From Spirochaetales bacterium (GTDB lineage: Bacteria > Spirochaetota > Spirochaetia > Sphaerochaetales > Sphaerochaetaceae), in NCBI GenBank assembly GCA_018433865.1, contig JAHDQJ010000006.1, positions 124,001 to 188,000 of the forward strand: a stretch of 64,000 nucleotides of DNA, written 5' to 3'. The translations under genes were made by a program, and so were the position numbers. Below the pieces are notes generated by a model. The model was not told the origin of the DNA and searched no databases. It saw nothing but the letters and a program-made list of their open reading frames with translations. Numbering within the stretch: position 1 is the stretch's first letter; each line of letters begins with the position of its first letter. This document shows, in pieces, positions 1 through 64,000 of this stretch.

Positions 1-1
1 C

Positions 2-1369
2 TTCAGTGATCGGCTCGGATCCAGACCGTTGATCATTGCCAACGGATTCGCACTCGTCATCAGTATCGTGGGGTGGATCGTCGTTCCCGTGACAGCGCAG
101 CCCTATCTCTTTTTCATCCTCGGATTGCTCACCAATTTCTTCCTTGGCGTGATCAACATCCTCATCCGTCGACTCATCTCAGCGGTCATTCCTGACGACG
201 AGGGCGTGGGATTCAACTCGATGGTGAATTTTGTCATCGCCTTCTTCGCCCTCTTCGGCGGGTTGGCGGGAGGAGCCTTGGCTACCGTGGGACTGCGGAT
301 TACCCATGAATTGCACATCGGCACCTTCAATCTCGGCAACTCCTACATCCTGACCCACTCGCTTGCGTTGGCCCTCGCCATGACAGGCCTGGTCCTTTCC
401 GTCCTCCTGCGGGAGAAGGGCAGCTATTCTACCAAGGATGCAGCACAAATCATGTTCTCGCTCCACGGAATCAGGGCATTCTTGGATATGGACCGGCTGA
501 ACAAGGCTACCGATCCGATCAAGCGCAAATCGTTGCTCCTCAGCTTGGGCACGAACCTCACTGGTGTCGCCACCGGAGAAATCCGCAGTACCCTGGCCTC
601 TCCGTTCAGCGATGACAAAGGAGAAGTCATCAGGGGATTGTTCGACAGACCGCGCCCGTCTCTCGCGGATGACCTGATCAAGGATGCGTTCGACACCGAC
701 TCCTATACCCAAATCGAGTCGATATTCGCACTCGGATCGCTCACGCACAATGAGAAGGTGGAGAAGGCGCTCGTCTACCTGCTCGAGCATGGTACGAATC
801 TCTCCCGCTCCACCGCAGCCAAGTCCCTCGCCCGCGTGACCCGCGATTCACGGTATCTTACCCGTGTGGAGTCGATCAGCGATCTCGCGGTGAATACCAC
901 CGAGGAGATGAATTTCCTGGTGGCCAGGAATATCATGGACAAGGAGGGGTCCTTCTTCGAGGAGCTGTTCCTTGCGGCGAAGAAGGGCATGAGTGCAACG
1001 TTCCGGCAGACCCGCTACTCCGTGCTGGCCCACTTTTTGGAATTCACGCCGCCGCTTGCGGAGCTCTATGAGCAGAAGAACCTGGGAAGGGAAGACTACC
1101 TTGCCGATTTCATCGAAGAGGCGAGGGATGTGGTGGAGATCGACCAGCAGCGTATCGCGATCATCAGCGCGTTCGAGCATCGGGAATGGTCGAGAATCTG
1201 GGCCATCTGTTTCTCCATGACCCGCAACCTTACGTTCAGGAATACCCGCATGCTCCATCTCTATCGTGCCGTGCAGGAGGCTCAGACCATGCCGCGTGCA
1301 CAGACCGACGGGGATGATGCGCTTGCGGCCCTCTATTTTTGCTATCACCTGAAGAAAAACTGCGATTGA
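2..1369 (+). CDS. MFS transporter with C-terminal helical-repeat extension (5' end outside window)
   Basis: The frame is open from base 2, and the first residues read FSDRLGSRPLI, which matches the loop 2-3 signature (DRxGxRP) of the major facilitator superfamily. The gene therefore begins upstream, and the TTG at 29 is not a start. About 130 residues of membrane helices follow. After RxxGSYSTKDAAQ come about 300 soluble residues rich in paired helices (LIKDAFDTDSY, IESIFALGSL, KALVYLLEHG), which look like HEAT/armadillo-type repeats. Such a tail is not usual for MFS carriers. The substrate is unknown. The fold of the tail is inferred from its periodicity only. Confidence 0.75.
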   Translation, partial: FSDRLGSRPLIIANGFALVISIVGWIVVPVTAQPYLFFILGLLTNFFLGVINILIRRLISAVIPDDEGVGFNSMVNFVIAFFALFGGLAGGALATVGLRITHELHIGTFNLGNSYILTHSLALALAMTGLVLSVLLREKGSYSTKDAAQIMFSLHGIRAFLDMDRLNKATDPIKRKSLLLSLGTNLTGVATGEIRSTLASPFSDDKGEVIRGLFDRPRPSLADDLIKDAFDTDSYTQIESIFALGSLTHNEKVEKALVYLLEHGTNLSRSTAAKSLARVTRDSRYLTRVESISDLAVNTTEEMNFLVARNIMDKEGSFFEELFLAAKKGMSATFRQTRYSVLAHFLEFTPPLAELYEQKNLGREDYLADFIEEARDVVEIDQQRIAIISAFEHREWSRIWAICFSMTRNLTFRNTRMLHLYRAVQEAQTMPRAQTDGDDALAALYFCYHLKKNCD

Positions 1370-1438
1370 ACGATCAGGACTCAAGCGATCGACTTCGTCT
1401 GCGGGTATGTTGCCTACCTGATACCGGAGGTTTCCCGC

Positions 1439-2482
1439 ATGGTCCGACTATCGTTCTTGCATATGTTCATCGCCGTTTTCCTGCTCTGTGCCTTCGGGTG
1501 CGGATGCAATCTGGATGGCATGCGATCGGATGACGGAAGTGTCATGGTGATGACCTACAATGTCCAGAACCTGTTCGATCAATTCGTATCGGGCAACGAA
1601 TATCCCGAATTCACCCCAGAGGGAGGATGGAGTGCCGATGCGTATCGCATCCGTCTCGAGAGAACAGCACAGGCGATCTCGCAAGGACATGGACGGATCC
1701 CCGATGTCGTGCTGCTGCAGGAAGTCGAACATGAGAGGGTATTGCAGGAGCTTGTCGAAACACATCTGGCTAAATGGGGATTCCGTTGGTATGCCGCGAC
1801 GGATGAGCGGGACTCTCCTGTCCAGTTGGGCATGGTGAGTCGGTATCCGATCGTGGAATCCGTGTCTCACCGGGTTCACGGATCACGGCCGATCCTCGAG
1901 GGGACGGTCGATCTGGGGAACGAATATCTGACGATCCTGAACGTGCATGCCAAAAGCAGGAAGGGAGGGATCGAGGAGACGGAACAACAGCGGATGGATA
2001 CCTCCCGTGCGATCGCTGCCCGTGCGAAGGAGGTGTTGGCGGCGAATCCGTTCAGGGCAGTGATGGTTGCCGGAGATTTCAACGAGAGTGCCGATGCCGC
2101 GATCCGGGAGGAGGGGTTCGATCATGCCTTGGTCCCGCTCGATTCGCCCGACTGTGCACGTCAGTCCTATGGAGGATCACTCCCTGTTACGGGAGCGGTA
2201 CCCCCACAAGGGGCATGGTACACCTGGTGGCTGGACCGGAGCATGACACTGATGGCCAAGAGCCCCGGATCGTATCTCTACCAAGGCGTATGGGAGACTT
2301 ACGACCAGCTACTGCTTTCCCCGGCATTTTTCGACGGATATGGCATTGAATTTCTCAACGGGATGGTAGGTGCGCACGCCCCGCTGACAGATGATGGGGG
2401 TCATCCCGCAGCCTATGACGGGCGGACCGGAAAGGGTTATTCGGACCATCTTCCGGTCTCGGTGATTCTTTCGGGCCGGTAA
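1439..2482 (+). CDS. endonuclease/exonuclease/phosphatase-family lipoprotein
   Basis: This 347-residue protein has a hydrophobic N-terminus ending in FGCGC, a plausible lipobox, so it is probably anchored in an envelope membrane. The EEP (DNase I-like) metal-dependent hydrolase motifs are all present in order: MTYNVQNLFD, LLQEVE (metal-binding Glu), VAGDFNES and YSDHLPV (catalytic Asp-His). The family cleaves phosphodiesters or phosphomonoesters. A secreted member could be a nuclease or a sphingomyelinase/inositol-phosphatase-like enzyme, and the sequence does not decide which. The ATG at 1439 has GGAGG 8 nt upstream. It sits 69 bases after the MFS gene in the same direction. Confidence 0.85.
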   Translation: MVRLSFLHMFIAVFLLCAFGCGCNLDGMRSDDGSVMVMTYNVQNLFDQFVSGNEYPEFTPEGGWSADAYRIRLERTAQAISQGHGRIPDVVLLQEVEHERVLQELVETHLAKWGFRWYAATDERDSPVQLGMVSRYPIVESVSHRVHGSRPILEGTVDLGNEYLTILNVHAKSRKGGIEETEQQRMDTSRAIAARAKEVLAANPFRAVMVAGDFNESADAAIREEGFDHALVPLDSPDCARQSYGGSLPVTGAVPPQGAWYTWWLDRSMTLMAKSPGSYLYQGVWETYDQLLLSPAFFDGYGIEFLNGMVGAHAPLTDDGGHPAAYDGRTGKGYSDHLPVSVILSGR

Positions 2483-2486
2483 TATC

Positions 2487-3125
2487 CTATTCGGTTTTCG
2501 GGATCTGCAGCTCGTAGAATATCTGCTCCAGTTCAAGCGCGATGTTCATGTTGTGGATGATCGGGAATGTTCCGTCATCAAGCTTCATCGGCTTGAGCGT
2601 GATCGGACTGAAGTTGAGCACTCCCTTGATGCCAGCGTGCAAGAGGCGTTGATAGCTGTCCGAAGTGGAACCTTCGGGAACGGTGATGATCGCGACCTTC
2701 ACGTCGAAAGCCTTGACCACCTCTTCGATACGGCTGAGCGGGTAGACGGGAACGGGATGCGTGCTGTCGCTGTACACCATCGGGTCGGAGTCGAATCCGG
2801 CGACGATCCGGATTCCATCGGGCTCGAATCCATTGTAGTGCATCAGTGCCTTGCCGATACGGCCGCATCCGATGATGATGACGTTTTGTGGTTCTTCGGT
2901 CTTTCCGAGGATTTTTCCGAGGTGCCCGAGCAGGTCGCCAATCTCATAGCCGCCCCGTTTCTGGCCATGGATCTCCAGCAAGGAGAAGTCCTTGCGGACT
3001 ACGGCAGCCGAGACTACGGCAGCATCGGCGAGGTTGTGCGCGAAGACTTTCTCCAGGCCAAGCGAACGCAATCTGTTCAGGATCCGATAGTATTTGGTTA
3101 TCCGTATGATCATGTCACTATTCAT
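2487..3125 (-). CDS. rex: redox-sensing transcriptional repressor Rex
   Basis: The 212-residue product matches Rex throughout. The N-terminal winged helix contains KYYRILNRL and VVRKDFS, followed by GGYEIGDLL. A Rossmann domain with GCGRIG (residues 86-91) binds NADH/NAD+. A C-terminal domain-swapping helix (MNIALELEQIFYELQ) follows. Rex represses fermentative and hydrogenase genes when NAD+ is high and is released by NADH. It is transcribed away from the NADH-linked hydrogenase operon, which is the expected target. The 3' end nearly abuts the convergent nuclease gene (4 nt gap), and no terminator is visible between them. Confidence 0.95.
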   Translation of the reverse strand: MNSDMIIRITKYYRILNRLRSLGLEKVFAHNLADAAVVSAAVVRKDFSLLEIHGQKRGGYEIGDLLGHLGKILGKTEEPQNVIIIGCGRIGKALMHYNGFEPDGIRIVAGFDSDPMVYSDSTHPVPVYPLSRIEEVVKAFDVKVAIITVPEGSTSDSYQRLLHAGIKGVLNFSPITLKPMKLDDGTFPIIHNMNIALELEQIFYELQIPKTE

Positions 3126-3141
3126 GCTGGTTTCCTCATTT

Positions 3142-3159
3142 ATGTGAAAAAAGATACAA
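3142..3159. promoter_or_regulatory. degenerate Rex-operator candidate upstream of rex
   Basis: ATGTGAA-AAAA-GATACAA has the 7-4-7 layout of a Rex operator (TTGTGAA-N4-TTCACAA). The left arm matches 6 of 7 positions and the right arm only 4 of 7. It overlaps the predicted -10 and start region of rex, where an autoregulatory site would lie. The match is weak and unproven. Confidence 0.3.
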
Positions 3160-3179
3160 TAAAACTCATATATTTACAA
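3151..3179 (-). promoter_or_regulatory. rex promoter
   Basis: On the minus strand, TTGTAA (3179-3174) and TATCTT (3156-3151) are separated by 17 nt. Transcription would start near 3144, about 19 nt before the rex ATG. The surrounding 120 bases are strongly A+T-rich compared with the flanking genes. Confidence 0.5.
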
Positions 3180-3228
3180 TATCTAGCTTTGAAAAATGGT
3201 GAAAAGATAAAAAACGGGAAATCGATAA

Positions 3229-3243
3229 ACAAATATATATTGT
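3229..3243. repeat. near-palindrome overlapping the -35 of the hydrogenase promoter
   Basis: ACAAATATATATTGT has ACAA/TTGT arms around an A/T core. It overlaps the proposed -35 box of the hydrogenase operon, so it is a candidate repressor site. It does not match the canonical Rex box, whose arms have the opposite orientation. Confidence 0.35.
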
Positions 3244-3268
3244 AATTTTCCTCGTTACCCGATAGTAT
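3240..3268 (+). promoter_or_regulatory. hydrogenase operon promoter
   Basis: TTGTAA (3240-3245) and TAGTAT (3263-3268) have a 17-nt spacer. The predicted start is near 3275, about 25 nt before the hndA ATG. The -35 overlaps the near-palindrome at 3229-3243. Confidence 0.5.
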
Positions 3269-3299
3269 GGATAATTGAATACTGAGTATTGGAGGTTCC

Positions 3300-3776
3300 A
3301 TGTCTGCCATGAAAGAAAAGATTACATTCTCCAAAGGTCTTGTTGCGTTCATCGAAAAATGGAAGGAAAAGCCGGGTAACCTGATCATGGTCTTGCACAA
3401 GGTGCAGGAAGAGCTGGGGTACGTTTCTCGCGAAGCTGCCGACAAGGTTGCCGAGATGCTGGACATTCCGCTCGCGACCATCTACGGCGTTTTGTCTTTC
3501 TACCACTTTTTCAAGATTACGAAGCCGGGAGAGCACAATATACAGGTCTGTTTGGGGACGGCATGTTACCTCAAGGGCGGCGAGATGCTCGTCGATGAGC
3601 TGACCAACCTGCTCGGTATCGAAGTCGGAGCAGTGACTGCCGACGGCAAGTTCTCCCTCGAGGGAGTCCGCTGTGTCGGTTGCTGTGGACTGGCCCCGGT
3701 CATGACCGTGGGCGGAGAGGTGTTCGGAAAGGTGACCAAGGACCAATTGCCGGGCATCATCGCGAAATTCAAGTGA
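3300..3776 (+). CDS. hndA: bifurcating [FeFe] hydrogenase, NuoE-like [2Fe-2S] subunit
   Basis: The 158-residue protein is of the NuoE/HoxE/HydC type. An N-terminal helical bundle is followed by a thioredoxin-like [2Fe-2S] fold with ligands C84, C89, C125 and C129 (CLGTACY and CVGCCG). It is the small electron-transfer subunit linking the flavin subunit to the rest of the hydrogenase complex. GGAGG lies just upstream of the ATG. It is the first gene of a five-gene cytoplasmic hydrogenase operon. The same fold is also used in formate dehydrogenases, but the neighbours settle the assignment. Confidence 0.93.
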   Translation: MSAMKEKITFSKGLVAFIEKWKEKPGNLIMVLHKVQEELGYVSREAADKVAEMLDIPLATIYGVLSFYHFFKITKPGEHNIQVCLGTACYLKGGEMLVDELTNLLGIEVGAVTADGKFSLEGVRCVGCCGLAPVMTVGGEVFGKVTKDQLPGIIAKFK

Positions 3777-3788
3777 TGACAGGTTCCC

Positions 3789-4358
3789 ATGCACGCATCC
3801 CTGTGTGACTTCCTCTCGGATATCGTACAGAATGCGATCGAGGCGGATTCCTCTGAGGTCCGCGTCTCGATCGAGGAGCGGGAGGATGCGATGTCCTTCG
3901 TCGTGACGGACAATGGCAAGGGGATGAGCGAGGAAATACGTCGGAAGGTGTCGGATCCCTTCTATACCGATGGGATCAAGCACAAGAGGCGGAAAATGGG
4001 TTTGGGCATCCCCTTCCTGATGCAGGCGGTGGATGCGGTCGGCGGGGATTTTTCGTTGGAGTCGGAAGAGGGCAAAGGGACGACGGTTGCGTATCGTTTT
4101 CCCCTGAAGCATATCGACTGTCCTCCGGTGGGGAACCTTGTTTCGACTTTGGTCTCGATGCTGGCTTTCGGCGGGGCCTACCGGATGATCGTCACCAGGA
4201 GTCTTGTGCTTGGTGAAACGGAAGAAAGTTACGAGTTGGATCGAGGGGATCTGTGGGATCTGCTCGGTGACTTCTCAAGCAGCGGGAACTTGCAGCTGTT
4301 GAAAACATACGTGCAGTCTCAAGAGACTGCGTTGGACGAAATACGGAACCGACCCTGA
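3789..4358 (+). CDS. orphan GHKL (histidine-kinase-type) ATPase of the hydrogenase operon
   Basis: This 189-residue protein consists almost only of a HATPase_c domain: N-box DIVQNAIEAD, G1 box VTDNGKGM, then MGLGIPFLMQAVDAVGG (G2) and GKGTTV. There is no dimerisation/phosphoacceptor helix, no sensor and no membrane segment, so it is not a normal sensor kinase. It lies 12 nt after hndA and 27 nt before hndB. A similar ATPase gene is known between the small and flavin subunits in hydrogenase operons of several fermentative bacteria. Its role is unknown; assembly factor, anti-factor or protein kinase are all possible. Confidence 0.85.
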   Translation: MHASLCDFLSDIVQNAIEADSSEVRVSIEEREDAMSFVVTDNGKGMSEEIRRKVSDPFYTDGIKHKRRKMGLGIPFLMQAVDAVGGDFSLESEEGKGTTVAYRFPLKHIDCPPVGNLVSTLVSMLAFGGAYRMIVTRSLVLGETEESYELDRGDLWDLLGDFSSSGNLQLLKTYVQSQETALDEIRNRP

Positions 4359-4385
4359 CGAAGGGAAACGGACGAGGAGGCTGGA

Positions 4386-4787
4386 ATGGCGAAGATGACA
4401 TTGGAGGATTTGCGGAAGCTTCGGGACAGTAAGAAATCGGAAATCCAGAAGCGCGATATTGCTGGCAAGGATACCCAGATCATCATTGGGATGGGAACCT
4501 GCGGCATCGCTGCCGGAGCGAAGGTTGTGCTGGATGCTTTCTTGCAGGCGCTTGATGCCAATAAGCTCGAGAACGTCTCGGTGACCCAGACCGGATGCAT
4601 GGGACTCTGCTATGTGGAGCCTACGGTCGAGGTCATCACCCCGGGAATGCCTCCGGTAATCTATGGAAAGGTGGATGCAGCGGTTGCGAAGACGATCGTC
4701 GAGGATCATGTCATGCGCAACAAGATGGTCTCTGACCACGTGTTCGACCGTCCCTCTGCGGATATCATCAAGGATGGAGGCAAGTAA
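4386..4787 (+). CDS. hndB: hydrogenase accessory [2Fe-2S] ferredoxin-like subunit
   Basis: This 133-residue protein matches HndB. It has a thioredoxin-like [2Fe-2S] domain with GTCGIAAGA and TGCMGLCYVEP. The first cysteine pair is incomplete (a single C before GIAAGA), as in other HndB proteins, so a cluster may be bound only partly or not at all. The N-terminal 30 residues are a charged helix. It is coupled to hndC by TAATG, with the stop and start sharing one base at 4787. It is thought to act as a small partner subunit of the hydrogenase complex. Confidence 0.88.
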   Translation: MAKMTLEDLRKLRDSKKSEIQKRDIAGKDTQIIIGMGTCGIAAGAKVVLDAFLQALDANKLENVSVTQTGCMGLCYVEPTVEVITPGMPPVIYGKVDAAVAKTIVEDHVMRNKMVSDHVFDRPSADIIKDGGK

Positions 4788-6574
4788 TGGCATTTAGAAA
4801 CTATATCCTGGTTTGCGGGGGAACAGCCTGTGAATCCAGCAAAGCGAATGCAATCTACGAGGCGCTGGTGACCGAGAGCAAGGCCCAGGGCGTCGCGGAT
4901 GAGGTCCAGATCGTCAAGACCGGATGCTTCGGATTCTGCGAGCAGGGCCCGATCGTGAAGATCCTCCCCGAAGATTCCTTCTACGTCCAGGTCAAGCCCG
5001 AGGATGCCAAGGAATTGATCGCTGAGCACGTGATCAAGGGTCGTGAAGTCAAGCGACTGCTCTATGCTAAGGAAGGCAGCCGCAAGCATGCGAAGGTCGA
5101 GGACATCGAGTTTTATCAGAAGCAGTTCCGTATCGTCCTGAGAAACTGCGGGTTCATCGATCCGGAGAACATAGACGAATATATCGCCCGTGAAGGGTAT
5201 GCCTCGTTGGAGAAGGTCCTCTTCGAAATGACTGCCGAGGATGTGATCAACGAGCTGAAGATCGCCGGGCTCAGGGGTCGCGGTGGTGCGGGATTCCCCA
5301 CCTGGATGAAGTGGAACTTCACCCGACAAGCCGATTCCAAGCAGAAGTTCATTGTCGTGAACGCCGACGAGGGGGATCCGGGTGCCTACATGGACCGCTC
5401 GACCCTTGAAGGAGATCCGCACTCGGTTCTCGAGGCGATGGCGATCGCAGGAAAGACCGTTGGATCCAACCAAGGGTATATCTACATCCGTGCTGAGTAC
5501 CCCTTGGCGATCAAGCGCCTTGAGATTGCGATGGCCCAGGCTCGCGAGTATGGCCTGCTTGGCAAGAATATCCTTGATTCCGGTTTCGATTTCGACATTG
5601 AGATCCGACTCGGCGCCGGAGCGTTCGTTTGCGGTGAAGAGACGGCACTGTTGGCTTCTATCGAAGGCCGGCGGGGCATGCCGGTTCCCCGTCCTCCGTT
5701 CCCGGCAGTGAAGGGATTGTGGGGCAAGCCTACTGTCATCAACAACGTCGAGACTTGGGCGAACATTCCCATGATCATCCTGAAGGGCGGCGATTGGTTC
5801 AGCAAGATCGGTACGGCCGACAGTCATGGAACGAAGGTCTTCGCCTTGACCGGAAAGATCCGCAACTCAGGTCTCGTGGAAGTTCCGATGGGCACCACCC
5901 TGCGTGAGATCATCTATGATATCGGTGGTGGCATTGCGAACGACAAGGAGTTCAAGGCAGTGCAGACCGGAGGGCCCTCCGGTGGTGTGATCACCAAGGA
6001 TTTCCTCGACACCCCGATCGACTTCGGCTCATTGATCAAGCTCGGATCCATGATGGGTTCCGGAGGCATGATCGTCATGGACGAGGATGACTGTATCGTG
6101 GATGTCGCGAAGTTCTACCTGAACTTCACGGTCGACGAGTCCTGCGGAAAGTGTGCTCCCTGCCGGATCGGCGGCCGCTCACTTGCGAACTTGCTTGAAA
6201 AGATCACCAAGGGCAAGGGAGAACTGGCCGACCTCGACCAGATGGTTGAGATCGGAGAGGCGATGAAGAAAGCTTCGCTGTGCGCCCTCGGCCAGACGGC
6301 ACCGAACCCGATCCTCTCGACCCTGCATTACTTCCGTGATGAATATCTGGCTCACGTTGTCGACAAGAAGTGCCCGGCTGGTAAGTGCAAGAGCCTGATC
6401 AGCTACAACATCCTTGCCGACAAGTGTATCGGTTGTACGGCGTGTGCCCGGAAGTGCCCCGTCGGAGCAATCGCAGGAGAGAGGCGGGAAGTCCATGTCA
6501 TCGACCAGGCAGCTTGTATCAAGTGCGGAGTCTGTTTCGAGACATGTAAATTCGGAGCCATCGAGGTCCGTTAG
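4787..6574 (+). CDS. hndC: NADH-binding flavin subunit of bifurcating [FeFe] hydrogenase
   Basis: The 595-residue NuoF/HydB-type subunit oxidises or reduces NAD(H) through FMN. An N-terminal [2Fe-2S] domain carries C10/C15/C47/C51. A NuoF core follows with GRGGAGFPTW (residues 164-173) and the NADH/FMN loops NADEGDPGAYMDR and GAGAFVCGEETAL. The [4Fe-4S] site is ESCGKCAPCR plus C499. Two C-terminal ferredoxin clusters (C547-C557 and C577-C587) complete it. The added N- and C-terminal FeS domains distinguish HndC/HydB from respiratory NuoF and fit electron bifurcation between NADH, ferredoxin and H2. Confidence 0.95.
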   Translation: MAFRNYILVCGGTACESSKANAIYEALVTESKAQGVADEVQIVKTGCFGFCEQGPIVKILPEDSFYVQVKPEDAKELIAEHVIKGREVKRLLYAKEGSRKHAKVEDIEFYQKQFRIVLRNCGFIDPENIDEYIAREGYASLEKVLFEMTAEDVINELKIAGLRGRGGAGFPTWMKWNFTRQADSKQKFIVVNADEGDPGAYMDRSTLEGDPHSVLEAMAIAGKTVGSNQGYIYIRAEYPLAIKRLEIAMAQAREYGLLGKNILDSGFDFDIEIRLGAGAFVCGEETALLASIEGRRGMPVPRPPFPAVKGLWGKPTVINNVETWANIPMIILKGGDWFSKIGTADSHGTKVFALTGKIRNSGLVEVPMGTTLREIIYDIGGGIANDKEFKAVQTGGPSGGVITKDFLDTPIDFGSLIKLGSMMGSGGMIVMDEDDCIVDVAKFYLNFTVDESCGKCAPCRIGGRSLANLLEKITKGKGELADLDQMVEIGEAMKKASLCALGQTAPNPILSTLHYFRDEYLAHVVDKKCPAGKCKSLISYNILADKCIGCTACARKCPVGAIAGERREVHVIDQAACIKCGVCFETCKFGAIEVR

Positions 6575-6600
6575 GGCTGAGAGCGTTGAGGAGGATACCA

Positions 6601-8352
6601 GTGAGTACTGTTCATATGAAAATAAACGGCATGCCGGTCGAGATCGAAGCGGGGAAGAACATCCTCGCGGCTGCCAAGAAAGTGAATGTCAATATTCCCA
6701 CCCTGTGTTACCATCCGGACCTTCCCGCGTGGGCCGCTTGCGGGCTGTGCGTCGTGAAGCAGGAGAACTCTCCCAAGCTGTTGCGCGCTTGTGCCGCACC
6801 CGTGCAGGAGAACATGAGCATCATCACCCACGATGCTGAGCTGTACCAGATCAGGAAGACCGTGATCGAGATGATCATGTCCACCCACCCCAATACCTGT
6901 CTCACCTGTGCGAGAAACGGTTCCTGCGAACTGCAGCGGTTCGCTGCAGAGTTCGGGGTCCGCGAGCAGCCGTATGAGGTTCGTCTCGTCGATCTGCCGC
7001 AGGACCGTTCCACAACGTCGATCGTGCTCGATCCGACCAAGTGCATCAAGTGCGGACGCTGTGTCCAGGTATGCCAGGAGATGCAGGGTGTCTATGCACT
7101 CGAGTTCATCGGTCGCGGAGACAAGACCGTCATGTCCCCGGCAGCAGGCTTGCCGCTGAACGACAGCCCGTGCATCAAGTGCGGTCAGTGTTCCGCACAC
7201 TGTCCTGTCGGTGCAATCTTCGAGAAGGATGAGACTCGCGACCTGGTCAGGGCGATTTCCGATCCCGACAAGCACGTCGTCGTACAGATTGCTCCCGCGG
7301 TCCGAGTTGCCGTCGGCGAAGCGTTCAACCTCCCCGCAGGTACCATCACCACCGGAAAGATCTACGCTGCGCTGCGCAGACTCGGAGTGGACAAGGTCTT
7401 TGACACCAACTTCAGTGCCGATCTCACGATCATGGAGGAAGGGACCGAGTTGGTGAAGCGCCTTACCACCGGTGAGGGTGCCATTCCGCAGATCACCAGC
7501 TGTTGTCCCGCTTGGACCGATTACATGGAGAAGTACTACTCCGACATGATTCCCAACTTCTCGACGGCAAAGAGCCCGATGATGATGCAGGGGGCCGTCA
7601 CCAAGACATACTATGCGCAGAACGCCAAGATTGATCCTGCGAAGATTTACTCGGTGGCAATCATGCCTTGTACCGCGAAGAAGTTCGAGATCTCCCGTGA
7701 TGAGAACATGTATGCATCCGGTTACGCCGATGTCGACCTGGTACTCACCACCCGTGAGTTTGCCAGGCTGATCAAGGCCTCAGGCATCGATTTCACGAAG
7801 CTCGAGGATGAGAAGGCCGACAGTCCTATCGGTGCCTATGCAGGTGCGGGAACGATCTTCGGAAATACCGGAGGAGTCATGGAGGCTGCGATCAGGACCG
7901 CATACAACCTGATGACCGGTGAGGAACTGAAGGATGTGAACATCGAGGCGGTGCGTGGAATGGAAGGCGTACGCTCGGGTGTGGTAGACGTGAAGGGCAC
8001 CAAGCTCCGTGTCGCTATTGCCCATGGAATGGCCAACGTAAGCACATTGCTCGATGAGATCCGTGAAGCCCGGGATGCCGGAAAGGAACCTCCCTACCAC
8101 TTCATCGAGGTCATGGCTTGCCGTGGCGGCTGTGTCGCCGGAGGCGGGCAACCCTACGCGACCACCGATGAGGTGCGAGCCCAGCGCATCGCCGGTCTCT
8201 ATACCGACGACGAGCGGAGTACCGTACGTTGTTCTCACCAGAACCCGGAGATCCAGCAGATTTACAAGGACTTCTTCGGAGCCCCGCTCAGTGAGAAATC
8301 CCACCACCTGCTGCACACCACCTATACCGAGAGGAAGATCTACAAGAAATAA
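6601..8352 (+). CDS. hndD: [FeFe] hydrogenase catalytic subunit
   Basis: The GTG at 6601 is preferred because AGGAGG ends 7 nt before it; an upstream in-frame TTG at 6586 has no ribosome site. The 583-residue protein has an N-terminal [2Fe-2S] domain (C36, C47, C50, C64), a His-ligated cluster (H96, C100, C103, C109) and two [4Fe-4S] clusters (C148-C158, C191-C201). The complete H-cluster signatures follow: TSCCPAW (C301/C302), MPCTAKK (C357) and ACRGGC (C507/C511). All catalytic cysteines are present, so the enzyme should be active. It produces H2 or takes it up, coupled to NADH and ferredoxin. It is the last gene of the operon. Confidence 0.96.
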   Translation: MSTVHMKINGMPVEIEAGKNILAAAKKVNVNIPTLCYHPDLPAWAACGLCVVKQENSPKLLRACAAPVQENMSIITHDAELYQIRKTVIEMIMSTHPNTCLTCARNGSCELQRFAAEFGVREQPYEVRLVDLPQDRSTTSIVLDPTKCIKCGRCVQVCQEMQGVYALEFIGRGDKTVMSPAAGLPLNDSPCIKCGQCSAHCPVGAIFEKDETRDLVRAISDPDKHVVVQIAPAVRVAVGEAFNLPAGTITTGKIYAALRRLGVDKVFDTNFSADLTIMEEGTELVKRLTTGEGAIPQITSCCPAWTDYMEKYYSDMIPNFSTAKSPMMMQGAVTKTYYAQNAKIDPAKIYSVAIMPCTAKKFEISRDENMYASGYADVDLVLTTREFARLIKASGIDFTKLEDEKADSPIGAYAGAGTIFGNTGGVMEAAIRTAYNLMTGEELKDVNIEAVRGMEGVRSGVVDVKGTKLRVAIAHGMANVSTLLDEIREARDAGKEPPYHFIEVMACRGGCVAGGGQPYATTDEVRAQRIAGLYTDDERSTVRCSHQNPEIQQIYKDFFGAPLSEKSHHLLHTTYTERKIYKK

Positions 8353-8379
8353 TCTCCCGTCACGATATGATGCGTTCGA

Positions 8380-8410
8380 GACTGCCGCGGAAGCGGCAGT
8401 CTTCTGTTTT
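8380..8410 (+). terminator. terminator of the hydrogenase operon
   Basis: A perfect 9-bp stem, GACTGCCGC-GGAA-GCGGCAGTC (8380-8401), is followed by TTCTGTTTT. It lies between the convergent ends of hndD and the minus-strand MFS gene. The T-rich side faces the plus strand. Confidence 0.85.
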
Positions 8411-9719
8411 ATTGCAGGTGATCTTCCATGTCATGCGCTGCCATGCTTGAACGGAAGGCCGCAAGACTCCTCGTCCCCTCCGTTTCGTCGACCTTCGCAA
8501 GCAACAAGCCTCCGGCGATGAAAAGGATGATGATCGAGAGGATTCCCAGGCGGTTGGAACCGGTGAGCAACGTGACCGTGCCGAGAAGCACAGGCCCGAT
8601 GATCGCTGCGAACTTGCCGAGCATGTTGAAGAACCCGAAGAACTCAGCAGAGAACTCCGTGGGAATGAGCCGGGTATAGTAGGAGCGGCTGAGTGCCTGG
8701 ATTCCCCCTTGGAAGAGTCCGATCATGCAAGCAAGCGCATAGAAGTGCCACGTTTCGCTCATGAAGTACCCGAGTACCGCGATGAATGAGTAGGCTGTGA
8801 TAGCCACGAGGAGCGCCCTTTTGACTCCGATACGCTTTCCGAAGGCATTATATGCCAGCGCAGAGGGGAATGCGACGAACTGTGTGATCAACAACGCCAC
8901 GATGAGCGAGGAGGCAGGGAAACCGATCGCCGTTCCGTAGTCGACAGCCATGCGGATGATCGTATCCACGCCATCAATGTAGAACCAGTAGGCGAGGAGG
9001 AAAAGTCCCACGACTTTCAGGTCCCGGACAGCCTTGAACGTAACGGTAAATTGTCGAAGTCCATCACGGACAGCATGCGACAACCGTTTGTTCCTGACTG
9101 CTCCCGGTTCCTTCACGAAGAGGACCAATGGTACGGAGAACACAGCCCACCAGATGGCCACCGAGACGAAAGCTGCACGGACGGCAGCAACTTCGTCGGC
9201 AAATCCGAACCAGGATGGATTGAGGTACATCAACACATTGACCAGAAAGAGCAGGCCTCCTCCGATGTACCCGAGTCCGTACCCAAGTGATGAGACGAAG
9301 TCGACCTTCTTCGGTGATGCGACCGAGGGTAGCAGTGCATCATAGAAGATCAAGGATCCGGAGAATCCGACAGTCGCCAGGATGTAGAACATGACGGCCA
9401 GTTCCCACATGCCTGCCTGGACGAACCAAAGGCCTCCGGTCATCACGCAACCGAGAAAGGTGAAGAAGATGAGGAATCGTTTCTTGAAGCTTCCGCGATC
9501 GGCTATGGAACCGAGTATCGGAGCGAGGATTGCCACGAAGATTGCCTCGAGTGAGTTTGCCAATCCGAGGTAGAAGGTACTCTCCTGCGCGCTGTGTGCG
9601 TTTGACCAATAGGAGCTGAAGAAAATCGGGAAGAATCCGGCCATCACCGTCGTGGCAAAGGCGCTGTTGGCCCAGTCGTAGAGGGACCAGGAGATGATCT
9701 GTTTGCGAGAATCCTGCAT
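8409..9719 (-). CDS. UMF1/Atg22-like MFS transporter
   Basis: This 436-residue membrane protein has about 12 hydrophobic helices and the N-terminal signature SLYDWANSAFATTVMAGFFP, typical of the UMF1/Atg22 branch of the MFS. In fungi Atg22 exports vacuolar amino acids; bacterial members have no fixed substrate. The loop motif SIADRGSFKKRF matches the MFS loop 2-3 pattern. The start ATG has GGAGG upstream. The gene stands alone between the hydrogenase terminator and that of the sugar ATPase. Confidence 0.85.
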   Translation of the reverse strand: MQDSRKQIISWSLYDWANSAFATTVMAGFFPIFFSSYWSNAHSAQESTFYLGLANSLEAIFVAILAPILGSIADRGSFKKRFLIFFTFLGCVMTGGLWFVQAGMWELAVMFYILATVGFSGSLIFYDALLPSVASPKKVDFVSSLGYGLGYIGGGLLFLVNVLMYLNPSWFGFADEVAAVRAAFVSVAIWWAVFSVPLVLFVKEPGAVRNKRLSHAVRDGLRQFTVTFKAVRDLKVVGLFLLAYWFYIDGVDTIIRMAVDYGTAIGFPASSLIVALLITQFVAFPSALAYNAFGKRIGVKRALLVAITAYSFIAVLGYFMSETWHFYALACMIGLFQGGIQALSRSYYTRLIPTEFSAEFFGFFNMLGKFAAIIGPVLLGTVTLLTGSNRLGILSIIILFIAGGLLLAKVDETEGTRSLAAFRSSMAAHDMEDHLQ

Positions 9720-9770
9720 GGAGTGCCTCCGATACCGACATGATATACGAAGGGAAGTTGGAAGGGAAAC

Positions 9771-9803
9771 AAAAAAAGGAGGTCCGACGATGCGGACCTC
9801 CTT
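9771..9803 (-). terminator. terminator of the msmK-type ATPase gene
   Basis: Eleven-base perfect arms, AAGGAGGTCCG (9776-9786) and CGGACCTCCTT (9793-9803), enclose a 6-nt loop. On the minus strand they are followed by a run of seven T residues. This is a strong intrinsic terminator. Confidence 0.92.
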
Positions 9804-9827
9804 GGCAGTGCATGAGAAATGTGCCGG

Positions 9828-10922
9828 TCAGCGGATCGCCAACTCCGTTTCGTAATCGAAGAACTTGACTTTGTTGAGATCGGGAATCAGGCTGATGTCC
9901 TGGTCGACCGTAAGGATGATATGTGGTTCGATCTTTCCGATGAACTGATGTCTTCCCGCGGTCACATAGATGTGCGTCTCCGATCCGAGCGGCTCGATGA
10001 CGCTGACCTGACCGTTGATGGTGGTGTCGGCGATTGCCGTGTTGGAGAACTTCACATCCTCGGGGCGGATACCGAAGGTTACCTTCTTGCCTGCATAGGA
10101 GGCGAGCAGGGTGTTCTGTTTCTCGCTGAGCTTGATGCGGAACGTGCCTTCCTCGGCGAACAGCTGCTTGCCCTCCGCGACGATGTCGACCGTCATGAAG
10201 TTCATGGGAGGAGAACCGATGAAGCCTGCGACGAACTTGTTGTTCGGTTCATTGTAGAGCTCGAGCGGCCCGCCGATCTGTTGGATGATACCGAGCTTCA
10301 TGACGACGATCTTGTCTGCCATGGTCAAAGCCTCGACCTGGTCGTGGGTCACGTAGATCATCGTGGCCTTGAGCCTGTTGTGCAAGGAGGAAATCTCGGC
10401 TCTCATCTGTACGCGCAATTTCGCATCGAGGTTTGAAAGCGGCTCGTCGAAGAGGAACACCTTCGGCTTGCGTACGATCGCACGTCCGACTGCAACACGC
10501 TGCCGTTGTCCTCCGGAGAGCGCCTTGGGCTTCCTGTCCAGCAGCTGTTCGATATCGAGGATCTTCGCTGCCTCGCGTACGCGCTGGTCAATCTCTTCCT
10601 TGGGGAACTTGCGGATCTTCAATCCGAATGCCATGTTGTCGTATACGCTCATGTGCGGATACAACGCATAGTTCTGGAACACCATTGCGATATCCCTGTC
10701 CTTGGGCGGGACATCGTTCACCATCTTGCCATCGATAAACAATTCGCCGGAGGAAATATCCTCAAGTCCGGCAACCATTCTCAGCGTGGTGGACTTTCCG
10801 CAACCGGAAGGACCTACCAACACGACGAATTCCCTGTCCTGGATGTCAATATTGACATTGTCGACAGCCTTCACATTACCGTCATACACCTTGGTAATGT
10901 TCTTCAACTCTACAGTGGCCAT
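9828..10922 (-). CDS. msmK: carbohydrate ABC importer ATPase, MsmK/UgpC/MalK type
   Basis: The start is taken as the ATG at 10922, since AGGGGG lies upstream and an earlier in-frame start would add 20 residues without family similarity. The 364-residue ATPase has Walker A GPSGCGKST, Q-loop FQNYALYPHMSV, signature LSGGQRQR, Walker B VFLFDEPLSNLD and H-loop VTHDQ, then a C-terminal regulatory OB/TOBE region (FGIRPEDV). No sugar permease or binding protein is adjacent. It is therefore probably a shared ATPase for several sugar importers, as MsmK is in other bacteria. It has its own promoter and terminator. Confidence 0.9.
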   Translation of the reverse strand: MATVELKNITKVYDGNVKAVDNVNIDIQDREFVVLVGPSGCGKSTTLRMVAGLEDISSGELFIDGKMVNDVPPKDRDIAMVFQNYALYPHMSVYDNMAFGLKIRKFPKEEIDQRVREAAKILDIEQLLDRKPKALSGGQRQRVAVGRAIVRKPKVFLFDEPLSNLDAKLRVQMRAEISSLHNRLKATMIYVTHDQVEALTMADKIVVMKLGIIQQIGGPLELYNEPNNKFVAGFIGSPPMNFMTVDIVAEGKQLFAEEGTFRIKLSEKQNTLLASYAGKKVTFGIRPEDVKFSNTAIADTTINGQVSVIEPLGSETHIYVTAGRHQFIGKIEPHIILTVDQDISLIPDLNKVKFFDYETELAIR

Positions 10923-10953
10923 AAAAAACCCCCTACTTATCTTATTGTAGTTC

Positions 10954-10982
10954 AGTGTAGCCTCCGCGGAGGCTGTTGTCAA
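10954..10982 (-). promoter_or_regulatory. promoter of the sugar ATPase gene with a palindrome in the spacer
   Basis: On the minus strand a consensus -35 TTGACA (10982-10977) is followed by 17 nt and -10 TACACT (10959-10954). The spacer is filled by the perfect 16-bp palindrome AGCCTCCGCGGAGGCT (10974-10959). A protein bound there would sit between the two boxes. Transcription would start about 25 nt before the ATG. Confidence 0.8.
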
Positions 10983-10988
10983 TGAAAA

Positions 10989-11013
10989 CTCCCCGGACAG
11001 CTTGCCCGGGGAG
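10989..11013 (-). terminator. terminator of the iron-transport operon
   Basis: CTCCCCGG (10989-10996) pairs with CCGGGGAG (11006-11013) across a 9-nt loop. TTTT follows on the minus strand. It separates fbpC from the promoter of the next gene. Confidence 0.8.
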
Positions 11014-11030
11014 CAGACGGTACGAATTCC

Positions 11031-12131
11031 TTAGTCTTCGCTTCGTGACAAGATACGGACCCGATCAGGGCTGAATCCGATCGAAACATCCTCCCCTTCG
11101 CGGTAGACCTTCTTCGAGTGCGGATCGTCGATCTGCACGAGCACTTCACCGAAGGGTGTCTGTACGAAGGATTCGAGACTGTTGCCAAGGTAGACGTTCA
11201 TCCGCACCTTCCCGTCGATGTGTCCCAAGCCCGTTTTCTCCAGCCGCAACGACTCCGGGCGGGCCATGAGGACTGCCGAATCACCCTTTTTCACATCGGG
11301 AGCCGCCTGTGCTACCTTGACCTCCTTGCCGCCGAGGTTGCATGACCAAAGACCTTTCTCGTGCGAACCGATCTCCACGGGGAAGAACGCGGCTTTTCCG
11401 ACGAATCCGGCGACGAATCGTGAGTCCGGTTGTTCGTAGATCACATCGGGAGCTCCGATTTGCCTGATGAATCCGTTCTTCATGACGATGACGCGGTCCG
11501 AGAGACTCATCGCCTCGACACGGTCATGCGTTACATAGATCGCAGTGATGCCGAGACTCTTCTGGATCCGCTTGATCTCGACCCGCATCTGTTCTCGCAA
11601 CAGGGCATCAAGGTTCGAGAGCGGTTCATCCAGCAGGAGAACCGACGGAGTGACGATCAGCGAACGTGCGAGCGCCACCCGCTGCTGCTGGCCTCCCGAA
11701 AGCTTGCTCGGAGCCCGGTCGCCGTAGGTCGCGAGACCGACCAGCTCCAACGATTCGTTCACCCGTTTCTTGATCTCTTCGGAGGGTATCTTCCTGAGCT
11801 TCAACCCGTAGGCGACGTTGTCGAAGACACTCATGTGGGGAAAGAGACCATAACTTTGGAACATCGTTGCGGTATCGCGTTTGTTCGGAGGAAGCATCGT
11901 CACATCCGTGTCGCCGATCAGGATCTTGCCATCGGTCGGCAGCTCGAAACCTGCCACCATCCGCAGCGTCGTGGTCTTGCCACATCCGGAAGGTCCGAGG
12001 AGGGTGACCAGCTCGCCGGGTTCGACCACGAAGTCGGCATTGTTCACGGCGATGACATCGGCCTTGCCTTTCACATCCTTGAATTTCTTGGTTACGTTTT
12101 CCAGCGTCACAGAAACACTTTTCTTTTCCAT
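11031..12131 (-). CDS. fbpC: iron(III) ABC importer ATPase, FbpC type
   Basis: The 366-residue ABC ATPase has Walker A GPSGCGKTT, Q-loop MFQSYGLFPHMSV, signature LSGGQQQR, Walker B VLLLDEPLSNLD and the H-loop as THDRVEA; Arg replaces the usual Gln after His-Asp. A C-terminal TOBE domain is present (LMARPESLRL). It powers the permease encoded 10 nt upstream. It belongs to the iron/spermidine/phosphonate group; iron is inferred from the fbpA-like binding protein in the same operon. Confidence 0.87.
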   Translation of the reverse strand: MEKKSVSVTLENVTKKFKDVKGKADVIAVNNADFVVEPGELVTLLGPSGCGKTTTLRMVAGFELPTDGKILIGDTDVTMLPPNKRDTATMFQSYGLFPHMSVFDNVAYGLKLRKIPSEEIKKRVNESLELVGLATYGDRAPSKLSGGQQQRVALARSLIVTPSVLLLDEPLSNLDALLREQMRVEIKRIQKSLGITAIYVTHDRVEAMSLSDRVIVMKNGFIRQIGAPDVIYEQPDSRFVAGFVGKAAFFPVEIGSHEKGLWSCNLGGKEVKVAQAAPDVKKGDSAVLMARPESLRLEKTGLGHIDGKVRMNVYLGNSLESFVQTPFGEVLVQIDDPHSKKVYREGEDVSIGFSPDRVRILSRSED

Positions 12132-12141
12132 ATCGGTCCCT

Positions 12142-14358
12142 TTATCGAGTGGAGATGGTCTTCTGGGTCAACTTGTCGTCACGGACGAGGATTTGCATGA
12201 GTGCGAACACTCCGAGGACAATGACGATGAGGATGGTACACAATACGCTTGCCAGGCCGAAACGAAGATTCTCCGAATAACTGAGTATCTTGATCGTCAG
12301 GTGATACCACTTCGCGGAGATCAGGAAGATGATCGCGCTGACGGCGGTCATCGCCCTTACGAAGGTGTATGACATGCTGGAGATGAATGCCGGCCGTACC
12401 AATGGCAATACGATCGTCTTGAACACGGTCGGTACGTCAGCACCGAGGTCCTGTGCCGCCTCTTCGATCGACGGATCGATCTGATGCAAGGCGGTGATGC
12501 CGTTCTCCAGGCCCACGGGGAGCTCCCTGATCACATAGTTGATCACGATGATCGCTCCTGTTCCCACGAGAATCAACGGCTGTTTGTTGAACGCGATGAC
12601 ATAGGCGATACCGATCAATGTTCCCGGGATCGCATAGGGAGTCATCATGAGGACCTCAAGCAGCCGTTTGCCGGGGAACTTCTTGCGTACGATCAGCATC
12701 GCCGCGACCATCGCGATGATACCCGCAACGGGAGCGGAGACCAAGGCGAGCAGGACCGTGGAGGTGATGGAGTCCCAGCTGTCCGGGATTGCCTTCCAGT
12801 TCTCCCAGGTGAACGTGTAGTCGATGCCCCAGTTGCGGACGAAACATCCGGCGATGATGGTCAGATACAGCATGAGGATGAACCCGAGGACTGCCCAGGT
12901 TACACCGGACAGGATTCTCCGCACCGGAGTGGTGGTCAATTCCGTCAGGGAGGTCGAGGGCTTGCCCGTGACGGTGACGAAACTCTTCCTGCTTACCCAG
13001 AACCGCTGGACCATGAAGGCCGAGACGGTCGGCAACAACAGGAGGAAGGAGAGTACCGCACCTCCTCCCAGATCGTTCATCCGACCGGTCACCATCATGT
13101 ACGCTTCGGTCGAAAGTACCCTGAGGTTCCCCGAGAGGAGCAGAGGGTTGGCGAAGTCGGCGAGCGAGTTGGTGAACACCAGCATCCAAGCCGAGAGGAT
13201 CCCCGGGACGGTAAGCGGCAACGTGATCGACTTGAAGGTTTGCCATCTCGTTGCCGAAAGGTCGAGCGATGCATCCTCAACCGTCGAGTCGATCTGTCGC
13301 AATACGCCGCTGATCGTGAGGAATGCGATCGGGAACATGCTGATCGTCTGCACCAAGGTCAATCCACCCAAGCCGTAGATCGATGTATTGTGCAACTGCA
13401 AGAGTTGCTTGCTGATCAGTCCGTTGTTCCCGAACAGCAGGATGACCGAGAGAGAGAGCGAGAAGGGTGGTGAGATGACCGGCATCGTCGCGAGGGTCGT
13501 GATCAGCTTCTTCTGTTTGAAGGATGTCCGTTCCACGAGGAACGCGATGATGAATCCGAGTATCGTGGAGATGGTCGCGGTGGAGACTCCCAGACGCAAC
13601 GAACCCCACAAGGCTACGATATAGGAGGGGGAAAGGGCCATCTTCCATGCTTCGAATGAGAAACTTCCCTGCCGTATGAAGGAGAGGCGGATCGCTTCGA
13701 AGAGAGGAAAGGCAACGAAAATCCCCACGATGATGAACAACCCCAAGACCATGAATCCGGTTACCGGATCCCGGGTGAACGTGATGACCCAAGCGATTGC
13801 CAGGAATGCCACACCTGCTCCTATCGCAAGGATTCTCAACAACCTGGCGAAATCGGATGCGCTGGAAGTGGGAACGAGGATCATCACCGCCCCGGTCGCT
13901 TCATAGCCGTTCTCCGCGATGATCGGTGCGAAGAATATTTTCGCCGGGACGCGCTCCCCATCGATCGTTGCCTGGAACGTGGAGGGCAGCTGCATCGACT
14001 CAAGGTAGTACGCACTCTCGAGAGCTTGTGCGAACAGTGGATTTTGCCGGTTCGCCAGCCAAAGTTCCTCAGCTACCTGGGATCCATCTTTCGTCGGCTT
14101 GAAATCGAACGAGGTTTCATCATAGGCGAAGTACATGGCCTGCGAGGAGGGGATGATCGTGGAAACACCGGAGAGCCACAGTGCGATGTCCGACTGGTCT
14201 TCCGGTGCCGTCTGAACGAACAGCCCCACTTCATTGTTGTTCCGTTGTTCCACATAGACACTGAACGAGTTGTTCAGCGAGTGGTACATCCACACATCCG
14301 CGGCGATGAATACCATCGCCGCGAGACAAAACTGTATGATTCGCTTTTTTGTAAACAT
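12142..14358 (-). CDS. fbpB: iron(III) ABC importer permease, FbpB type, with an extra external domain
   Basis: The 738-residue permease holds two fused six-helix halves, each with an EAA-type loop (VEDASLDLSATRWQTF and IEEAAQDLGADVPTVF) that docks the ATPase. Unlike ordinary FbpB (about 500-550 residues), a first membrane helix (about residues 10-28) is followed by about 160 non-membrane residues before the second helix, predicted to lie outside the membrane. That domain may interact with the binding protein or sense ligand. Its fold is not recognised. The gene lies between fbpA and fbpC in one operon. Confidence 0.87.
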   Translation of the reverse strand: MFTKKRIIQFCLAAMVFIAADVWMYHSLNNSFSVYVEQRNNNEVGLFVQTAPEDQSDIALWLSGVSTIIPSSQAMYFAYDETSFDFKPTKDGSQVAEELWLANRQNPLFAQALESAYYLESMQLPSTFQATIDGERVPAKIFFAPIIAENGYEATGAVMILVPTSSASDFARLLRILAIGAGVAFLAIAWVITFTRDPVTGFMVLGLFIIVGIFVAFPLFEAIRLSFIRQGSFSFEAWKMALSPSYIVALWGSLRLGVSTATISTILGFIIAFLVERTSFKQKKLITTLATMPVISPPFSLSLSVILLFGNNGLISKQLLQLHNTSIYGLGGLTLVQTISMFPIAFLTISGVLRQIDSTVEDASLDLSATRWQTFKSITLPLTVPGILSAWMLVFTNSLADFANPLLLSGNLRVLSTEAYMMVTGRMNDLGGGAVLSFLLLLPTVSAFMVQRFWVSRKSFVTVTGKPSTSLTELTTTPVRRILSGVTWAVLGFILMLYLTIIAGCFVRNWGIDYTFTWENWKAIPDSWDSITSTVLLALVSAPVAGIIAMVAAMLIVRKKFPGKRLLEVLMMTPYAIPGTLIGIAYVIAFNKQPLILVGTGAIIVINYVIRELPVGLENGITALHQIDPSIEEAAQDLGADVPTVFKTIVLPLVRPAFISSMSYTFVRAMTAVSAIIFLISAKWYHLTIKILSYSENLRFGLASVLCTILIVIVLGVFALMQILVRDDKLTQKTISTR

Positions 14359-14395
14359 CAGGTACCCAACTTTTCAGCACGAAGCTGTGTTTTGA

Positions 14396-15532
14396 TTACC
14401 GAAGCTGACCGATTTCCTTTGTCCATCTGTCAAGCAGACGGGTCTTGTTGACGGCATCTCCGTCCCAAGCGAAGTCCTGGTCGACTGTCGTGATCTCATC
14501 GATGCTGAGCGCCTGGGGATGTTTTGCGGCACCCTTGGCTACCAGCACGACATACCATTCGGTGAACTTCTGCTGTGCTACGGGTGAGGAGATGATCCAG
14601 TCATAGAGTTTCTTGGCATTGACGGCATCCTTTCCCCCCTTGACCAATGACATGGAGGCGAGCTCGAAGCCAGTTCCCTCGGCAGGGGCTGCGATCTTGA
14701 TGTTCGCTCCGGCGTCCTTGAGCTTCACCTGATCGTGCGCATACCCGAGCGCCACGGGAATCTCACCGATTGCCACGCTCTTTCCAGGAGCAGAACCGCT
14801 CTTGGTGTACTGGTCGATGTTCAGGTCGAGTTTCTTCATGTAATCGATCATCGCATCCTCGGATCCGAGCACATAGCGCATCGTGGTCAGCACGTTGTAT
14901 GCAGTTCCGGAGGAGTTGGGATCAGCCATCCTGACAAGTCCCTTGTACTCGGGCTTGATCAGGTCGGCCCAGCTCGTCGGCGCGGTGATACCGAGTTCCT
15001 TGGCCCTGTCGAGGTTGGTCACGATGGTGAGCGGTCCGACATAGAGTCCGATCCAGAAGTTTTCAGGATCGCGGTACTGGGCCGGGGTATTGCTCGCGAA
15101 GCGAGAAACGTAAGGAGTCGTAAGACCCTTTGATTTCGCAGTGATGTGGTCAAGTCCGACACCGCCTACCCAGATGCTCACCTGTGGGTTGGCCGACTCG
15201 GCTTCAAGCCTTGCAACCGCCTCTCCGCCGGAGAGCCGGACGAAGTTGACCTTGATTCCGGTCTCTTTCTCAAAGAGATCGAAGAGGGCAGCGGCGAGCG
15301 GTTCCTCAAGCGTCGTGTAGGCACTGACACTGCCTGCAGCGACAGGGGCCGGTGCCGGAGCAGGAGCAGGGGCAGGAGCGGGAGTTGGTGTCGGAGCAGG
15401 GGCCGCAGCCGCCGGAGCCGGGGTCGTGACGGCAGGTGTCGTTACCTTGGCGGCCTCTTCTTTCTTCCCACAGGAAACAAACAAGATACCGACAAGGAGT
15501 ACGATCAAAGCAATGGAACATACTTTTTTCAT
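14396..15532 (-). CDS. fbpA: iron(III) ABC importer substrate-binding lipoprotein, FbpA type
   Basis: The start is set at the ATG 15532 because AGGAGG lies 7 nt upstream; an in-frame start further upstream gives no signal peptide. The 378-residue protein has signal MKKVCSIALIVLLVG and lipobox LFVSC. A low-complexity Ala/Pro linker of about 45 residues follows, then a periplasmic-binding domain of the extracellular solute-binding family used for Fe(III) (YTTLEEPLAAALFDLFEKE, IWVGGVGLDHI, GFELASMSLVKGGK). Metal-binding tyrosines cannot be assigned with certainty, so iron is likely but not proven. First gene of the operon. Confidence 0.85.
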   Translation of the reverse strand: MKKVCSIALIVLLVGILFVSCGKKEEAAKVTTPAVTTPAPAAAAPAPTPTPAPAPAPAPAPAPVAAGSVSAYTTLEEPLAAALFDLFEKETGIKVNFVRLSGGEAVARLEAESANPQVSIWVGGVGLDHITAKSKGLTTPYVSRFASNTPAQYRDPENFWIGLYVGPLTIVTNLDRAKELGITAPTSWADLIKPEYKGLVRMADPNSSGTAYNVLTTMRYVLGSEDAMIDYMKKLDLNIDQYTKSGSAPGKSVAIGEIPVALGYAHDQVKLKDAGANIKIAAPAEGTGFELASMSLVKGGKDAVNAKKLYDWIISSPVAQQKFTEWYVVLVAKGAAKHPQALSIDEITTVDQDFAWDGDAVNKTRLLDRWTKEIGQLR

Positions 15533-15646
15533 GAGAGTCCTCCTGGTGATTGATGATACGCCTCTAATTCTCGCGCCGCAGAGCCATTCGTGCAATGGTA
15601 CATTTTCCCCAAAGCTGGAATGAATCCGACATCGTCCGATATGATG

Positions 15647-15675
15647 ACTCTACGAGCCGTCATAGACAAAGTCAA
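15647..15675 (-). promoter_or_regulatory. fbpABC promoter
   Basis: On the minus strand TTGACT (15675-15670), a 17-nt spacer and TAGAGT (15652-15647) form a good sigma-70-type promoter. The leader to fbpA is about 110 nt. I see no Fur- or DtxR-type box that I can defend in it. Confidence 0.65.
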
Positions 15676-15711
15676 GGAAATTGCGAGTTTGCGCGATTGT
15701 TCCGATTTTAC

Positions 15712-15740
15712 TTGAAAGAGTAGAGTGTTTTGGGTATCAT
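15712..15740 (+). promoter_or_regulatory. tRNA-Gly promoter
   Basis: TTGAAA (15712-15717), a 17-nt spacer and TATCAT (15735-15740) lie directly before the tRNA, with a predicted start about 5 nt ahead of its first base. It diverges from the fbp promoter. Confidence 0.75.
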
Positions 15741-15751
15741 TGCCACATCGT

Positions 15752-15823
15752 GCGACTGTCGTATAACGGCTATTACCCGAGCTTCCCAAGCTCGTGACGA
15801 GGGTTCGACTCCCTTCAGTCGCT
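15752..15823 (+). tRNA. tRNA-Gly (anticodon CCC)
   Basis: The cloverleaf folds fully. The acceptor stem GCGACTG pairs with CAGTCGC, the anticodon stem CGAGC with GCTCG around the loop TTCCCAA (anticodon CCC, reading GGG), and the T stem GAGGG with CCCTT around TTCGACT. The discriminator base is T. CCA is not encoded. A short T-rich run follows. The gene is single, not part of a tRNA cluster. Confidence 0.95.
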
Positions 15824-15855
15824 TCTCTTTTTCGTTATACAGGGTCAGGGGCATC

Positions 15856-15922
15856 GGGGTCATAAAGACCCCAGGGTAGGGACCGGTCTTCCGCAGACCG
15901 GTCCTGCTTTTTGCAGGACCGG
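15856..15922. repeat. three tandem hairpins, two mutually exclusive
   Basis: Between tRNA-Gly and the end of the minus-strand secreted-protein gene lie three stems. The first is GGGGTC/GACCCC (15856-15872), the second GACCGGTCT/AGACCGGTC (15881-15903) and the third CCGGTCCTGC/GCAGGACCGG (15898-15922). The last two are perfect and share bases 15898-15903, so only one can form at a time. No T-run follows on either strand. It may be the 3' end of the minus-strand gene, a small RNA or an attenuator-like switch. Confidence 0.6.
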
Positions 15923-15938
15923 AACCGAGCGATGGCGC

Positions 15939-16940
15939 TCAGTTCTGATACAGGCTGATCACGATAGTCGATGAGTAATCGCCACCTTTCAAGGGGGTAT
16001 TGGCCGGATTGACATTCTTGATGCCGATTTCGATCCGTTCCTGCCAATATCCTATGGAAGCCCGGTTGGTGATGGGAACCGGGAAACCGCTCGTGTGCAT
16101 GGTGGTCGGATCCTTCGAGGTGGTGACCGAATAGGGAATGGTCTCCGTGCCCCCTTCACGTTTGAACTGGAATGTCGGACCGATGCTGGGAAGCGGAGTG
16201 ATGTCGATGCGGTATGTGGTGTTCTGCTTCCAGTCTGTCGAGATGAAGGTGACCGCACCCACATACAGGGTATTGAACGGGTGTTGCATCAGGTAGGTCA
16301 CGTCGATTCCCGTCGCGGTGGGGAAGTGCTCGACCAGCAGGAGATGGACGGCCTGGTTTCCGGGCCTAGACTTCGATCTGTAGTACATGATGATCGTATA
16401 GAGCTTTGATGCGAGCAGATCTCCGTCCTTGTCGAACACTTCGAAATAGAGCGGAGCTGCATAGGTCCCGCGGTAACTGTCATCCGCAAGGGGTTGCGGA
16501 TTGATCATCAGGAAGAACTTGCTCACGGTTGAATCGGAGAGTCCTGCCTTCACCGGATAGCTATGGTTCGGCTCCGTGATGTAGAGGATGTTTTGCACCG
16601 CCCCGGTATTTTCGATCTTCAGGGAGAAGTCGAAACGTTTGGAGTGATCATCCACGTTGATCAGTTGCATCGACTCGGGGGTGCTGAAACGTACGGTCAG
16701 GTCAGTGTAATCGGCGGTATAGGCAGCGGTCCAGTTGTTCCGCCTGGTCTCCACTTGTCCGAACGCGAGATAGTTAGAGATATTGCTCGTCCAGTTGAGG
16801 TCCTGCGTGTTGTTGTACAGTCCATCGTTATATGCCAACATCGAGACCACATACCACGAAGGATCCACGGCAGACGAGAGCGGGATGATCGTACAGAACA
16901 GGATCACACACAACGTGACGATTTTTTTCAATTGATGCAT
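15939..16940 (-). CDS. secreted protein of unknown function
   Basis: The start is the ATG at 16940, which begins a clear signal peptide (MHQLKKIVTLCVILFCTII...SSA) with predicted cleavage near residue 25. The mature protein of about 308 residues is rich in beta-strand-like segments, Thr and aromatic residues, with no motif I recognise. It contains no extra membrane helix and ends SSTIVISLYQN, not a typical outer-membrane C-terminus. There is no Shine-Dalgarno sequence, and a -10 hexamer sits 7 nt before the ATG, so translation may be leaderless. It lies 32 nt after the antiporter gene. Confidence 0.7.
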   Translation of the reverse strand: MHQLKKIVTLCVILFCTIIPLSSAVDPSWYVVSMLAYNDGLYNNTQDLNWTSNISNYLAFGQVETRRNNWTAAYTADYTDLTVRFSTPESMQLINVDDHSKRFDFSLKIENTGAVQNILYITEPNHSYPVKAGLSDSTVSKFFLMINPQPLADDSYRGTYAAPLYFEVFDKDGDLLASKLYTIIMYYRSKSRPGNQAVHLLLVEHFPTATGIDVTYLMQHPFNTLYVGAVTFISTDWKQNTTYRIDITPLPSIGPTFQFKREGGTETIPYSVTTSKDPTTMHTSGFPVPITNRASIGYWQERIEIGIKNVNPANTPLKGGDYSSTIVISLYQN

Positions 16941-16947
16941 TATGTAT

Positions 16948-16976
16948 AAGATACCGGATACCCTCATCCGGGTCAA
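16948..16976 (-). promoter_or_regulatory. promoter of the secreted-protein gene, predicted leaderless
   Basis: On the minus strand TTGACC (16976-16971), a 17-nt spacer and TATCTT (16953-16948) end 7 nt before the ATG at 16940. Transcription would begin at or within a base or two of the start codon. The -35 overlaps the stop codon of the upstream antiporter gene. Confidence 0.6.
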
Positions 16977-18220
16977 TCGATCATCCCCGAAACGCGCCCA
17001 TCTTGTTCCGGATGATCGGACCGGACATTGAGGAAGCGCTTTCCCGCCCACTCGATCGCCCATGCCCCGCTCGGTGCGGTGAGGACGATGCTCATCACTG
17101 CGATCGCGAGGATGGTCTCACCCGGTCCGGTCGGCATGCCCTTCGATGCCATGGCTGCAAGCGGAGCCGATCCGATGGCCGCTTGCACGGTTGCCTTGGG
17201 GAGGTAAGAGATGACGATAAACAATCGTTCCTTCCACGTGAAAGGCGAGCCTAGCGTACACAGGGCCGTACCGATGGAACGGAAGACCAGCGCGATCATG
17301 ATCAACGCAGCTCCCGCGAATCCTGCTTCGGCAGCAGCCTTGAGATTCACTTGTGCACCTACCATCGCGAAGAGGATGATCTCCGCGAATACCCAAATCT
17401 TGCCCAGCTTGAGCGAAAGTTCATGGGCCATCCGCTCCCGTTTCTCCAGGATGATGAACCCGATGGCCATCACTGCAAGCAAGGCCGCGAACGGGATGCG
17501 TTTGGCCTCAAGCACATCACCGAGGTGGACCAGGATGATCGCCACGCCGATGACCGTCAGGGCCCGTTTGGTCGCCCGGGGGTTGTGCCGGTCGAATATC
17601 CGGTAGAGGATCGTACCGGTCGCCAGTCCCGCGATGATACCGACGAGCACTGCAATCGGGATGCTTGCGACCATCCAAGCCAGATTCACCTTCATGCCGG
17701 TATACATGCCGATCAAGACACTGTAGGCAACGATCACCACCACATCGTCGATGCTCGCTGCAGCGAGGATGAGCGTGGGGATTCCTTTGTCGGTTCCTCG
17801 TTTCTCATGCATGAACCGTACCATCATGGGAACGACCACGGCTGGCGAGACTGCTCCGAGTATGCATCCGAGGATTGCCGATTCCATGGTGGTCAATCCC
17901 ACCAGGTGCGGACCGAGGAGAGTGATTGCAAGAGCCTCGAATGTCGCAGGAACGAACGCGAGCAACAGCGCTTGCCGTCCGACCTTGTGCAAGCTCTCCC
18001 GCGAGAGTTCGAAGCCTGCTCGCAAAAGGATGACGATCAGTGCGATCATCCGTAGATCTGAGCCGACAGAGAGCATCTGAGGATTCATGATGCCGAAAAA
18101 CGATGGTCCCAACAGTACCCCTACCAACAGCATGCCGATGAGGCCGGGTACCCGGATCTTCCTGAATGCCCAGTCGACCAAGAGACACAAGATGATGATC
18201 TCAGCCAGATTCATTGCCAT
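16973..18220 (-). CDS. cation:proton antiporter (CPA family) under fluoride riboswitch control
   Basis: The 415-residue membrane protein has about 12 helices in a CPA/KefB-like arrangement (RVPGLIGMLLVGVLLGPSFFG, LRAGFELS, AAASIDDVVVIVAYSVL with the paired acidic residues of the ion site). Family members exchange Na+ or K+ for protons. The mRNA leader carries a fluoride riboswitch, so the protein is probably made when fluoride is high. Antiporters of this broad class are known members of fluoride regulons. GGGAGGATAGGA precedes the ATG and is the element the riboswitch appears to mask. Confidence 0.9.
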   Translation of the reverse strand: MAMNLAEIIILCLLVDWAFRKIRVPGLIGMLLVGVLLGPSFFGIMNPQMLSVGSDLRMIALIVILLRAGFELSRESLHKVGRQALLLAFVPATFEALAITLLGPHLVGLTTMESAILGCILGAVSPAVVVPMMVRFMHEKRGTDKGIPTLILAAASIDDVVVIVAYSVLIGMYTGMKVNLAWMVASIPIAVLVGIIAGLATGTILYRIFDRHNPRATKRALTVIGVAIILVHLGDVLEAKRIPFAALLAVMAIGFIILEKRERMAHELSLKLGKIWVFAEIILFAMVGAQVNLKAAAEAGFAGAALIMIALVFRSIGTALCTLGSPFTWKERLFIVISYLPKATVQAAIGSAPLAAMASKGMPTGPGETILAIAVMSIVLTAPSGAWAIEWAGKRFLNVRSDHPEQDGRVSGMID

Positions 18221-18282
18221 GTCCTATCCTCCCGATCCGCGACCGGATGCGCATGACGGAAACGCAGTGCGGAGTCTGTGAT

Positions 18283-18348
18283 GGATAGGAGTCATCAGCG
18301 GCTTGTCGCCACGGTTGCTGCCGGGAAGCAGAGGCGGACCCCATCGCC
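18283..18348 (-). promoter_or_regulatory. fluoride riboswitch (crcB motif) of the antiporter gene
   Basis: Read on the minus strand, the leader begins GGCG-ATGGGGTC-CGCC (P1 hairpin, 18348-18333). A small inserted hairpin CTGC/GCAG, the conserved AACC, a second stem GTGGC-GACAA-GCCGC and TGATGACTCCTATCC follow. GGGGTC in the first loop pairs with GACTCC in the 3' strand (one G-U), the pseudoknot that defines fluoride aptamers. The order and spacing match the crcB consensus, except for the inserted hairpin. TCCTATCC (18290-18283) is exactly complementary to GGATAGGA in the Shine-Dalgarno region (18229-18222). Fluoride binding should therefore free the ribosome site, an ON switch. Confidence 0.88.
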
Positions 18349-18356
18349 TGCGCGTC

Positions 18357-18385
18357 ATCATATGCAAGGAGGGTGAAAAGGTCAA
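18357..18385 (-). promoter_or_regulatory. promoter of the riboswitch-antiporter transcript
   Basis: On the minus strand TTGACC (18385-18380), a 17-nt spacer and TATGAT (18362-18357) place the start near 18349, immediately before the first base of the aptamer. This supports transcription of the riboswitch from its own promoter. Confidence 0.75.
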
Positions 18386-18503
18386 TTCTTCCGATGTACG
18401 GGATTCTGCCTGACCGGTGCAGATCCAAAATATCCTATGGCAGTAGTGCGGCAGACCAATGGCGGTCTGTCCGAAATGTGCTAGAATCGGAGCGGGGAGC
18501 ATC

Positions 18504-19106
18504 ATGATGGGCAAAGAGCTTTTCAATTCCATCGCGGAAGTGTATGGATGGTTCCACGGGTATCAGGCGAGACGCTTCGCAGCGATCCTGGATCGGCATG
18601 CTCCTCGCATCGGAATGGCCGGGATGCGCACCATATGTGATGTAGGGTGCGGAACAGGAGCTCTGTGTTCCGTACTTGCCATGCGTGGCCATGAGGTGAC
18701 CGGAGTCGATCCGGCACAACGCATGCTCGCGGTTGCCAAGAGAAAAGCCCCATCAGATTCCATCACTTTCGTCCGGGGTGACGCCTTGGAGGGTCTTCCT
18801 TTCTCCGATCATGCGTTCGATCTCGTCATCACCTCCCATGTAGCACATGGCATGCGATCTGATAAGCGCAAGCTGTTCTATCGCGAACTCATGCGCATCG
18901 CCGACAAGGCAGTGATCATCCATGACTACAATGAAGAACGTGCGGTGCTCACTACGTTCGTCGAGTGGATGGAGAAGGGTGATTATTTCGGATTCATCAA
19001 GAGGCCGAAGGAGGAGATGGAGGAGGTGTTTCCCTCCATCGAGACCATCGATGTGGGCAAGCAGGCCCGCTGGTATGTGTGCCGATGCCCTGAACATCTC
19101 AGATGA
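18504..19106 (+). CDS. class I SAM-dependent methyltransferase
   Basis: The start is the ATG at 18504, with GGGGAG 5 nt upstream; a longer frame from 18459 lacks such a site. The 200-residue protein has motif I DVGCGTGALC, the acidic residue ending strand 2 (VTGVDPAQRML) and motif GDALEGLPFSDHAFDLVITSHV, all typical of small-molecule methyltransferases. The substrate is unknown. An extended -10 (TGCTAGAAT, 18479-18487) lies just upstream. The 3' end overlaps the convergent prenyltransferase gene by 8 nt. A role in quinone methylation is possible but unsupported. Confidence 0.82.
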   Translation: MMGKELFNSIAEVYGWFHGYQARRFAAILDRHAPRIGMAGMRTICDVGCGTGALCSVLAMRGHEVTGVDPAQRMLAVAKRKAPSDSITFVRGDALEGLPFSDHAFDLVITSHVAHGMRSDKRKLFYRELMRIADKAVIIHDYNEERAVLTTFVEWMEKGDYFGFIKRPKEEMEEVFPSIETIDVGKQARWYVCRCPEHLR

Positions 19107-20001
19107 AGAGCAAGCCTCCGATCATGCCGGCGATGAATGCAAGGCAATAGCTGAGGAATATTTTCGAGACGGTTCCCATGGAAGGACCTTTCGTCTCAAG
19201 CGTGAATCCTCTTCTTTCCATCTCCTTGAAGTATTTCCAGGCGGGAACGAAGGCCACGGCCATGAATATGATCGTTGGCCGTGGCAGCATTCCGAGAAGC
19301 GCGAACAGGATGGCCAGGAGAAAAGGAACGATCACCAGCAGATGCATGATCACGAGGATTGCGATTTGCGGGAGAACGATCGAGAGGGTCTTCCTCCCCG
19401 CGATCTTGTCTGCAATCCTGTCGCAGGTGTTGTTCACCGTCAGGATCATCGCAATCAACATGAGCAGGGGGAGCGACACCAGAAGGGCAACGCTATCGAG
19501 CCGAAGAGACTGTACATAATAGCTTATGGTGAAGAGGACGGTACCCAGAAACCCTCCCGCGAACAATTCTCCGAATGGTGTGCGTGAGATGGGAAACGGT
19601 CCGCCGGTGTACAGGAATCCGACGATCATGCAGATGCCTCCCGCGACGACCAGCCAGAAGCTGGTCCACCAAGCCAGCAGCAATCCGAGCACGCCTGCCG
19701 CAGCGAACAGTCCCAACGAGATGAACAGCGCGAGTTTCGGATTCACCCCTTCGTGAACCAATACCTTGTCACGTTCCCTGTTGTATTGCTTGTTGTCGGT
19801 TCCGCTGACAAAATCGAAATAACTGTTGAAACCGGTGGTTCCCATGTCCACGAATAGGACGGCGAAGGCCATGACGATGAATCGCGGCCAAGACCACTCT
19901 CTTGTGATAACCGCGGCAAAGAGGCTGCCACAGAGAAACGTCCCGATACTGATCACCTTGGTGCGGATTTCTACGATGCGGTTGAACTGTGTCATGTTCA
20001 T
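19099..20001 (-). CDS. UbiA/MenA-type prenyltransferase
   Basis: This 300-residue membrane protein has about eight or nine helices and the two Asp-rich motifs of UbiA-family prenyltransferases, NSYFDFVSGTDNK (about residues 59-71) and NNTCDRIADKIAGRKT. These bind Mg-prenyl diphosphate. The N-terminal RIVEIRTKVISIGTFLCG resembles MenA (1,4-dihydroxy-2-naphthoate prenyltransferase). No other menaquinone gene is nearby. The ATG has no Shine-Dalgarno sequence and lies 7 nt after TATAGT (20014-20009), so the mRNA may be leaderless. Confidence 0.82.
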   Translation of the reverse strand: MNMTQFNRIVEIRTKVISIGTFLCGSLFAAVITREWSWPRFIVMAFAVLFVDMGTTGFNSYFDFVSGTDNKQYNRERDKVLVHEGVNPKLALFISLGLFAAAGVLGLLLAWWTSFWLVVAGGICMIVGFLYTGGPFPISRTPFGELFAGGFLGTVLFTISYYVQSLRLDSVALLVSLPLLMLIAMILTVNNTCDRIADKIAGRKTLSIVLPQIAILVIMHLLVIVPFLLAILFALLGMLPRPTIIFMAVAFVPAWKYFKEMERRGFTLETKGPSMGTVSKIFLSYCLAFIAGMIGGLLFI

Positions 20002-20111
20002 GGGGATGACTATACCGGATTGGAATGGATTGTACCAGAATCAAAGGACACCCAAGGCCCCGCTTTGCCCGTTTCGTAGGTTGCATAGGGGTGCAAGCGG
20101 GGCCGAAAGTA

Positions 20112-21368
20112 TTAGAAATGCCAGCGTAACGATATATAGGCCATTGAATTGTCTTGGAATCTTCCGAACATGCCATCCGCATCTCCGATAAACAATTCCA
20201 ATCCTCCTTCCACTGATACTCCGTCTTCAAAGGACCAGGATACCGAAGGTCTGAGCAGAGTGTTGAATGGATCCATTTCCACATAGGCAAAGAATTTTGC
20301 GGTCAATTGGTCATCCAGAAACGTTTCCTGCAGTCTGAATGTCATGGTGTGGCTGAATTCTTTGATCTTCCTGCCTTGTTCCATCATGCCATCCGTGTGA
20401 TCGTGCACATAGGAGAGGATGTATTGACCCGACATCTCGATGCCCAGTATTGCCCGGTCGAGTCCCACAAGTGCTTGTACTTGGTGTTGGTTCTCTACCG
20501 AAACGGATGGTACGGGAGCTCCTGGGGTAATCACCGAAAACGGTTTGTCAAGATAAATCGCTGCTTCGCCGCGCAGGACGGTCTGCCCGAACGAAGTACT
20601 GAAACTGCCACCGAGGACCGTATGCCGACCATACGATTGATCGATCTGGATCGGAGAACCCGGGGTAATGGATTCGACGTACGCTTCATCTGTCCAAGCG
20701 TATCCTCCCATCACCTCCCAGCTGATCACAGGGCCGAAATATTTGATCTTTCCGAACACCTCGCTGTTCTTCAAGGAAACCGATGGCATCTTTGCCGGAT
20801 TCATCTGTATCGGGACATCGGGAATAAAAGATGGTTCCTTCATCCATAGGGAATCGTTCGGAGGCAGTGAACTCGGAACGAACTGGGGTACCCAGATTCC
20901 TTCAACGGAAAACCCTCCGGCATAGAAGTCAGCTTTTATTGCTGGAATGCCTTTTCGGATTTCCCTGAAGTCAGCAAGAATGAATGAACGCAGATCCCTG
21001 GGACTGACAATATCGGTGATGAATGCACCTTCTGCCTGTCCCCACAGGATTGCTTGTTTTCCAATCCTGACATCCGTATGTTCAAACATAACATCGATAT
21101 AGGCCTCACGGATGCCCAGTTCGGGTTTCTGTCCGATACCGATGTATGCGTATGGATTGACCAGAATCCGTGTCCGGTCTCCCCAACCTTCCAAAGAAAG
21201 GTCGACCGTCTGTTCATTCTTTGTGAGCGTGCCTTCGAGAAGGCTTGCTCCCGCATGACTGCGCAGCATCCCGTGAAGGTTGACCTCCTTGGCTCCCAAG
21301 GTGAGAGGCAACATCATGAAGAGGGTGAGCATGACACCCAGCATGTTCCTGTAGTTTCTTTTCTTCAT
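20112..21368 (-). CDS. outer-membrane beta-barrel protein of the RND cluster (DUF1302-like)
   Basis: The start is taken as the ATG at 21368, because AAGGAG sits 6-7 nt upstream; an ATG at 21383 overlaps the preceding stop and would add five residues. The 418-residue protein has a signal peptide (LGVMLTLFMMLPLTLGA), alternating hydrophobic strands and a C-terminus ending in Phe (YISLRWHF), the outer-membrane barrel signature. The sequence IGKQAILWGQAEGAFITDIVSPRDLR resembles DUF1302-type proteins, which travel with MMPL/RND exporters. It is the last gene of the three-gene operon. Confidence 0.78.
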   Translation of the reverse strand: MKKRNYRNMLGVMLTLFMMLPLTLGAKEVNLHGMLRSHAGASLLEGTLTKNEQTVDLSLEGWGDRTRILVNPYAYIGIGQKPELGIREAYIDVMFEHTDVRIGKQAILWGQAEGAFITDIVSPRDLRSFILADFREIRKGIPAIKADFYAGGFSVEGIWVPQFVPSSLPPNDSLWMKEPSFIPDVPIQMNPAKMPSVSLKNSEVFGKIKYFGPVISWEVMGGYAWTDEAYVESITPGSPIQIDQSYGRHTVLGGSFSTSFGQTVLRGEAAIYLDKPFSVITPGAPVPSVSVENQHQVQALVGLDRAILGIEMSGQYILSYVHDHTDGMMEQGRKIKEFSHTMTFRLQETFLDDQLTAKFFAYVEMDPFNTLLRPSVSWSFEDGVSVEGGLELFIGDADGMFGRFQDNSMAYISLRWHF

Positions 21369-21379
21369 CTGCATCTCCT

Positions 21380-22162
21380 TCATGTTCTCGGACCTATCTG
21401 CATCTGCCGTTCACTGAAGAACGATTCACGCAGGTTGTTGTTGAATGAGACTTCGTTCATCCTGATGCGCGTCGAAGTCTGCTTGCGAAGATTCGTCATG
21501 GTCATGTCGGTGATCACCCAGACGGTATCTGCCTTTTCGTAGGCATCGATGACCAACCTCCTGGTCACCGATCCATCAGTGGCCAGGAACTCCTTCTTCA
21601 AGCCGATCCATTCATCCTTGATCACCCAGCTGACGGTCTTTGCATATTCACTGTTCGGTACGATCGGAACGCTTTCCACCACATAACACTGCCAACCATC
21701 CACCACTTCCTCCCGAAGGATCGTGTGATTGTCTTCTTCAGGATGTCTTGCTCCCATATCGTCGTACGTAAAATCACTGCCCATGAATGATTCATTGCTC
21801 TTGTCCGATGCAATTCGCCGTACCCTGCCAAGAGCCGGCAGGTAAATCCACTGGTCATCACTTCTCCCGTCACTGTAGCTGAAGCTCAGGAAGCTGGTGT
21901 TGCGGACATCTGCAGGTGCGGTGAAGAACATGATCTTTTTCTCAATGGTTCCGCTGTCTTGGCGAAACTGCATGATGCTGCGTTCACGGGCAGAACCTCG
22001 TGCATTGGTGATGGTCATGTTCAATGTAGCTTGCATGTCTTCGCCTGTAGGGCGTTCAAATACATGTCGCATTACTTCTGCTCCGGAAATTTGCGCGAAC
22101 AGCGGAAGCGACATGATCATGACGAAGATGCTTGCCATCAAACGGAATCCGATTCTTTTCAT
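21380..22162 (-). CDS. LolA-like outer-membrane lipoprotein-sorting protein
   Basis: The 260-residue protein has a signal peptide (ending LPLFAQ). A half-barrel fold like LolA/LppX is suggested by MQATLNMTITNARGSARERSI, IMFFTAPADVRNTSFLSFSY and QWIYLPALGRVRRIASDKSNESFMGSDFTYDD, the last being a hallmark of this subgroup. Such proteins are thought to carry a lipid or lipoprotein across the periplasm for the partner RND exporter. The gene overlaps the upstream RND gene by ATGA and touches the downstream barrel gene, so translation is coupled. Confidence 0.85.
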   Translation of the reverse strand: MKRIGFRLMASIFVMIMSLPLFAQISGAEVMRHVFERPTGEDMQATLNMTITNARGSARERSIMQFRQDSGTIEKKIMFFTAPADVRNTSFLSFSYSDGRSDDQWIYLPALGRVRRIASDKSNESFMGSDFTYDDMGARHPEEDNHTILREEVVDGWQCYVVESVPIVPNSEYAKTVSWVIKDEWIGLKKEFLATDGSVTRRLVIDAYEKADTVWVITDMTMTNLRKQTSTRIRMNEVSFNNNLRESFFSERQMQIGPRT

Positions 22163-24513
22163 ACGATACTTTCCTCCTGGGATGTGATTTCATGAGATAT
22201 GCTTGTCTTGTCGGTGCGGATGAACAGTCCTCGCTTGTCCAACGCAATGATTGCCACCAGCAGGACCGAGAGGGTCCCGAGTGCACTCGTTGCCATGTTC
22301 AATACAATGAGTGTTCCGACTTGCCTGTTCGGTGGGAACACGCTGAGCATCAGGACGGCGAATCCTCCCATCACCGCCAATGCGTTGTAGATGATGGCCC
22401 TTCCGGTATGTCGGATGCTCGAAAAGGTTGCTTCTTCGATGGTATTCCCCTCAAGCCGTCGATTCCGATAGTGTTCGATCAGGTGGATCGCATAATCGAC
22501 ACCTATGCCAATGGCAATGCTTGAGATCAATGCCGTTGCAGAGCTGAGTGGAATATCGAACACTCCCATGATGCCGAAATTGATGATCGCGGTGATCGCG
22601 ATGGGGACGGTTCCGATCATTCCTATCCAGATGCTCTTGAATAGCATGGCCAACAAGATCGCTACGATGACAAAGGACAACAACAGGCTTGCTACTTGGC
22701 CTTGCAGAAGCAGTTCCGAAAAGACAAAGGCCTTGTAGCCGCTCCCGGCATATTTCAGCGAAATACCCAACTCTTCGAATCTCTCTTCGTGATTTTCGAT
22801 GATCCCGATGATTTCGCTCATGACAGCAGAGCTGTCGCTTTTCAGTTGGAAGGTGATGTTGGCATTTCTGTACTCATAGTCGATGACTGATTCGAGCGTC
22901 TCGGGATCTCCTGAGAATTCATAGAGCAACAGGTATTGCGCGATGAGTTCCTGACTGTCAGGAACCAGGGAGTACGACTTGTCATCCGCATGCATGACCT
23001 TGTGCATGCGCTTGATGAAGTCGGTGAGTGAGAAAGCATTCCCCACCACTTCCTGCTCAAGTACATTCCTCTGGAGCATATCCATCGCTTGCAGCACCTC
23101 AGGATCCTTGAAGGCTTGTTCGCGGTCGGCAGAGAGAATGACATTCAGGGAGGAAGTTCCTCCGAAGTGCGTATTGACGAAGGTATCCGTTCGTACGATA
23201 TCGCTATCTTTCTCAAAATTCGCAAGGAAGCTCGTGTCGATCCAGACGTTCATCGTACCTGCAATACCAAGGGCGGTACACACCAGTGCGATACCGATGC
23301 TTACTCCCGGCTTGCGCATCTGGAACTGCCCCCAGCGGTTTCTCTTCATCCGGACCATCGGTTGTTGCGCAGAAGTGGTCTTTGCCGTGAGGCCAGTACG
23401 AGGAACGCCGAACAGATAGATGCTTGCAGGAAAAAGGACAAGTGCAAGCAACATCTCCGTCATCACGCCGATCGAACTGAAAAGACCGAAGTACCGTACT
23501 GGCAAGACCTGGCTGGTCATCAATGCCATGAATCCGATTGCCGTGGTCAATGCTGCCATGAACACCGGGCGGACCATTGCCTTGAGTACGGCATCGACCA
23601 ATTCTTGCTTGCCGATATCGGGATTCTTCAAGACCTCATGATGGATCGCGTTATGCATGTGGATTCCGTAGGCTACACCGATTGCTATGAGCATGACCGG
23701 GATCATGGTGTCAACGGCATAGACAGGGACACCCACGATGACCATGCCGGCAAAGGCTGCCACGATTCCCACCAACACAATCACCATGTTCAGGATCATG
23801 TCACGGACACTTCTGAGCAAGATCAGCAGTACCGTGATCATTACGATCATTACCATGGGAAACATCCTCGCCATGTCCGCCGGACCTAGTTGGGCAAGTG
23901 CCCCCTCCACGATCGGTCGCCCTGCGATGTAGAGTGTTTCCGGGCCTTCCCATGATTCGGCATAGTTGATGAGCCGCTTCTGGAGATCTTGGACGTCAGA
24001 TTCCGGATCCACTTCTGCGATGATCAGGGAAGCTTTGGTATCCTTGCTGATGTTCCTTCCGTAGATCATCTCATTGGAAACCACTTGCTCTCGCAAGAAT
24101 CCGAGAGATTCAGCCGAAGAGGGGATGTCCGGTCCATAGAATGATCCTACTTCCATACCCCATTCGCTTCCGGTGATGTTGTATGCGGTATACAGCGAGG
24201 TTACCCCGTCATCCGATATCTCCGGAAAACTCGCCGGCAGATCGAGCGAGATGTCCCGGATCTTTTCCAAGGTCCCTGCGTTGAAGATCGTATCCGGGTG
24301 TTCGATCGCGATGAGTATCCTGTCGGTGATGCCGAAAAGCTTTTCCGACTCGTCACTGAACGAAAACGCAGGATGAGTCGAAGGCATGTATTCATTAAGA
24401 TCCGTCTCCAACCGTGCATGTTGTGCGATCGCGACTATCCCCATGGATGTCAGGATCAGGAGGATCAAGAGAAGGAAAAGGGATTTCGATGAGATGGTCC
24501 TGATGATGTGCAT
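22159..24513 (-). CDS. RND/MMPL-family exporter
   Basis: The 784-residue inner-membrane protein has the MMPL/HpnN plan. One N-terminal helix (about residues 10-30) is followed by a periplasmic domain, five helices, a second periplasmic domain and five more helices. The intramembrane segments IGVAYGIHMHNAIHHE and IGIGVDYAIHLIEHYR carry the acidic/His residues of the proton path. It probably exports a lipid-like molecule together with the LolA-like and barrel proteins encoded downstream. GGAGG precedes the ATG. A TetR-type operator lies 16 nt upstream of the start. Confidence 0.88.
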   Translation of the reverse strand: MHIIRTISSKSLFLLLILLILTSMGIVAIAQHARLETDLNEYMPSTHPAFSFSDESEKLFGITDRILIAIEHPDTIFNAGTLEKIRDISLDLPASFPEISDDGVTSLYTAYNITGSEWGMEVGSFYGPDIPSSAESLGFLREQVVSNEMIYGRNISKDTKASLIIAEVDPESDVQDLQKRLINYAESWEGPETLYIAGRPIVEGALAQLGPADMARMFPMVMIVMITVLLILLRSVRDMILNMVIVLVGIVAAFAGMVIVGVPVYAVDTMIPVMLIAIGVAYGIHMHNAIHHEVLKNPDIGKQELVDAVLKAMVRPVFMAALTTAIGFMALMTSQVLPVRYFGLFSSIGVMTEMLLALVLFPASIYLFGVPRTGLTAKTTSAQQPMVRMKRNRWGQFQMRKPGVSIGIALVCTALGIAGTMNVWIDTSFLANFEKDSDIVRTDTFVNTHFGGTSSLNVILSADREQAFKDPEVLQAMDMLQRNVLEQEVVGNAFSLTDFIKRMHKVMHADDKSYSLVPDSQELIAQYLLLYEFSGDPETLESVIDYEYRNANITFQLKSDSSAVMSEIIGIIENHEERFEELGISLKYAGSGYKAFVFSELLLQGQVASLLLSFVIVAILLAMLFKSIWIGMIGTVPIAITAIINFGIMGVFDIPLSSATALISSIAIGIGVDYAIHLIEHYRNRRLEGNTIEEATFSSIRHTGRAIIYNALAVMGGFAVLMLSVFPPNRQVGTLIVLNMATSALGTLSVLLVAIIALDKRGLFIRTDKTSISHEITSQEESIV

Positions 24514-24528
24514 GCTTCCTCCGAATAC

Positions 24529-24544
24529 TAGTGATCGTTCACTA
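24529..24544. promoter_or_regulatory. TetR operator before the RND operon
   Basis: TAGTGA-TCGT-TCACTA is a perfect inverted repeat of 6-bp arms with a 4-nt centre, in the gap between the RND gene and tetR. The same element with one mismatch occurs upstream of tetR itself. Both are followed by AC. Confidence 0.75.
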
Positions 24545-24591
24545 ACTTTTTATGAATCGGCGATTGCCGATGATAGGCATTTCCAGTCCGG

Positions 24592-25167
24592 TTATCTGAA
24601 CAGCAAGGTCATGCTTGAAGCCATGGCGGACGACGATTCCGTCAAGGAATGGTCTTTTCCTTGTAGATGCCATCGGGTGATCATCAACCGGATCGTACCC
24701 AAGAAGATGGTCGCCATGTGAGCAGGAGCCATGTCGCCTCGGCATTTGCCGGATGCCTGCAACTGATGGAAGAGCCGTTGGATCGACTTGGTGATCTTGG
24801 CAAGCATTTCCACGAGCAACGGTCGCAACTCCATGTCTGCATGGAAAGCCTCTTCGGTAAAGACAAACATGGCAAAGCCGGGATTGGCTTCCACGTGACT
24901 GAACAATGACAGCAACAGATCTCTGAGGATCTTTTCAAGAGAATCTTCGGTGACGGGCATATCCCTGAATATCGGCAAGATGGATTCCTGAAGGGACTGC
25001 AGCAAACTTGCCAGCAATTCATGTTTATTCGCAAAATGCCGATACACAGCTGGTTCCGTTACCCCAATGGCCGTCGCGACATTGCGTATGGTGAGTTTCT
25101 GCGTCCCTTGTTCCGTCACGATCCGCATCGCTGCCTGTATGATTTCCTGTTGTCTGGGTGTAAACAT
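24592..25167 (-). CDS. TetR/AcrR-family repressor of the RND operon
   Basis: The start is the ATG at 25167, with AAGGAAGGA upstream; the frame stays open further upstream but shows no family similarity there. The 191-residue protein has a TetR N-terminal helix-turn-helix (IIQAAMRIVTEQGTQKLTIRNVATAIGVTEPAVYRHFANKHELL) and an all-helical ligand domain. It is encoded directly upstream of the RND-LolA-barrel operon in the same direction, and near-identical operators lie before both. It likely represses both and is released by a hydrophobic ligand. Confidence 0.9.
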   Translation of the reverse strand: MFTPRQQEIIQAAMRIVTEQGTQKLTIRNVATAIGVTEPAVYRHFANKHELLASLLQSLQESILPIFRDMPVTEDSLEKILRDLLLSLFSHVEANPGFAMFVFTEEAFHADMELRPLLVEMLAKITKSIQRLFHQLQASGKCRGDMAPAHMATIFLGTIRLMITRWHLQGKDHSLTESSSAMASSMTLLFR

Positions 25168-25180
25168 GCATCCTTCCTTG

Positions 25181-25196
25181 TAGTTAACGTTCACTA
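25181..25196. promoter_or_regulatory. TetR operator before tetR (autoregulatory)
   Basis: TAGTTA-ACGT-TCACTA has the same 6-4-6 layout as the site at 24529-24544, with one mismatch in the left arm, and the same trailing AC. It lies 14 nt upstream of the tetR ATG. Confidence 0.7.
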
Positions 25197-25349
25197 ACAT
25201 AGCAGGGATGCTTCTTTTTGGCAAGCGATTCCTGATGAAAAGGCTGGCATCATGATCTTTCAACAATTCATGCAGTTTTTGAAGATGCCGCTGTACGATA
25301 AACATGCTATGTTTACCCTATCAAGAACACATGTCCTGGAGGAGCCTTC

Positions 25350-26834
25350 ATGAAGGATTACAAGCAGTTCGTTCCCCTGCTCGGGGCCAAGGTCGATCCC
25401 GTCGCATATGGGGTATACCCGCTTTCGGTCAACCGGATCGGTGATGGTGCGGTATTCATGGCCGAAGATGGTGGGGAGACGATCATCGTCGCAGTCGGGA
25501 AGGATTGGGATTTCACCGGCGTGGAGTTCGAGGTGAACGGGCAACCCTGTATCGCCGCTCCCTTGACTCATGCCAACGCAAAGCAATTGCGCAAGCTCTT
25601 TCCCTTCACCGCTCCCGTGCGGGTACTGGGCAAGGATCGGACCGTTGGGGTCGGAGACCGACTCGGCATCGCGGGTGCCGGACACATCAGGGTGTTCCAG
25701 AAGTATGATGCATTTCCCGTGCTCGCACAGCAGTCGATCCGTGAGCTGAACCTGACCGGCCGGACGTATGAGGATGTACTGGATGCCGCGACGTTCGTGG
25801 TCTATCGCGAAGGGTTCCGCAAGGGATTCGGTGCCGATGGCGATCACCTGAAGAAACCCGAGGAGGTCGCGATGGCCTTGAGGCTCGGGTTCAGCATGAT
25901 CACCCTCGATTGCAGCGAGCACATGCACAATGAGTTCGCATCGATGCCCCTCGCCGAGTTGCACGAGAAGTATGTCGCCGATCCCGTGCTTGAGGCGAAG
26001 TACCTGGGAAAGACGTTCGAAGTGGGCGAAGGCGTGACGGTCTCGTTCGACGAGGAATCTTTCAAGAGGATGGTGATGGTCTACGCAGAGGTCATCGACT
26101 TCGCAACCTCCATCTATCGAAAATTCTTCTCTGACGGAACCTATGACGCAGACTTCGAGATTTCGATCGATGAGACGATCACACCGACCACACCGCTGGA
26201 ACACTTCTTCGTGGCGAACGAACTGACCGCGAGGGGCGTCAAGTTCGAGACCCTCGCCCCGCGATTTTGCGGAGAGTTCCAAAAGGGAGTCGATTACATC
26301 GGGGATATCGTACAGTTTGAGAAGGAACTTGCGGTGCATGCGGTGATCGCCCGCCACTTCGGGTACAAGATCAGTCTCCACTCGGGATCGGACAAGTTCT
26401 CCGTATTCGGCATATTCGGTCGCCTCACCAAAGGTCGCTTCCACGTGAAGACCGCGGGTACGAACTGGCTCGAGGCGATGAAGCTCGTGGCGATGGTCGA
26501 TCCCGACCTGTATCGCGAGATTCATGCCTTCGCACTCTCCAAGTTCACCGAAGTGACCAAGTATTACAAGGTGAGCACGGATATCACGAGGATCCCCAAC
26601 CTGTCGACGCTCGATGACAAGGCTCTGGTGAAACTGTTTTGCCACAATGATGCGCGTCAGCTGATCCACATCACCTACGGACCGATCCTTTCCGAGAAGG
26701 ATGCGAAAGGTAACTATCTGTTCAAGGATCGTGTGTACGACCTGTGGAAGCTTCACGCCAACCAATACTCCGACCTGTTGTTCAGTCATATCGGACGGCA
26801 CTTGGAGGAATTGTACAAACAGATGCGGAGATAA
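25350..26834 (+). CDS. uxaE: D-tagaturonate/fructuronate epimerase
   Basis: The 494-residue protein matches the tagaturonate epimerase (UxaE) family, which interconverts D-tagaturonate and D-fructuronate and links galacturonate to the glucuronate pathway. Recognisable blocks are FMAEDGGETIIVAVG, GDRLGIAGAGHIRVF, FGADGDHLK, GFSMITLDCSEHMHNE, EISIDETITPTTPLEH, SLHSGSDKFSVF and FHVKTAGTNWLEA. His and acidic residues in these blocks probably bind the catalytic metal. GGAGGAG lies before the ATG. The next gene follows after 3 nt. No other uronate gene is in the window. Confidence 0.9.
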   Translation: MKDYKQFVPLLGAKVDPVAYGVYPLSVNRIGDGAVFMAEDGGETIIVAVGKDWDFTGVEFEVNGQPCIAAPLTHANAKQLRKLFPFTAPVRVLGKDRTVGVGDRLGIAGAGHIRVFQKYDAFPVLAQQSIRELNLTGRTYEDVLDAATFVVYREGFRKGFGADGDHLKKPEEVAMALRLGFSMITLDCSEHMHNEFASMPLAELHEKYVADPVLEAKYLGKTFEVGEGVTVSFDEESFKRMVMVYAEVIDFATSIYRKFFSDGTYDADFEISIDETITPTTPLEHFFVANELTARGVKFETLAPRFCGEFQKGVDYIGDIVQFEKELAVHAVIARHFGYKISLHSGSDKFSVFGIFGRLTKGRFHVKTAGTNWLEAMKLVAMVDPDLYREIHAFALSKFTEVTKYYKVSTDITRIPNLSTLDDKALVKLFCHNDARQLIHITYGPILSEKDAKGNYLFKDRVYDLWKLHANQYSDLLFSHIGRHLEELYKQMRR

Positions 26835-26837
26835 CCG

Positions 26838-27428
26838 ATGACGGTGGTCGTTGCAGCGGATATTCATGGTTCGGCGTCATGGACACGCCGGTTACTCGAA
26901 GCGTGCGAGGCTGAACATGCCTCGCAATTGCTTCTTCTTGGGGACCTGCTGTATCATGGACCGAGGAATCCGCTTCCCGAAGGGTACGACCCGAAAGAGA
27001 CCGCGATGCTGTTGAACTCATTCGCTGAGAGGATCATTGCGGTCCGCGGCAACTGTGATGCGGAGGTCGACTCCTTGATGCTGCGATTCCCCTTGGTCGA
27101 ATCGGCGATGCTCTTCATGGATGGGCTCCGGTTCTTCTGTACCCACGGCCACCGATCAGACCTGTCGGATCCATCCCTTCCCATGGGATACGACGTCCTT
27201 CTCAGCGGTCACACCCACCTCTATGCGGGCGAAAAGCGGGAGGGGAGGTATTTCTTCAATCCCGGTTCGGTCTCCCTGCCGAAAGGAGGGAACGCACATT
27301 CCTATCTTGTGTACCGGGATCATGTGTGTACCATCAAGGATTTTTCACATGCCGTCCTATACTCTGCATTGGCGGAAAAGGCGGGGCAACCGATTGATAT
27401 ATTAGAGGAGGAACCCGTTCGGGCATGA
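26838..27428 (+). CDS. yfcE: YfcE-type phosphodiesterase
   Basis: The 196-residue metallophosphoesterase has the full metal-binding set: ADIHG, LLGDLLYHGPRN, VRGNCDAEVD, THGHRSD and SGHTHLY, with FNPGS near the C-terminus. The YfcE/MJ0936 group hydrolyses phosphodiesters in the cytoplasm; the physiological substrate is unknown. GGAG lies 7 nt before the ATG, inside the end of uxaE, so the two genes are likely co-transcribed. The functional link to uronate use is unclear. Confidence 0.9.
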   Translation: MTVVVAADIHGSASWTRRLLEACEAEHASQLLLLGDLLYHGPRNPLPEGYDPKETAMLLNSFAERIIAVRGNCDAEVDSLMLRFPLVESAMLFMDGLRFFCTHGHRSDLSDPSLPMGYDVLLSGHTHLYAGEKREGRYFFNPGSVSLPKGGNAHSYLVYRDHVCTIKDFSHAVLYSALAEKAGQPIDILEEEPVRA

Positions 27429-27449
27429 CAAATTCCGTTACTATGGGGC

Positions 27450-27478
27450 TTGATATTAAAAGGGGCTGGCATTACTAT
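27450..27478 (+). promoter_or_regulatory. promoter of the GntR regulator gene
   Basis: TTGATA (27450-27455), a 17-nt spacer and TACTAT (27473-27478) lie 34 nt before the ATG. TTGATAT recurs just downstream of the -10, a possible half-site. Confidence 0.6.
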
Positions 27479-27512
27479 TGATATACCAAGTGCGAGATGA
27501 ATGGGGTGAGAG

Positions 27513-28259
27513 ATGCAACTGAAGTACCAATCTGTGTTCATGGACATTCAAAACAAGATTCTATCGGGGTATTGGCCTGAAGATGCAATGGTTCCCACGG
27601 AGCTGGAGTTGTGCAAGAAGCACAACGTGAGTCGGATCACCGTAAGGAGAGCCTTGGACGATCTGGTCCAGATGGGCTTGATCAGGAGAGCCCGCGGCAA
27701 GGGTTCCTTCGTTTGCAAGACCAAGCAATACACTGAGTTCCGCAACGGCTTGGTGAGCCAGGATGGCATGGAGTTCGGTTCCAGGATCTTCAACAGATTC
27801 CTCGAGGACGCAGTGTATGGTCCGAAGACGGAGCTGGCGAAGAACCTGCTTCCGCTGTTCAAGCGACGGATCGATGGGGATGAGGGGATCGTACGCATCC
27901 GGTTGCTGCGCCTTGTGGATGACCATCCCTATGCGTTGATGAGCATATTCTTTCCCGAATCGACTTCGAAATATATTGATAGGGAGCTGTTGGTACGCCA
28001 TTCGTTCCTCGACGTCTATGAGATGAGCACGGGGAACCGGATCTCGACCCAACACCGCACGGTCTCGGCAGTCATTCCTGATGATGAGCAGTGCAACTTG
28101 CTGGGAGCGAAGACAGGGACGGCGCATCTGTGGATGAAGCACATCGCCTGTCTGGCAGATGAGTCGCCTGTTGCGATCAACTATGCACTGTACAATGGCA
28201 ACCTCTTCGATTTTGCGGTGAACATCGACATGAAGAATCCTCCGAAAGCCGCTTTGTAA
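27513..28259 (+). CDS. GntR/HutC-family regulator with UTRA domain
   Basis: The 248-residue protein has an N-terminal GntR winged helix (IQNKILSGYWPEDAMVPTELELCKKHNVSRITVRRALDDLVQMGLIRRARGKGSFV). A UTRA ligand domain ends in the usual PVAINYALYNGNLFDFAVNI. UTRA regulators respond to sugars, sugar phosphates or related ligands. The nearest candidates are uxaE upstream and the acyl-CoA ligase downstream; neither link is proven. GGTGAG precedes the ATG. It has its own promoter. Confidence 0.9.
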   Translation: MQLKYQSVFMDIQNKILSGYWPEDAMVPTELELCKKHNVSRITVRRALDDLVQMGLIRRARGKGSFVCKTKQYTEFRNGLVSQDGMEFGSRIFNRFLEDAVYGPKTELAKNLLPLFKRRIDGDEGIVRIRLLRLVDDHPYALMSIFFPESTSKYIDRELLVRHSFLDVYEMSTGNRISTQHRTVSAVIPDDEQCNLLGAKTGTAHLWMKHIACLADESPVAINYALYNGNLFDFAVNIDMKNPPKAAL

Positions 28260-28276
28260 CAAAATTGTCTTCCTGG

Positions 28277-28302
28277 GGCCCCTTTGGGGGTCTCTTTTAT
28301 TT
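28277..28302 (+). terminator. weak terminator after the GntR gene
   Basis: GGCCCC, a TTT loop and GGGGGTC form an imperfect G/C stem followed by TCTTTTATTTT. The next promoter begins at once. Confidence 0.55.
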
Positions 28303-28329
28303 TGACAATCACTTTTTTTATGTTAAGAT
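28302..28329 (+). promoter_or_regulatory. promoter of the acyl-CoA ligase gene
   Basis: TTGACA (28302-28307), a 16-nt spacer and TAAGAT (28324-28329) lie upstream of the ribosome site GGGAGGAG. The leader is about 50 nt. Confidence 0.65.
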
Positions 28330-28385
28330 TCTCATCATGAGCCCAGCCGTTGCGGTCGTGGCTGATTATCGGGAGGAGAATCAGG

Positions 28386-30320
28386 ATGAGAACTATCATA
28401 CGGATGCTGCATGAAGCCGCATTGCGGTTTCCCTCGCGTGCTTATGCGACGAAGAAAACCGACCAGGGATGGGTTCCCTATTCGTACTGTCAGGTTGACA
28501 ATGAATCTGACAAGGTAGCAGCCTTCCTGATCGCACACGGTATCGAAGCTGCATCCAGCTTCGGCATACTGGCCGAAGGCAGGCCTGAGTGGATCATTTC
28601 CGAACTGGGAGTGATGAAAGCACGCTGCGTTTCGGTCCCGCTCTCGATCAAGCTCACCGCAGAGGAGATCGCCTTCAGGCTGACGCACAGCGAGGCCAAG
28701 GGGATCATCGCGAGTTCCAATACCCTCGACAACGTCTGCAAGGCATTGTCGCTCATGGAACACAAGCCGATGCTCTACTATCTCGATGCGGCGGACGATC
28801 GGCTTGCGCGTCACATCCAGGAGAATGGATGGACGGAGCATGAACACTATGTGACATGGGAGACCCTTTGCGCCTCTGGTGAGGAGGTCCTGATGCGTGT
28901 CCCCGATATGGTGGACATGGTGGTCGCGAAGATCGACGAGCAGGATGTCGTCAATATCTGCTATACCTCGGGAACCACGGGCAATCCGAAGGGAATCATG
29001 TTGACCCATCTGAACTATTGGGCGAACAGCCACGATGCGGTCGAGCTGTTCAAGCTTCCCGATGAGACATTCGAGACGCTGATCGTCCTTCCTGTCGATC
29101 ACTCGTTCGCCCACACCGTGGGCATCTATACCGCGATGCTGAAGGGCATCACGCTCCACTTCGTGGACGCTCGCGGAAGCAATGCCGCGATCATCCGCAA
29201 CTTCCCGAAGAACCTGGTCGAGGTGAATCCGGTCTTCCTCATGACCGTTCCCTCCATCAGCGGCAACTTCATGAAGAAGATGATCCAGGGAGTCGCGCAG
29301 AAGGGCCCGTTCATCAACGGAATATTCCAGCGGGGGCTGAAGGCCGGCATCAAGCGCAATGGCGATGGATTCCATCGATCCTCCGCCGGAGTGCGGCTTG
29401 TCACGTTCTTCCCCTATGCATTGGCCTCGTTGCTTGTATTCCCCAAACTGCGCAAGATCTTCGGAAACCGGATCAAGTACTGCGTGGGAGGAGGAGCGCT
29501 GTTGGAAGCTCGGCAGCAACACTTCTTCGCCGCGATCGGCGTTCCCGTCTACCAAGGGTACGGTCTCACCGAGGCAGCTCCCATCATCAGCTCGAACTCT
29601 CCCGAACGGTACAAGTTCGGAACCTCCGGCATGGTGGCTCCCACGGTCACGTGCAAGATCATGAAGAGCGAGTCGGAGGAGGCCAAGGTCGGTGAGCGGG
29701 GAGAGATCGTCATCAAGGGTGAGAATGTGATGAAGGGGTATTTCAAGAACCCCACCGCGACAGCTGAGGCCCTGCGCACCGTGGGCGGGGAAACATGGTT
29801 GTGGACCGGGGATCTCGGGTATGTTGACGAGGACGGGTTCCTTGTGGTGACCGGTCGGGCCAAAGCACTCCTCATCGGCAAGGACGGAGAGAAGTACTCT
29901 CCCGAGGAAGTCGAGGAGGTCATGTTCAATCATACCGAGATTCTCAACCAGCTGGTGGTCTACAACGATCATCGCGCAACCACCTCTGCCCTGGTCACGG
30001 TACAAGAGGATCAGATACGGGATATGATGGCAAAAGAGTCGTTGAAGACTCCGGAAGCCGTATTGCGCCGGATCATGGATGCGCTGCACGCCTATGAACC
30101 GATCGCCATGAAGAGCATCCCCTCGCAATGGATTCCCTCGCGGTTCGCTCTCTTGGAGAAACCTTTCAGCGAAGCGGATGGGCTGGTGAACTCAACCATG
30201 AAGCTGGTTCGGTACAAGGTGATCGAGTTCTACCATGAGCGGATCGAACAGCTCTATGAGAGCGAGCAGCTCAATGAGCAGAAGAATCTCGAGGTGGTCA
30301 AGCGTCTGTTCTTCTCGTGA
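28386..30320 (+). CDS. fadD: long-chain acyl-CoA synthetase (AMP-forming)
   Basis: The start is the ATG at 28386, 7 nt after GGGAGGAG; an upstream GTG frame is not needed. The 644-residue adenylate-forming enzyme has the P-loop YTSGTTGNPKGIML (residues 193-206), YQGYGLTEAAP, TGDLGYVDEDGFLVVTGRAK and GEKYSPEEVEE. It activates fatty acids with ATP and CoA. The central insert (ENSMKK-like region, FMKKMIQGVAQKGPFINGIF) fits the long-chain group used for membrane lipid recycling. The 3' end overlaps the convergent perR gene by 23 nt. Confidence 0.9.
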   Translation: MRTIIRMLHEAALRFPSRAYATKKTDQGWVPYSYCQVDNESDKVAAFLIAHGIEAASSFGILAEGRPEWIISELGVMKARCVSVPLSIKLTAEEIAFRLTHSEAKGIIASSNTLDNVCKALSLMEHKPMLYYLDAADDRLARHIQENGWTEHEHYVTWETLCASGEEVLMRVPDMVDMVVAKIDEQDVVNICYTSGTTGNPKGIMLTHLNYWANSHDAVELFKLPDETFETLIVLPVDHSFAHTVGIYTAMLKGITLHFVDARGSNAAIIRNFPKNLVEVNPVFLMTVPSISGNFMKKMIQGVAQKGPFINGIFQRGLKAGIKRNGDGFHRSSAGVRLVTFFPYALASLLVFPKLRKIFGNRIKYCVGGGALLEARQQHFFAAIGVPVYQGYGLTEAAPIISSNSPERYKFGTSGMVAPTVTCKIMKSESEEAKVGERGEIVIKGENVMKGYFKNPTATAEALRTVGGETWLWTGDLGYVDEDGFLVVTGRAKALLIGKDGEKYSPEEVEEVMFNHTEILNQLVVYNDHRATTSALVTVQEDQIRDMMAKESLKTPEAVLRRIMDALHAYEPIAMKSIPSQWIPSRFALLEKPFSEADGLVNSTMKLVRYKVIEFYHERIEQLYESEQLNEQKNLEVVKRLFFS

Positions 30321-30693
30321 GGGCGCAGGTTGCGCACGTTCCCTTGAGGATGATGCCATGCTCGGCGACGGTAAAGCCGGTTTGAGCATGCAGGCTCTCG
30401 TCAATCGCACTGAACATGCCCAGGTCCACATCAGTGATGCTGCCACAGGTCGAACAGACCAAGTGGCAGTGTTCATCGTTGCGCCCGTCGTAACGGATGC
30501 TGGTCGTGCCTGCGGACTCGACCTTCCTGATGATACCGAGTTCTGCAAGGAGGTTCAGGTTCCTATAGACGGTCCCCAGGCTGACCGAGGGCAACCTTTC
30601 TTTCACGTGTGCGTAGAGTTGTTCGGCTGTCGGGTGGCTTTTCATGTGCCTGAGGGTCTCAAGGATCAATTCCCGTTGTCGTGAGTACTTCAT
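30298..30693 (-). CDS. perR: Fur-family peroxide-responsive regulator (PerR-like)
   Basis: The 131-residue protein has a winged helix (ILETLRHMKSHPTAEQLYAHVKERLPSVSLGTVYRNLNLLAELGIIRK) and a dimer domain with the structural zinc cysteines C80, C83, C120 and C123. HCHLVC and the following DVD supply the sensing metal site. Short length and sequence favour PerR over Fur, though the sensed signal cannot be read with certainty. Many oxidative-stress genes at 39-52 kb are plausible targets. AGGAGG lies 8 nt before the ATG. Its start overlaps the end of the DUF454 gene by 35 nt. Confidence 0.87.
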   Translation of the reverse strand: MKYSRQRELILETLRHMKSHPTAEQLYAHVKERLPSVSLGTVYRNLNLLAELGIIRKVESAGTTSIRYDGRNDEHCHLVCSTCGSITDVDLGMFSAIDESLHAQTGFTVAEHGIILKGTCATCALTRRTDA

Positions 30694-31087
30694 CGGGGGC
30701 CTCCTTCCGTGTCTTGATGAGAATCAGGTGCAGTGTCACGATGGTGCCGATCACTGCGAGGATCGTGATGACGAGTACCGTTCTTACGATCGCTGCCGAG
30801 AGGGCCAATCCGAGCCAGAGCCACACGATCGCCCTGACCTTGGTCCTGAGGGGAACGCCCTCGTTCGTTCTCCAGTGACGGAGGTAGCTGCCGAATATCC
30901 TGCTTTCCTCCAGTTTTCCCGCAAGAGCCGGACTTGAGAGGGAGAAGCAGGCTGCGGCGAGGAGTACGAACGGGGTGGTGGGCAGTACAGGGAGGATAAT
31001 GCCGATGCCCCCGAGCACCAGGCAGGTGAATCCCGCGATGATCAGCAAGTGGTGTGTGATGCGCTTCCGTTTCCCGTTCTTTTGCAT
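30659..31087 (-). CDS. DUF454 (YbaN-like) inner-membrane protein
   Basis: This 142-residue protein has about three or four hydrophobic helices and the family pattern GGIGIILPVLPTTPFVLLAAACFSLSSP, followed by a cytoplasmic charged loop and a second helix pair. The family function is unknown. It is read into perR with a 35-nt overlap, so the two are probably one transcription unit. That arrangement could connect the protein to metal or redox homeostasis, but this is speculation. Confidence 0.88.
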   Translation of the reverse strand: MQKNGKRKRITHHLLIIAGFTCLVLGGIGIILPVLPTTPFVLLAAACFSLSSPALAGKLEESRIFGSYLRHWRTNEGVPLRTKVRAIVWLWLGLALSAAIVRTVLVITILAVIGTIVTLHLILIKTRKEAPDEVLTTTGIDP

Positions 31088-31328
31088 GACCTCATCCTTA
31101 GGAATAATTCCTGTTTCTGGCTTAGCATGTTTCCATTTGACATGTCAATCAAACGTTGTTACATTTGCAACCTAAAGGTGTTTATCGGGATAGGGTGCAT
31201 GGCAATTGTGAGAAATATATCACGAGGTGTGACAGATATCTCTAATTGATCGAATATATCTAGCCTGTTCGGTAAGAAAGGTATACGATGTAGGTGGGGA
31301 TGATTCCCTTCTTGAAGGAGGACCGAGT

Positions 31329-32612
31329 ATGAGAAAGAGAATGAGAATGTTGGCTTTCCTGTTGATACCCATTCTATTGCTTGCAGTCGTCTCGTGTGAA
31401 CTGGACGCACTCAGCGATTTCATGGGTCAGGCAGGTACGAATGCGTATGTGGAAGGGGGTCTGGTTGTCATCGATACATCCCAGGGAGCTGCCGTGGTAA
31501 GTTCGGTAGGTAGCTTGGATGCCATTGATACAAGTACCCCTGAAGGAGAGGCGGCATATGCTGCTGAGGTGGAGACGGTCAAGACCGCGATCGCAGAGGC
31601 ATTGACCTCCACGACAAAGACCGAAGCGCTGATAGAAGAGTTGGCGAAGCCGTTGACCTCTCCGGTCCCTGATAAGGTCACCGATACCGTAGCGGCCATT
31701 GAAACGGAACTTGGCATCACGATTGCGGACCCGACCACGGAAGGGGACCTGGTGACGTTGGTGCTGGTGGTCGAAGTGTATGAAAAAGCTTCATCACCTG
31801 AGATCACGGCAATATTGGCAAAGCCCGAAGCGGATCGTACAGAGGCTGACCAAGAACAGCTGATCGAATTGGTTTCCGAGGCATTGCAAGTGGTTGAGAC
31901 GGTCCAGACCGTATCGACAGCGGGTTCGATCAATCTTGATGATATCCTCGGAGGACTCATCGAAGATCCTGCGCTGCTCGAACTGCTCGGTCGTTCTTCT
32001 GCAACGAGGGACATAACCAGGGAAGGTGAGGAAGATGATCCGATGGCGTTCATCGCCCCGATATTCAACAGCATCATCAATTCCATCGGAAAAGATGCCT
32101 CTGGGTATATCGATTCCGTAGAGCTTACCCGGGCTATCAGCAGCTTCGGTGTCATTCGCACCGCATACGAGCAGATGGCTCCCGCACTTCCTCCCTATGA
32201 TGTGTTGAGGGCGAGAGGCATGGAACTTGGGTTGACCGATGTGACCAACTATCTGCTGAGCGTGATCTTCACCGAGGCTGATTCGTTCTTCAAAGAGTAT
32301 GATACGTTAAGTAAAAATACTGAACTGACAGACGTGACAATTGATTTCGAGATTGCCATCAATGAAGCGATCGACTACATGGAATCGGAAGATACTAACG
32401 ACTTGGACAATCTCGGTCAGATCGATTGGGAGATTGCAGCCCAATACTATATGGGTGACTTGAAGGAGGCCACATTCCTGACGGTTGATGGAGAAACTGT
32501 TACTGAAGGAACTGTGATCACGACCATCAGGTTGCTCGCTGATGCAGCCGGTGCGACCTATGTGGATGGATTGGTCGATGACCTGATCTCTTCCTTGTTG
32601 GGAGGTGAGTAA
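31329..32612 (+). CDS. lipoprotein of unknown function
   Basis: The 427-residue protein has a signal peptide with lipobox LLLAVVSC. The mature part is acidic and helix-rich, with many Thr/Glu/Ala residues (TVKTAIAEALTSTTKTEALIEELAKPL), and no motif I can name. The sequence resembles a helical periplasmic scaffold more than an enzyme. AAGGAGG precedes the ATG. The stop and the start of the next gene share a base (TAATG), so it is translationally coupled to an outer-membrane protein and probably works with it. Confidence 0.8.
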   Translation: MRKRMRMLAFLLIPILLLAVVSCELDALSDFMGQAGTNAYVEGGLVVIDTSQGAAVVSSVGSLDAIDTSTPEGEAAYAAEVETVKTAIAEALTSTTKTEALIEELAKPLTSPVPDKVTDTVAAIETELGITIADPTTEGDLVTLVLVVEVYEKASSPEITAILAKPEADRTEADQEQLIELVSEALQVVETVQTVSTAGSINLDDILGGLIEDPALLELLGRSSATRDITREGEEDDPMAFIAPIFNSIINSIGKDASGYIDSVELTRAISSFGVIRTAYEQMAPALPPYDVLRARGMELGLTDVTNYLLSVIFTEADSFFKEYDTLSKNTELTDVTIDFEIAINEAIDYMESEDTNDLDNLGQIDWEIAAQYYMGDLKEATFLTVDGETVTEGTVITTIRLLADAAGATYVDGLVDDLISSLLGGE

Positions 32613-33877
32613 TGAAAAAGAAACTAGTGATCTTGCTTGTGGTGTTGATGCTCGCAGCTACTCAGCTGTTCGCCTACACCTACCCGGCGTTCTATAACCC
32701 AGGAACCAGCTTCAGGCCGATCAGTGCCAGGACCGAGGGCATGGGCGGAGCGGGGCTCGCAAGCGCAAGCGGTGCCGATGCTTTCTTCGTCAACCCGGCG
32801 AATCTCGCTTCGAGGAAGTTCAGCCTGTATCTCCCTGCAGTGGGAGTGACGGTATACAACCCGAAGGCGATCATCGACAGTGGCATGATCGAGGATATCC
32901 AGAACAACAGCGACTCCGAAACCTTCGCTGCCACGATGGTCAGCAAATACATGGGGATCATCACTGCAGGCAGGGGAGAAGTGGTGACCACGGATGTGGC
33001 GACCTCCTTCACCGGTGGCGGATTCGGACTCGGGTTGCAGGTGCAGGAGCAGTTGCACACCTACAGTACCGATGGTCAGATGACCAGTGACAAGCTGATC
33101 GCCGAGGTCAACGCTGCGGCGACCGTCGGATTGGGCTTCAGGCTCGATTTCATCCCTGATATCCTTTCCGTGGACCTTGGTGCGAGTGCCCGGTTCACCT
33201 ACAAGGCGTACTCGGACCGGATCGGAGCGAACGAGATCATCAACCTGATGAACAGCGATGATCCTGCACAGAAGTTCATGGCGGAACAACCGATAGCAGC
33301 AGGCTGGGCCGTTCCCATCGATGTCGGTGTGAACGTCAACCTGCCCATCGGATTCCGCGTCTCCGCAGTGGCTAAGGATCTGAACGGCAAGTATACGATG
33401 AATACCTATTCCCGTTCCGGCGATTGGCTCAACGAGATGGCTGAGATGGCGGGAGCCGAGGGATTCTATGCTCCTGCTCCGACAGACCCCGCGTCTGTCA
33501 TCACTCCGCTCGAATACACCGTACCATGGGCACTTGATCTCGGTCTCGGCTGGGTTCCTTCGCTCGGAGGATTCGGAAAGGTCCTGAGGCCTTCATTCTC
33601 GTTCGACTTGGTCGATGTGGTGAAACTCATGGAAGAGATGGAGACCGACGAGGATGCGTACCTGAATCACATCAAGCTCGGTGCGGAAGTGAAGCTTCTT
33701 TCGATGGTCGATGTACGAGCCGGCTTGAACAAGGGCTATATCTCGCTCGGAGTCGGTGTCGACCTTCTGGTCATCCACGTGGATGCCGCCTACTACTGGC
33801 GTGAGTTCGGTGCTGAGATCGGTGACAAGCCGATCGATGCGCTCACCGTCCGGTTCAACCTCGGCGTCGACGGCTGA
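32612..33877 (+). CDS. outer-membrane beta-barrel protein (FadL/PorV-like N-terminus)
   Basis: The 421-residue protein has a signal peptide (MKKKLVILLVVLMLAATQLFA) and then the pattern SARTEGMGGAGLASASGADAF plus FVNPANLA. That is the start of PorV/FadL-like barrels, with alternating strands to the C-terminus (GVGVDLLVIHVDAAYYW). The last residue is Gly rather than an aromatic one, which is slightly atypical. It is coupled to the lipoprotein gene upstream. Likely an envelope transport or assembly component; no substrate can be assigned. Confidence 0.78.
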   Translation: MKKKLVILLVVLMLAATQLFAYTYPAFYNPGTSFRPISARTEGMGGAGLASASGADAFFVNPANLASRKFSLYLPAVGVTVYNPKAIIDSGMIEDIQNNSDSETFAATMVSKYMGIITAGRGEVVTTDVATSFTGGGFGLGLQVQEQLHTYSTDGQMTSDKLIAEVNAAATVGLGFRLDFIPDILSVDLGASARFTYKAYSDRIGANEIINLMNSDDPAQKFMAEQPIAAGWAVPIDVGVNVNLPIGFRVSAVAKDLNGKYTMNTYSRSGDWLNEMAEMAGAEGFYAPAPTDPASVITPLEYTVPWALDLGLGWVPSLGGFGKVLRPSFSFDLVDVVKLMEEMETDEDAYLNHIKLGAEVKLLSMVDVRAGLNKGYISLGVGVDLLVIHVDAAYYWREFGAEIGDKPIDALTVRFNLGVDG

Positions 33878-33900
33878 TACCTGTGTACGAATCGATTGCC

Positions 33901-33925
33901 AACCTCCCCTCCGGGGGAGGTTTTT
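33901..33925 (+). terminator. terminator of the lipoprotein/barrel operon
   Basis: AACCTCCCC (33901-33909) pairs with GGGGAGGTT (33914-33922) over a 4-nt loop, followed by TTT. A second small stem, CTTGAG/CTCAAG, lies about 10 nt downstream. Confidence 0.9.
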
Positions 33926-34084
33926 CGTGTGCTTGAGGATTGAATCTCAAGTGTTATTCATATAACTGACAACATTTGTTTCCTAACAATGTGTATGAAT
34001 TATACTGTACGTGTTTTCCATGTTGTGGTATGCTCCACCTAGCATGCACATATGCCGTGCACCACATATAAGGGAGCGTATACC

Positions 34085-35701
34085 ATGACAGACTTTGGCA
34101 TTTTGGGGCTGATACCCCCGGTACTTACCATTGCGTTGGCGTTCATCACCAAGGATGTCGTCATCTCCTTGTTCCTGGGCATTTTGTCGGGAACCTTGAT
34201 CGTCGCGGGAGGCAATCCGTTTGCCGCCTTGGTGAATCTCTCCGATGTTGTCGCCGGATCGTTGAATGATGGGTGGAACATCAGGATATTCCTCTTCTGT
34301 GCGCTCTTGGGAGGCTTGGTGGGCCTTTTGTCGAAGACCGGTGCCGCGAAGGCGTTCGGCCGTTGGGCCGCAAGCCGGATCAAGACAGGAAAGGCGAGCC
34401 TCCTGATGACTTGGCTGTTCGGCCTGATCATCTTCATCGATGACTACTTCAACAGCCTCGCCGTCGGAACCGTGATGCGTCCCATCACCGACAAGAATGG
34501 AATCCCACGTGCAAAACTGGCGTATATCCTGGATTCGACTGCAGCTCCCGTGTGTATCATCGCTCCCGTTTCAAGCTGGGTCATCACCGTGATGTCGATC
34601 GTCAAGGGATCCGAAGGATTCGAAAGCTTGGGCATGACCGAGTTCGAGTTCTTCATCAGGTCCATCCCCTATAATCTCTATGCGTTGCTGACGATCATCA
34701 TGGTTCTGGTCATCGTGCTCACCAACAGGGATTTCGGCCCGATGGCAGCATCGAACCGCTACCATGAGACGACCGGAAGCCTCTACAACCAAGCGTACGG
34801 CGATGCTCCCGGAGAGGTCGCCGATGTAGCGGGCAGTGATCGCGCGAAACCGATAGACATGCTCTTCCCGATCATCGTATTGATCATCAGCGCAGTGACG
34901 TTCTTCCCCGTGACCACGTGGCTCATGTCGATCGATGGCGAGAGCATCACATCGTTCGGCCAGGCGATGGGAAGCATGAGCTTCTCCGATGCGTTTGCCA
35001 ACACCGATGCCTCATACGCACTGTTCTACTCAGTCATCTTCACACTGACGATCACCTTCATCTACTACTTCGCACGGCGACTGTTCACGATCAAGAGTGC
35101 TTCGGAGGCTTTCAAGGAAGGACTCGGCTCGATGGTCCCCGCGTTGCTGATCCTCACGATGGCTTGGACCATCGGTTCGATCATCAAGTCCTCCCCCGAG
35201 GATGGCGGACTCGGTTTGGCTTCCTTCCTCTCCGATGCGGTCGTTGCAGGCGGCTTCCCGCTCGCGTTGGTTCCGATGATCGTGTTCGCTCTCTCCGCGT
35301 TGATCGCGTTCTCCACAGGAACCTCCTGGGGTACTTTCGCGATCATGATTCCGATCACGATGCCGATCATCGCAGGTCTGGCGAAGGCAAAGGGCATGCC
35401 GATCGAGGGAATGGCCAATGCCATGTTCCTCGGCGTGAGTGCAGTGCTTGGCGGTTCCGTGTTCGGTGACCATGCCTCCCCGATCTCCGATACCACCATC
35501 CTCTCTTCCACCGGAGCGAGCTGTCCTCACCTTGAGCACGTCTCGACACAGATGCCGTATGCTCTGTTCGTGGCCGTATGTTCACTGTTCGGCTTCCTGA
35601 TCGGAGGACTTTTCCTGAATGCCGTTCTTGCGTGGATTGCTGCAGTGGCACTGTTTGTCGTGGGGATGATCTTTCTCCCCCGTATCTACCGAAAGGCCTG
35701 A
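34085..35701 (+). CDS. nhaC: NhaC-family Na+/H+ antiporter
   Basis: The start is the ATG at 34085, with GGGAG 9 nt upstream. The 538-residue membrane protein is of the NhaC type, with about 12 helices and the conserved LIIFIDDYFNSLAVGTVMRPITDK, LDSTAAPVCIIAPVSSWV, STGTSWGTFAIMIPITMPI and GGSVFGDHASPISDTTILSSTGASC blocks. The family exchanges Na+ for H+, or in relatives malate/lactate or amino acids. The long 200-nt leader contains short G/C repeats, but I recognise no riboswitch in it. Confidence 0.9.
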   Translation: MTDFGILGLIPPVLTIALAFITKDVVISLFLGILSGTLIVAGGNPFAALVNLSDVVAGSLNDGWNIRIFLFCALLGGLVGLLSKTGAAKAFGRWAASRIKTGKASLLMTWLFGLIIFIDDYFNSLAVGTVMRPITDKNGIPRAKLAYILDSTAAPVCIIAPVSSWVITVMSIVKGSEGFESLGMTEFEFFIRSIPYNLYALLTIIMVLVIVLTNRDFGPMAASNRYHETTGSLYNQAYGDAPGEVADVAGSDRAKPIDMLFPIIVLIISAVTFFPVTTWLMSIDGESITSFGQAMGSMSFSDAFANTDASYALFYSVIFTLTITFIYYFARRLFTIKSASEAFKEGLGSMVPALLILTMAWTIGSIIKSSPEDGGLGLASFLSDAVVAGGFPLALVPMIVFALSALIAFSTGTSWGTFAIMIPITMPIIAGLAKAKGMPIEGMANAMFLGVSAVLGGSVFGDHASPISDTTILSSTGASCPHLEHVSTQMPYALFVAVCSLFGFLIGGLFLNAVLAWIAAVALFVVGMIFLPRIYRKA

Positions 35702-35706
35702 GTACA

Positions 35707-35741
35707 TGGTAGAATGGCTCCATGAATACACTCATGGAGCC
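35707..35741 (+). promoter_or_regulatory. extended -10 promoter and start-codon hairpin of manA
   Basis: The extended -10 TGGTAGAAT (35707-35715) ends 6 nt before the manA ATG, so transcription should start at the A of ATG. The same ATG lies in the left arm of a perfect 10-bp hairpin, GGCTCCATGA (35716-35725)/TCATGGAGCC (35732-35741). That hairpin can form only in read-through RNA from nhaC, where it would hide the start codon. It could also terminate nhaC, but the run after it is only CTTCTCT. Confidence 0.6.
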
Positions 35742-36942
35742 TTCTCTGCGTTTGGTCCCGATCGTACCGAAAGTACAGCACTATCCATGGGGGGATGATC
35801 GGTTCATCCCCTCCCTGCTGAGAAAACAGCAGGATGGCCGGCCTTGGGCCGAACTGTGGTTCGGTACCCATCCGGGAGGTGAATCCACACTGCCCGATGG
35901 AGGACTGCTCGGTGATTTCCTCCGTTCCCACGTCGCCGAGTTCCTTGGCGAGCCGTTGGTGAAACGGTATGGAAGGGATATTCCCTTCTTGCTGAAAGTC
36001 CTTGCGATCGCAAAGCCCCTGTCGTTGCAGGTCCACCCCTCTGCGTCCCAAGCACAGGCCGGTTATGCTGCAGAGCTGCCGGTGCATGTCGACCTTCCTC
36101 GAGAGCTGTGGAACTACAAGGATGACAAGCAGAAAGCTGAGGTCCTCTATGCGTTGACTCCGGTCACCGCGATGTGCGGCTTTCTCCCTGTCGATCGCAT
36201 CCGTGAGAACCTGAAACGTGTCGTTCCCAGCCAATTACCGTTGTTGTTTCCCTTTCTCACGGAAGAATCGGGTGAAGCGGATGAGGTGCTCCTCCAGAAG
36301 TTCTTCACGACCCTCTATACCCTGGAAGATGAGAAGCGCTCAGTGCTCCTTGATGAGCTTCGGCAACACTTGAAAGCAGAGGGCGAGGATTACGGCCAGT
36401 GGTTGTCTCCCGAGGACATCGCCAGACGCTGCCTTGTCGATTATCCTGGGGATCCGGGTGTCCTGGCACCTTTCTTCCTCCATGTGCTCCATCTCAACAG
36501 CGGTGAAGCGATATTCCTCGAACCAAGGACATTGCATGCCTATGTGAAGGGGCACGGAATCGAGCTGATGACCAATAGTGACAATGTGCTGCGGGGTGGG
36601 CTCACCACGAAGAAGGTGGACGTACCGGAGCTGATCAAGACCCTCTCGTTCCGCGTGCATCAACCTTCGCTCTGTCCCCAGGTCCGAGACGTGGACAACA
36701 GGATCAACATACTTGCTCCGACCGATGATTTCATCTTGGGGGTGTTCGACCAAGGAAGTACCTTCGTGAACCGCAGGAACTCGATCGAGTTCCTCTTCTG
36801 TACAGAAGGATCGGCTCGGATTGTCTGTGAGGCGGTCGAGCACGAGATGCATGGAGGTCAGTGCGTCGTGCTCGGATACGGGGCAGGACCGTATCGCGTG
36901 ACGGTACAGGGAACGCTCTTCAGCGCCTCGGTTCCCGGTTGA
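35722..36942 (+). CDS. manA: mannose-6-phosphate isomerase, class I
   Basis: This 406-residue type I phosphomannose isomerase interconverts mannose 6-phosphate and fructose 6-phosphate. Zinc ligands and active-site blocks are visible: PLSLQVHPS, WNYKDDKQKAEV, IFLEPRTLHAYVKG and ELMTNSDNVLRGGLTTKKVDV. The catalytic Arg lies in NVLRGGLT. No Shine-Dalgarno sequence precedes the ATG at 35722, and a -10 box lies 6 nt before it. A second in-frame ATG at 35734 is also without a ribosome site. Confidence 0.92.
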   Translation: MNTLMEPSLRLVPIVPKVQHYPWGDDRFIPSLLRKQQDGRPWAELWFGTHPGGESTLPDGGLLGDFLRSHVAEFLGEPLVKRYGRDIPFLLKVLAIAKPLSLQVHPSASQAQAGYAAELPVHVDLPRELWNYKDDKQKAEVLYALTPVTAMCGFLPVDRIRENLKRVVPSQLPLLFPFLTEESGEADEVLLQKFFTTLYTLEDEKRSVLLDELRQHLKAEGEDYGQWLSPEDIARRCLVDYPGDPGVLAPFFLHVLHLNSGEAIFLEPRTLHAYVKGHGIELMTNSDNVLRGGLTTKKVDVPELIKTLSFRVHQPSLCPQVRDVDNRINILAPTDDFILGVFDQGSTFVNRRNSIEFLFCTEGSARIVCEAVEHEMHGGQCVVLGYGAGPYRVTVQGTLFSASVPG

Positions 36943-36960
36943 TATGCCACGACGGTTCCA

Positions 36961-36969
36961 TGCTATAGT
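36961..36969 (+). promoter_or_regulatory. extended -10 of cyuA, predicted leaderless
   Basis: TGCTATAGT ends 6 nt before the ATG at 36976. TTGATA (36939-36944) lies 19 nt upstream of the hexamer, slightly long for a -35 spacing. No Shine-Dalgarno sequence is present. Confidence 0.55.
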
Positions 36970-36975
36970 ACACGT

Positions 36976-38286
36976 ATGGATGGACAACAATTCTTACGAT
37001 TGCTCAAGAGGGAATTGATGATTGCCATGGGGTGCACCGAACCTGCCGCGGCAGCGTTGTCAGGAGCCAAGGCATGTGCATTGCTCGGCTTACCGGTGGA
37101 GCGCCTGGCAGTACGGGCAAGTCGGGACATGGTGAAGAACGCAATGGGTGTCGGGTTGCCGAACTGTTCGATGCGCGGTATCCAAGCAGCTGTCGCGTTG
37201 GGTGCCGCAGGAGGGGATGTGACCAAGGGCTTGGGAATCCTCTCTGAGATCAGCGAGGAGCAGCAATCCCGTGCGATCCGATTGGCAACGGAAGGAAAGG
37301 TTTCGCTTGCCTTGGCTGATGATGTGCCTCCCGTCTATATTTCCGTGACGGCCTATGGAGGAGAGCACTCTTGTGAAGCCGTCATCAGCGGTGAACACAG
37401 CCGCTTCGCATACTTGCGGCGTGATGATGACGTGTTGCTCTCCCTCGTGCTTGCGAGCAAGGATGAGCGCCCCCAGCATGATGATATCACCAGCGACATG
37501 ATTGCGAATCTCTCGCTTGCGGAGATCGTGCATGCAGCCGATTCCATAGATCCTGAAGAATTCTTGTTCGTGCTACAGGGAGCGCACACGAATCTTGCCA
37601 TCGCCGAACATGCGATGGATGCTGAGTATGGACTTCGGGTGGGAAAGACGATGGGAATGGATATCCCGGAACCTCCTTCGACGATCGGTGATGCGTATGC
37701 CTTGGGAGCAGCCTTGGCAGCAGCCGCATCCGATGCGAGGATGGCCGGCTGTCCACTTCCCGTGGTGATCAACAGCGGGAGCGGAAACCAAGGGATCACC
37801 GTCTCGGTTCCTGTCCTCATCATGGCGAGGTTCCTCGATACGGATGAGGATCACCTGATCCGTGCGCTGTGCATCAGCCACTTGGTCGCACTGGTGCTCA
37901 CCGCGAAGAAGGATCGTCTCTCTGCGCTGTGCGGAGCGTTCACCGCGGCGATCGGTACCGCATGTGCCCTGGCATACCTGCAGGGAGGGAATGTGGAAGC
38001 GATGGACCGGGCGGTGAACAATATGGTGGGGAACCTGACGGGTATCATCTGCGATGGAGCGAAGGGAACCTGTGCGTTGAAGATCTACTCATCGGTCGAG
38101 GCTGCTGCGATCAGCTGCCGTCTCGCGCTTGCGGGTGTCTCGCCACGGGATGAATCGGGAATCGTGGGGAAGGATGCACTGCAGAGCTTTTCCTATCTGA
38201 CGCAGATCAGTCATGAAGGAATGGAACAGACGGATCGGACGATACTCGCCATCATGATGGGAAAGCAGGAGCAGTGCAATTTATGA
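36976..38286 (+). CDS. cyuA: CyuA/YhaM-type L-cysteine desulfidase (UPF0597)
   Basis: The 436-residue protein belongs to the UPF0597 family of [4Fe-4S] lyases, related to L-serine dehydratase alpha. Signatures include MGCTEPAAAALSGAKA, NCSMRGIQAAVALGAAGG, INSGSGNQGITVSVPV and ICDGAKGTCALKI; the cysteines of MGCTEP, ICDGAKGTC and the central region are candidate cluster ligands. CyuA degrades L-cysteine to pyruvate, ammonia and sulfide in anaerobes. The next gene overlaps by ATGA. Serine as substrate cannot be excluded. Confidence 0.87.
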   Translation: MDGQQFLRLLKRELMIAMGCTEPAAAALSGAKACALLGLPVERLAVRASRDMVKNAMGVGLPNCSMRGIQAAVALGAAGGDVTKGLGILSEISEEQQSRAIRLATEGKVSLALADDVPPVYISVTAYGGEHSCEAVISGEHSRFAYLRRDDDVLLSLVLASKDERPQHDDITSDMIANLSLAEIVHAADSIDPEEFLFVLQGAHTNLAIAEHAMDAEYGLRVGKTMGMDIPEPPSTIGDAYALGAALAAAASDARMAGCPLPVVINSGSGNQGITVSVPVLIMARFLDTDEDHLIRALCISHLVALVLTAKKDRLSALCGAFTAAIGTACALAYLQGGNVEAMDRAVNNMVGNLTGIICDGAKGTCALKIYSSVEAAAISCRLALAGVSPRDESGIVGKDALQSFSYLTQISHEGMEQTDRTILAIMMGKQEQCNL

Positions 38287-38888
38287 GATATGTCGCGATA
38301 GACTTTGAAACCGCAAACAATGAGACGATCAGCGCCTGTTCCGTCGGCTTGGCGAAGATGGAGGATGGAAAGGTAGTGGATTCGTTCTATAGCTTGATCA
38401 ATCCCCCTTCCTCGTACTTCTCGCCGATGAACATCTCGATACATGGCATCCGGCCGGAGGATGTGAGCGATGCCCCGTCCTTCGAGGACATCTGGCCTGA
38501 TATGCTCATGTTCATCGGAGAGCACCTGCTGATTGCCCACAATGCTCCTTTCGACATCGGGATCCTCCGGGCGATGTTGCAGTGGTATGGACTTCCGATA
38601 CCGCCTCTTCGCTACACCTGTACCGTACGGATAAGCCGGAAAGTCTGGCCTGATCTTCCGAGTCACAAGTTGACCGACCTCTCCCGGCTGTTCGGGTTCG
38701 ACTACCAGGCGCACCACGCCCTTGAGGATGCGGTCAACTGCGGGTTGGTCTTCCACAAGGCTTGTCCCTGTCAGGATGAGCATGACGCAGCCATCTACCT
38801 CATGGAACAGGGAATCAGGTTCCAGAGGATGACCGGCGGGCTTGCTCCGCTTGAACCCCCGCAAGAGCAGGGCGGCTTCCTCTTGTAA
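38283..38888 (+). CDS. DEDDh 3'-5' exonuclease (DNA polymerase III epsilon-like)
   Basis: The start is the ATG at 38283 in an ATGA overlap with cyuA; AGGAG lies about 12 nt upstream. The 201-residue protein carries all DEDDh residues: AIDFETAN (Asp, Glu), AHNAPFDIGIL (Asp) and HHALEDAVN (His, Asp). It is short, with no polymerase-binding domain seen, so it is a stand-alone proofreading- or RNase T-like exonuclease. A link to cysteine catabolism is not apparent; the overlap suggests only co-expression. Confidence 0.9.
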   Translation: MRYVAIDFETANNETISACSVGLAKMEDGKVVDSFYSLINPPSSYFSPMNISIHGIRPEDVSDAPSFEDIWPDMLMFIGEHLLIAHNAPFDIGILRAMLQWYGLPIPPLRYTCTVRISRKVWPDLPSHKLTDLSRLFGFDYQAHHALEDAVNCGLVFHKACPCQDEHDAAIYLMEQGIRFQRMTGGLAPLEPPQEQGGFLL

Positions 38889-38905
38889 TTGTTGCATCAT
38901 TGTCC

Positions 38906-38934
38906 TTGCGGTAAGTTCAAGGGAATGGTATCAT
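38906..38934 (+). promoter_or_regulatory. rubrerythrin promoter
   Basis: TTGCGG (38906-38911), a 17-nt spacer and an extended -10 TGGTATCAT (hexamer 38929-38934) lie about 50 nt upstream of the start. TTATTGTAATCAATT follows at 38935-38949, with ATTG/CAAT arms. It is only a loose match to a PerR box. Confidence 0.65.
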
Positions 38935-38983
38935 TTATTGTAATCAATTCAGAGTAACCACAGAATTTTACATGGAGGAAGAG

Positions 38984-39526
38984 ATGGAACTCAAAGGATC
39001 CAGGACTGAGAAAAACCTGCACGACGCATTCGCCGGAGAATCGATGGCTCGCAACAAGTATAGTTATTGGGCAAGCAAGGCACGCAAGGAAGGCTACGAG
39101 CAGATCGCAAACCTCTTCGAGGAGACCGCGAACAATGAGCGCATGCATGCCAAGATTTGGTTCAAGTTCTTGCAAGAGGGTGGTGATATCGCCGACACTG
39201 CAACCAACCTGAAGATGGCGGCCGAAGGTGAGCACTATGAGTGGACTGACATGTACGCCGGTTTCGCCAAGGTCGCTCGTGAGGAAGGCTTCAACAAGAT
39301 CGCAGCCCTGTTCGAAGGCGTGGCGAAAATCGAGAAGGAGCACGAAGCAAGGTACCTTGCACTGCTGAAGAACGTCGAGGACGGCGTGGTGTTCTCCCGC
39401 GACGGCGAGCAGATCTGGAAGTGCGGCGTCTGCGGACACATCCATATCGGCAAGAAAGCTCCCGAGGTATGCCCGATCTGTGCGCATCCGAAGGCTCATT
39501 TCGAGATCGCAGCACGTAACTATTGA
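38984..39526 (+). CDS. rbr: rubrerythrin
   Basis: The start is the ATG at 38984, 6-7 nt after GGAGGAAG; an ATG at 38972 overlaps the ribosome site. The 180-residue protein has a ferritin-like di-iron domain (E19 and the NNERMH motif near residue 52, then EGEHYEW and [10 protein letters not shown]). A C-terminal rubredoxin domain has CGVCG and CPIC. It reduces hydrogen peroxide to water with electrons from NAD(P)H through rubredoxin-type carriers. It has its own promoter and terminator. Confidence 0.96.
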
Positions 39527-39546
39527 TCCGTCCGGGTTGCAAAGGG

Positions 39547-39573
39547 AAAGGGGCGTTCCGTACGCCCCTTTCT
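39547..39573. terminator. bidirectional terminator between rbr and the aldo-keto reductase gene
   Basis: AAAGGGGCGT (39547-39556) pairs perfectly with ACGCCCCTTT (39562-39571) over a 5-nt loop. The A and T tracts at the ends of the stem let it work for both convergent genes. Confidence 0.88.
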
Positions 39574-39609
39574 GTGTGCTCAGTCAGGGTTTCTGGTTCG
39601 GCTTTTCCG

Positions 39610-40734
39610 CTATCTTGCAGGTGTCTGCCGGCCGAGATAACCGGAGATCTCTGCCAACCTCTTGATGATGGGCAGTTTCTGGGTGCACAGCCGCTCACAC
39701 TTGCCACACGCGATGCACTTGGTTGCCCAAGAAGGATCGACTCCCCAATGATTCTTCATCCTCGTGAACATCTGTTTCTCATCGCCGTTGCTGAGGATGA
39801 GCATGTTGTATGAGTCGAGAAGCTGTGGGATCGGGATGTCCTGGGGGCAAGAGTCGCAGTACGCGCAGGTGGTGCACAGGGAATTGAGTTCGCTCGTCAG
39901 ATGCTTGGCCAACTCATCGAGCAACTCCTCGGGCGCCTCCTTGAGATTGTCCGCAGCAAGGACGTTCTCCTCAACCTCCTCGACCGTGCTGAAACCGGGA
40001 ATCGCGAGGGTCGCCTTGTTCTGGCTCAGGATGAACTTCAAGGCGGAGACCGCAAGGGAGTCGTCGCCCTGCTTGAGGAATGAGAAGTATTCCGGATGGG
40101 CGGGTATGATGCCTCCGCCAAGCGGATTCATCGTCACGATACCCAGGTTCGCCTCATGGCAGGCATCTATTCCCTTCTGCCGATAGGCGAAGTTGATCGC
40201 ATTGTATCCCAGGGTCACTCCTTCGAATATCCCATCGTTGGCAACCTGCGCGATCTCCTCGCCCCTGAGGTGTGTGGTGAAACAGATATGGCTGATCAAT
40301 CCCTCCTTCTGTGCCTCCCGGGCTCCCTCGAGCACGCCGCCTTTCTTGAGATACTCTCGGTAATCCTCGAGCGTCTTCACAGACCACATGTTGTAGAAGT
40401 CGATGTGATCCACTCCGAGCCGTCGCAGGGACTGGTCGATCATTTTCCTCGCTTCCTTCGCCGTCCTCGCATTCCACAAGCCGCACTTGGTCGATACGTA
40501 GAAGGAATCTCGGCTCATGCTCTTGAACGCCTCTCCGAAGATCTTCTCGCTGGTGTCGTCACAATACCCGGGTGCAGTATCGAAATAGTTGACTCCCAGT
40601 TCATGTGCCCTGTGGACCACTGCGATCGCACGCGACCAGTCATCGGTGGCGTAGTCCTCCTTGCGGAAGCGCATGCCTCCCATCCCGATAACCGAAACAT
40701 GTTTTCCTGTCTTGCCGTATGGCCTGTAGATCAT
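39610..40734 (-). CDS. aldo/keto reductase with C-terminal [4Fe-4S] domain
   Basis: The 374-residue protein has an NAD(P)H-binding TIM barrel with the aldo-keto reductase set (NYFDTAPGYCDDTSEK with D/Y, the Lys in VSTKCGL, then GVDHIDFYNMW). A ferredoxin-like C-terminus follows (CTTCAYCDSCP, then CIACGKCERLC). It probably uses iron-sulfur clusters to accept or donate electrons as well as the pyridine nucleotide. Members are common in strict anaerobes and their substrates are unknown. The gene stands alone on the minus strand. Confidence 0.88.
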   Translation of the reverse strand: MIYRPYGKTGKHVSVIGMGGMRFRKEDYATDDWSRAIAVVHRAHELGVNYFDTAPGYCDDTSEKIFGEAFKSMSRDSFYVSTKCGLWNARTAKEARKMIDQSLRRLGVDHIDFYNMWSVKTLEDYREYLKKGGVLEGAREAQKEGLISHICFTTHLRGEEIAQVANDGIFEGVTLGYNAINFAYRQKGIDACHEANLGIVTMNPLGGGIIPAHPEYFSFLKQGDDSLAVSALKFILSQNKATLAIPGFSTVEEVEENVLAADNLKEAPEELLDELAKHLTSELNSLCTTCAYCDSCPQDIPIPQLLDSYNMLILSNGDEKQMFTRMKNHWGVDPSWATKCIACGKCERLCTQKLPIIKRLAEISGYLGRQTPAR

Positions 40735-40767
40735 CCTGGGGAACCTCCTGGACCAGAATCAAAGAGA

Positions 40768-40791
40768 GGGGAGACCCTCGAGAGTCTCCCC
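40768..40791 (-). terminator. terminator after the CoA-disulfide reductase region
   Basis: GGGGAGAC (40768-40775) pairs with GTCTCCCC (40784-40791) over an 8-nt loop. On the minus strand a T/C-rich stretch follows (TCTCTTTGATTC). Confidence 0.65.
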
Positions 40792-40843
40792 ACATCAGCA
40801 GGGAACGTATCTCCACCCTGCGGTCAGTATACCATGGTGCGTA

Positions 40844-42295
40844 TCAGATGAACAGGTTGACCGAACTTTCCGATGCCGCCTCGTAATAGGTCGCCACGCC
40901 ACCGATCTCCACGCCATCGAGCAACTCGAACGCGGGAATGCCCATGATGTCCATCGACATCTGGCATGCCACCATCCGTATCCCCGCCATGCGGGCCTGG
41001 GTATACATGGATCGCAACTGGTCGACATGCTTCTGTTTCATCCGCTTCTTCATGAGCTTCGGCCCGATCCCTCCGAAATTGATCTGCGAGAGGGAAAGGT
41101 CATCCATGCCCTTCGGGAGCATCATCCCGAACATCTTGCCCATGAAATCCTTCTTCACCTTTCCCGTCTTCTTCGTGCGCAGGACAGTCAGGCCCCAGAA
41201 CGTGAAGAACATGGTCACCTTCCTGCCGGTTGCCGCTGCCCCGTTCGCGAGGACGAAGGCCGCAAGCACCCTGTCCATGTCATTCGAGAAGACGATGATC
41301 GATGCTCCATCCTGTGCGGGTGCTGCCGCGGTTGAGCCTTGGGCAGACATCTTGCCGATTCCCTTCTCGAGAACCGCCTCGATCGTTCCCTCCTTGGTCT
41401 CAAGCGATACCAATCGGTTACCGGTCAAGCGGCTCCAAGATTGCACGTCCTTGCTGAATCCGGGATCGGTGGCCAAGACTCGCAACAGGTCTCCCGGACT
41501 CAACGAATCCATCGTCTTCTTCATGGTGATGATCGGTCCGGGGCATTGCAAGCCACATGCATCCACCAACTTGACCGTGTCGGACTGCGGGGCACGCGGA
41601 CTGCCGTCCTCTTCTCCGGGATGCGGTGTGAAGAGGGCAAACTGCGCATGTTCGGGATGCTCGAGCGCCTCAAGCTCATTGGTGACCGCTTGCCAGGTCT
41701 TGTACCCTCCGGTGAGATTGTAGGTGTCGGAGAATCCATGGTGGGCGAGCATGCGTTGTGCAAGGTATCCCCGGACGCCGATGGCACAGAAGAGGATGAG
41801 CGGACGATCCTTCGGAATCTCGTCAAGGCGTGAGCGGATCTGTGTATGGGGGATGTTCACCGCCGAAGGGATCGATCCGAGATCGAACTCTTCCTCGGTC
41901 CTGACGTCGAGCAGGAATGCTCCCGATTCCCTCATGGGCGCTACCTTGTCCCACGTGACAAGCCGTGTCACCCCGTCGAGGACGTTCTGTGCGATGAATC
42001 CGACCATGTTCAACGGATCCTTCGCACTGGAGAAGGGAGGAGCATAAGCCTGTTCGAACTCGGCAAGGTCGTGGATGGTCCCCTCCTTTCCGATAAGTGC
42101 GGCCAGCACATCGATGCGCTTGTCGACTCCGTCGTACCCGACCGCCTGACCGCCGTAAAGCCGCCCTGTCTGTGGGTCATACAGGATCTTCAGTGCCAAT
42201 TGCAGGGCATTCGGATAGTAGCCTGCATGGCTTCCCGCGTGGGTGATCACCTCTGCATACGGGATTTGTACTGTTTTCAACTGCTTGCCGGTCAT
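40844..42295 (-). CDS. C-terminal part of a split CoA-disulfide reductase fusion (dimerisation, rhodanese, TusA, DsrE)
   Basis: From the ATG at 42295 this reads 483 residues. About 110 residues of the pyridine-nucleotide-disulfide reductase dimerisation domain come first, then a rhodanese domain with catalytic C170 (LFCAIGVRG), a TusA/SirA domain (CGLQCPGP, C247/C251) and a DsrE-like domain with C444. The first domain continues the oxidoreductase encoded immediately upstream: FDLTAAS ends one frame and GMTGKQ opens the other, and a single missing base near 42298 explains the break. No Shine-Dalgarno sequence precedes 42295, but stop and ATG overlap as ATGA. It is either a frameshifted gene or a split pair made by coupling. 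Confidence 0.82.
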   Translation of the reverse strand: MTGKQLKTVQIPYAEVITHAGSHAGYYPNALQLALKILYDPQTGRLYGGQAVGYDGVDKRIDVLAALIGKEGTIHDLAEFEQAYAPPFSSAKDPLNMVGFIAQNVLDGVTRLVTWDKVAPMRESGAFLLDVRTEEEFDLGSIPSAVNIPHTQIRSRLDEIPKDRPLILFCAIGVRGYLAQRMLAHHGFSDTYNLTGGYKTWQAVTNELEALEHPEHAQFALFTPHPGEEDGSPRAPQSDTVKLVDACGLQCPGPIITMKKTMDSLSPGDLLRVLATDPGFSKDVQSWSRLTGNRLVSLETKEGTIEAVLEKGIGKMSAQGSTAAAPAQDGASIIVFSNDMDRVLAAFVLANGAAATGRKVTMFFTFWGLTVLRTKKTGKVKKDFMGKMFGMMLPKGMDDLSLSQINFGGIGPKLMKKRMKQKHVDQLRSMYTQARMAGIRMVACQMSMDIMGIPAFELLDGVEIGGVATYYEAASESSVNLFI

Positions 42296-43326
42296 GCCGG
42301 AGAAGCTGCGGTAAGATCGAAGATCTTCGCGATGCTCGTGGCGATGGTTCCCCGGTAGGGGCGGCACGTACCCGTCACGATCGCATCAGCACAGAGCCTC
42401 GCCTGCTTGTTCGCAGGGCCGGCGAGGGGAACCGTGATCGGTGTCTTGGTGAACGGACTGGGGTACTCGATGGCATCCCCGACTGCCTTGATATGGGGAT
42501 CGCTGGTGGTGAACAGCTCATCGACGGTGATCGCACCGTTTTTGCCGAGCTTCAGACCTGCGTCATGGGCGATCTTCGTGTCGGGACGGACACCGATCGA
42601 GAGGATCACCAGGTCGGTTTCGATGACGGTTCCTGAGGAGAGCGTGACCAACAACATGCCTTTCTGCCGCTCAAAGCTTTTCACGCCATCTTTCAGGTAG
42701 AGGTCTATGCCCTTGTCGCGAAGCTGCTGTTGCACCAAGGTCGCCATATCATAGTCTATGACATTCATGACCTGTTCCAGCGCCTCCACAAGGGTGACTT
42801 TCAGTTGCCGTTCCTTCAGGTTCTCAGCCATCTCGAGACCGATGAAACCGCCTCCCACCACCACGGCACGCGAAGTCTGGCGATTCTCCATCTTCCTGAC
42901 GATCGCATCGACATCCTCGACGGAACGGAGGGTGTAGATATCAGGATCATCGATCCCGGGAATCCTCGGCCTGAGCGGTGAGGCTCCGGGGCTGAGGACC
43001 AATGTATCGTAATATTGGTCGAATTCGCCACCGTTGGACAGGTCCTTCACCCGCACATATTGTGCATCACGATTGATGGAAAGCACTTCGTGGCGGGTCT
43101 TCACCTCTACGCCGAAGACTTCGTGAAAACGCTCGGCGGTCACGACGAACAATCGGGATCGTTCGGTGATCGTGCCTCCTGCATAGTAGGGGAGACCACA
43201 GTTGGCGTAGCTGATATGCTCTCCTCGCTCAAAGATGATGATGCGGGCTTGTTCGTCGAGCCTCCGCAACCTTGCCGCGGTCCCGGCTCCACCGGCGACT
43301 CCTCCGACGATGATGTATGTCTTCAT
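42292..43326 (-). CDS. N-terminal part of the split CoA-disulfide reductase/NADH oxidase fusion
   Basis: The 344-residue FAD/NAD(P)-binding half has GGVAGGAGTAARLRR, the single redox cysteine C43 (SYANCGLPYYAGG, as in CoA-disulfide reductase and NADH oxidase), an NAD domain with VVGGGFIGLEMAENL, and AVGDAIEY at the FAD ribityl site. The protein stops 3 residues after FDLTAAS, where relatives run into a dimerisation domain. Alone it would lack the dimer interface. Together with the next frame it would be about 830 residues and handle persulfide or CoA-disulfide reduction. It lies 2 nt after marR. Confidence 0.87.
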   Translation of the reverse strand: MKTYIIVGGVAGGAGTAARLRRLDEQARIIIFERGEHISYANCGLPYYAGGTITERSRLFVVTAERFHEVFGVEVKTRHEVLSINRDAQYVRVKDLSNGGEFDQYYDTLVLSPGASPLRPRIPGIDDPDIYTLRSVEDVDAIVRKMENRQTSRAVVVGGGFIGLEMAENLKERQLKVTLVEALEQVMNVIDYDMATLVQQQLRDKGIDLYLKDGVKSFERQKGMLLVTLSSGTVIETDLVILSIGVRPDTKIAHDAGLKLGKNGAITVDELFTTSDPHIKAVGDAIEYPSPFTKTPITVPLAGPANKQARLCADAIVTGTCRPYRGTIATSIAKIFDLTAASPA

Positions 43327-43328
43327 GC

Positions 43329-43709
43329 TTATGCTCCTGATTGCGTGCTCTCGGCACGCATCGATTCGATTGCGTGGATTAGATGTTCAGGTATCGGAAT
43401 GCTGGTGCCGTGCAATTTCGCAACCAAGGCTTCTCCCGAATCGGTGAGGCAGACGACTACGGTCCGACGGTCGTTATCTGAAGTCGTCCTGGTGATGAGC
43501 TTCCGTTTCTCGAGCGATTCGAGGATCCTGCTCAGGCGGGAAGGTGAAAGTTCCAGCTCAACGGAGAGCGTGCCGGGATCACGTTTTCCCTCATGTACCT
43601 GACAGAGGCAGAGAGCTTCGTTCAGTGAGAGTGAGGCTTTTTCGCGAAGTGCTTCCTCGAATCTCCGCAGGTCGATCATCAGTTTCCGCAGGTCGCACAG
43701 ATCGTGCAT
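43329..43709 (-). CDS. MarR-family regulator
   Basis: The start is the ATG at 43709, with AAGGAG 7 nt upstream; an earlier in-frame ATG overlaps that site. The 126-residue protein has a MarR winged helix (LSLNEALCLCQV, LSVELELSPSRLSRILESLEKRKLITRTTSDNDRRTVVVCLTDSG). Three cysteines (in HDLCDL and LCLCQV) could sense disulfide stress, but that is only suggestive. It is the first gene of an operon with the CoA-disulfide reductase genes, so it probably controls them and itself. Confidence 0.87.
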   Translation of the reverse strand: MHDLCDLRKLMIDLRRFEEALREKASLSLNEALCLCQVHEGKRDPGTLSVELELSPSRLSRILESLEKRKLITRTTSDNDRRTVVVCLTDSGEALVAKLHGTSIPIPEHLIHAIESMRAESTQSGA

Positions 43710-43729
43710 CGCATGCTCCTTCAAAGTAT

Positions 43730-43786
43730 TTGCTATGGTAAAATATTGTTGGTAGCAATCATATGCCTTCAGCCCTGTCGCGTCAA
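43730..43786 (-). promoter_or_regulatory. marR promoter with inverted-repeat operator
   Basis: On the minus strand TTGACG (43786-43781), 17 nt and TATGAT (43763-43758) form the promoter. Just downstream, TTGCTA and TAGCAA (43730-43735 and 43753-43758) form a 29-bp spaced inverted repeat covering the start point, fitting MarR autorepression. Confidence 0.6.
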
Positions 43787-43827
43787 GGAATCGATCAATT
43801 TTTCTCGATTGGAATTTGCGACAAGTT

Positions 43828-43856
43828 TTGCCATTTCAGGGAAAAAGCAGTATATT
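43828..43856 (+). promoter_or_regulatory. ferritin promoter
   Basis: TTGCCA (43828-43833), 17 nt and TATATT (43851-43856) lie about 50 nt before the ferritin ATG. Confidence 0.7.
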
Positions 43857-43905
43857 TGAATAAAGTTTAAAAATGATGCCTTCGGGTATCGATGGAGAGA
43901 ATGAT

Positions 43906-44415
43906 ATGTTGCATAAGAATGTGGTGAAATTATTGAACGAGCAGGTCAACAAGGAGCTGTTCTCCGCCTATCTGTATCTGGACATGGCCAACTACTATGC
44001 CAAGGAGGGACTGAACGGTTTCGAGAACTGGTTCAAGATCCAGGCGATGGAAGAGCGTGACCACGCGATGCTGTTCCGTCAGTACTTGCTGAACAACGGA
44101 CATGAAGTCAAGTTCACGGCGATTGCCGACCCTTCACGTGACTACAAGAATCACAAGGAACCTCTCACGGGAGCTCTTGAGCACGAGCACTATGTGACCG
44201 ACTCGATCCATGCCATCTATACGGAAGCTGTTGCGGTAAAGGACTACCGGACCATGCAGTTCCTCGATTGGTTCGTGAAGGAGCAGGGGGAGGAAGAGAT
44301 GAATGCTGAGGACAATATCCGCAAGTATGAGCTTGCTGGTGAGCGTGCCCTGTTCATGCTTGACCATGCATTCGCCGGACGTTCCTACAGTGCCCCTTCG
44401 CTCGAGCTCGACTGA
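43906..44415 (+). CDS. ftn: ferritin
   Basis: The start is the ATG at 43906, with GGAGAG 7 nt upstream. The 169-residue four-helix-bundle protein has the ferroxidase-centre pattern of bacterial non-haem ferritin: NKELFSAYLYLDMANYY, MEERDHAMLFRQY (ExxH), FLDWFVKEQGEEEMNAED. It oxidises Fe(II) and stores the mineral, limiting iron-driven oxygen damage. It is monocistronic with its own promoter and a strong terminator. Confidence 0.95.
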   Translation: MLHKNVVKLLNEQVNKELFSAYLYLDMANYYAKEGLNGFENWFKIQAMEERDHAMLFRQYLLNNGHEVKFTAIADPSRDYKNHKEPLTGALEHEHYVTDSIHAIYTEAVAVKDYRTMQFLDWFVKEQGEEEMNAEDNIRKYELAGERALFMLDHAFAGRSYSAPSLELD

Positions 44416-44433
44416 ACACGTCCTTTTTGATAC

Positions 44434-44463
44434 CACAAACGCCGGTAGTCACCGGCGTTTGTG
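44434..44463. terminator. bidirectional terminator between ferritin and desulfoferrodoxin
   Basis: A perfect 13-bp stem, CACAAACGCCGGT (44434-44446)/ACCGGCGTTTGTG (44451-44463), has an AGTC loop between two convergent genes, with ATTTTC following on the plus strand. Confidence 0.88.
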
Positions 44464-44483
44464 CATTTTCAGGGGCTATTTCC

Positions 44484-44858
44484 CTACAGGTTGACCTTCC
44501 ACAATCCGTGGAGGTTGCAATACTCGTAGACAGCGACAACCTTGCCGAGGCAGCAGAAGGAGACTTCCGGCTTCTCATTCGGATTGAGGTTCTTGCGGAA
44601 GATGCCTGTTTCAGTGACCGCAGCGATCCACTGGATGTAGTGCTCTGCAGTCATCGGATGGGCAACGGAACCGACTTTCACGACCATTTTGTCCCCGTCC
44701 TTCTCCACGACGGGCACGTGCTTCTCTGTTGCTGCATCGGTCGTATTGGCCTTCAGCTCCACCATCGGCTCGCCACAGCAGAACAGTTCTCCACCGCCGT
44801 CATTGATGAGCTCCACGATGTTTCCGCACTTCTTGCACCGATAAAATTTCACGTTCAT
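44484..44858 (-). CDS. dfx: desulfoferrodoxin (superoxide reductase)
   Basis: The start is the ATG at 44858, with AGGAGG upstream; a longer frame adds residues without similarity. The 124-residue protein has centre I (C8, C11, C27, C28 in YRCKKCG and FCCGEP) and the catalytic centre II (E45/K46/H47, H67, H73, C114, H117). All ligands of both iron centres are present. It reduces superoxide to peroxide without making oxygen, the usual strategy of anaerobes; rubrerythrin can then remove the peroxide. Confidence 0.96.
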   Translation of the reverse strand: MNVKFYRCKKCGNIVELINDGGGELFCCGEPMVELKANTTDAATEKHVPVVEKDGDKMVVKVGSVAHPMTAEHYIQWIAAVTETGIFRKNLNPNEKPEVSFCCLGKVVAVYEYCNLHGLWKVNL

Positions 44859-44998
44859 GAGATGATACCTCCTGATATTCCTTGGAATCGTTCCACATAC
44901 ACTGTACCCAATAACAGGGCAAAATGAAAGAGCAATCGCAAAGCACTTCCTTATCCGCAAAGGCATGCTATACTTGCTCACACGTCAAGGAGGATGGA

Positions 44999-45835
44999 AT
45001 GGGTTCAAGAAAGGTGAGCAAGATCGTGGGTGGCGCGGTCCAGTACGACGGAGCGGGAGTAAAGCTTGTCCGTGTGATAGGGAAAGCTGATGTGCATGAT
45101 TTCGATCCGTTCTTGATGCTCGATGCGTTCGATTCGCAGGATCCTGCCGATTATGTGAAAGGTTTCCCTTGGCACCCGCACCGGGGAATCGAGACGGTGA
45201 CCTATCTGATCCATGGGGACATCGAGCACGGTGATTCTTTGGGGAACCAAGGGAGCATCCTTGACGGATGTTGCCAATGGATGACCGCAGGACGCGGGAT
45301 CATCCACCAGGAAATGCCCCAGGCGGTCGACCGCATCCTCGGGGCACAGCTGTGGATCAATCTCCCGAGAAAAGACAAGATGACCGAGCCTGCCTACCGT
45401 GACATCACCGATGACATGATCCCGGAGGTCACGGATGGCAAATCGACTGTAAGGATCATCAGCGGCAGATACCGTGAGAAAGTCGGTCCGGTGCAGGGTG
45501 ATTATGTGAAGACCCTGTATCTCGATGTACGGATCGATCCGGAAGGGACTTGGCACATGTCCGTCGACCCTGAGGCGACGCTGTTCTGCTATCTGGTTTC
45601 GGGTTCGGGCCGATTCGATGCGAGTGATTCGGTCATCCCTTCCCATCGTGCGGTATTGCTGGTCGACGGAGATGAAGTGACGATCGTCGCAGGCAAGGAG
45701 GGCCTCAGGTTCCTGTTCATCTCAGGCCGTCCGCTCCGGGAGCCGATCGCTTGGGGAGGTCCGATCGTGATGAATACCAGGGAAGAGCTGCATCAGGCCT
45801 TCAAGGACCTGGATGAGGGGAATTTCATACGATGA
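44999..45835 (+). CDS. pirin-family protein
   Basis: The start is the ATG at 44999, with AAGGAGG 5-6 nt upstream. The 278-residue bicupin has the pirin signature FPWHPHRGIETVTYLIHGDIEHGDSLGNQG and MTAGRGIIHQEMP, whose His/Glu residues bind iron. A conserved C-terminal domain follows. Pirins include quercetin 2,3-dioxygenase and regulators; the actual role here is unknown. An extended -10 (TGCTATACT) lies upstream. The next gene overlaps by ATGA. Confidence 0.9.
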   Translation: MGSRKVSKIVGGAVQYDGAGVKLVRVIGKADVHDFDPFLMLDAFDSQDPADYVKGFPWHPHRGIETVTYLIHGDIEHGDSLGNQGSILDGCCQWMTAGRGIIHQEMPQAVDRILGAQLWINLPRKDKMTEPAYRDITDDMIPEVTDGKSTVRIISGRYREKVGPVQGDYVKTLYLDVRIDPEGTWHMSVDPEATLFCYLVSGSGRFDASDSVIPSHRAVLLVDGDEVTIVAGKEGLRFLFISGRPLREPIAWGGPIVMNTREELHQAFKDLDEGNFIR

Positions 45836-46593
45836 TGCCGGTATTGTTTGTCGGGCATGGATCTCCGATGAATGCCATCGAAGACAACGAGATCACCCGT
45901 GGGTGGAGAGAGATTTCGAAAACTTTCGACAAGCCTGTAGCGATTCTCTGCATCTCTGCCCATTGGTATACCGACCGGACACGCATTCTCTCATCTTCGG
46001 AGCCTCGGACGATCCATGACTTCTACGGATTTCCCCGTGAGCTTCATGCCGTGCAGTATCCTGCGAAAGGGGAACCTACCCTCGTTGCCGAGGTGGAAAA
46101 GTTGCTCGGCTCATCAGTTAGCCGTGACGATTCGTGGGGATTGGATCACGGCTCATGGAGCGTGCTCGTGCACATGTATCCTGAATCCGATGTCCCTGTC
46201 GTCCAGCTCTCGATCGATGCCGGCGCAAGCACACGGCAATTGTACGAGATCGGCACGCTCTTGCGTCCGCTTCGGGAACAGGGAGTGCTCATCCTCGGAT
46301 CGGGCAATGTGGTGCACAATCTCACTCTGATGGACATGTCGAACCCTGAAGGATATACGTGGGCTGTCGAGTTCGACGATCATGTCAGGACACACGTGTG
46401 TACGCACGAGCATGATCAGGTGCTGCATTATGAACAGGCGGGACCTTGTGCCGGCCGGGCATTCAGGACCAGGGAACACTTCGATCCGCTTCTCGTGGTC
46501 CTCGGAGCTTCGCACCCGAGCGATCCTGTGCATGTCTTCAACCGAAAATTCTTTGCCGGTTCAGTGTCGATGACCTCCTACCGGATAGGATGA
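45832..46593 (+). CDS. ygiD: YgiD-type aromatic-ring-opening dioxygenase (LigB superfamily)
   Basis: The 253-residue protein belongs to the class III extradiol dioxygenase LigB/YgiD group (4,5-DOPA dioxygenase in plants and E. coli). It shows VGHGSPMNAIEDN, CISAHWYTD, GLDHGSWSVLVHMYPE, LGSGNVVHNL and LGASHP, where His residues bind the metal. An oxygen-using enzyme is odd in an anaerobe; the protein may have another role or help remove oxygen. It is coupled to pirin by ATGA. Confidence 0.87.
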   Translation: MMPVLFVGHGSPMNAIEDNEITRGWREISKTFDKPVAILCISAHWYTDRTRILSSSEPRTIHDFYGFPRELHAVQYPAKGEPTLVAEVEKLLGSSVSRDDSWGLDHGSWSVLVHMYPESDVPVVQLSIDAGASTRQLYEIGTLLRPLREQGVLILGSGNVVHNLTLMDMSNPEGYTWAVEFDDHVRTHVCTHEHDQVLHYEQAGPCAGRAFRTREHFDPLLVVLGASHPSDPVHVFNRKFFAGSVSMTSYRIG

Positions 46594-46601
46594 CAGGCCA
46601 C

Positions 46602-46617
46602 TAGTGAATATTCACTG
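46602..46617. repeat. palindrome resembling the TetR operators
   Basis: TAGTGA-ATAT-TCACTG contains the perfect 14-bp palindrome AGTGAATATTCACT. It differs from the TetR operator at 24529-24544 by one base in the right arm and in the 4-nt centre. It lies between ygiD and the SGNH hydrolase gene. Confidence 0.5.
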
Positions 46618-46717
46618 GCATGAATTTCCGATATTCCTGACCCTATGGTAGTGAATCCACGCCATTGCGATCCTCCTTCGTGATCTCTATCCTGAGATTG
46701 TCAACGGGAGGACCAGC

Positions 46718-47419
46718 ATGGAACACGATACGCTCACTCTCCGGATAATCGGTGATTCGATTCTGAAAGGAGTGCTCTACGAGAAGGCTACGGACCGGTA
46801 TGTTTCGATCCCCGGCCAGCGGCTTCTTGCTTGGCAGGAGGAACACGGGATCGAGGTCCGCAATAATGCGATGTTCGGGTGCACGGTCACCAAGGGACTG
46901 CAAGTACTTTCCCGTTGCGTGGACCGTGGACTGGACAGTGACTTGGTGTTGCTTGAGTTCGGGGGAAATGATTGCGATTTCCCATGGAGCGAGGTAGCGG
47001 CACGACCAGAGGAACCGCATGAGAGCTTCACCTCGCTCGATCTCTTTTGCAGCAGCTTGCGCACGATGATCCACATCGTCAAGGCAGCGGGAGCCGCTCC
47101 GTTGCTCATGACCCTTCCCCCCATCGATTCAAGGCGTTATCTCACGCATATTTGCAGGAACGGACTTGATGAGCGGGCCATCCTTCATTGGTTGGGGACC
47201 ATGGAGAATATCAGCAGGCGCCAGGAACTGTACTCATTGCAGGTTGTCTCGATCGCACTGGAGACAGGTGTCCCGTTGATCGATGTCCGCAGCGGTTTCT
47301 TGGCACGTCGGGACTGTGCCGACCTGCTGTGTGAAGATGGGATCCACCCGAATCTGAGGGGAAATGATCTGATCTGGTCGTTGATCGGCGCCCGATTGCG
47401 CATGCGAAAGTCGGCCTGA
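46718..47419 (+). CDS. SGNH/GDSL hydrolase
   Basis: The 233-residue hydrolase has the four SGNH blocks: IGDSILKG (nucleophile Ser), a Gly block near MFGCTVTKGL, FGGNDCDF (Asn) and EDGIHPNLRGNDL (catalytic Asp-His). No signal peptide is seen, so it acts in the cytoplasm, as an esterase or deacetylase of unknown substrate. GGGAGG precedes the ATG. The gene is monocistronic. Confidence 0.87.
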   Translation: MEHDTLTLRIIGDSILKGVLYEKATDRYVSIPGQRLLAWQEEHGIEVRNNAMFGCTVTKGLQVLSRCVDRGLDSDLVLLEFGGNDCDFPWSEVAARPEEPHESFTSLDLFCSSLRTMIHIVKAAGAAPLLMTLPPIDSRRYLTHICRNGLDERAILHWLGTMENISRRQELYSLQVVSIALETGVPLIDVRSGFLARRDCADLLCEDGIHPNLRGNDLIWSLIGARLRMRKSA

Positions 47420-47427
47420 ACAAGGAA

Positions 47428-47469
47428 AGACCGTGTGTTTCTTCTCCCCCGATGGGAAACACACGGTCT
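47428..47469. terminator. long hairpin after the SGNH gene
   Basis: AGACCGTGTGTTTC (47428-47441) pairs perfectly with GAAACACACGGTCT (47456-47469) around a 14-nt pyrimidine-rich loop. No T-run follows, so it may be a factor-assisted terminator or an RNA-stability element. Confidence 0.6.
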
Positions 47470-47649
47470 ACAGAACAATGACCCGGAAAAAAGAATATCC
47501 AGATACCTAGACTATAGCGCAAGGAATGCGGTTCGGTCAACAGAAATGATATGACCAAGTAACTATTTCCAATACAAAGAAACATGATGGCATGAATTTG
47601 GCATGTGGGGAATCCTTGACGATGCCGAGGCGATTGCATACCCTATATA

Positions 47650-47667
47650 TGTTAGACATTGCTAACA
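47650..47667. promoter_or_regulatory. inverted repeat before the flavodoxin gene
   Basis: TGTTAG-ACATTG-CTAACA is a perfect 6-bp-arm palindrome 15 nt before the flavodoxin ATG, just after a TATATAT stretch that may be the -10. It is likely an operator of an unknown regulator. Confidence 0.5.
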
Positions 47668-47682
47668 ATAAGGAGTACATGC

Positions 47683-48105
47683 ATGCGCATAGGAATCATA
47701 TATTGGAGTGGTACCGGCAATACGGAAGCCATGGCCGCCTTGGTTGCCGAAGGAGCGAGGATTGCAGGTGCCGACGTGGAGATTCTCCCGGTATCCCAGT
47801 GTGATCCCTCGGTCTTGGACCGTTACGATCGCTTGGCGTTCGGGTGTCCTGCCTCTTCGCAGGAAGAGTTGGAGGATCTGGAGTTCCTGCCGTTTTTCGA
47901 GACTATCGAATCGCATCTGGCTGGACGCGAAGTCGCATTGTTCGGTTCGTATGATTGGGGTGACGGTCAGTGGATGCGCGACTGGCAGGAACGGGTGAGT
48001 GCGGATGGTGCGCATCTGATCGAGGATGGGCTTACGGTCCAGGGAGATCCGGGAGCCGAATCGGAATCTTGTCGGCAGTTCGGATACCGGTTCGCCATTC
48101 AGTGA
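47683..48105 (+). CDS. flavodoxin
   Basis: The start is the ATG at 47683, 7 nt after AAGGAG. The 140-residue protein has the FMN phosphate loop WSGTGNTEAMA, the FGCPASSQEELE loop and ALFGSYDWGDGQWMRDWQ, all typical of short-chain flavodoxins. It carries low-potential electrons in place of ferredoxin, often under iron limitation. It converges on ogt with a 2-nt gap and no visible terminator. Confidence 0.94.
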   Translation: MRIGIIYWSGTGNTEAMAALVAEGARIAGADVEILPVSQCDPSVLDRYDRLAFGCPASSQEELEDLEFLPFFETIESHLAGREVALFGSYDWGDGQWMRDWQERVSADGAHLIEDGLTVQGDPGAESESCRQFGYRFAIQ

Positions 48106-48107
48106 GC

Positions 48108-48578
48108 TCAGGCTTGTGCTCGCTCGAGTCCGAGCAACCTGCTCTTCAACTCCAATCCTCCTCCGTATCCGACAAGCGATCCGTCTGCTCCGATGACCCG
48201 ATGGCAGGGGATGATGAAGGAGATGGGGTTGTGGTGGTTTGCCATCCCCACAGCCCTTACCGCTTTCGGATTGCCGATGGCGATCGCGATATCCTTGTAG
48301 CTGCACGTCTGTCCGTAGGGAATGGCCAGAAGCGCATTCCATACTCTCTTTTGAAACTCGGTTCCCTGCGGATCGAGCGGGAGGTCGAACGTTCGCCTCT
48401 TGCCTGCAAGGTATTGTGCCAACTGCATCGCGGCACGGTCCGTAAGGGGGGTGGCCTTGTGTTCGCCTTTGCAGACGCTGTGCGGTTCCAGAAGCAGGAC
48501 ATCGGTGATCGCGCCGCCTGATTCAGCGATCATGACCGCTCCGATGACAGTCTCATAGACTTCATGATATGTATTCAT
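48108..48578 (-). CDS. ogt: methylated-DNA--protein-cysteine methyltransferase
   Basis: The 156-residue repair protein has the active-site FIIPCHRVIGADGSLVGYGGGLELKSRLLGLE with the acceptor Cys in PCHRV, and the helix-turn-helix YGQTCSYKDIAIAIGNPKAVRAVGMA. It removes alkyl groups from O6-methylguanine irreversibly. An extended -10, TGATAGGAT (48593-48585), lies 6 nt before the ATG with TGTACA at 17 nt upstream, so the mRNA could be leaderless. AGGA inside that hexamer could also act as a weak ribosome site. Confidence 0.94.
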   Translation of the reverse strand: MNTYHEVYETVIGAVMIAESGGAITDVLLLEPHSVCKGEHKATPLTDRAAMQLAQYLAGKRRTFDLPLDPQGTEFQKRVWNALLAIPYGQTCSYKDIAIAIGNPKAVRAVGMANHHNPISFIIPCHRVIGADGSLVGYGGGLELKSRLLGLERAQA

Positions 48579-48593
48579 GGCCCGATCCTATCA

Positions 48594-49511
48594 TCACGGA
48601 TTGCTGCTGTACAGTGCTCCTCTCCTCTTGGCAATCTTCAGCCGGTTGTTGAACAATGCGACGCCGCAGAGAATGGTGATGCCTCCCACGGTGGTTCCCA
48701 TGTCGGGGACATCGCCGATGAGGATGACCTCGAGGAGCGTGGAGAGCAACGGAGTGACGAACATGAAGTTGGTGACATCCCCGATCTGCCGTGCGATGGA
48801 GAGGGCTTTCGTCCAGAGCAAGAATCCGATCGCACTGGGAAATACCCCCATGTAGATTACCGCGAGCAATGAGCTGACTGGTGCACTCTGTATCTCTTCG
48901 ACGGTTTGTGAAAGGAAAGGCAGCATCAAGACCGTTGATGCAACGATGCTGTAAACCGTCGATTGCAACGGAGTGTAGCGTTTGGTGGCGAACCTTTGGA
49001 TCAAGTTGTAGGCGGCAAAGCAAATTGCCGCGATCATCATCCACACGATTCCCCACCCGATCGCGACTTCCCGTTTCCACATCGTGAGTACGATGATGCC
49101 GCCGAATTCTATGCAGACCGCGACCCACCCGATCTTCCCGAGACGCTCATGGAAGATGAGGGAGGCAAAGAATGCGGTGAGGACAGGGACGGTAGCGGTC
49201 ACGACGCTCGCGGTCGCCGCAGAGATCGTGGTCATCGCGATATTGAAGAATATCTGGTACAACGAGAACCCGAGCGCACCCAACAGCAAAAACAGAGGAA
49301 TGTCCCGCATCTTGGGAAGACCGATCAGTTTTCCCGCTCCGATCACAAGGAGGATGATGGAGGCCGATCCATAGCGAAGCAAGCCCAACGGGAACGGACT
49401 GATGTCCCTGACGGCGATCCTCGTGAACACGAACCCGGTAGACCAGAGCGTGATGGTCATGAATGCAAGCAGGAGCGCCGCGTTCGCAGTGGAATGAGCA
49501 TCTTTCTTCAT
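48594..49511 (-). CDS. EamA/DMT-family transporter
   Basis: The start is the ATG at 49511 (MKKDAHSTANAALLL); an in-frame GTG two codons upstream lies between the -10 and the ATG. The 305-residue membrane protein has ten helices in two EamA repeats (LWSTGFVFTRIAVRDISPFPLGLLRY and the AAICFAAYNLIQRFATKRY half). The family exports amino acids or other metabolites; the substrate is unknown. No Shine-Dalgarno sequence is present. TAGAGT ends 6 nt before the ATG. Confidence 0.9.
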   Translation of the reverse strand: MKKDAHSTANAALLLAFMTITLWSTGFVFTRIAVRDISPFPLGLLRYGSASIILLVIGAGKLIGLPKMRDIPLFLLLGALGFSLYQIFFNIAMTTISAATASVVTATVPVLTAFFASLIFHERLGKIGWVAVCIEFGGIIVLTMWKREVAIGWGIVWMMIAAICFAAYNLIQRFATKRYTPLQSTVYSIVASTVLMLPFLSQTVEEIQSAPVSSLLAVIYMGVFPSAIGFLLWTKALSIARQIGDVTNFMFVTPLLSTLLEVILIGDVPDMGTTVGGITILCGVALFNNRLKIAKRRGALYSSNP

Positions 49512-49517
49512 GTGCAC

Positions 49518-49546
49518 ACTCTACGGAATATCCTGTGTGCAATCAA
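49518..49546 (-). promoter_or_regulatory. promoter of the DMT transporter gene, predicted leaderless
   Basis: On the minus strand TTGATT (49546-49541), 17 nt and TAGAGT (49523-49518) end 6 nt before the ATG at 49511, placing the start at the A of ATG. Confidence 0.65.
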
Positions 49547-49559
49547 TAGCCTCTTCCTG

Positions 49560-49568
49560 TGCTATAAT
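49560..49568 (+). promoter_or_regulatory. extended -10 of the TctC gene, predicted leaderless
   Basis: TGCTATAAT (hexamer 49563-49568, full consensus) ends 5 nt before the ATG at 49574. No Shine-Dalgarno sequence is present. It stands back to back with the DMT promoter in 62 bp. Confidence 0.65.
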
Positions 49569-49573
49569 GAATC

Positions 49574-50533
49574 ATGGTAACCAAGAAGGCGTGTATCCCT
49601 GCGATGCTCCTCACGGGATTCCTCTTGATATGTGTCATCGGCACGCTCGGTGCCGGCGGCATTGCCGAGAAGAAATTCGTTCCCGACGGCACAGTGGAGA
49701 TCGTAGTACCTGCGGACAGCGGTGGAGCGAGCGACTTGCTCGCACACATCATCGCCTCGTTGCTCGGCCAATCACTCCATCCGGTTGAGTTCAAGGTCGT
49801 GTTCAAGCCCGGGGGATCGGGCACGGCAGCCTTGGCGTATGTGAATGGAAGGAAGGATGCCGATCAGACACTCCTGGTCGCAAACACCTCCCAGATCCTT
49901 GCGATACTGGAAGAGCGCAAGAACCTTCCGTTGACACCGATCGCCAGGCTTGCGACAGATCCGATACTCCTGGTGGTTCCCGCCGACTCCGGATACTCCG
50001 ACTTGGCGATGTTCGTGAACTCGGCTAGCGCCGAAGAACTTTTGGTCGGCACCGCCGATGCGTTCGACCGGTACTGCGTGGCACGCATGAACAGTGAGAT
50101 CGGTCTCACCCTTCGGACCATCTACTTCAACAGCGCACTTCCGGTCATCAATGGAATGCTCGAAGGAAGCCTGGATGCGGGAATTCTCAATCCCTCCGAG
50201 GCGATGGAGGGGGTTGCGGCAGGGAAATTGCGTATCTTGGCTGCGTTCTCGGAGACTGATTTGCCGGTACTCTCCTTCGCAGGACTTGGGTATGGAGAGC
50301 TCGCATTCCAGCTCTCGCGGTACCTGTTCGGTCCGCAAGGAATGCATGATGAGGCTCGGTTGTTCTGGAGCGAAGCCCTCTCGATCATGACGCAAAGGAG
50401 AGAGTGGGAGAGTGGGTATCTTGAGCAGAACCATCTTCACGGAGAATATCTCGACAGCACCATGGCCAGATCGTATCTGGAAACAGAGGAGCTGCCCCGA
50501 TTGCACTCCATCCTGGACATGGATGCTCCCTAA
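49574..50533 (+). CDS. TctC-type tricarboxylate-binding protein, orphan
   Basis: The 319-residue protein has an N-terminal membrane/signal segment (AMLLTGFLLICVIGTLGAGG) and then the TctC/BugT binding-protein pattern (VEIVVPADSGGASDLLAHIIASLLGQ, VVFKPGGSGTAALAYVNGRKDADQTLLVAN, LDAGILNPSEAMEGVAAGKLRILAAFSE). Such proteins feed carboxylates to TctAB carriers, but no carrier is next to it, so it may serve a distant system or a sensor. It appears to be transcribed leaderless. Confidence 0.83.
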   Translation: MVTKKACIPAMLLTGFLLICVIGTLGAGGIAEKKFVPDGTVEIVVPADSGGASDLLAHIIASLLGQSLHPVEFKVVFKPGGSGTAALAYVNGRKDADQTLLVANTSQILAILEERKNLPLTPIARLATDPILLVVPADSGYSDLAMFVNSASAEELLVGTADAFDRYCVARMNSEIGLTLRTIYFNSALPVINGMLEGSLDAGILNPSEAMEGVAAGKLRILAAFSETDLPVLSFAGLGYGELAFQLSRYLFGPQGMHDEARLFWSEALSIMTQRREWESGYLEQNHLHGEYLDSTMARSYLETEELPRLHSILDMDAP

Positions 50534-50539
50534 AAGAAC

Positions 50540-50561
50540 GGGTGCCCGATCGAGGGCACCC
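50540..50561. terminator. bidirectional terminator between the TctC and glutaredoxin genes
   Basis: GGGTGCCC-GATCGA-GGGCACCC (50540-50561) lies between convergent genes; TTCTTTTA follows on the minus strand. Confidence 0.8.
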
Positions 50562-50580
50562 TGCTTGTCTGCCCGAAGTG

Positions 50581-50811
50581 TCAGCGCTTCAAGGCTTGGT
50601 CGATCGCCGCACGATCGAATCCGACGATGATCTTTCCGTTCACATCGAGTACGGGGACACCCATCTGGCCCGATTTGCGTACCATTTCCTGAGCCTTCTC
50701 GGAGTTCGACGCGACGTTGTACTCAGTGTACGGGATATTGTTGTTCTGCAGATAACTCTTTGCCATCCGGCAGAAACCACAAGTCGGAGTGCTATACAGT
50801 GTAACAGCCAT
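50581..50811 (-). CDS. glutaredoxin-like protein (NrdH type)
   Basis: The start is the ATG at 50811, with GGAGG upstream; the longer in-frame extension shows no similarity. The 76-residue thioredoxin-fold protein has the dithiol motif CGFC (TPTCGFCRMAKSYL), MGVPVLDVNG with the cis-Pro, and GFD near the end. This pattern fits the small redoxins of anaerobes that pair with thioredoxin reductase. It probably reduces protein disulfides or ribonucleotide reductase. It diverges from a rubredoxin-like gene. Confidence 0.88.
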   Translation of the reverse strand: MAVTLYSTPTCGFCRMAKSYLQNNNIPYTEYNVASNSEKAQEMVRKSGQMGVPVLDVNGKIIVGFDRAAIDQALKR

Positions 50812-50944
50812 GGTAGGCCTCCTTGCATTGGAATTCTTTATGATGGGCCTAACATAACCGAAGCACATGTCTTGGTCAATGAAAGAGTTGGTGACAATAT
50901 CACGTTCTGATGGTACCCTTGATGGATAAAGGAGAACATTCGAC

Positions 50945-51394
50945 ATGGACGAACGTACCTACTCATCAGGAGCTCTTTCGGTCATCTGCTCGAACCTCAC
51001 CAAGGCATGTGAGAAGCAGATGCGTCCTGCAGAAGCTGAGCAATTCAGGACAATAGGAACCTATTTCGCCACGCAGGCAACGAAATCAGAAGCGAAGGCC
51101 TTCGCAGATCTGAACGGCCTGATCGCACAAGACCTTGAGCAGGGATACCCGCAAGTCGCCTCGGCCGCGGAGGTTGCAGGGGACCGCGGTGCGTTGCGGT
51201 GCATGACGTGGGGCAAAAAAGTGACCTCGATACACAAATCGGTCCTTGCCCGTTATGAGAAGCAGGGAGATGCCTTGCTTGCGGGAAACAACCTCTTTGT
51301 CTGCGAGGCCTGCGGGTTCATCGCGATCGCCCCGACGGTCCCTGAGCTTTGCCCCATTTGCAAGGCTCCCGCGTCACGATTCGTCAAGATCTAG
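50945..51394 (+). CDS. rubredoxin-domain protein with rubrerythrin-like tail
   Basis: The 149-residue protein has about 115 helical residues (KACEKQMRPAEAEQFRTIGTYFATQA) without an obvious di-iron ExxH pair, followed by a rubredoxin-type metal site (C120, C123, C136, C139 in CEACGF and CPICKAP). It looks like a rubrerythrin relative that has lost its di-iron ligands and may only carry electrons. AAGGAG lies before the ATG. The ferredoxin-like gene follows after 9 nt, so the two form a unit. GTGACAATATCAC at 50891-50903 is a possible operator. Confidence 0.75.
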   Translation: MDERTYSSGALSVICSNLTKACEKQMRPAEAEQFRTIGTYFATQATKSEAKAFADLNGLIAQDLEQGYPQVASAAEVAGDRGALRCMTWGKKVTSIHKSVLARYEKQGDALLAGNNLFVCEACGFIAIAPTVPELCPICKAPASRFVKI

Positions 51395-51403
51395 GAGGTC
51401 ACC

Positions 51404-51880
51404 ATGCACGCTGCCAGGAATGTCGCGCTGTGTACGAAAGATTGTCTGTGCCTGTTCATCTGCCCGACCGGGGCGACCGATACGGAGACAGGACAGATAG
51501 ATTTTACGAAATGTCTCGATGGGTGCAGGCTTTGTGTCGATGCATGTCCATCGCATGCACTGTATCTGGTGTTCGATCGATACCCCAGGAAACCCGCCAA
51601 GGAGGACAAGGTCGTCGAGGCCCTTGAGTCCCTGCTTGACAGCAAGGTTGCCCAGGAGGCTCTGGCTGAAGCGTTGGCACGTTCGGGTTCCGCAGGAGCC
51701 AAGCTTGCGAAAGCACTCGCCATGTCGAACAGGATCCTCGCCGAGGACTGTGCCAGGGAGGCTCGGTACATGTTGCCACAGAGCGAGCAGTCGAAAGCCT
51801 TGCTCCGGCAACTGGCCGGGCAACCACACACAGGGGATTTCCCTGCCGAGGCGGTTGGGAAGCTGCTCGCATCACTGTGA
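51404..51880 (+). CDS. double-cluster ferredoxin-like protein
   Basis: The 158-residue protein has two cysteine groups of unusual spacing, C10/C14/C16/C20 (CTKDCLCLFIC) and C37/C41/C44/C48 (CLDGCRLCVDAC), in a short N-terminal ferredoxin domain. About 100 helical residues follow. The intervals differ from the classic CxxCxxCxxxC in the first group, so one site may hold an atypical cluster. It probably receives electrons for the rubredoxin-domain protein encoded just before. AGGAGG lies before the ATG. Its 3' end overlaps the convergent merR gene by 9 nt. Confidence 0.78.
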   Translation: MHAARNVALCTKDCLCLFICPTGATDTETGQIDFTKCLDGCRLCVDACPSHALYLVFDRYPRKPAKEDKVVEALESLLDSKVAQEALAEALARSGSAGAKLAKALAMSNRILAEDCAREARYMLPQSEQSKALLRQLAGQPHTGDFPAEAVGKLLASL

Positions 51881-52357
51881 TCGGGAAGGGAGGGGGATGA
51901 GTCGATCCTCCTCCCGATAAAACTCACAACGATCCTTGAACTCGCACCGCCCGCATGCCGATCCGGGGCACTGCTTGAAATCGACATCGACCGATTCAAG
52001 CTGTCGTACATGCCAGTCCAATTCACGGATCATGTCCCCGACTTCCTGCAGGCGCTGCATCTCCTTGCTCAGAAGTATGCGGTACTGTTTGAGCAACTCG
52101 AGTCGTCGCAGTTCTCCGCTCGCATCTTCGTTGCCAAGCTTGATGATCTGTCCGATTTGTTCGAGCGACATGCCATAGTGCTTCAGTTGCTTGATCCTGT
52201 TCAGGTACAGGTAATCGTCATCGGTATACGAGCGTTGGCTCCCATTGCTCCTCGGTTGGGATTTCAAGAGGCCAAGCGATTCATAGTAGCGGATGGTCCG
52301 GGTCGTCACGTCCGCTTTCCTGGCTAGCTCTCCGATGCGGTAAGATGGTTTCTCCAT
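51872..52357 (-). CDS. MerR-family regulator with C-terminal four-cysteine motif
   Basis: The 161-residue protein has a MerR winged helix (YRIGELARKADVTTRTIRYYESLGLL), the dimerisation helix and a C-terminal group C130-x4-C135-x2-C138-x5-C144. It recalls the [2Fe-2S] site of SoxR (C-x2-C-x-C-x5-C), though the spacing differs. It could sense metal, redox state or an Fe-S cluster. It diverges from the dehydrogenase/kinase/aldolase operon, and a MerR-type operator lies in between. Confidence 0.88.
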   Translation of the reverse strand: MEKPSYRIGELARKADVTTRTIRYYESLGLLKSQPRSNGSQRSYTDDDYLYLNRIKQLKHYGMSLEQIGQIIKLGNEDASGELRRLELLKQYRILLSKEMQRLQEVGDMIRELDWHVRQLESVDVDFKQCPGSACGRCEFKDRCEFYREEDRLIPLPSRSQ

Positions 52358-52439
52358 CCGTTCTTCTCCACAGCATATGTGAACCGACCGGCATCTTCTG
52401 CTTGACAGGAGACGGGGGCGGCTTCACACTCATGATGCA

Positions 52440-52470
52440 TTGACATTAACGTCAAACGTCAACTTATGCA
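52440..52470 (+). promoter_or_regulatory. MerR-type promoter and operator of the dehydrogenase operon
   Basis: A consensus -35 TTGACA (52440-52445) begins the palindrome TTGACATTAACGTCAA (52440-52455), followed by a repeated ACGTCAA. The best -10 is TATGCA at 52465-52470, a 19-nt spacer. Overlong spacers with a palindrome between the boxes are typical of MerR-activated promoters. Confidence 0.72.
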
Positions 52471-52483
52471 ACAGAGGTCATCC

Positions 52484-53512
52484 ATGAAGAGCGCATTTCT
52501 GACAGAGCCGAGGAACATTGAGATACGGGAGACCGGGATGCCGGTCGTGAAAGCGTACGAGGTGCTGGTCAGGATTGCATACTGCGGCATCTGTACCTTG
52601 GAACAGCGGCTCTATGATGGACAACGGTCGATCGGCTATCCGATCGTTCCCGGACACGAGGCCAGCGGTACTGTCGTCTCCGTCGGTTCCGAGGTGATCG
52701 GACCGATCAAACCTGGCGATCATGTCGTGTTGGATCTGGTGAACCGATGTCATGTCTGTCCAGCTTGTCTATCTGGCAACTCCAATCTTTGTGAGAGCCG
52801 TTATGCCAAGGGACAACAGGTCCTGGGGGCCTTCTCGACATACATGGCGGTCAAGCCACAGCAGATCCAGGTGATACCCCCCTCCCTTCCTCTCGAACAA
52901 GCCGCTTTTGCCGAACCGCTTTCCTGTTGCATCCGTTCCTTGCGCAAGGTAGGGGCCTCCCTGGGACAGACACTCTTGATCTGCGGCGCAGGTACGATGG
53001 GGTTGTTGCACCTGAAGGTTGCGCTTGCCATCGGCGTACGGGTGATCGTGAGCGATATCGATGGGAAGCGACTGGAGGATGCCGCGCGCATGGGTGCCGA
53101 TCTGGTGGTGAATCCTTCCGACATCGTCGCATTCCGCGATTCGGTCCGCAAGGCAACCGATGCACGAGGTGTCGAATGTGCGATCGTGACCTCCTGCGCC
53201 CCCTCGGCGGCTTCCTCTGCGTTGGAGGTCCTTGCTCCCGGAGGAAAACTCAACATTTACACCTCCTACGGTGACAAACCGCCCTTGCCTGTGGACATGC
53301 ATACCATCCACCGCAATGAATACATGATCACCGGGAGCGAAGGAAGGAACGAATCGGATTTTTTCTGTGCAGTACGGGCCCTTGCATATGGCAAGATTGT
53401 CGTGGATGATCTGATCAGCAACATCTATCCGCTCGATGAGGTTGGTGCTGCGTTGGAAAAAGCCCTTGCGGGCAATGTATACCGAGTATTGTTGGAGATG
53501 CAAGGCACATGA
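52484..53512 (+). CDS. zinc-dependent alcohol/polyol dehydrogenase
   Basis: The start is the ATG at 52484, with AGAGG upstream. The 342-residue medium-chain dehydrogenase has the catalytic zinc site (AYCGICTLEQRLYDG, GHEASGTVV), the four structural-zinc cysteines in NRCHVCPACLSGNSNLC, and the NAD fold (CGAGTMGLLHLKVALAIG) with Asp at the end of the second strand (SDIDGKR), suggesting NAD preference. The sorbitol dehydrogenase-like sequence points to a polyol. First gene of a MerR-controlled operon; it overlaps the kinase gene by ATGA. Confidence 0.88.
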   Translation: MKSAFLTEPRNIEIRETGMPVVKAYEVLVRIAYCGICTLEQRLYDGQRSIGYPIVPGHEASGTVVSVGSEVIGPIKPGDHVVLDLVNRCHVCPACLSGNSNLCESRYAKGQQVLGAFSTYMAVKPQQIQVIPPSLPLEQAAFAEPLSCCIRSLRKVGASLGQTLLICGAGTMGLLHLKVALAIGVRVIVSDIDGKRLEDAARMGADLVVNPSDIVAFRDSVRKATDARGVECAIVTSCAPSAASSALEVLAPGGKLNIYTSYGDKPPLPVDMHTIHRNEYMITGSEGRNESDFFCAVRALAYGKIVVDDLISNIYPLDEVGAALEKALAGNVYRVLLEMQGT

Positions 53513-54948
53513 TTCTCTCGATAGACATAGGGACCTCGACATGCAAGGCTGCTCTCTTTCGACCCGATGGCACGATGGAGGATATGGTAAAGGTTCCGTT
53601 GGCCTTGGTCTCGGACGGAAACGGTTCCCAGGAAGCCGACCCCAGGATGTGGGTCGATGCCCTCCACACATTGTGCAGGGGATTCGAAGGATTGTCCCGT
53701 GTACGCGCGATCGTGGTAAGCGGCAACGGACCGACCGTGGTTCCTGTGAACGGTTCTCCTGCGATGTGCGGCGATCAGCTGTGCATCGAGACCGGCTTTG
53801 CCAGATTGTGGCTCGATCGGCGGGCGGTTCTTGAGGCTGAGGAGATTTCCCGGATCACGGGTACGTTCATCGACTCCAGTTTCACCCTCCCGCAAGTGCT
53901 TCACCTGTTCCGGACCCGACCGGAGAGTTATCATCGGGCACGGTGGTTCCTCTCCTCATGTGAGTTCATCAATTACCTGTTGACGCAAGAGGCGAAGGCG
54001 ATACTGCACGCATCGGATGGGATCCGATGGTATTGGACCGAAGATCTGTTGGATGCTGTCGGCCTTGATGCACGAAAGTTCCCCCCGTTCATTCATCCGG
54101 GAGATCTTGTCGGGATGGTGACCGACCAGGCAGCGCACGTATTGGGCCTCCCCCGGGATGTACCGGTGTTCGCCGCAGGCCCCGACTTTTTGGTCTCGAT
54201 TCTGGGATGCGCGGTGGTACGGCCGGGATTGGTGTGTGATCGCGCGGGAACCAGCGAAGGCATCAATCTCTGTACGGAACGCCCGCTTGGTGATGACCGA
54301 TTGATGACCTACCGTCATCCGGTGGCTCCCTACCACAATGTCTCGGGTATCATCAGTACCTCGGGAAAAGCGATCGAGTGGGCGGGCAGGTTGCTCGGGG
54401 TACGGGCCGCCTCATACGATGAGCTGTACACGCTCATGGGAGAATCTCCTGCCGGATGCGGCGGCGTGCTGTTCCTTCCCTATCTTCAGGGTGAGCGCGC
54501 CCCGATCTGGGATCCGGCGGCAAAGGGCGTCTTCTCCGGACTCTCGCTCGCAACGGGAAAGGGAGAGCTCCTGCGTTCTGTCGCCGAGGGAACCTGCCTC
54601 GCGATAAGGGATGTCATCGAAGTGATGGAGGAGTCGGGAGGGAGAGTCGAGTCGTTGCGAACGACCGGCGGACCTTCGGAGAGCAGTTTTCTCAATCAAT
54701 TGAAAGCGGATATCACGGGAAGGGCCCTCTCGGTCCCCAAAATCCCCGAGGCCGAGCTGGTGGGATCGATGGTGATCGGGCTCACTGCACTCGGGGAGTA
54801 CGCTTCTCTTGCCGAAGCGGCGGGACACTTGGTGCGGATGGGCAGGACCTATGAGCCGAGAAAGGAATATCGGCAGCTGTATGATGAACTGTTTGCACGA
54901 TACCGGGAGACCTATCGGTGCGTGAGAGACACTTGGAGGGAAGCGTGA
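53509..54948 (+). CDS. FGGY-family carbohydrate kinase
   Basis: The 479-residue kinase has the ATP/phosphate motif SIDIGTSTCKAALF, the first-domain substrate loop and the second signature GVLFLPYLQGERAPIWDPAAKG, with RTTGGPSESSFLNQLKADITG near the end. These are diagnostic of FGGY sugar kinases (xylulokinase and LsrK type). The substrate is not clear. Between a dehydrogenase and an aldolase it most likely phosphorylates a ketose. It is joined by overlaps of 4 nt upstream and 1 nt downstream. Confidence 0.9.
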   Translation: MILSIDIGTSTCKAALFRPDGTMEDMVKVPLALVSDGNGSQEADPRMWVDALHTLCRGFEGLSRVRAIVVSGNGPTVVPVNGSPAMCGDQLCIETGFARLWLDRRAVLEAEEISRITGTFIDSSFTLPQVLHLFRTRPESYHRARWFLSSCEFINYLLTQEAKAILHASDGIRWYWTEDLLDAVGLDARKFPPFIHPGDLVGMVTDQAAHVLGLPRDVPVFAAGPDFLVSILGCAVVRPGLVCDRAGTSEGINLCTERPLGDDRLMTYRHPVAPYHNVSGIISTSGKAIEWAGRLLGVRAASYDELYTLMGESPAGCGGVLFLPYLQGERAPIWDPAAKGVFSGLSLATGKGELLRSVAEGTCLAIRDVIEVMEESGGRVESLRTTGGPSESSFLNQLKADITGRALSVPKIPEAELVGSMVIGLTALGEYASLAEAAGHLVRMGRTYEPRKEYRQLYDELFARYRETYRCVRDTWREA

Positions 54949-55757
54949 TGCGATCGGGGATGGTTCTGCGTACGAACGCGTTGATCGACAAGAAAGATGG
55001 ACGATCGGTGGTGATCGCTTTGGACCATGCGGCGATCGCAGGTCCGCTTGGGCCTTTGGAAGAACCGGGGAGGATCATCACCATGTGTGTCGAGCACGGC
55101 GTCGATGCGATCCTGACCACGAAAGGATTCGTGGACAACTCCTTGGACTCGTGGGACCGGGGTACTGCCCTGATCCTGCGTCTTACAGGAGGTTTCACCG
55201 TCCTGGGAGGGCGATTCGAGGAGGAAATGGTCGTACAGCCGCAAACCGCGTTGGCCTACGGCGCCTCCTATGGTGCGATCACCGTGAAGTTCGGCCACGA
55301 GCTCGAGGGCAAGTTCATCAAGCAAGCGTCGCTGGCGATCGACGAGTGTCATGCGATGGGACTGCCGGTCCTGCTCGAGGTCATGGTCAAGGGAAGCCGG
55401 AACGGACAGAAGATCGCTGCTGACGATCCCGAGGCGATCCGCATGGCTGCCCGCATGGGAGCCGAACTCGGTGCCGATGTGATCAAGACCCAGTATACCG
55501 GGAGTATCCGCAGCTTCGAGAACGTGGTGGCCGGTTGTCCCGTCCCCATTCTCATGCTCGGCGGGGCGAAGACCGATTCGGTTCGGCAGGTGTTCCAGGA
55601 GATCCACGATTCGCTCGAGGCGGGAGGATGTGGGATCGCCATGGGTCGCAATATCTGGGAACACGAGCATGTGGAACTGATGCTGCAGGCGGTCAATGGA
55701 TTGGTCCATCACCACTGGAGTGTCGCCCAAGCATGTGATACAGTCGGTGTGTCCTGA
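54948..55757 (+). CDS. class I aldolase (FbaB/LsrF-like)
   Basis: The start is the ATG at 54948, sharing one base with the kinase stop (TGATG), with GGAGG upstream. The 269-residue TIM barrel is of the DhnA/FbaB/LsrF type: VIALDHAAIAGPLG, YGASYGAITVKFGHE, ADVIKTQYTGS (Schiff-base Lys) and LMLGGAKTD. It would cleave or thiolyse a phosphorylated ketose. Whether it acts as a fructose-bisphosphate-type aldolase or LsrF-type thiolase cannot be told. It follows the kinase directly, in pathway order. Confidence 0.85.
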   Translation: MRSGMVLRTNALIDKKDGRSVVIALDHAAIAGPLGPLEEPGRIITMCVEHGVDAILTTKGFVDNSLDSWDRGTALILRLTGGFTVLGGRFEEEMVVQPQTALAYGASYGAITVKFGHELEGKFIKQASLAIDECHAMGLPVLLEVMVKGSRNGQKIAADDPEAIRMAARMGAELGADVIKTQYTGSIRSFENVVAGCPVPILMLGGAKTDSVRQVFQEIHDSLEAGGCGIAMGRNIWEHEHVELMLQAVNGLVHHHWSVAQACDTVGVS

Positions 55758-55794
55758 CACAGTCGTGACGACTGGAACGGATAGGAGGTGTCCT

Positions 55795-56844
55795 ATGAAT
55801 ATTCGGAAGATGCTGGTCACGATCCTTGTGGCATCCATGGTATGTTCTTTCGGTTCCTTGGCAGCGGCGGGAATGACCGAACAGGCTTCCCAGGAGGAAA
55901 AGCCCCTCTCGGTATTGGTCTACATCACCGGTGTCGTGGCAGGAAGTCCCCCCTATACGGCGCTTGCAGAAGGCGCGAATCAGTTTGCGGCGGAGCATCC
56001 GAACGTGAAGGTGAAAATCTACGAGGCAGGGTTCAACCAAGCCGAGTGGGAGGAACAGCTCACCTCCCTGGTCGCTACCGGTGAATACGATATCGTTCTC
56101 GGTTCCAACCCGTCCCTCCCCGAGATCGCCGTACGGGTCGGTTCCAAGTTCCCAAAACAGAAGTTCGTCATCACCGATGCCTTCCTCGAGGGAAACAGCC
56201 AGATCAGGACCTACTTGTACAATCAATACGAACAATCGCTCTACCTCGGCTATCTCGCCGGCCTGGTGACCGTCAGTGACATGCCGTATGCGAACAAGGC
56301 GCTCAAGGTCGGGTTCATCGCCGCCCAGGAGTACCCGTTGCTCAACAAACACATGGTTCCGGGATTCCTCGCGGGTGCAAGGATGATCAATCCGGCGATC
56401 GAGCTGGATTTCCGGGTGGTCGGGAACTGGTTCGATGCAAACAAAGCCGCTGATCTGGCTTCGAGCATGCGGGCAGCAGGAGTCGATGTCTTCGCGGTGA
56501 TCGCAGGCGGAGCCGCCCAAGGGTTGTTCAGGGTTGCCCAGCAGCAGGGAGCCTATATCGTCTATCATAACGACAACGAGTACAAGGCTGCTCCTTCCCA
56601 CGTGGTCGGCTGTGGCTCGATGGAACAGAGAAAGTTGGTGATGGAAGTCCTCTCCGATGTCCTCTCCGGTTCGGTTGCATATGGAACTGCCTCGATCGTC
56701 GGTGTCAAGGAGGGCTATCTCGGATTCCATTTCGATGACCCCGCCTATGTGCGCAATCTCCCCCAAGACATCCGGGACAAGTTCGAAGCATTCATGCAGG
56801 AGGTTCGGGAGGGAAGGGTCTCCTATACCCTTCCTCCGCTGTGA
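55795..56844 (+). CDS. BMP-family ABC substrate-binding protein
   Basis: The start is the ATG at 55795, with AGGAGG upstream. The 349-residue protein has a signal peptide (MLVTILVASMVCSFGSLAAAG) and then the basic-membrane-protein (BMP/PnrA) fold: VVAGSPPYTALAEGANQFAAEH, DIVLGSNPSLPEI, KVGFIAAQEYPLLNKHMVPGFLAGARM and GGAAQGLFRVAQQQGAYIVYHND. Family members bind nucleosides or sugar-like ligands. It supplies ligand to the ATPase and permeases downstream, probably the compound broken down by the dehydrogenase, kinase and aldolase. Confidence 0.85.
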   Translation: MNIRKMLVTILVASMVCSFGSLAAAGMTEQASQEEKPLSVLVYITGVVAGSPPYTALAEGANQFAAEHPNVKVKIYEAGFNQAEWEEQLTSLVATGEYDIVLGSNPSLPEIAVRVGSKFPKQKFVITDAFLEGNSQIRTYLYNQYEQSLYLGYLAGLVTVSDMPYANKALKVGFIAAQEYPLLNKHMVPGFLAGARMINPAIELDFRVVGNWFDANKAADLASSMRAAGVDVFAVIAGGAAQGLFRVAQQQGAYIVYHNDNEYKAAPSHVVGCGSMEQRKLVMEVLSDVLSGSVAYGTASIVGVKEGYLGFHFDDPAYVRNLPQDIRDKFEAFMQEVREGRVSYTLPPL

Positions 56845-56881
56845 ACGTGCATCACGACATGTGGTGTGAGGAGCCGGGCGA

Positions 56882-58426
56882 GTGAGTGATACTGCGGTCA
56901 CGATGCATGATATCGTGAAGACTTATCGTGAGACGGGTCGCTGTGCCAACGATCATGTCGATCTCACCGTGGGACGTGGGGAGATCCTCTGTCTCGCCGG
57001 TGAGAACGGAGCAGGCAAGACCACGCTCATGAAGGTCCTCTATGGCATGGAGAAGCCCGAAAGTGGCACGATAACGGTCATGGGCAAGCGGGTGAAGATC
57101 GATTCTCCCTTGGATGCGAACCGTCTCGGCATCGGGATGGTCCACCAGCATTTCATGCTCGTCGATGAGTATACCGTTGCACAGAATGTCATATTGGGCA
57201 GGGAACCGATGCATAACCGGTTCACCATCGACGCAGATGCTGCGAAGCGACTGGTCGATGAGGTGATCCATGCCCACGGTTTCTCCATAGATCCGTCTGC
57301 GCGGGTCGGGTCCCTGACAGTCGGTCAGAAACAACAGGTGGAGATCGTGAAGATGCTCTACCGTGATGTTGACATCCTCATCCTCGATGAACCGACCGCG
57401 GTCCTGACCGAACAGGAGACCGCCTCGTTGTTCGGGACCCTGCGGACCCTCAGGGATACCGGAAAATCGTTGATTCTCATCACGCACAAGCTTCACGAGA
57501 TCAAGGCGATATCCGACCGGGTCGCGATCATGCGTCAGGGAAGGATGGTCGGGCACTACGAGACTGCCTCAGTAGATGAGCGGGAGCTCGCGGGCCTCAT
57601 GATGGGCAAGAGTTTCTCGCCGGCGATCGGAAAGACTCCCTATGGCAGGAAGCAGGAGACGGTCTTGAGGTTTGCGCAGGTATCGGTTGTCAGGCGCAAC
57701 CAAGGACGGCCGATGTTGAAGGATGTCTCATTCGTTGCCCGTACGGGAGAGATTCTTGGGTTTGCCGGAGTCGGGGGGAATGGATTGGGTGAACTGGAGT
57801 CGGTGCTCGCAGGGACGCTTCCCATCTCAGGGGGGACGATCACGCATCGCGGCCAGGACATCTCGAAAAGCGACGCGCATCGGTTGCGCGAACGCGGTCT
57901 CGCCTATGTTCCCTCAGATCGGTTGAAGGTCGGTAGTGCGCTCGAGGCCTCGGTATCGGAAAATCTTATCATAGCAGCAAGGAAACGATTCTCACGTCAC
58001 GGTATGATGCGGGGCAAACACATCATGCAGCATGCGAGGACCCTGATCGATACCTATTCGGTGCAGGGGACTGCGGACATGCCGATCGGAACGCTCTCCG
58101 GCGGGAACATACAGAAAGTGATCCTCGCCCGCGAGATCGCTCAGTACCGAGACTACATCGTCTTCAGCGAGCCGACATGGGGACTCGACATCGCAAGCAG
58201 CAAGTTCGTCCATACCCAGATGATCGCCCTGCGTGACGCAGGAGCCTCGGTCCTCCTCCTTTCCAGCAATCTGGACGAGATCCTCTCCCTCTCCGATCGG
58301 GTCCTCATATTCAGCAGGGGATCGATCGTCGCCGAACTCGAAGGAGAGCGATTGCACACGGTGACCAAGGAGGAGATGGGTGCTTATATGCTTGGGATGC
58401 ATGTCAGGGAGGCCGCTCATGAATGA
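56882..58426 (+). CDS. double ABC ATPase of the BMP-type importer
   Basis: The GTG start at 56882 has AGGAG 8-9 nt upstream. The 514-residue protein contains two ATPase modules. The first has Walker A GENGAGKTT, the short signature LTVGQKQQ, Walker B ILILDEPT and H-loop ITHK. The second has a degenerate A-loop (GVGGNGLGE) and LSGGNIQKV with EPTWGLD, as in RbsA/NupO/YufO ATPases. One functional site is usual for this group. It energises the two permeases encoded next; its end overlaps the first by 8 nt. Confidence 0.9.
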   Translation: MSDTAVTMHDIVKTYRETGRCANDHVDLTVGRGEILCLAGENGAGKTTLMKVLYGMEKPESGTITVMGKRVKIDSPLDANRLGIGMVHQHFMLVDEYTVAQNVILGREPMHNRFTIDADAAKRLVDEVIHAHGFSIDPSARVGSLTVGQKQQVEIVKMLYRDVDILILDEPTAVLTEQETASLFGTLRTLRDTGKSLILITHKLHEIKAISDRVAIMRQGRMVGHYETASVDERELAGLMMGKSFSPAIGKTPYGRKQETVLRFAQVSVVRRNQGRPMLKDVSFVARTGEILGFAGVGGNGLGELESVLAGTLPISGGTITHRGQDISKSDAHRLRERGLAYVPSDRLKVGSALEASVSENLIIAARKRFSRHGMMRGKHIMQHARTLIDTYSVQGTADMPIGTLSGGNIQKVILAREIAQYRDYIVFSEPTWGLDIASSKFVHTQMIALRDAGASVLLLSSNLDEILSLSDRVLIFSRGSIVAELEGERLHTVTKEEMGAYMLGMHVREAAHE

Positions 58427-59477
58427 TCGCATGGATCGGCGATGGAAAAGATTCCTGGGGGTGCCGCGTTCTGCGCTCGGGTCCTTGGTGATCCTCTTCA
58501 TCGCACTTGCGGCAGTGTTCCTGCTCTCCTTCTTGCTGAGCAAGACCCCGGCGAGGACCTTGCGGTATTTCTTCATCGGTCCGCTGCAGAATACCTACTA
58601 CCTTGGCAATATGCTCAATACCTCGATTCCCCTGATCTTCAGCGCCTTGGGAGTCTCCTTGGCAATGCGTGCCGGAAGCTTCAATCTTGGCGGGGAGGGA
58701 CAGCTGTATGGGGGAGCTTTCATCGCTACGGTAAGCGCCGTCGCGATGGCAGGGTGGGGGATTGCCGGGGTGATATGCGCGATCGTACTGGGAGCTGTCA
58801 CCGGAGGAGTCATGGCCGCCTTCAGTGGGTATCTACGCATGAAGTGGCAGACGAATGAACTGATCACCACATTCCTGCTCTCCAACGCGGTCTCTCTGGT
58901 GGTGGGGTACCTGATAGCCGGTCCGTTCATGGATCCGGCCACGAACCTGATTGCCACACGCAAGATTCCCGAGAGTTTCCGGTTCTCCAGGATCCTCGAG
59001 CCTTCGAATCTCAGCTCGGCTCTGGTGATGGCTCTGGTGATGACCGTGGTGGTGCATCTCTACCTGTACAGGACGAAGAGCGGGTATGAATTGCGGATGT
59101 ATGGATTGAATCCCCGTTTTGCCCGTTATGGGGGGATCAACAGCGGAAGCTATCTGGTGCTCCCGATGTTTCTCAGCGGTGCGTTGTACGGCTTGGGAGG
59201 TGCGATGGCAATTTTCGGTACCTATTATGCATGCATGAAGGATTTTTCGGTGGGGATGGGATGGAACGCCCTTGCGGTTGCACTGATCGCCCGCTTCCGT
59301 CCGGTGGCGATCATCCCTGCAGCACTTTTCTTCGCCTATATCGAATCGGGTGCACGGAACGCGATGCTCCACTCGGATGTCACGTTCGAGATCGCTTCGA
59401 TCGTGCAGTCCGTGGTCTTCTTCCTTGTCACCAGTTCAGTCCTCCAGCGTATCGGGACAAAGAGGGAGCGCGGATGA
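58419..59477 (+). CDS. BMP-type ABC importer permease 1
   Basis: The start is the ATG at 58419, with GGGAGG upstream, overlapping the ATPase gene by 8 nt. The 352-residue membrane protein has about nine or ten helices and the family blocks FNLGGEGQLYGGAF and WQTNELITTFLLSNAVSL. It is the YufP/NupP partner of the second permease. It imports the unknown sugar, polyol or nucleoside delivered by the BMP protein. Confidence 0.88.
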   Translation: MNDRMDRRWKRFLGVPRSALGSLVILFIALAAVFLLSFLLSKTPARTLRYFFIGPLQNTYYLGNMLNTSIPLIFSALGVSLAMRAGSFNLGGEGQLYGGAFIATVSAVAMAGWGIAGVICAIVLGAVTGGVMAAFSGYLRMKWQTNELITTFLLSNAVSLVVGYLIAGPFMDPATNLIATRKIPESFRFSRILEPSNLSSALVMALVMTVVVHLYLYRTKSGYELRMYGLNPRFARYGGINSGSYLVLPMFLSGALYGLGGAMAIFGTYYACMKDFSVGMGWNALAVALIARFRPVAIIPAALFFAYIESGARNAMLHSDVTFEIASIVQSVVFFLVTSSVLQRIGTKRERG

Positions 59478-60367
59478 ATGCTCTGTTGCACAGTGCTGTA
59501 GCGATCATGACCCCGTTGTTGCTTGCGGCGATGGGAGGATTGTTCACCGAGCTCTCCGGAATGCTGAACATCGCGCTTGAGGGCCTCATGCTGATGGGCG
59601 CTTTCTCCTCCATCGTGTTCACCTACCTTAGCGGGAGCATGATCTGGGGGGTCCTCCTCGGCATCGTGGCGACGATGCTCCTGGCCACTTTGCTTGCAGT
59701 GGTGACGTTGAACCTGAAATCGAATGTATTCATCACCGGCTTGGCAACCAATCTCCTGGCTTCGGGCCTTACGATCGTGCTCTCGTTCCGTCTCTTTGGT
59801 AACAAGGGGGTGGTGGTATTCGATCGCATCGGATCGTTGCCGCGCTGGGATATTCCCCTTGTCTCCGACATCCCGGTACTCGGAGCCATGATCTCCGGTC
59901 ACTCCCCGTTCGTGTATCTCAGTTGGGTGTTGCTCGCGCTTTCGTCGTGGGTGCTCTACAAGACACCGTTCGGGTTGCGCTTGCGGGCTGCAGGATTGCA
60001 CGAGAAAACCTTGGTCTCGCTCGGTCTCAGTCCGTCAGCCTATCGGTTCATCGCTTTCTTGGTCAGTGCCTTTGCCTGTGCGATCGCGGGGGCGGTACTG
60101 ACCCTGAACTTGGGAGCATTCGTACCGAACATCACCAGCGGCAAGGGTTGGATCGCTCTCGTGGTGATCTTTCTCGGACAGAAGAAACCTCTCGGCCTCT
60201 TGGGTGCCTCCTTGGTCTTCGGATTCGCTGACGCCTTCTCCAACTATGCACAAGGCGCCTGGAATGTACCCGCCGATTTCATCCTCGCCATTCCCTATCT
60301 CTTCACCTTGCTCGCGATGGTCATCGTCTCGATCCATGCCGACTGGAAGGAGCGTATTAAGCGGTGA
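59474..60367 (+). CDS. BMP-type ABC importer permease 2
   Basis: The start is the ATG at 59474 in an ATGA overlap with permease 1. The 297-residue membrane protein is of the YufQ/NupQ type (LFTELSGMLNIALEGLMLMGAF, NVFITGLATNLLASGLT, NITSGKGWIALVVIFLGQKKPLG). It forms the transport channel with permease 1. It is the last gene of the seven-gene operon starting at 52484. The downstream hairpin marks the operon end. Confidence 0.88.
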   Translation: MNALLHSAVAIMTPLLLAAMGGLFTELSGMLNIALEGLMLMGAFSSIVFTYLSGSMIWGVLLGIVATMLLATLLAVVTLNLKSNVFITGLATNLLASGLTIVLSFRLFGNKGVVVFDRIGSLPRWDIPLVSDIPVLGAMISGHSPFVYLSWVLLALSSWVLYKTPFGLRLRAAGLHEKTLVSLGLSPSAYRFIAFLVSAFACAIAGAVLTLNLGAFVPNITSGKGWIALVVIFLGQKKPLGLLGASLVFGFADAFSNYAQGAWNVPADFILAIPYLFTLLAMVIVSIHADWKERIKR

Positions 60368-60422
60368 GAGGAAAAACCCCTCTGGAACCGCTGCCCATGC
60401 GAATTCCAAAGGGGATGGCTAA

Positions 60423-60445
60423 GGAGGTGGCTTCTCGCCACCTCC
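60423..60445. terminator. hairpin between convergent operons
   Basis: GGAGGTGGC-TTCTC-GCCACCTCC (60423-60445) is a perfect 9-bp stem without a T-run on either side. It lies between the ABC importer operon and the convergent response-regulator gene. Confidence 0.55.
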
Positions 60446-60496
60446 ATGAATCATACACCCGAAACGGATTGGATTTCAGAACGGAATGCAAAATCA

Positions 60497-61102
60497 TCAG
60501 AAACCTTTGTGCTGCCAATAGCGGATGGCGAGCTGAGTTCTGTCCCGGAGCTGTAACTTTTCCAGTATGACACTGATGGTGTTGCGCACGGTTCCCTCAG
60601 AGATGCAAAGTCTTTCGGAAATCTCCTTGTTCGAGAGTCCGTTGGCAACGTGGAAGAATATCTCATTCTCCCGCTGCGAAAGTCCAAGATCACCTTCCAC
60701 TTTCCCAAACTCTTGCAAGGCATGCTCGCTGATGACCGGAAGCCCCGCGTATACGGCCCTGATCGTCATGACCTGGGTATCCGACTCGTCCGACTTGAGG
60801 ATGTAGCCGGAGGCTCCCGCTTGCAGTGAGCGGTGAATGTACCTGTAGTCATGGAATGTGGTGAGCATGATGATCTTGATCCGAGGCTGCTCTTCCCTGA
60901 TGATCTGCGTGGCGGTGATCCCATCCATGCCCGGCATCCGGACATCCATGAGCACGAGGTCCACCTCATGCTCCCGGACGAAACGGATGGCAGCCGATCC
61001 TGAGTTCACCTGTCCTACGATGTCAAGATCACCTTCGGCTCCAAGGATGATGGCCATGCTCTGGACGATCAGCTCGTCATCATCCACCAACAGTATTCTC
61101 AT
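60497..61102 (-). CDS. NarL/LuxR-type response regulator
   Basis: The 201-residue regulator has a receiver domain with the acidic pocket LLVDDDE, phosphoacceptor D53 (LVLMDVRMPGMDG) and the conserved Lys (YILKSDES). A LuxR-type helix-turn-helix follows (LSQRENEIFFHVANGLSNKEISERLCISEGTVRNTISVILEKLQLRDRTQLA). It is the partner of the histidine kinase encoded 9 nt upstream and probably controls the adjacent ABC exporter. Confidence 0.94.
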   Translation of the reverse strand: MRILLVDDDELIVQSMAIILGAEGDLDIVGQVNSGSAAIRFVREHEVDLVLMDVRMPGMDGITATQIIREEQPRIKIIMLTTFHDYRYIHRSLQAGASGYILKSDESDTQVMTIRAVYAGLPVISEHALQEFGKVEGDLGLSQRENEIFFHVANGLSNKEISERLCISEGTVRNTISVILEKLQLRDRTQLAIRYWQHKGF

Positions 61103-61111
61103 CGTTCGGCC

Positions 61112-62197
61112 TCACTCTCCCAGGGGTATGATCATGATCAGGGAGAACACGTTCTCCCTTCGTATGCTCAGGCTGCCGTGCACAGCCTCGATACGCTTCC
61201 TCATGTATCGCAAACCGCTCCCGGTGGGTGGCGGGGCGTGTTCTTCGATACCATCATTTTCAATGACCGCGCGAACGATCGCTTGCGTAATCTTCAGTCT
61301 GACCGAGATCAGGCTCGGCTTCGCGTGTTTGATGATGTTGGTAAGCGCTTCCTGCATCGAGACGAACAACAATTGTCCTACCGCAGCAGGGACACGGGAA
61401 AAGTTTCCCTCGACCGAGAATTCCATGGGGTACGAAAAGGAGTTGACCAAGCGGGTGATCCTGTCGAGATCATTCTCCTGTTCCGGTTCGATCCTGCGTA
61501 CCGTACTTCTCAGCTCTGCAATCGCATTCCCCAGTCGTTGCAAGGCTTTCTCCTGTGAGCGCAAGGCTGCATCATATCGTTTCCCCTCCAACAGTGTCCC
61601 GGTGGCCTTGACTGCCAAATGAGCCGCACTCAGATCGTGGCCAAGATTGTCATGCAGCATCTCCGCGATCCGCTGGCGCTCGGTCATCCGCGATACCACC
61701 TGGACACTATTCTGGTCCCTGAGCAGATGTTCCTCAGTCTGTTCCAGCTCGTACACCCGTCTCCTGAGCGAATCCGATTGCTGTTCGACCGAGGCGAGGT
61801 TCCTGTTCCAGAAATAGAGCAGGTATCCGCTCATCGTTGCGATGAGGGCGAGCCAGTAGGTGTGTTCAGGTCCGAAAAGGATGATCGGTACCAAGGCAAA
61901 AAAGGCGTGCCATGGCCGGTTATGCATGCAGGACAGACATAGCAACGGAGAGAGGAGATAGGTGACGTGCGGCCATTTGAAACTGCATACGACCAGGATT
62001 GCCAGCAATACAGACAACAGCCAATCGGGTTGCCTGAACCTCCAGTGGAGGGTGAGGACAAAGAGGGTGCAAAGAAAGAACAGGAGGGTCTCGGCCGTGT
62101 TCCTGGGAACGATCAGAAGAGCGATCAGGAGAAACTGTATGCCGAGAATTGCCCAATGCAGACCGCTGGGACGTATCTCGCTTCTCGGCTTGCTCAC
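61112..62197 (-). CDS. sensor histidine kinase, HisKA_3 type
   Basis: The GTG at 62197 is chosen: it follows the stop of the exporter gene by 2 nt and AGGAG lies upstream; a longer frame overlaps that gene out of phase. The 361-residue kinase has about six membrane helices and no obvious external sensor domain. A coiled linker leads to the DHp helix ERQRIAEMLHDNLGHDL (H182) and a HATPase domain (EALTNIIKHAKPS, IENDGIEE, GSGLRYMRKRIEAVHG). It resembles the intramembrane-sensing kinases of exporter systems. Confidence 0.88.
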   Translation of the reverse strand: MSKPRSEIRPSGLHWAILGIQFLLIALLIVPRNTAETLLFFLCTLFVLTLHWRFRQPDWLLSVLLAILVVCSFKWPHVTYLLSPLLCLSCMHNRPWHAFFALVPIILFGPEHTYWLALIATMSGYLLYFWNRNLASVEQQSDSLRRRVYELEQTEEHLLRDQNSVQVVSRMTERQRIAEMLHDNLGHDLSAAHLAVKATGTLLEGKRYDAALRSQEKALQRLGNAIAELRSTVRRIEPEQENDLDRITRLVNSFSYPMEFSVEGNFSRVPAAVGQLLFVSMQEALTNIIKHAKPSLISVRLKITQAIVRAVIENDGIEEHAPPPTGSGLRYMRKRIEAVHGSLSIRRENVFSLIMIIPLGE

Positions 62198-62199
62198 TC

Positions 62200-62877
62200 C
62201 TAGAATCTCCTTTTGCTCCCGATCAACAGGAATATGGATGCAAATACCAATAGGATCGCGTGCGATTGCCAGAAAGCAACCATGTCGCCGGCATGTATGG
62301 CATCCAATCCATGGGGGAGCCAGTAGGTCGGCAGGAACATGATATACCCGATGATGGAGCGGGGCAACAGGAAGAGGGGAATCGAGACGCCGCCCACGAG
62401 ACAGAGCAAGGAAGCGAGACCGGCAAAGAGGCCGAACGAAATGTTGAAGGACCTGAACAGGGTATTCCAAGAGAGCGAGAGAGCGAGGCACATGATGCTG
62501 AACGAGAGGTAGAGGGAGAGTATCGGCAACCGTCCGTGCACTGCATCGCCGTGTGCGATCATGCTTCCGATCATGAACAGGCTCATCTGGATGCCCAGAA
62601 GGGTCAGATAGCCCAGCAGGTGACTTGCGAGATAGGTGAACGGTCTCACCGGTGATGCGGCGATGCGTGTGATGATGCCGTGCATCCGGTCTTCTGCCAC
62701 TGGACGGGAGAGAAGGAACGATGAGTACATGATGACCATCCCATAGAGGCTGATCCCGAATGGATAGCTTCCCGCGTTGGCAGGGATGAAAAGAAGGGGG
62801 ATGGGCAACAACAGGATCAGCAGGCTGTTCACCGGATGCCTCAGGTCTTCCTTGATGGCGAATGCATAGAATTTCAT
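62200..62877 (-). CDS. ABC-2 type permease (second)
   Basis: The start is the ATG at 62877 in an ATGA overlap with the preceding permease gene. The 225-residue protein has six helices and the ABC-2 pattern (SYPFGISLYGMVIMYSSFLLSRPVAEDRMHGIITRIAASPVRPFTYL, then YIMFLPTYWLPHGLDA). It forms the export channel with the other permease. Antibiotic, lipid or peptide export is possible; two-component control favours a defence or envelope-stress role. Confidence 0.87.
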   Translation of the reverse strand: MKFYAFAIKEDLRHPVNSLLILLLPIPLLFIPANAGSYPFGISLYGMVIMYSSFLLSRPVAEDRMHGIITRIAASPVRPFTYLASHLLGYLTLLGIQMSLFMIGSMIAHGDAVHGRLPILSLYLSFSIMCLALSLSWNTLFRSFNISFGLFAGLASLLCLVGGVSIPLFLLPRSIIGYIMFLPTYWLPHGLDAIHAGDMVAFWQSHAILLVFASIFLLIGSKRRF

Positions 62878-63605
62878 CGTGTGACCCTCCCTACCAGGGG
62901 TTTGAGGATGAGAAAGAGGAGGATGATCAGGACCAATAGCGGTGTCAGTGCCGAAAGCAACATTCCCGTGTCCTCGATGATGATGCCCCGGATCGCTGTG
63001 TTTGCCAGTGACATCGGTGTCGAAAACTGCCTGATGATGGCAAAGAGCTTGGTATCGGGCAAGGGGAAGTAGAGTCCGACGAGCATGGGGGCTACCGATC
63101 CATAGATGGTCGTCACGATGTTTGCCGTCTTGACTGAACGGGATGCGAGAAGGATCGCAGAACCGAAAAGCTGGTGGAAGATGATGGAAAGCAGCATGAT
63201 CACAAGAACCCATATCATGTGCACGATTCCTGTTCCCAGGACGATCACGGAGAAGAGCATGATCGCGAGCGTCTGTGCGAAGCTCACCACAGACGAGCTT
63301 ACGAGCGTGGTGATGATCATGCTCCTCAGGTTCGCCGGTGAACAGGCCAGCCTCTCGTGTATCGGAGAGAAAAAGTCGATACCGATGGTCTCGAAACTCA
63401 GTCCTGCGCCGTAAATCTGGAAGGTGAGCGCGAATCCCACGGTCAGAGTGGCCAGTAAATTCAATCGTTCACCCTGTATGCCGCTGATGATGTCGCTGTT
63501 CGTATAGACGAAATTGAAGAAGGCGATCAGTGCGATCGGAATGGCAATGAGGATCAGGTGACCCATGAAGTCCCGGCTGCTCCGTTTCAAGTTGAAGCCC
63601 AGCAT
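62874..63605 (-). CDS. ABC-2 type permease (first)
   Basis: The ATG at 63605 is preferred because GGAG lies 6 nt upstream; an ATG at 63617 has no ribosome site and overlaps the ATPase gene by 11 nt. The 243-residue membrane protein has six helices with the ABC-2 features GAGLSFETIGIDFFSPIHERLACSPANLRSMI and PLPDTKLFAIIRQFSTPMSLANTAIRGI. It pairs with the permease encoded downstream and the ATPase upstream. Confidence 0.85.
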   Translation of the reverse strand: MLGFNLKRSSRDFMGHLILIAIPIALIAFFNFVYTNSDIISGIQGERLNLLATLTVGFALTFQIYGAGLSFETIGIDFFSPIHERLACSPANLRSMIITTLVSSSVVSFAQTLAIMLFSVIVLGTGIVHMIWVLVIMLLSIIFHQLFGSAILLASRSVKTANIVTTIYGSVAPMLVGLYFPLPDTKLFAIIRQFSTPMSLANTAIRGIIIEDTGMLLSALTPLLVLIILLFLILKPLVGRVTR

Positions 63606-63606
63606 A

Positions 63607-64000
63607 TCATGCTCCATCCCGCAGTTGCTTGCCCGTAAGGGTCAGAAATACATCCTCGAGATCAGGCTGCTTGGAATTGACGTTCACGATTGTCTGTCTG
63701 GCCAGGATCGGAAGGATCTTGTCGAACACAACGAGTCCCCCGGGGACGACGATATGATACCGGTTTCCTTCGAGCGTTGCCTCCTTGATCTCGGGAATGC
63801 CTTTGAGTTCTCCGAGGCTTTCCTCGTTCGAGATGCGTACATCGATCAGGATATGCGAATCTCCCTCGATCCGTGCGATAAGCTCGGGGATGGTACCGTT
63901 CGCGATCACGTGCCCTTGGTCCATGATGCAGATGCGGGATGCGACTGCCTCGACTTCATCGATGTAGTGGGAGGTGTAGAGTATCGTGGTTCCCTCGGCT
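63607..64000 (-). CDS. ABC exporter ATPase (5' end outside window)
   Basis: The frame is open through the right edge. The last codons in the window give AEGTTILYTSHYIDEVEAVASRICIMDQG, the H-loop and following helix of an ABC-2 exporter ATPase. About 90 C-terminal residues follow (HVIANGTIPELIARIEGDSH ... LEDVFLTLTGKQLRDGA). Walker A, the signature and Walker B lie outside the window. It is the first visible gene of the exporter/two-component operon. Confidence 0.88.
   Translation of the reverse strand, partial: AEGTTILYTSHYIDEVEAVASRICIMDQGHVIANGTIPELIARIEGDSHILIDVRISNEESLGELKGIPEIKEATLEGNRYHIVVPGGLVVFDKILPILARQTIVNVNSKQPDLEDVFLTLTGKQLRDGA

Follow-up and report, generated by a model that had tools for sequence, protein, structure and literature searches.

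A fluoride riboswitch with a predicted Shine-Dalgarno mask upstream of an NHA-type antiporter gene in a Spirochaetales bacterium

The antiporter gene and its leader

The window, the whole 64,000-nucleotide stretch of Spirochaetales DNA analysed here, encodes on its minus strand a cation/proton antiporter that is preceded by a structured leader with the following features.

18357–18385, minus strand: sigma-70-type promoter, TTGACC-17-TATGAT (10 of 12 consensus matches)
18279–18357, minus strand: fluoride riboswitch aptamer, RF01734 (42.1 bits against a gathering score of 34; model positions 1–64 of 64)
18333–18348, minus strand: P1 stem, GGCG (18348–18345) with CGCC (18336–18333), loop ATGGGGTC (from sequence, model alignment and folding)
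18342–18337, minus strand: 5′ strand of the pseudoknot, GGGGTC, in the P1 loop
18318–18331, minus strand: extra hairpin, CTGC-TTCCCG-GCAG, between P1 and AACC
18316–18313, minus strand: AACC
18298–18312, minus strand: P3 stem, GTGGC (18312–18308) with GCCGC (18302–18298), followed by TGAT and then GACTCC
18288–18293, minus strand: 3′ strand of the pseudoknot, GACTCC
18283–18290, minus strand: anti-Shine-Dalgarno strand, TCCTATCC, sharing 18290–18288 with the pseudoknot strand
18227–18232, minus strand: probable Shine-Dalgarno sequence (SD), GGAGGA, 6 nt upstream of the ATG (from sequence)
18222–18229, minus strand: GGATAGGA, complementary to the anti-SD strand and made up of the SD's 3′ half plus spacer
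16973–18220, minus strand: cation/proton antiporter, 415 amino acids, NHA/SLC9B-like, PF00999 (155 bits)

Judged from its sequence, the 415 amino acid protein is an NHA/SLC9B-type cation/proton antiporter. Besides PF00999 it matched the CPA2 family, with a score below that family's cut-off, and its closest solved structures were those of NHA2/SLC9B2 (7p1i/7b4l, E 2e-43), whose Asp-Asp pair (SIDD) was conserved in the alignment. NHA2/SLC9B2 is a eukaryotic exchanger and we know of no fluoride control acting on it.

Direct reading of the minus strand over 18385–18218 revealed the promoter, P1, its loop, AACC, the second stem and both pseudoknot strands to be where an earlier note on this DNA had placed them. 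Transcription probably starts near 18350, just 5′ of P1, and a TTGACC-17-TATCAT/TACAAT layout was likewise found 5′ of the aptamer in relatives. The comparison with the Rfam crcB model (RF01734) that the earlier note had suggested was made as a covariance model scan of the whole window, and gave a match over the full model length with an E value of 2.6e-8. A single RF01734 copy is present in the genome as a whole, and no gene other than the antiporter was found to follow a fluoride riboswitch in it. By complementarity, GGGGTC and GACTCC could form a pseudoknot of six pairs, one of them G-U, with a duplex energy of −7.4 kcal/mol. The aptamer lies in the 5′ UTR, 58 nt upstream of the antiporter gene. 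On these features of sequence the leader carries a genuine fluoride riboswitch of the known class, sharing with the RF01734 crcB motif P1, the GGGGTC loop, AACC, P3, TGATGACTCCTA, the pseudoknot, a site in the 5′ UTR and a known class of gene. A second GACTCC was present downstream of the pseudoknot strand (18276–18271); it was considered as a decoy and no support was found for any role. A 102 amino acid frame running across the riboswitch (18532–18224) was dismissed as a chance frame.

Predicted pairing of the pseudoknot strand with the Shine-Dalgarno region

The sequence bore out the earlier observation that TCCTATCC (18290–18283) is an exact complement, over 8 bp, of GGATAGGA (18229–18222). 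The masking of the SD that had been claimed from this stood as regards the presence of the helix, which covers just the 3′ half of the SD together with the spacer up to the AUG. Folding of the free RNA predicted 18290–18283 to be paired to 18229–18222 with probabilities of 0.86–1.0, and 18229–18223 to be paired to 18283–18289 with a probability of 1.0. A docked state was then modelled with P1, the hairpin and P3 imposed, and with the pseudoknot strands and the following UA, the U of which we count as an aptamer nucleotide (compare A40-U48 of the T. petrophila structure), barred from other pairing. With the docked aptamer imposed, the computed cost of opening GGAGGA fell from 7.1 to 3.8 kcal/mol and that of opening the region from the SD to the AUG from 12.3 to 6.9 kcal/mol; as the model is nested and leaves out the energies of the pseudoknot, Mg and fluoride, only the direction of these changes is meaningful. 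The SD was just partly freed in this model, with the 3.8 kcal/mol remaining to be paid, and the docking constraint itself cost 8.8–11.2 kcal/mol in the nested calculation without pseudoknot, Mg and fluoride terms. Folded as one RNA, the whole leader was no more stable than its shuffles (z 0.58), which says nothing for a switch.

In the model the anti-SD helix excludes the ligand-bound fold, as three nucleotides of its 8 bp (18290–18288) are common to the pseudoknot. The proposal of two mutually exclusive pairings forming a translational ON switch agreed with these predictions, in that the helix dominated in the free RNA and was relieved by the imposed aptamer, and no terminator-like site was found within 18150–18480. 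Because no terminator was seen, the leader is best read as a translational ON switch, and the riboswitch very probably turns on translation of the antiporter by unmasking the SD. Without fluoride, 18290–18283 would pair with 18229–18222 and close the SD and spacer; with Mg-fluoride, GGGGTC (18342–18337) would capture GACTCC (18293–18288) in the pseudoknot, which would deprive the anti-SD strand of its first three nucleotides and free the ribosome site. This proposal is built on the observed family match, the complements with their overlap and the conserved gene order, and on computed pairing energies; fluoride binding, translational switching and transport activity are what we infer in it.

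Ribosome sites of the genome and leaders of relatives

Part of the SD match comes free, since the CTCCT of the aptamer is inherently complementary to an SD, and many ribosome binding sites (RBSs) of the genome have a 4–6 nt complement to the strand. As background, 364 regions chosen for a strong SD were taken from the window and 20 stretches of 20 kb of the same genome. A perfect complement of at least 8 nt to the anti-SD strand was present in three of them, the antiporter gene included, and the duplex energy of the antiporter RBS was borderline relative to the genome, at about 5.5%, whereas the perfect 8-mer stood at 0.8%. Another RBS region of the window genome, CAATTCATGAAGGAGTCATCA, is perfectly complementary to the aptamer 3′ strand over 11 nt (TGATGACTCCT), which is probably due to chance.

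RF01734 was found in 32 and the antiporter in 35 of 139 family genomes, and aptamer and antiporter were adjacent in all 29 genomes that have both, as judged from coordinates compared by hand. In CUCC-type relatives the pairing of the pseudoknot strand was stronger with the native SD region than with regions that had been swapped or drawn at random. Native strand/RBS pairs of relatives averaged −12.3 kcal/mol vs −10.8 kcal/mol for swapped pairs, and 18 of 20,000 permutations reached the native mean. Against genome RBSs the native pairing gave a combined Fisher p of 8e-7 over 13 lineages, a value that is too small because these lineages are related. The pairing registers nevertheless differed among CUCC-type relatives: both same-genus genomes had CTCCT-A-CCC with GGG-A-AGGAG (−13.8 kcal/mol), L025 had AACTCCTA/TAGGAGTT, L028 had AACTCCT/AGGAGTT and L006 had TGATGACTCCT with AGGAGCATCATCA. 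Little SD pairing was seen in the CUCC-type leader L049, and in L011 and L016, of the same type, SD pairing was present but the simple docked model did not relieve it. Direct SD masking, which the earlier note had singled out as worth attention, is therefore not special to this locus, since the same strand is predicted to pair with the SD in relatives too.

Relatives with GACTTC in place of GACTCC lacked SD pairing, L019 excepted. Three of this type (L020, L027 and L030) had a hairpin formed from the pseudoknot strand and followed by a T run, and such a hairpin and T run were seen by eye in L036. With SD pairing in the CUCC type and a hairpin and T run in the GACUUC type, it seems to be the pseudoknot strand that switches in both platforms, acting against the SD or within a terminator. 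Elsewhere in the phylum, apparent self-masking was noted by eye in L127 (CTCCTGC-TAAT-GCGGGAG, 5′ of a CLC-F-like gene) and in L123 (CTCCTACT/AGTAGGAG).

The hairpin that separates P1 from AACC, inserted relative to the Rfam RF01734 model, had likewise been put forward as noteworthy. It was rejected as a novelty because the J1-3 inserts of relatives were also hairpins: 19 of 23 distinct inserts, differing in sequence, were scored as hairpins with 3 bp or more, a count that takes in L019, whose insert was wrongly cut so that P1 fell within it. No J1-3 insert was present in L006 and L023. The extra hairpin is an optional stem that is frequent in this bacterial family.

Two readings compete with the translational switch. 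The leader could be a true fluoride sensor acting mainly on transcription, through a weak terminator or through Rho acting on the leader, which is not translated, as many fluoride riboswitches have a predicted terminator that overlaps the motif (PMC2864571) and the divergent GACTTC relatives that carry the T-run hairpins are also antiporter-linked. However, the stretch around this leader has no terminator-like site and its pseudoknot strand is predicted to pair with the SD instead, and we consider control of this kind unlikely here. It is very improbable that the complement to the SD has no regulatory role at this locus and simply follows from the conserved CTCCT, a sequence similar to the 16S rRNA anti-SD. 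The short complements at many genome RBSs would favour this explanation, but the 8-bp match runs beyond the conserved CTCCTA and is as rare among RBSs as given above, and native pairs exceed swapped ones among relatives. SD unmasking by fluoride, the preferred reading, sets this leader apart from the many RF01734 members with a described terminator, as far as the predicted SD masking goes. A translational fluoride riboswitch has an archaeal example (Speed et al. 2018, according to its citation in PMC11077080), which the present leader would resemble, at the level of that citation, in fluoride-responsive control of translation.

Fluoride exporters and the role of the antiporter

Antiporters are already known riboswitch targets, which makes the target gene ordinary and agrees with the statement in the earlier note that fluoride riboswitches control some of them. 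They are reportedly the commonest riboswitch-associated class after fluoride exporters and have been read as serving pH homeostasis (PMC11139923), and a fluoride riboswitch also precedes a Na+/H+ or K+/H+ antiporter gene in the C. difficile CD0656-7 operon (PMC11477304). That operon also encodes a CLC-type protein, whereas the antiporter gene of the window has no such partner and CLC-F was not found. In several relatives (L094–L096; also G092, G100 and G102) a CLC gene was located about 5–7 kb from the riboswitch-antiporter locus, and a conserved gene of about 354 amino acids was divergent from the antiporter at these loci. A second riboswitch of G092 (L012, G092:C1:2695118-2695201) precedes an apparent decayed antiporter start (ATGGCCTTCAGTCTATC, then no long frame).

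CrcB/Fluc (PF02537) was absent from the window genome (G000, 99.9% complete) and its congeners G123 and G124, and CrcB was absent from 135 of the 139 family genomes, including every antiporter genome. The CLC-F probe was a 429 amino acid protein whose best solved match was CLC-F 6d0j (133 bits vs 40 for the best chloride CLC). With this probe CLC-F was absent from the same three genomes of the window genus and present in 77 of the 139 family genomes, namely in 12 of 35 antiporter genomes vs 65 of 104 others (Fisher p 0.006, uncorrected for relatedness), so that 23 of the 35 lacked it. The sole CLC of the window genome (L043; 590 amino acids, GHGVP and GKEGP motifs, ClcA-like) was rejected as a fluoride exporter, its best solved match being ClcA at 155 bits vs 56 for CLC-F. 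The antiporter itself matched PF00999 only, and not PF02537 or CLC-F. In genus g13 the riboswitch lies 5′ of crcB in G080, which has no antiporter of this type, unlike its congeners G078 and G081, where it lies 5′ of the antiporter. The riboswitches of G080 (L029 and L100) precede, in one case, a crcB pair and, in the other, a 458 amino acid frame that resembles MutS by eye.

The absence of exporters and this gene pattern fit with a main role of the antiporter in fluoride defence here. Whether that role goes beyond pH defence concerns the function of the protein and not the switch; that the NHA-type antiporter, as the main fluoride defence of this lineage, itself exports fluoride is unlikely. 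The lack of both known exporters in the window genus, the many antiporter genomes of the family without them and the occurrence of either crcB or the antiporter behind the g13 riboswitch would speak for export. Against this, the sequence is that of a cation/proton antiporter with the Asp-Asp pair of cation exchangers, the literature interprets such antiporters in terms of pH homeostasis (PMC11139923), a single riboswitch operon of C. difficile encodes an NhaP-type antiporter together with a CLC (PMC11477304), 12 antiporter genomes also carry CLC-F, and these genomes may have exporters of other, unrecognised kinds. pH homeostasis is the favoured role.

The riboswitch is a well-built, ordinary addition to a known class before a known target class, with predicted SD masking and an extra hairpin that are common in the family. 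The locus offers a clear case of a translational fluoride riboswitch in which one conserved strand would alternate between pseudoknot and SD block, and the apparent use of that strand against the SD in the CUCC type or in a terminator in the GACUUC type suits the study of platform change around a fixed aptamer. As the genome has no known exporters, its one less usual feature, the function of antiporters linked to the riboswitch, until now interpreted as pH defence, is directly testable in this organism; if the antiporter did export fluoride, fluoride exporters would comprise a third class in addition to Fluc and CLC-F.
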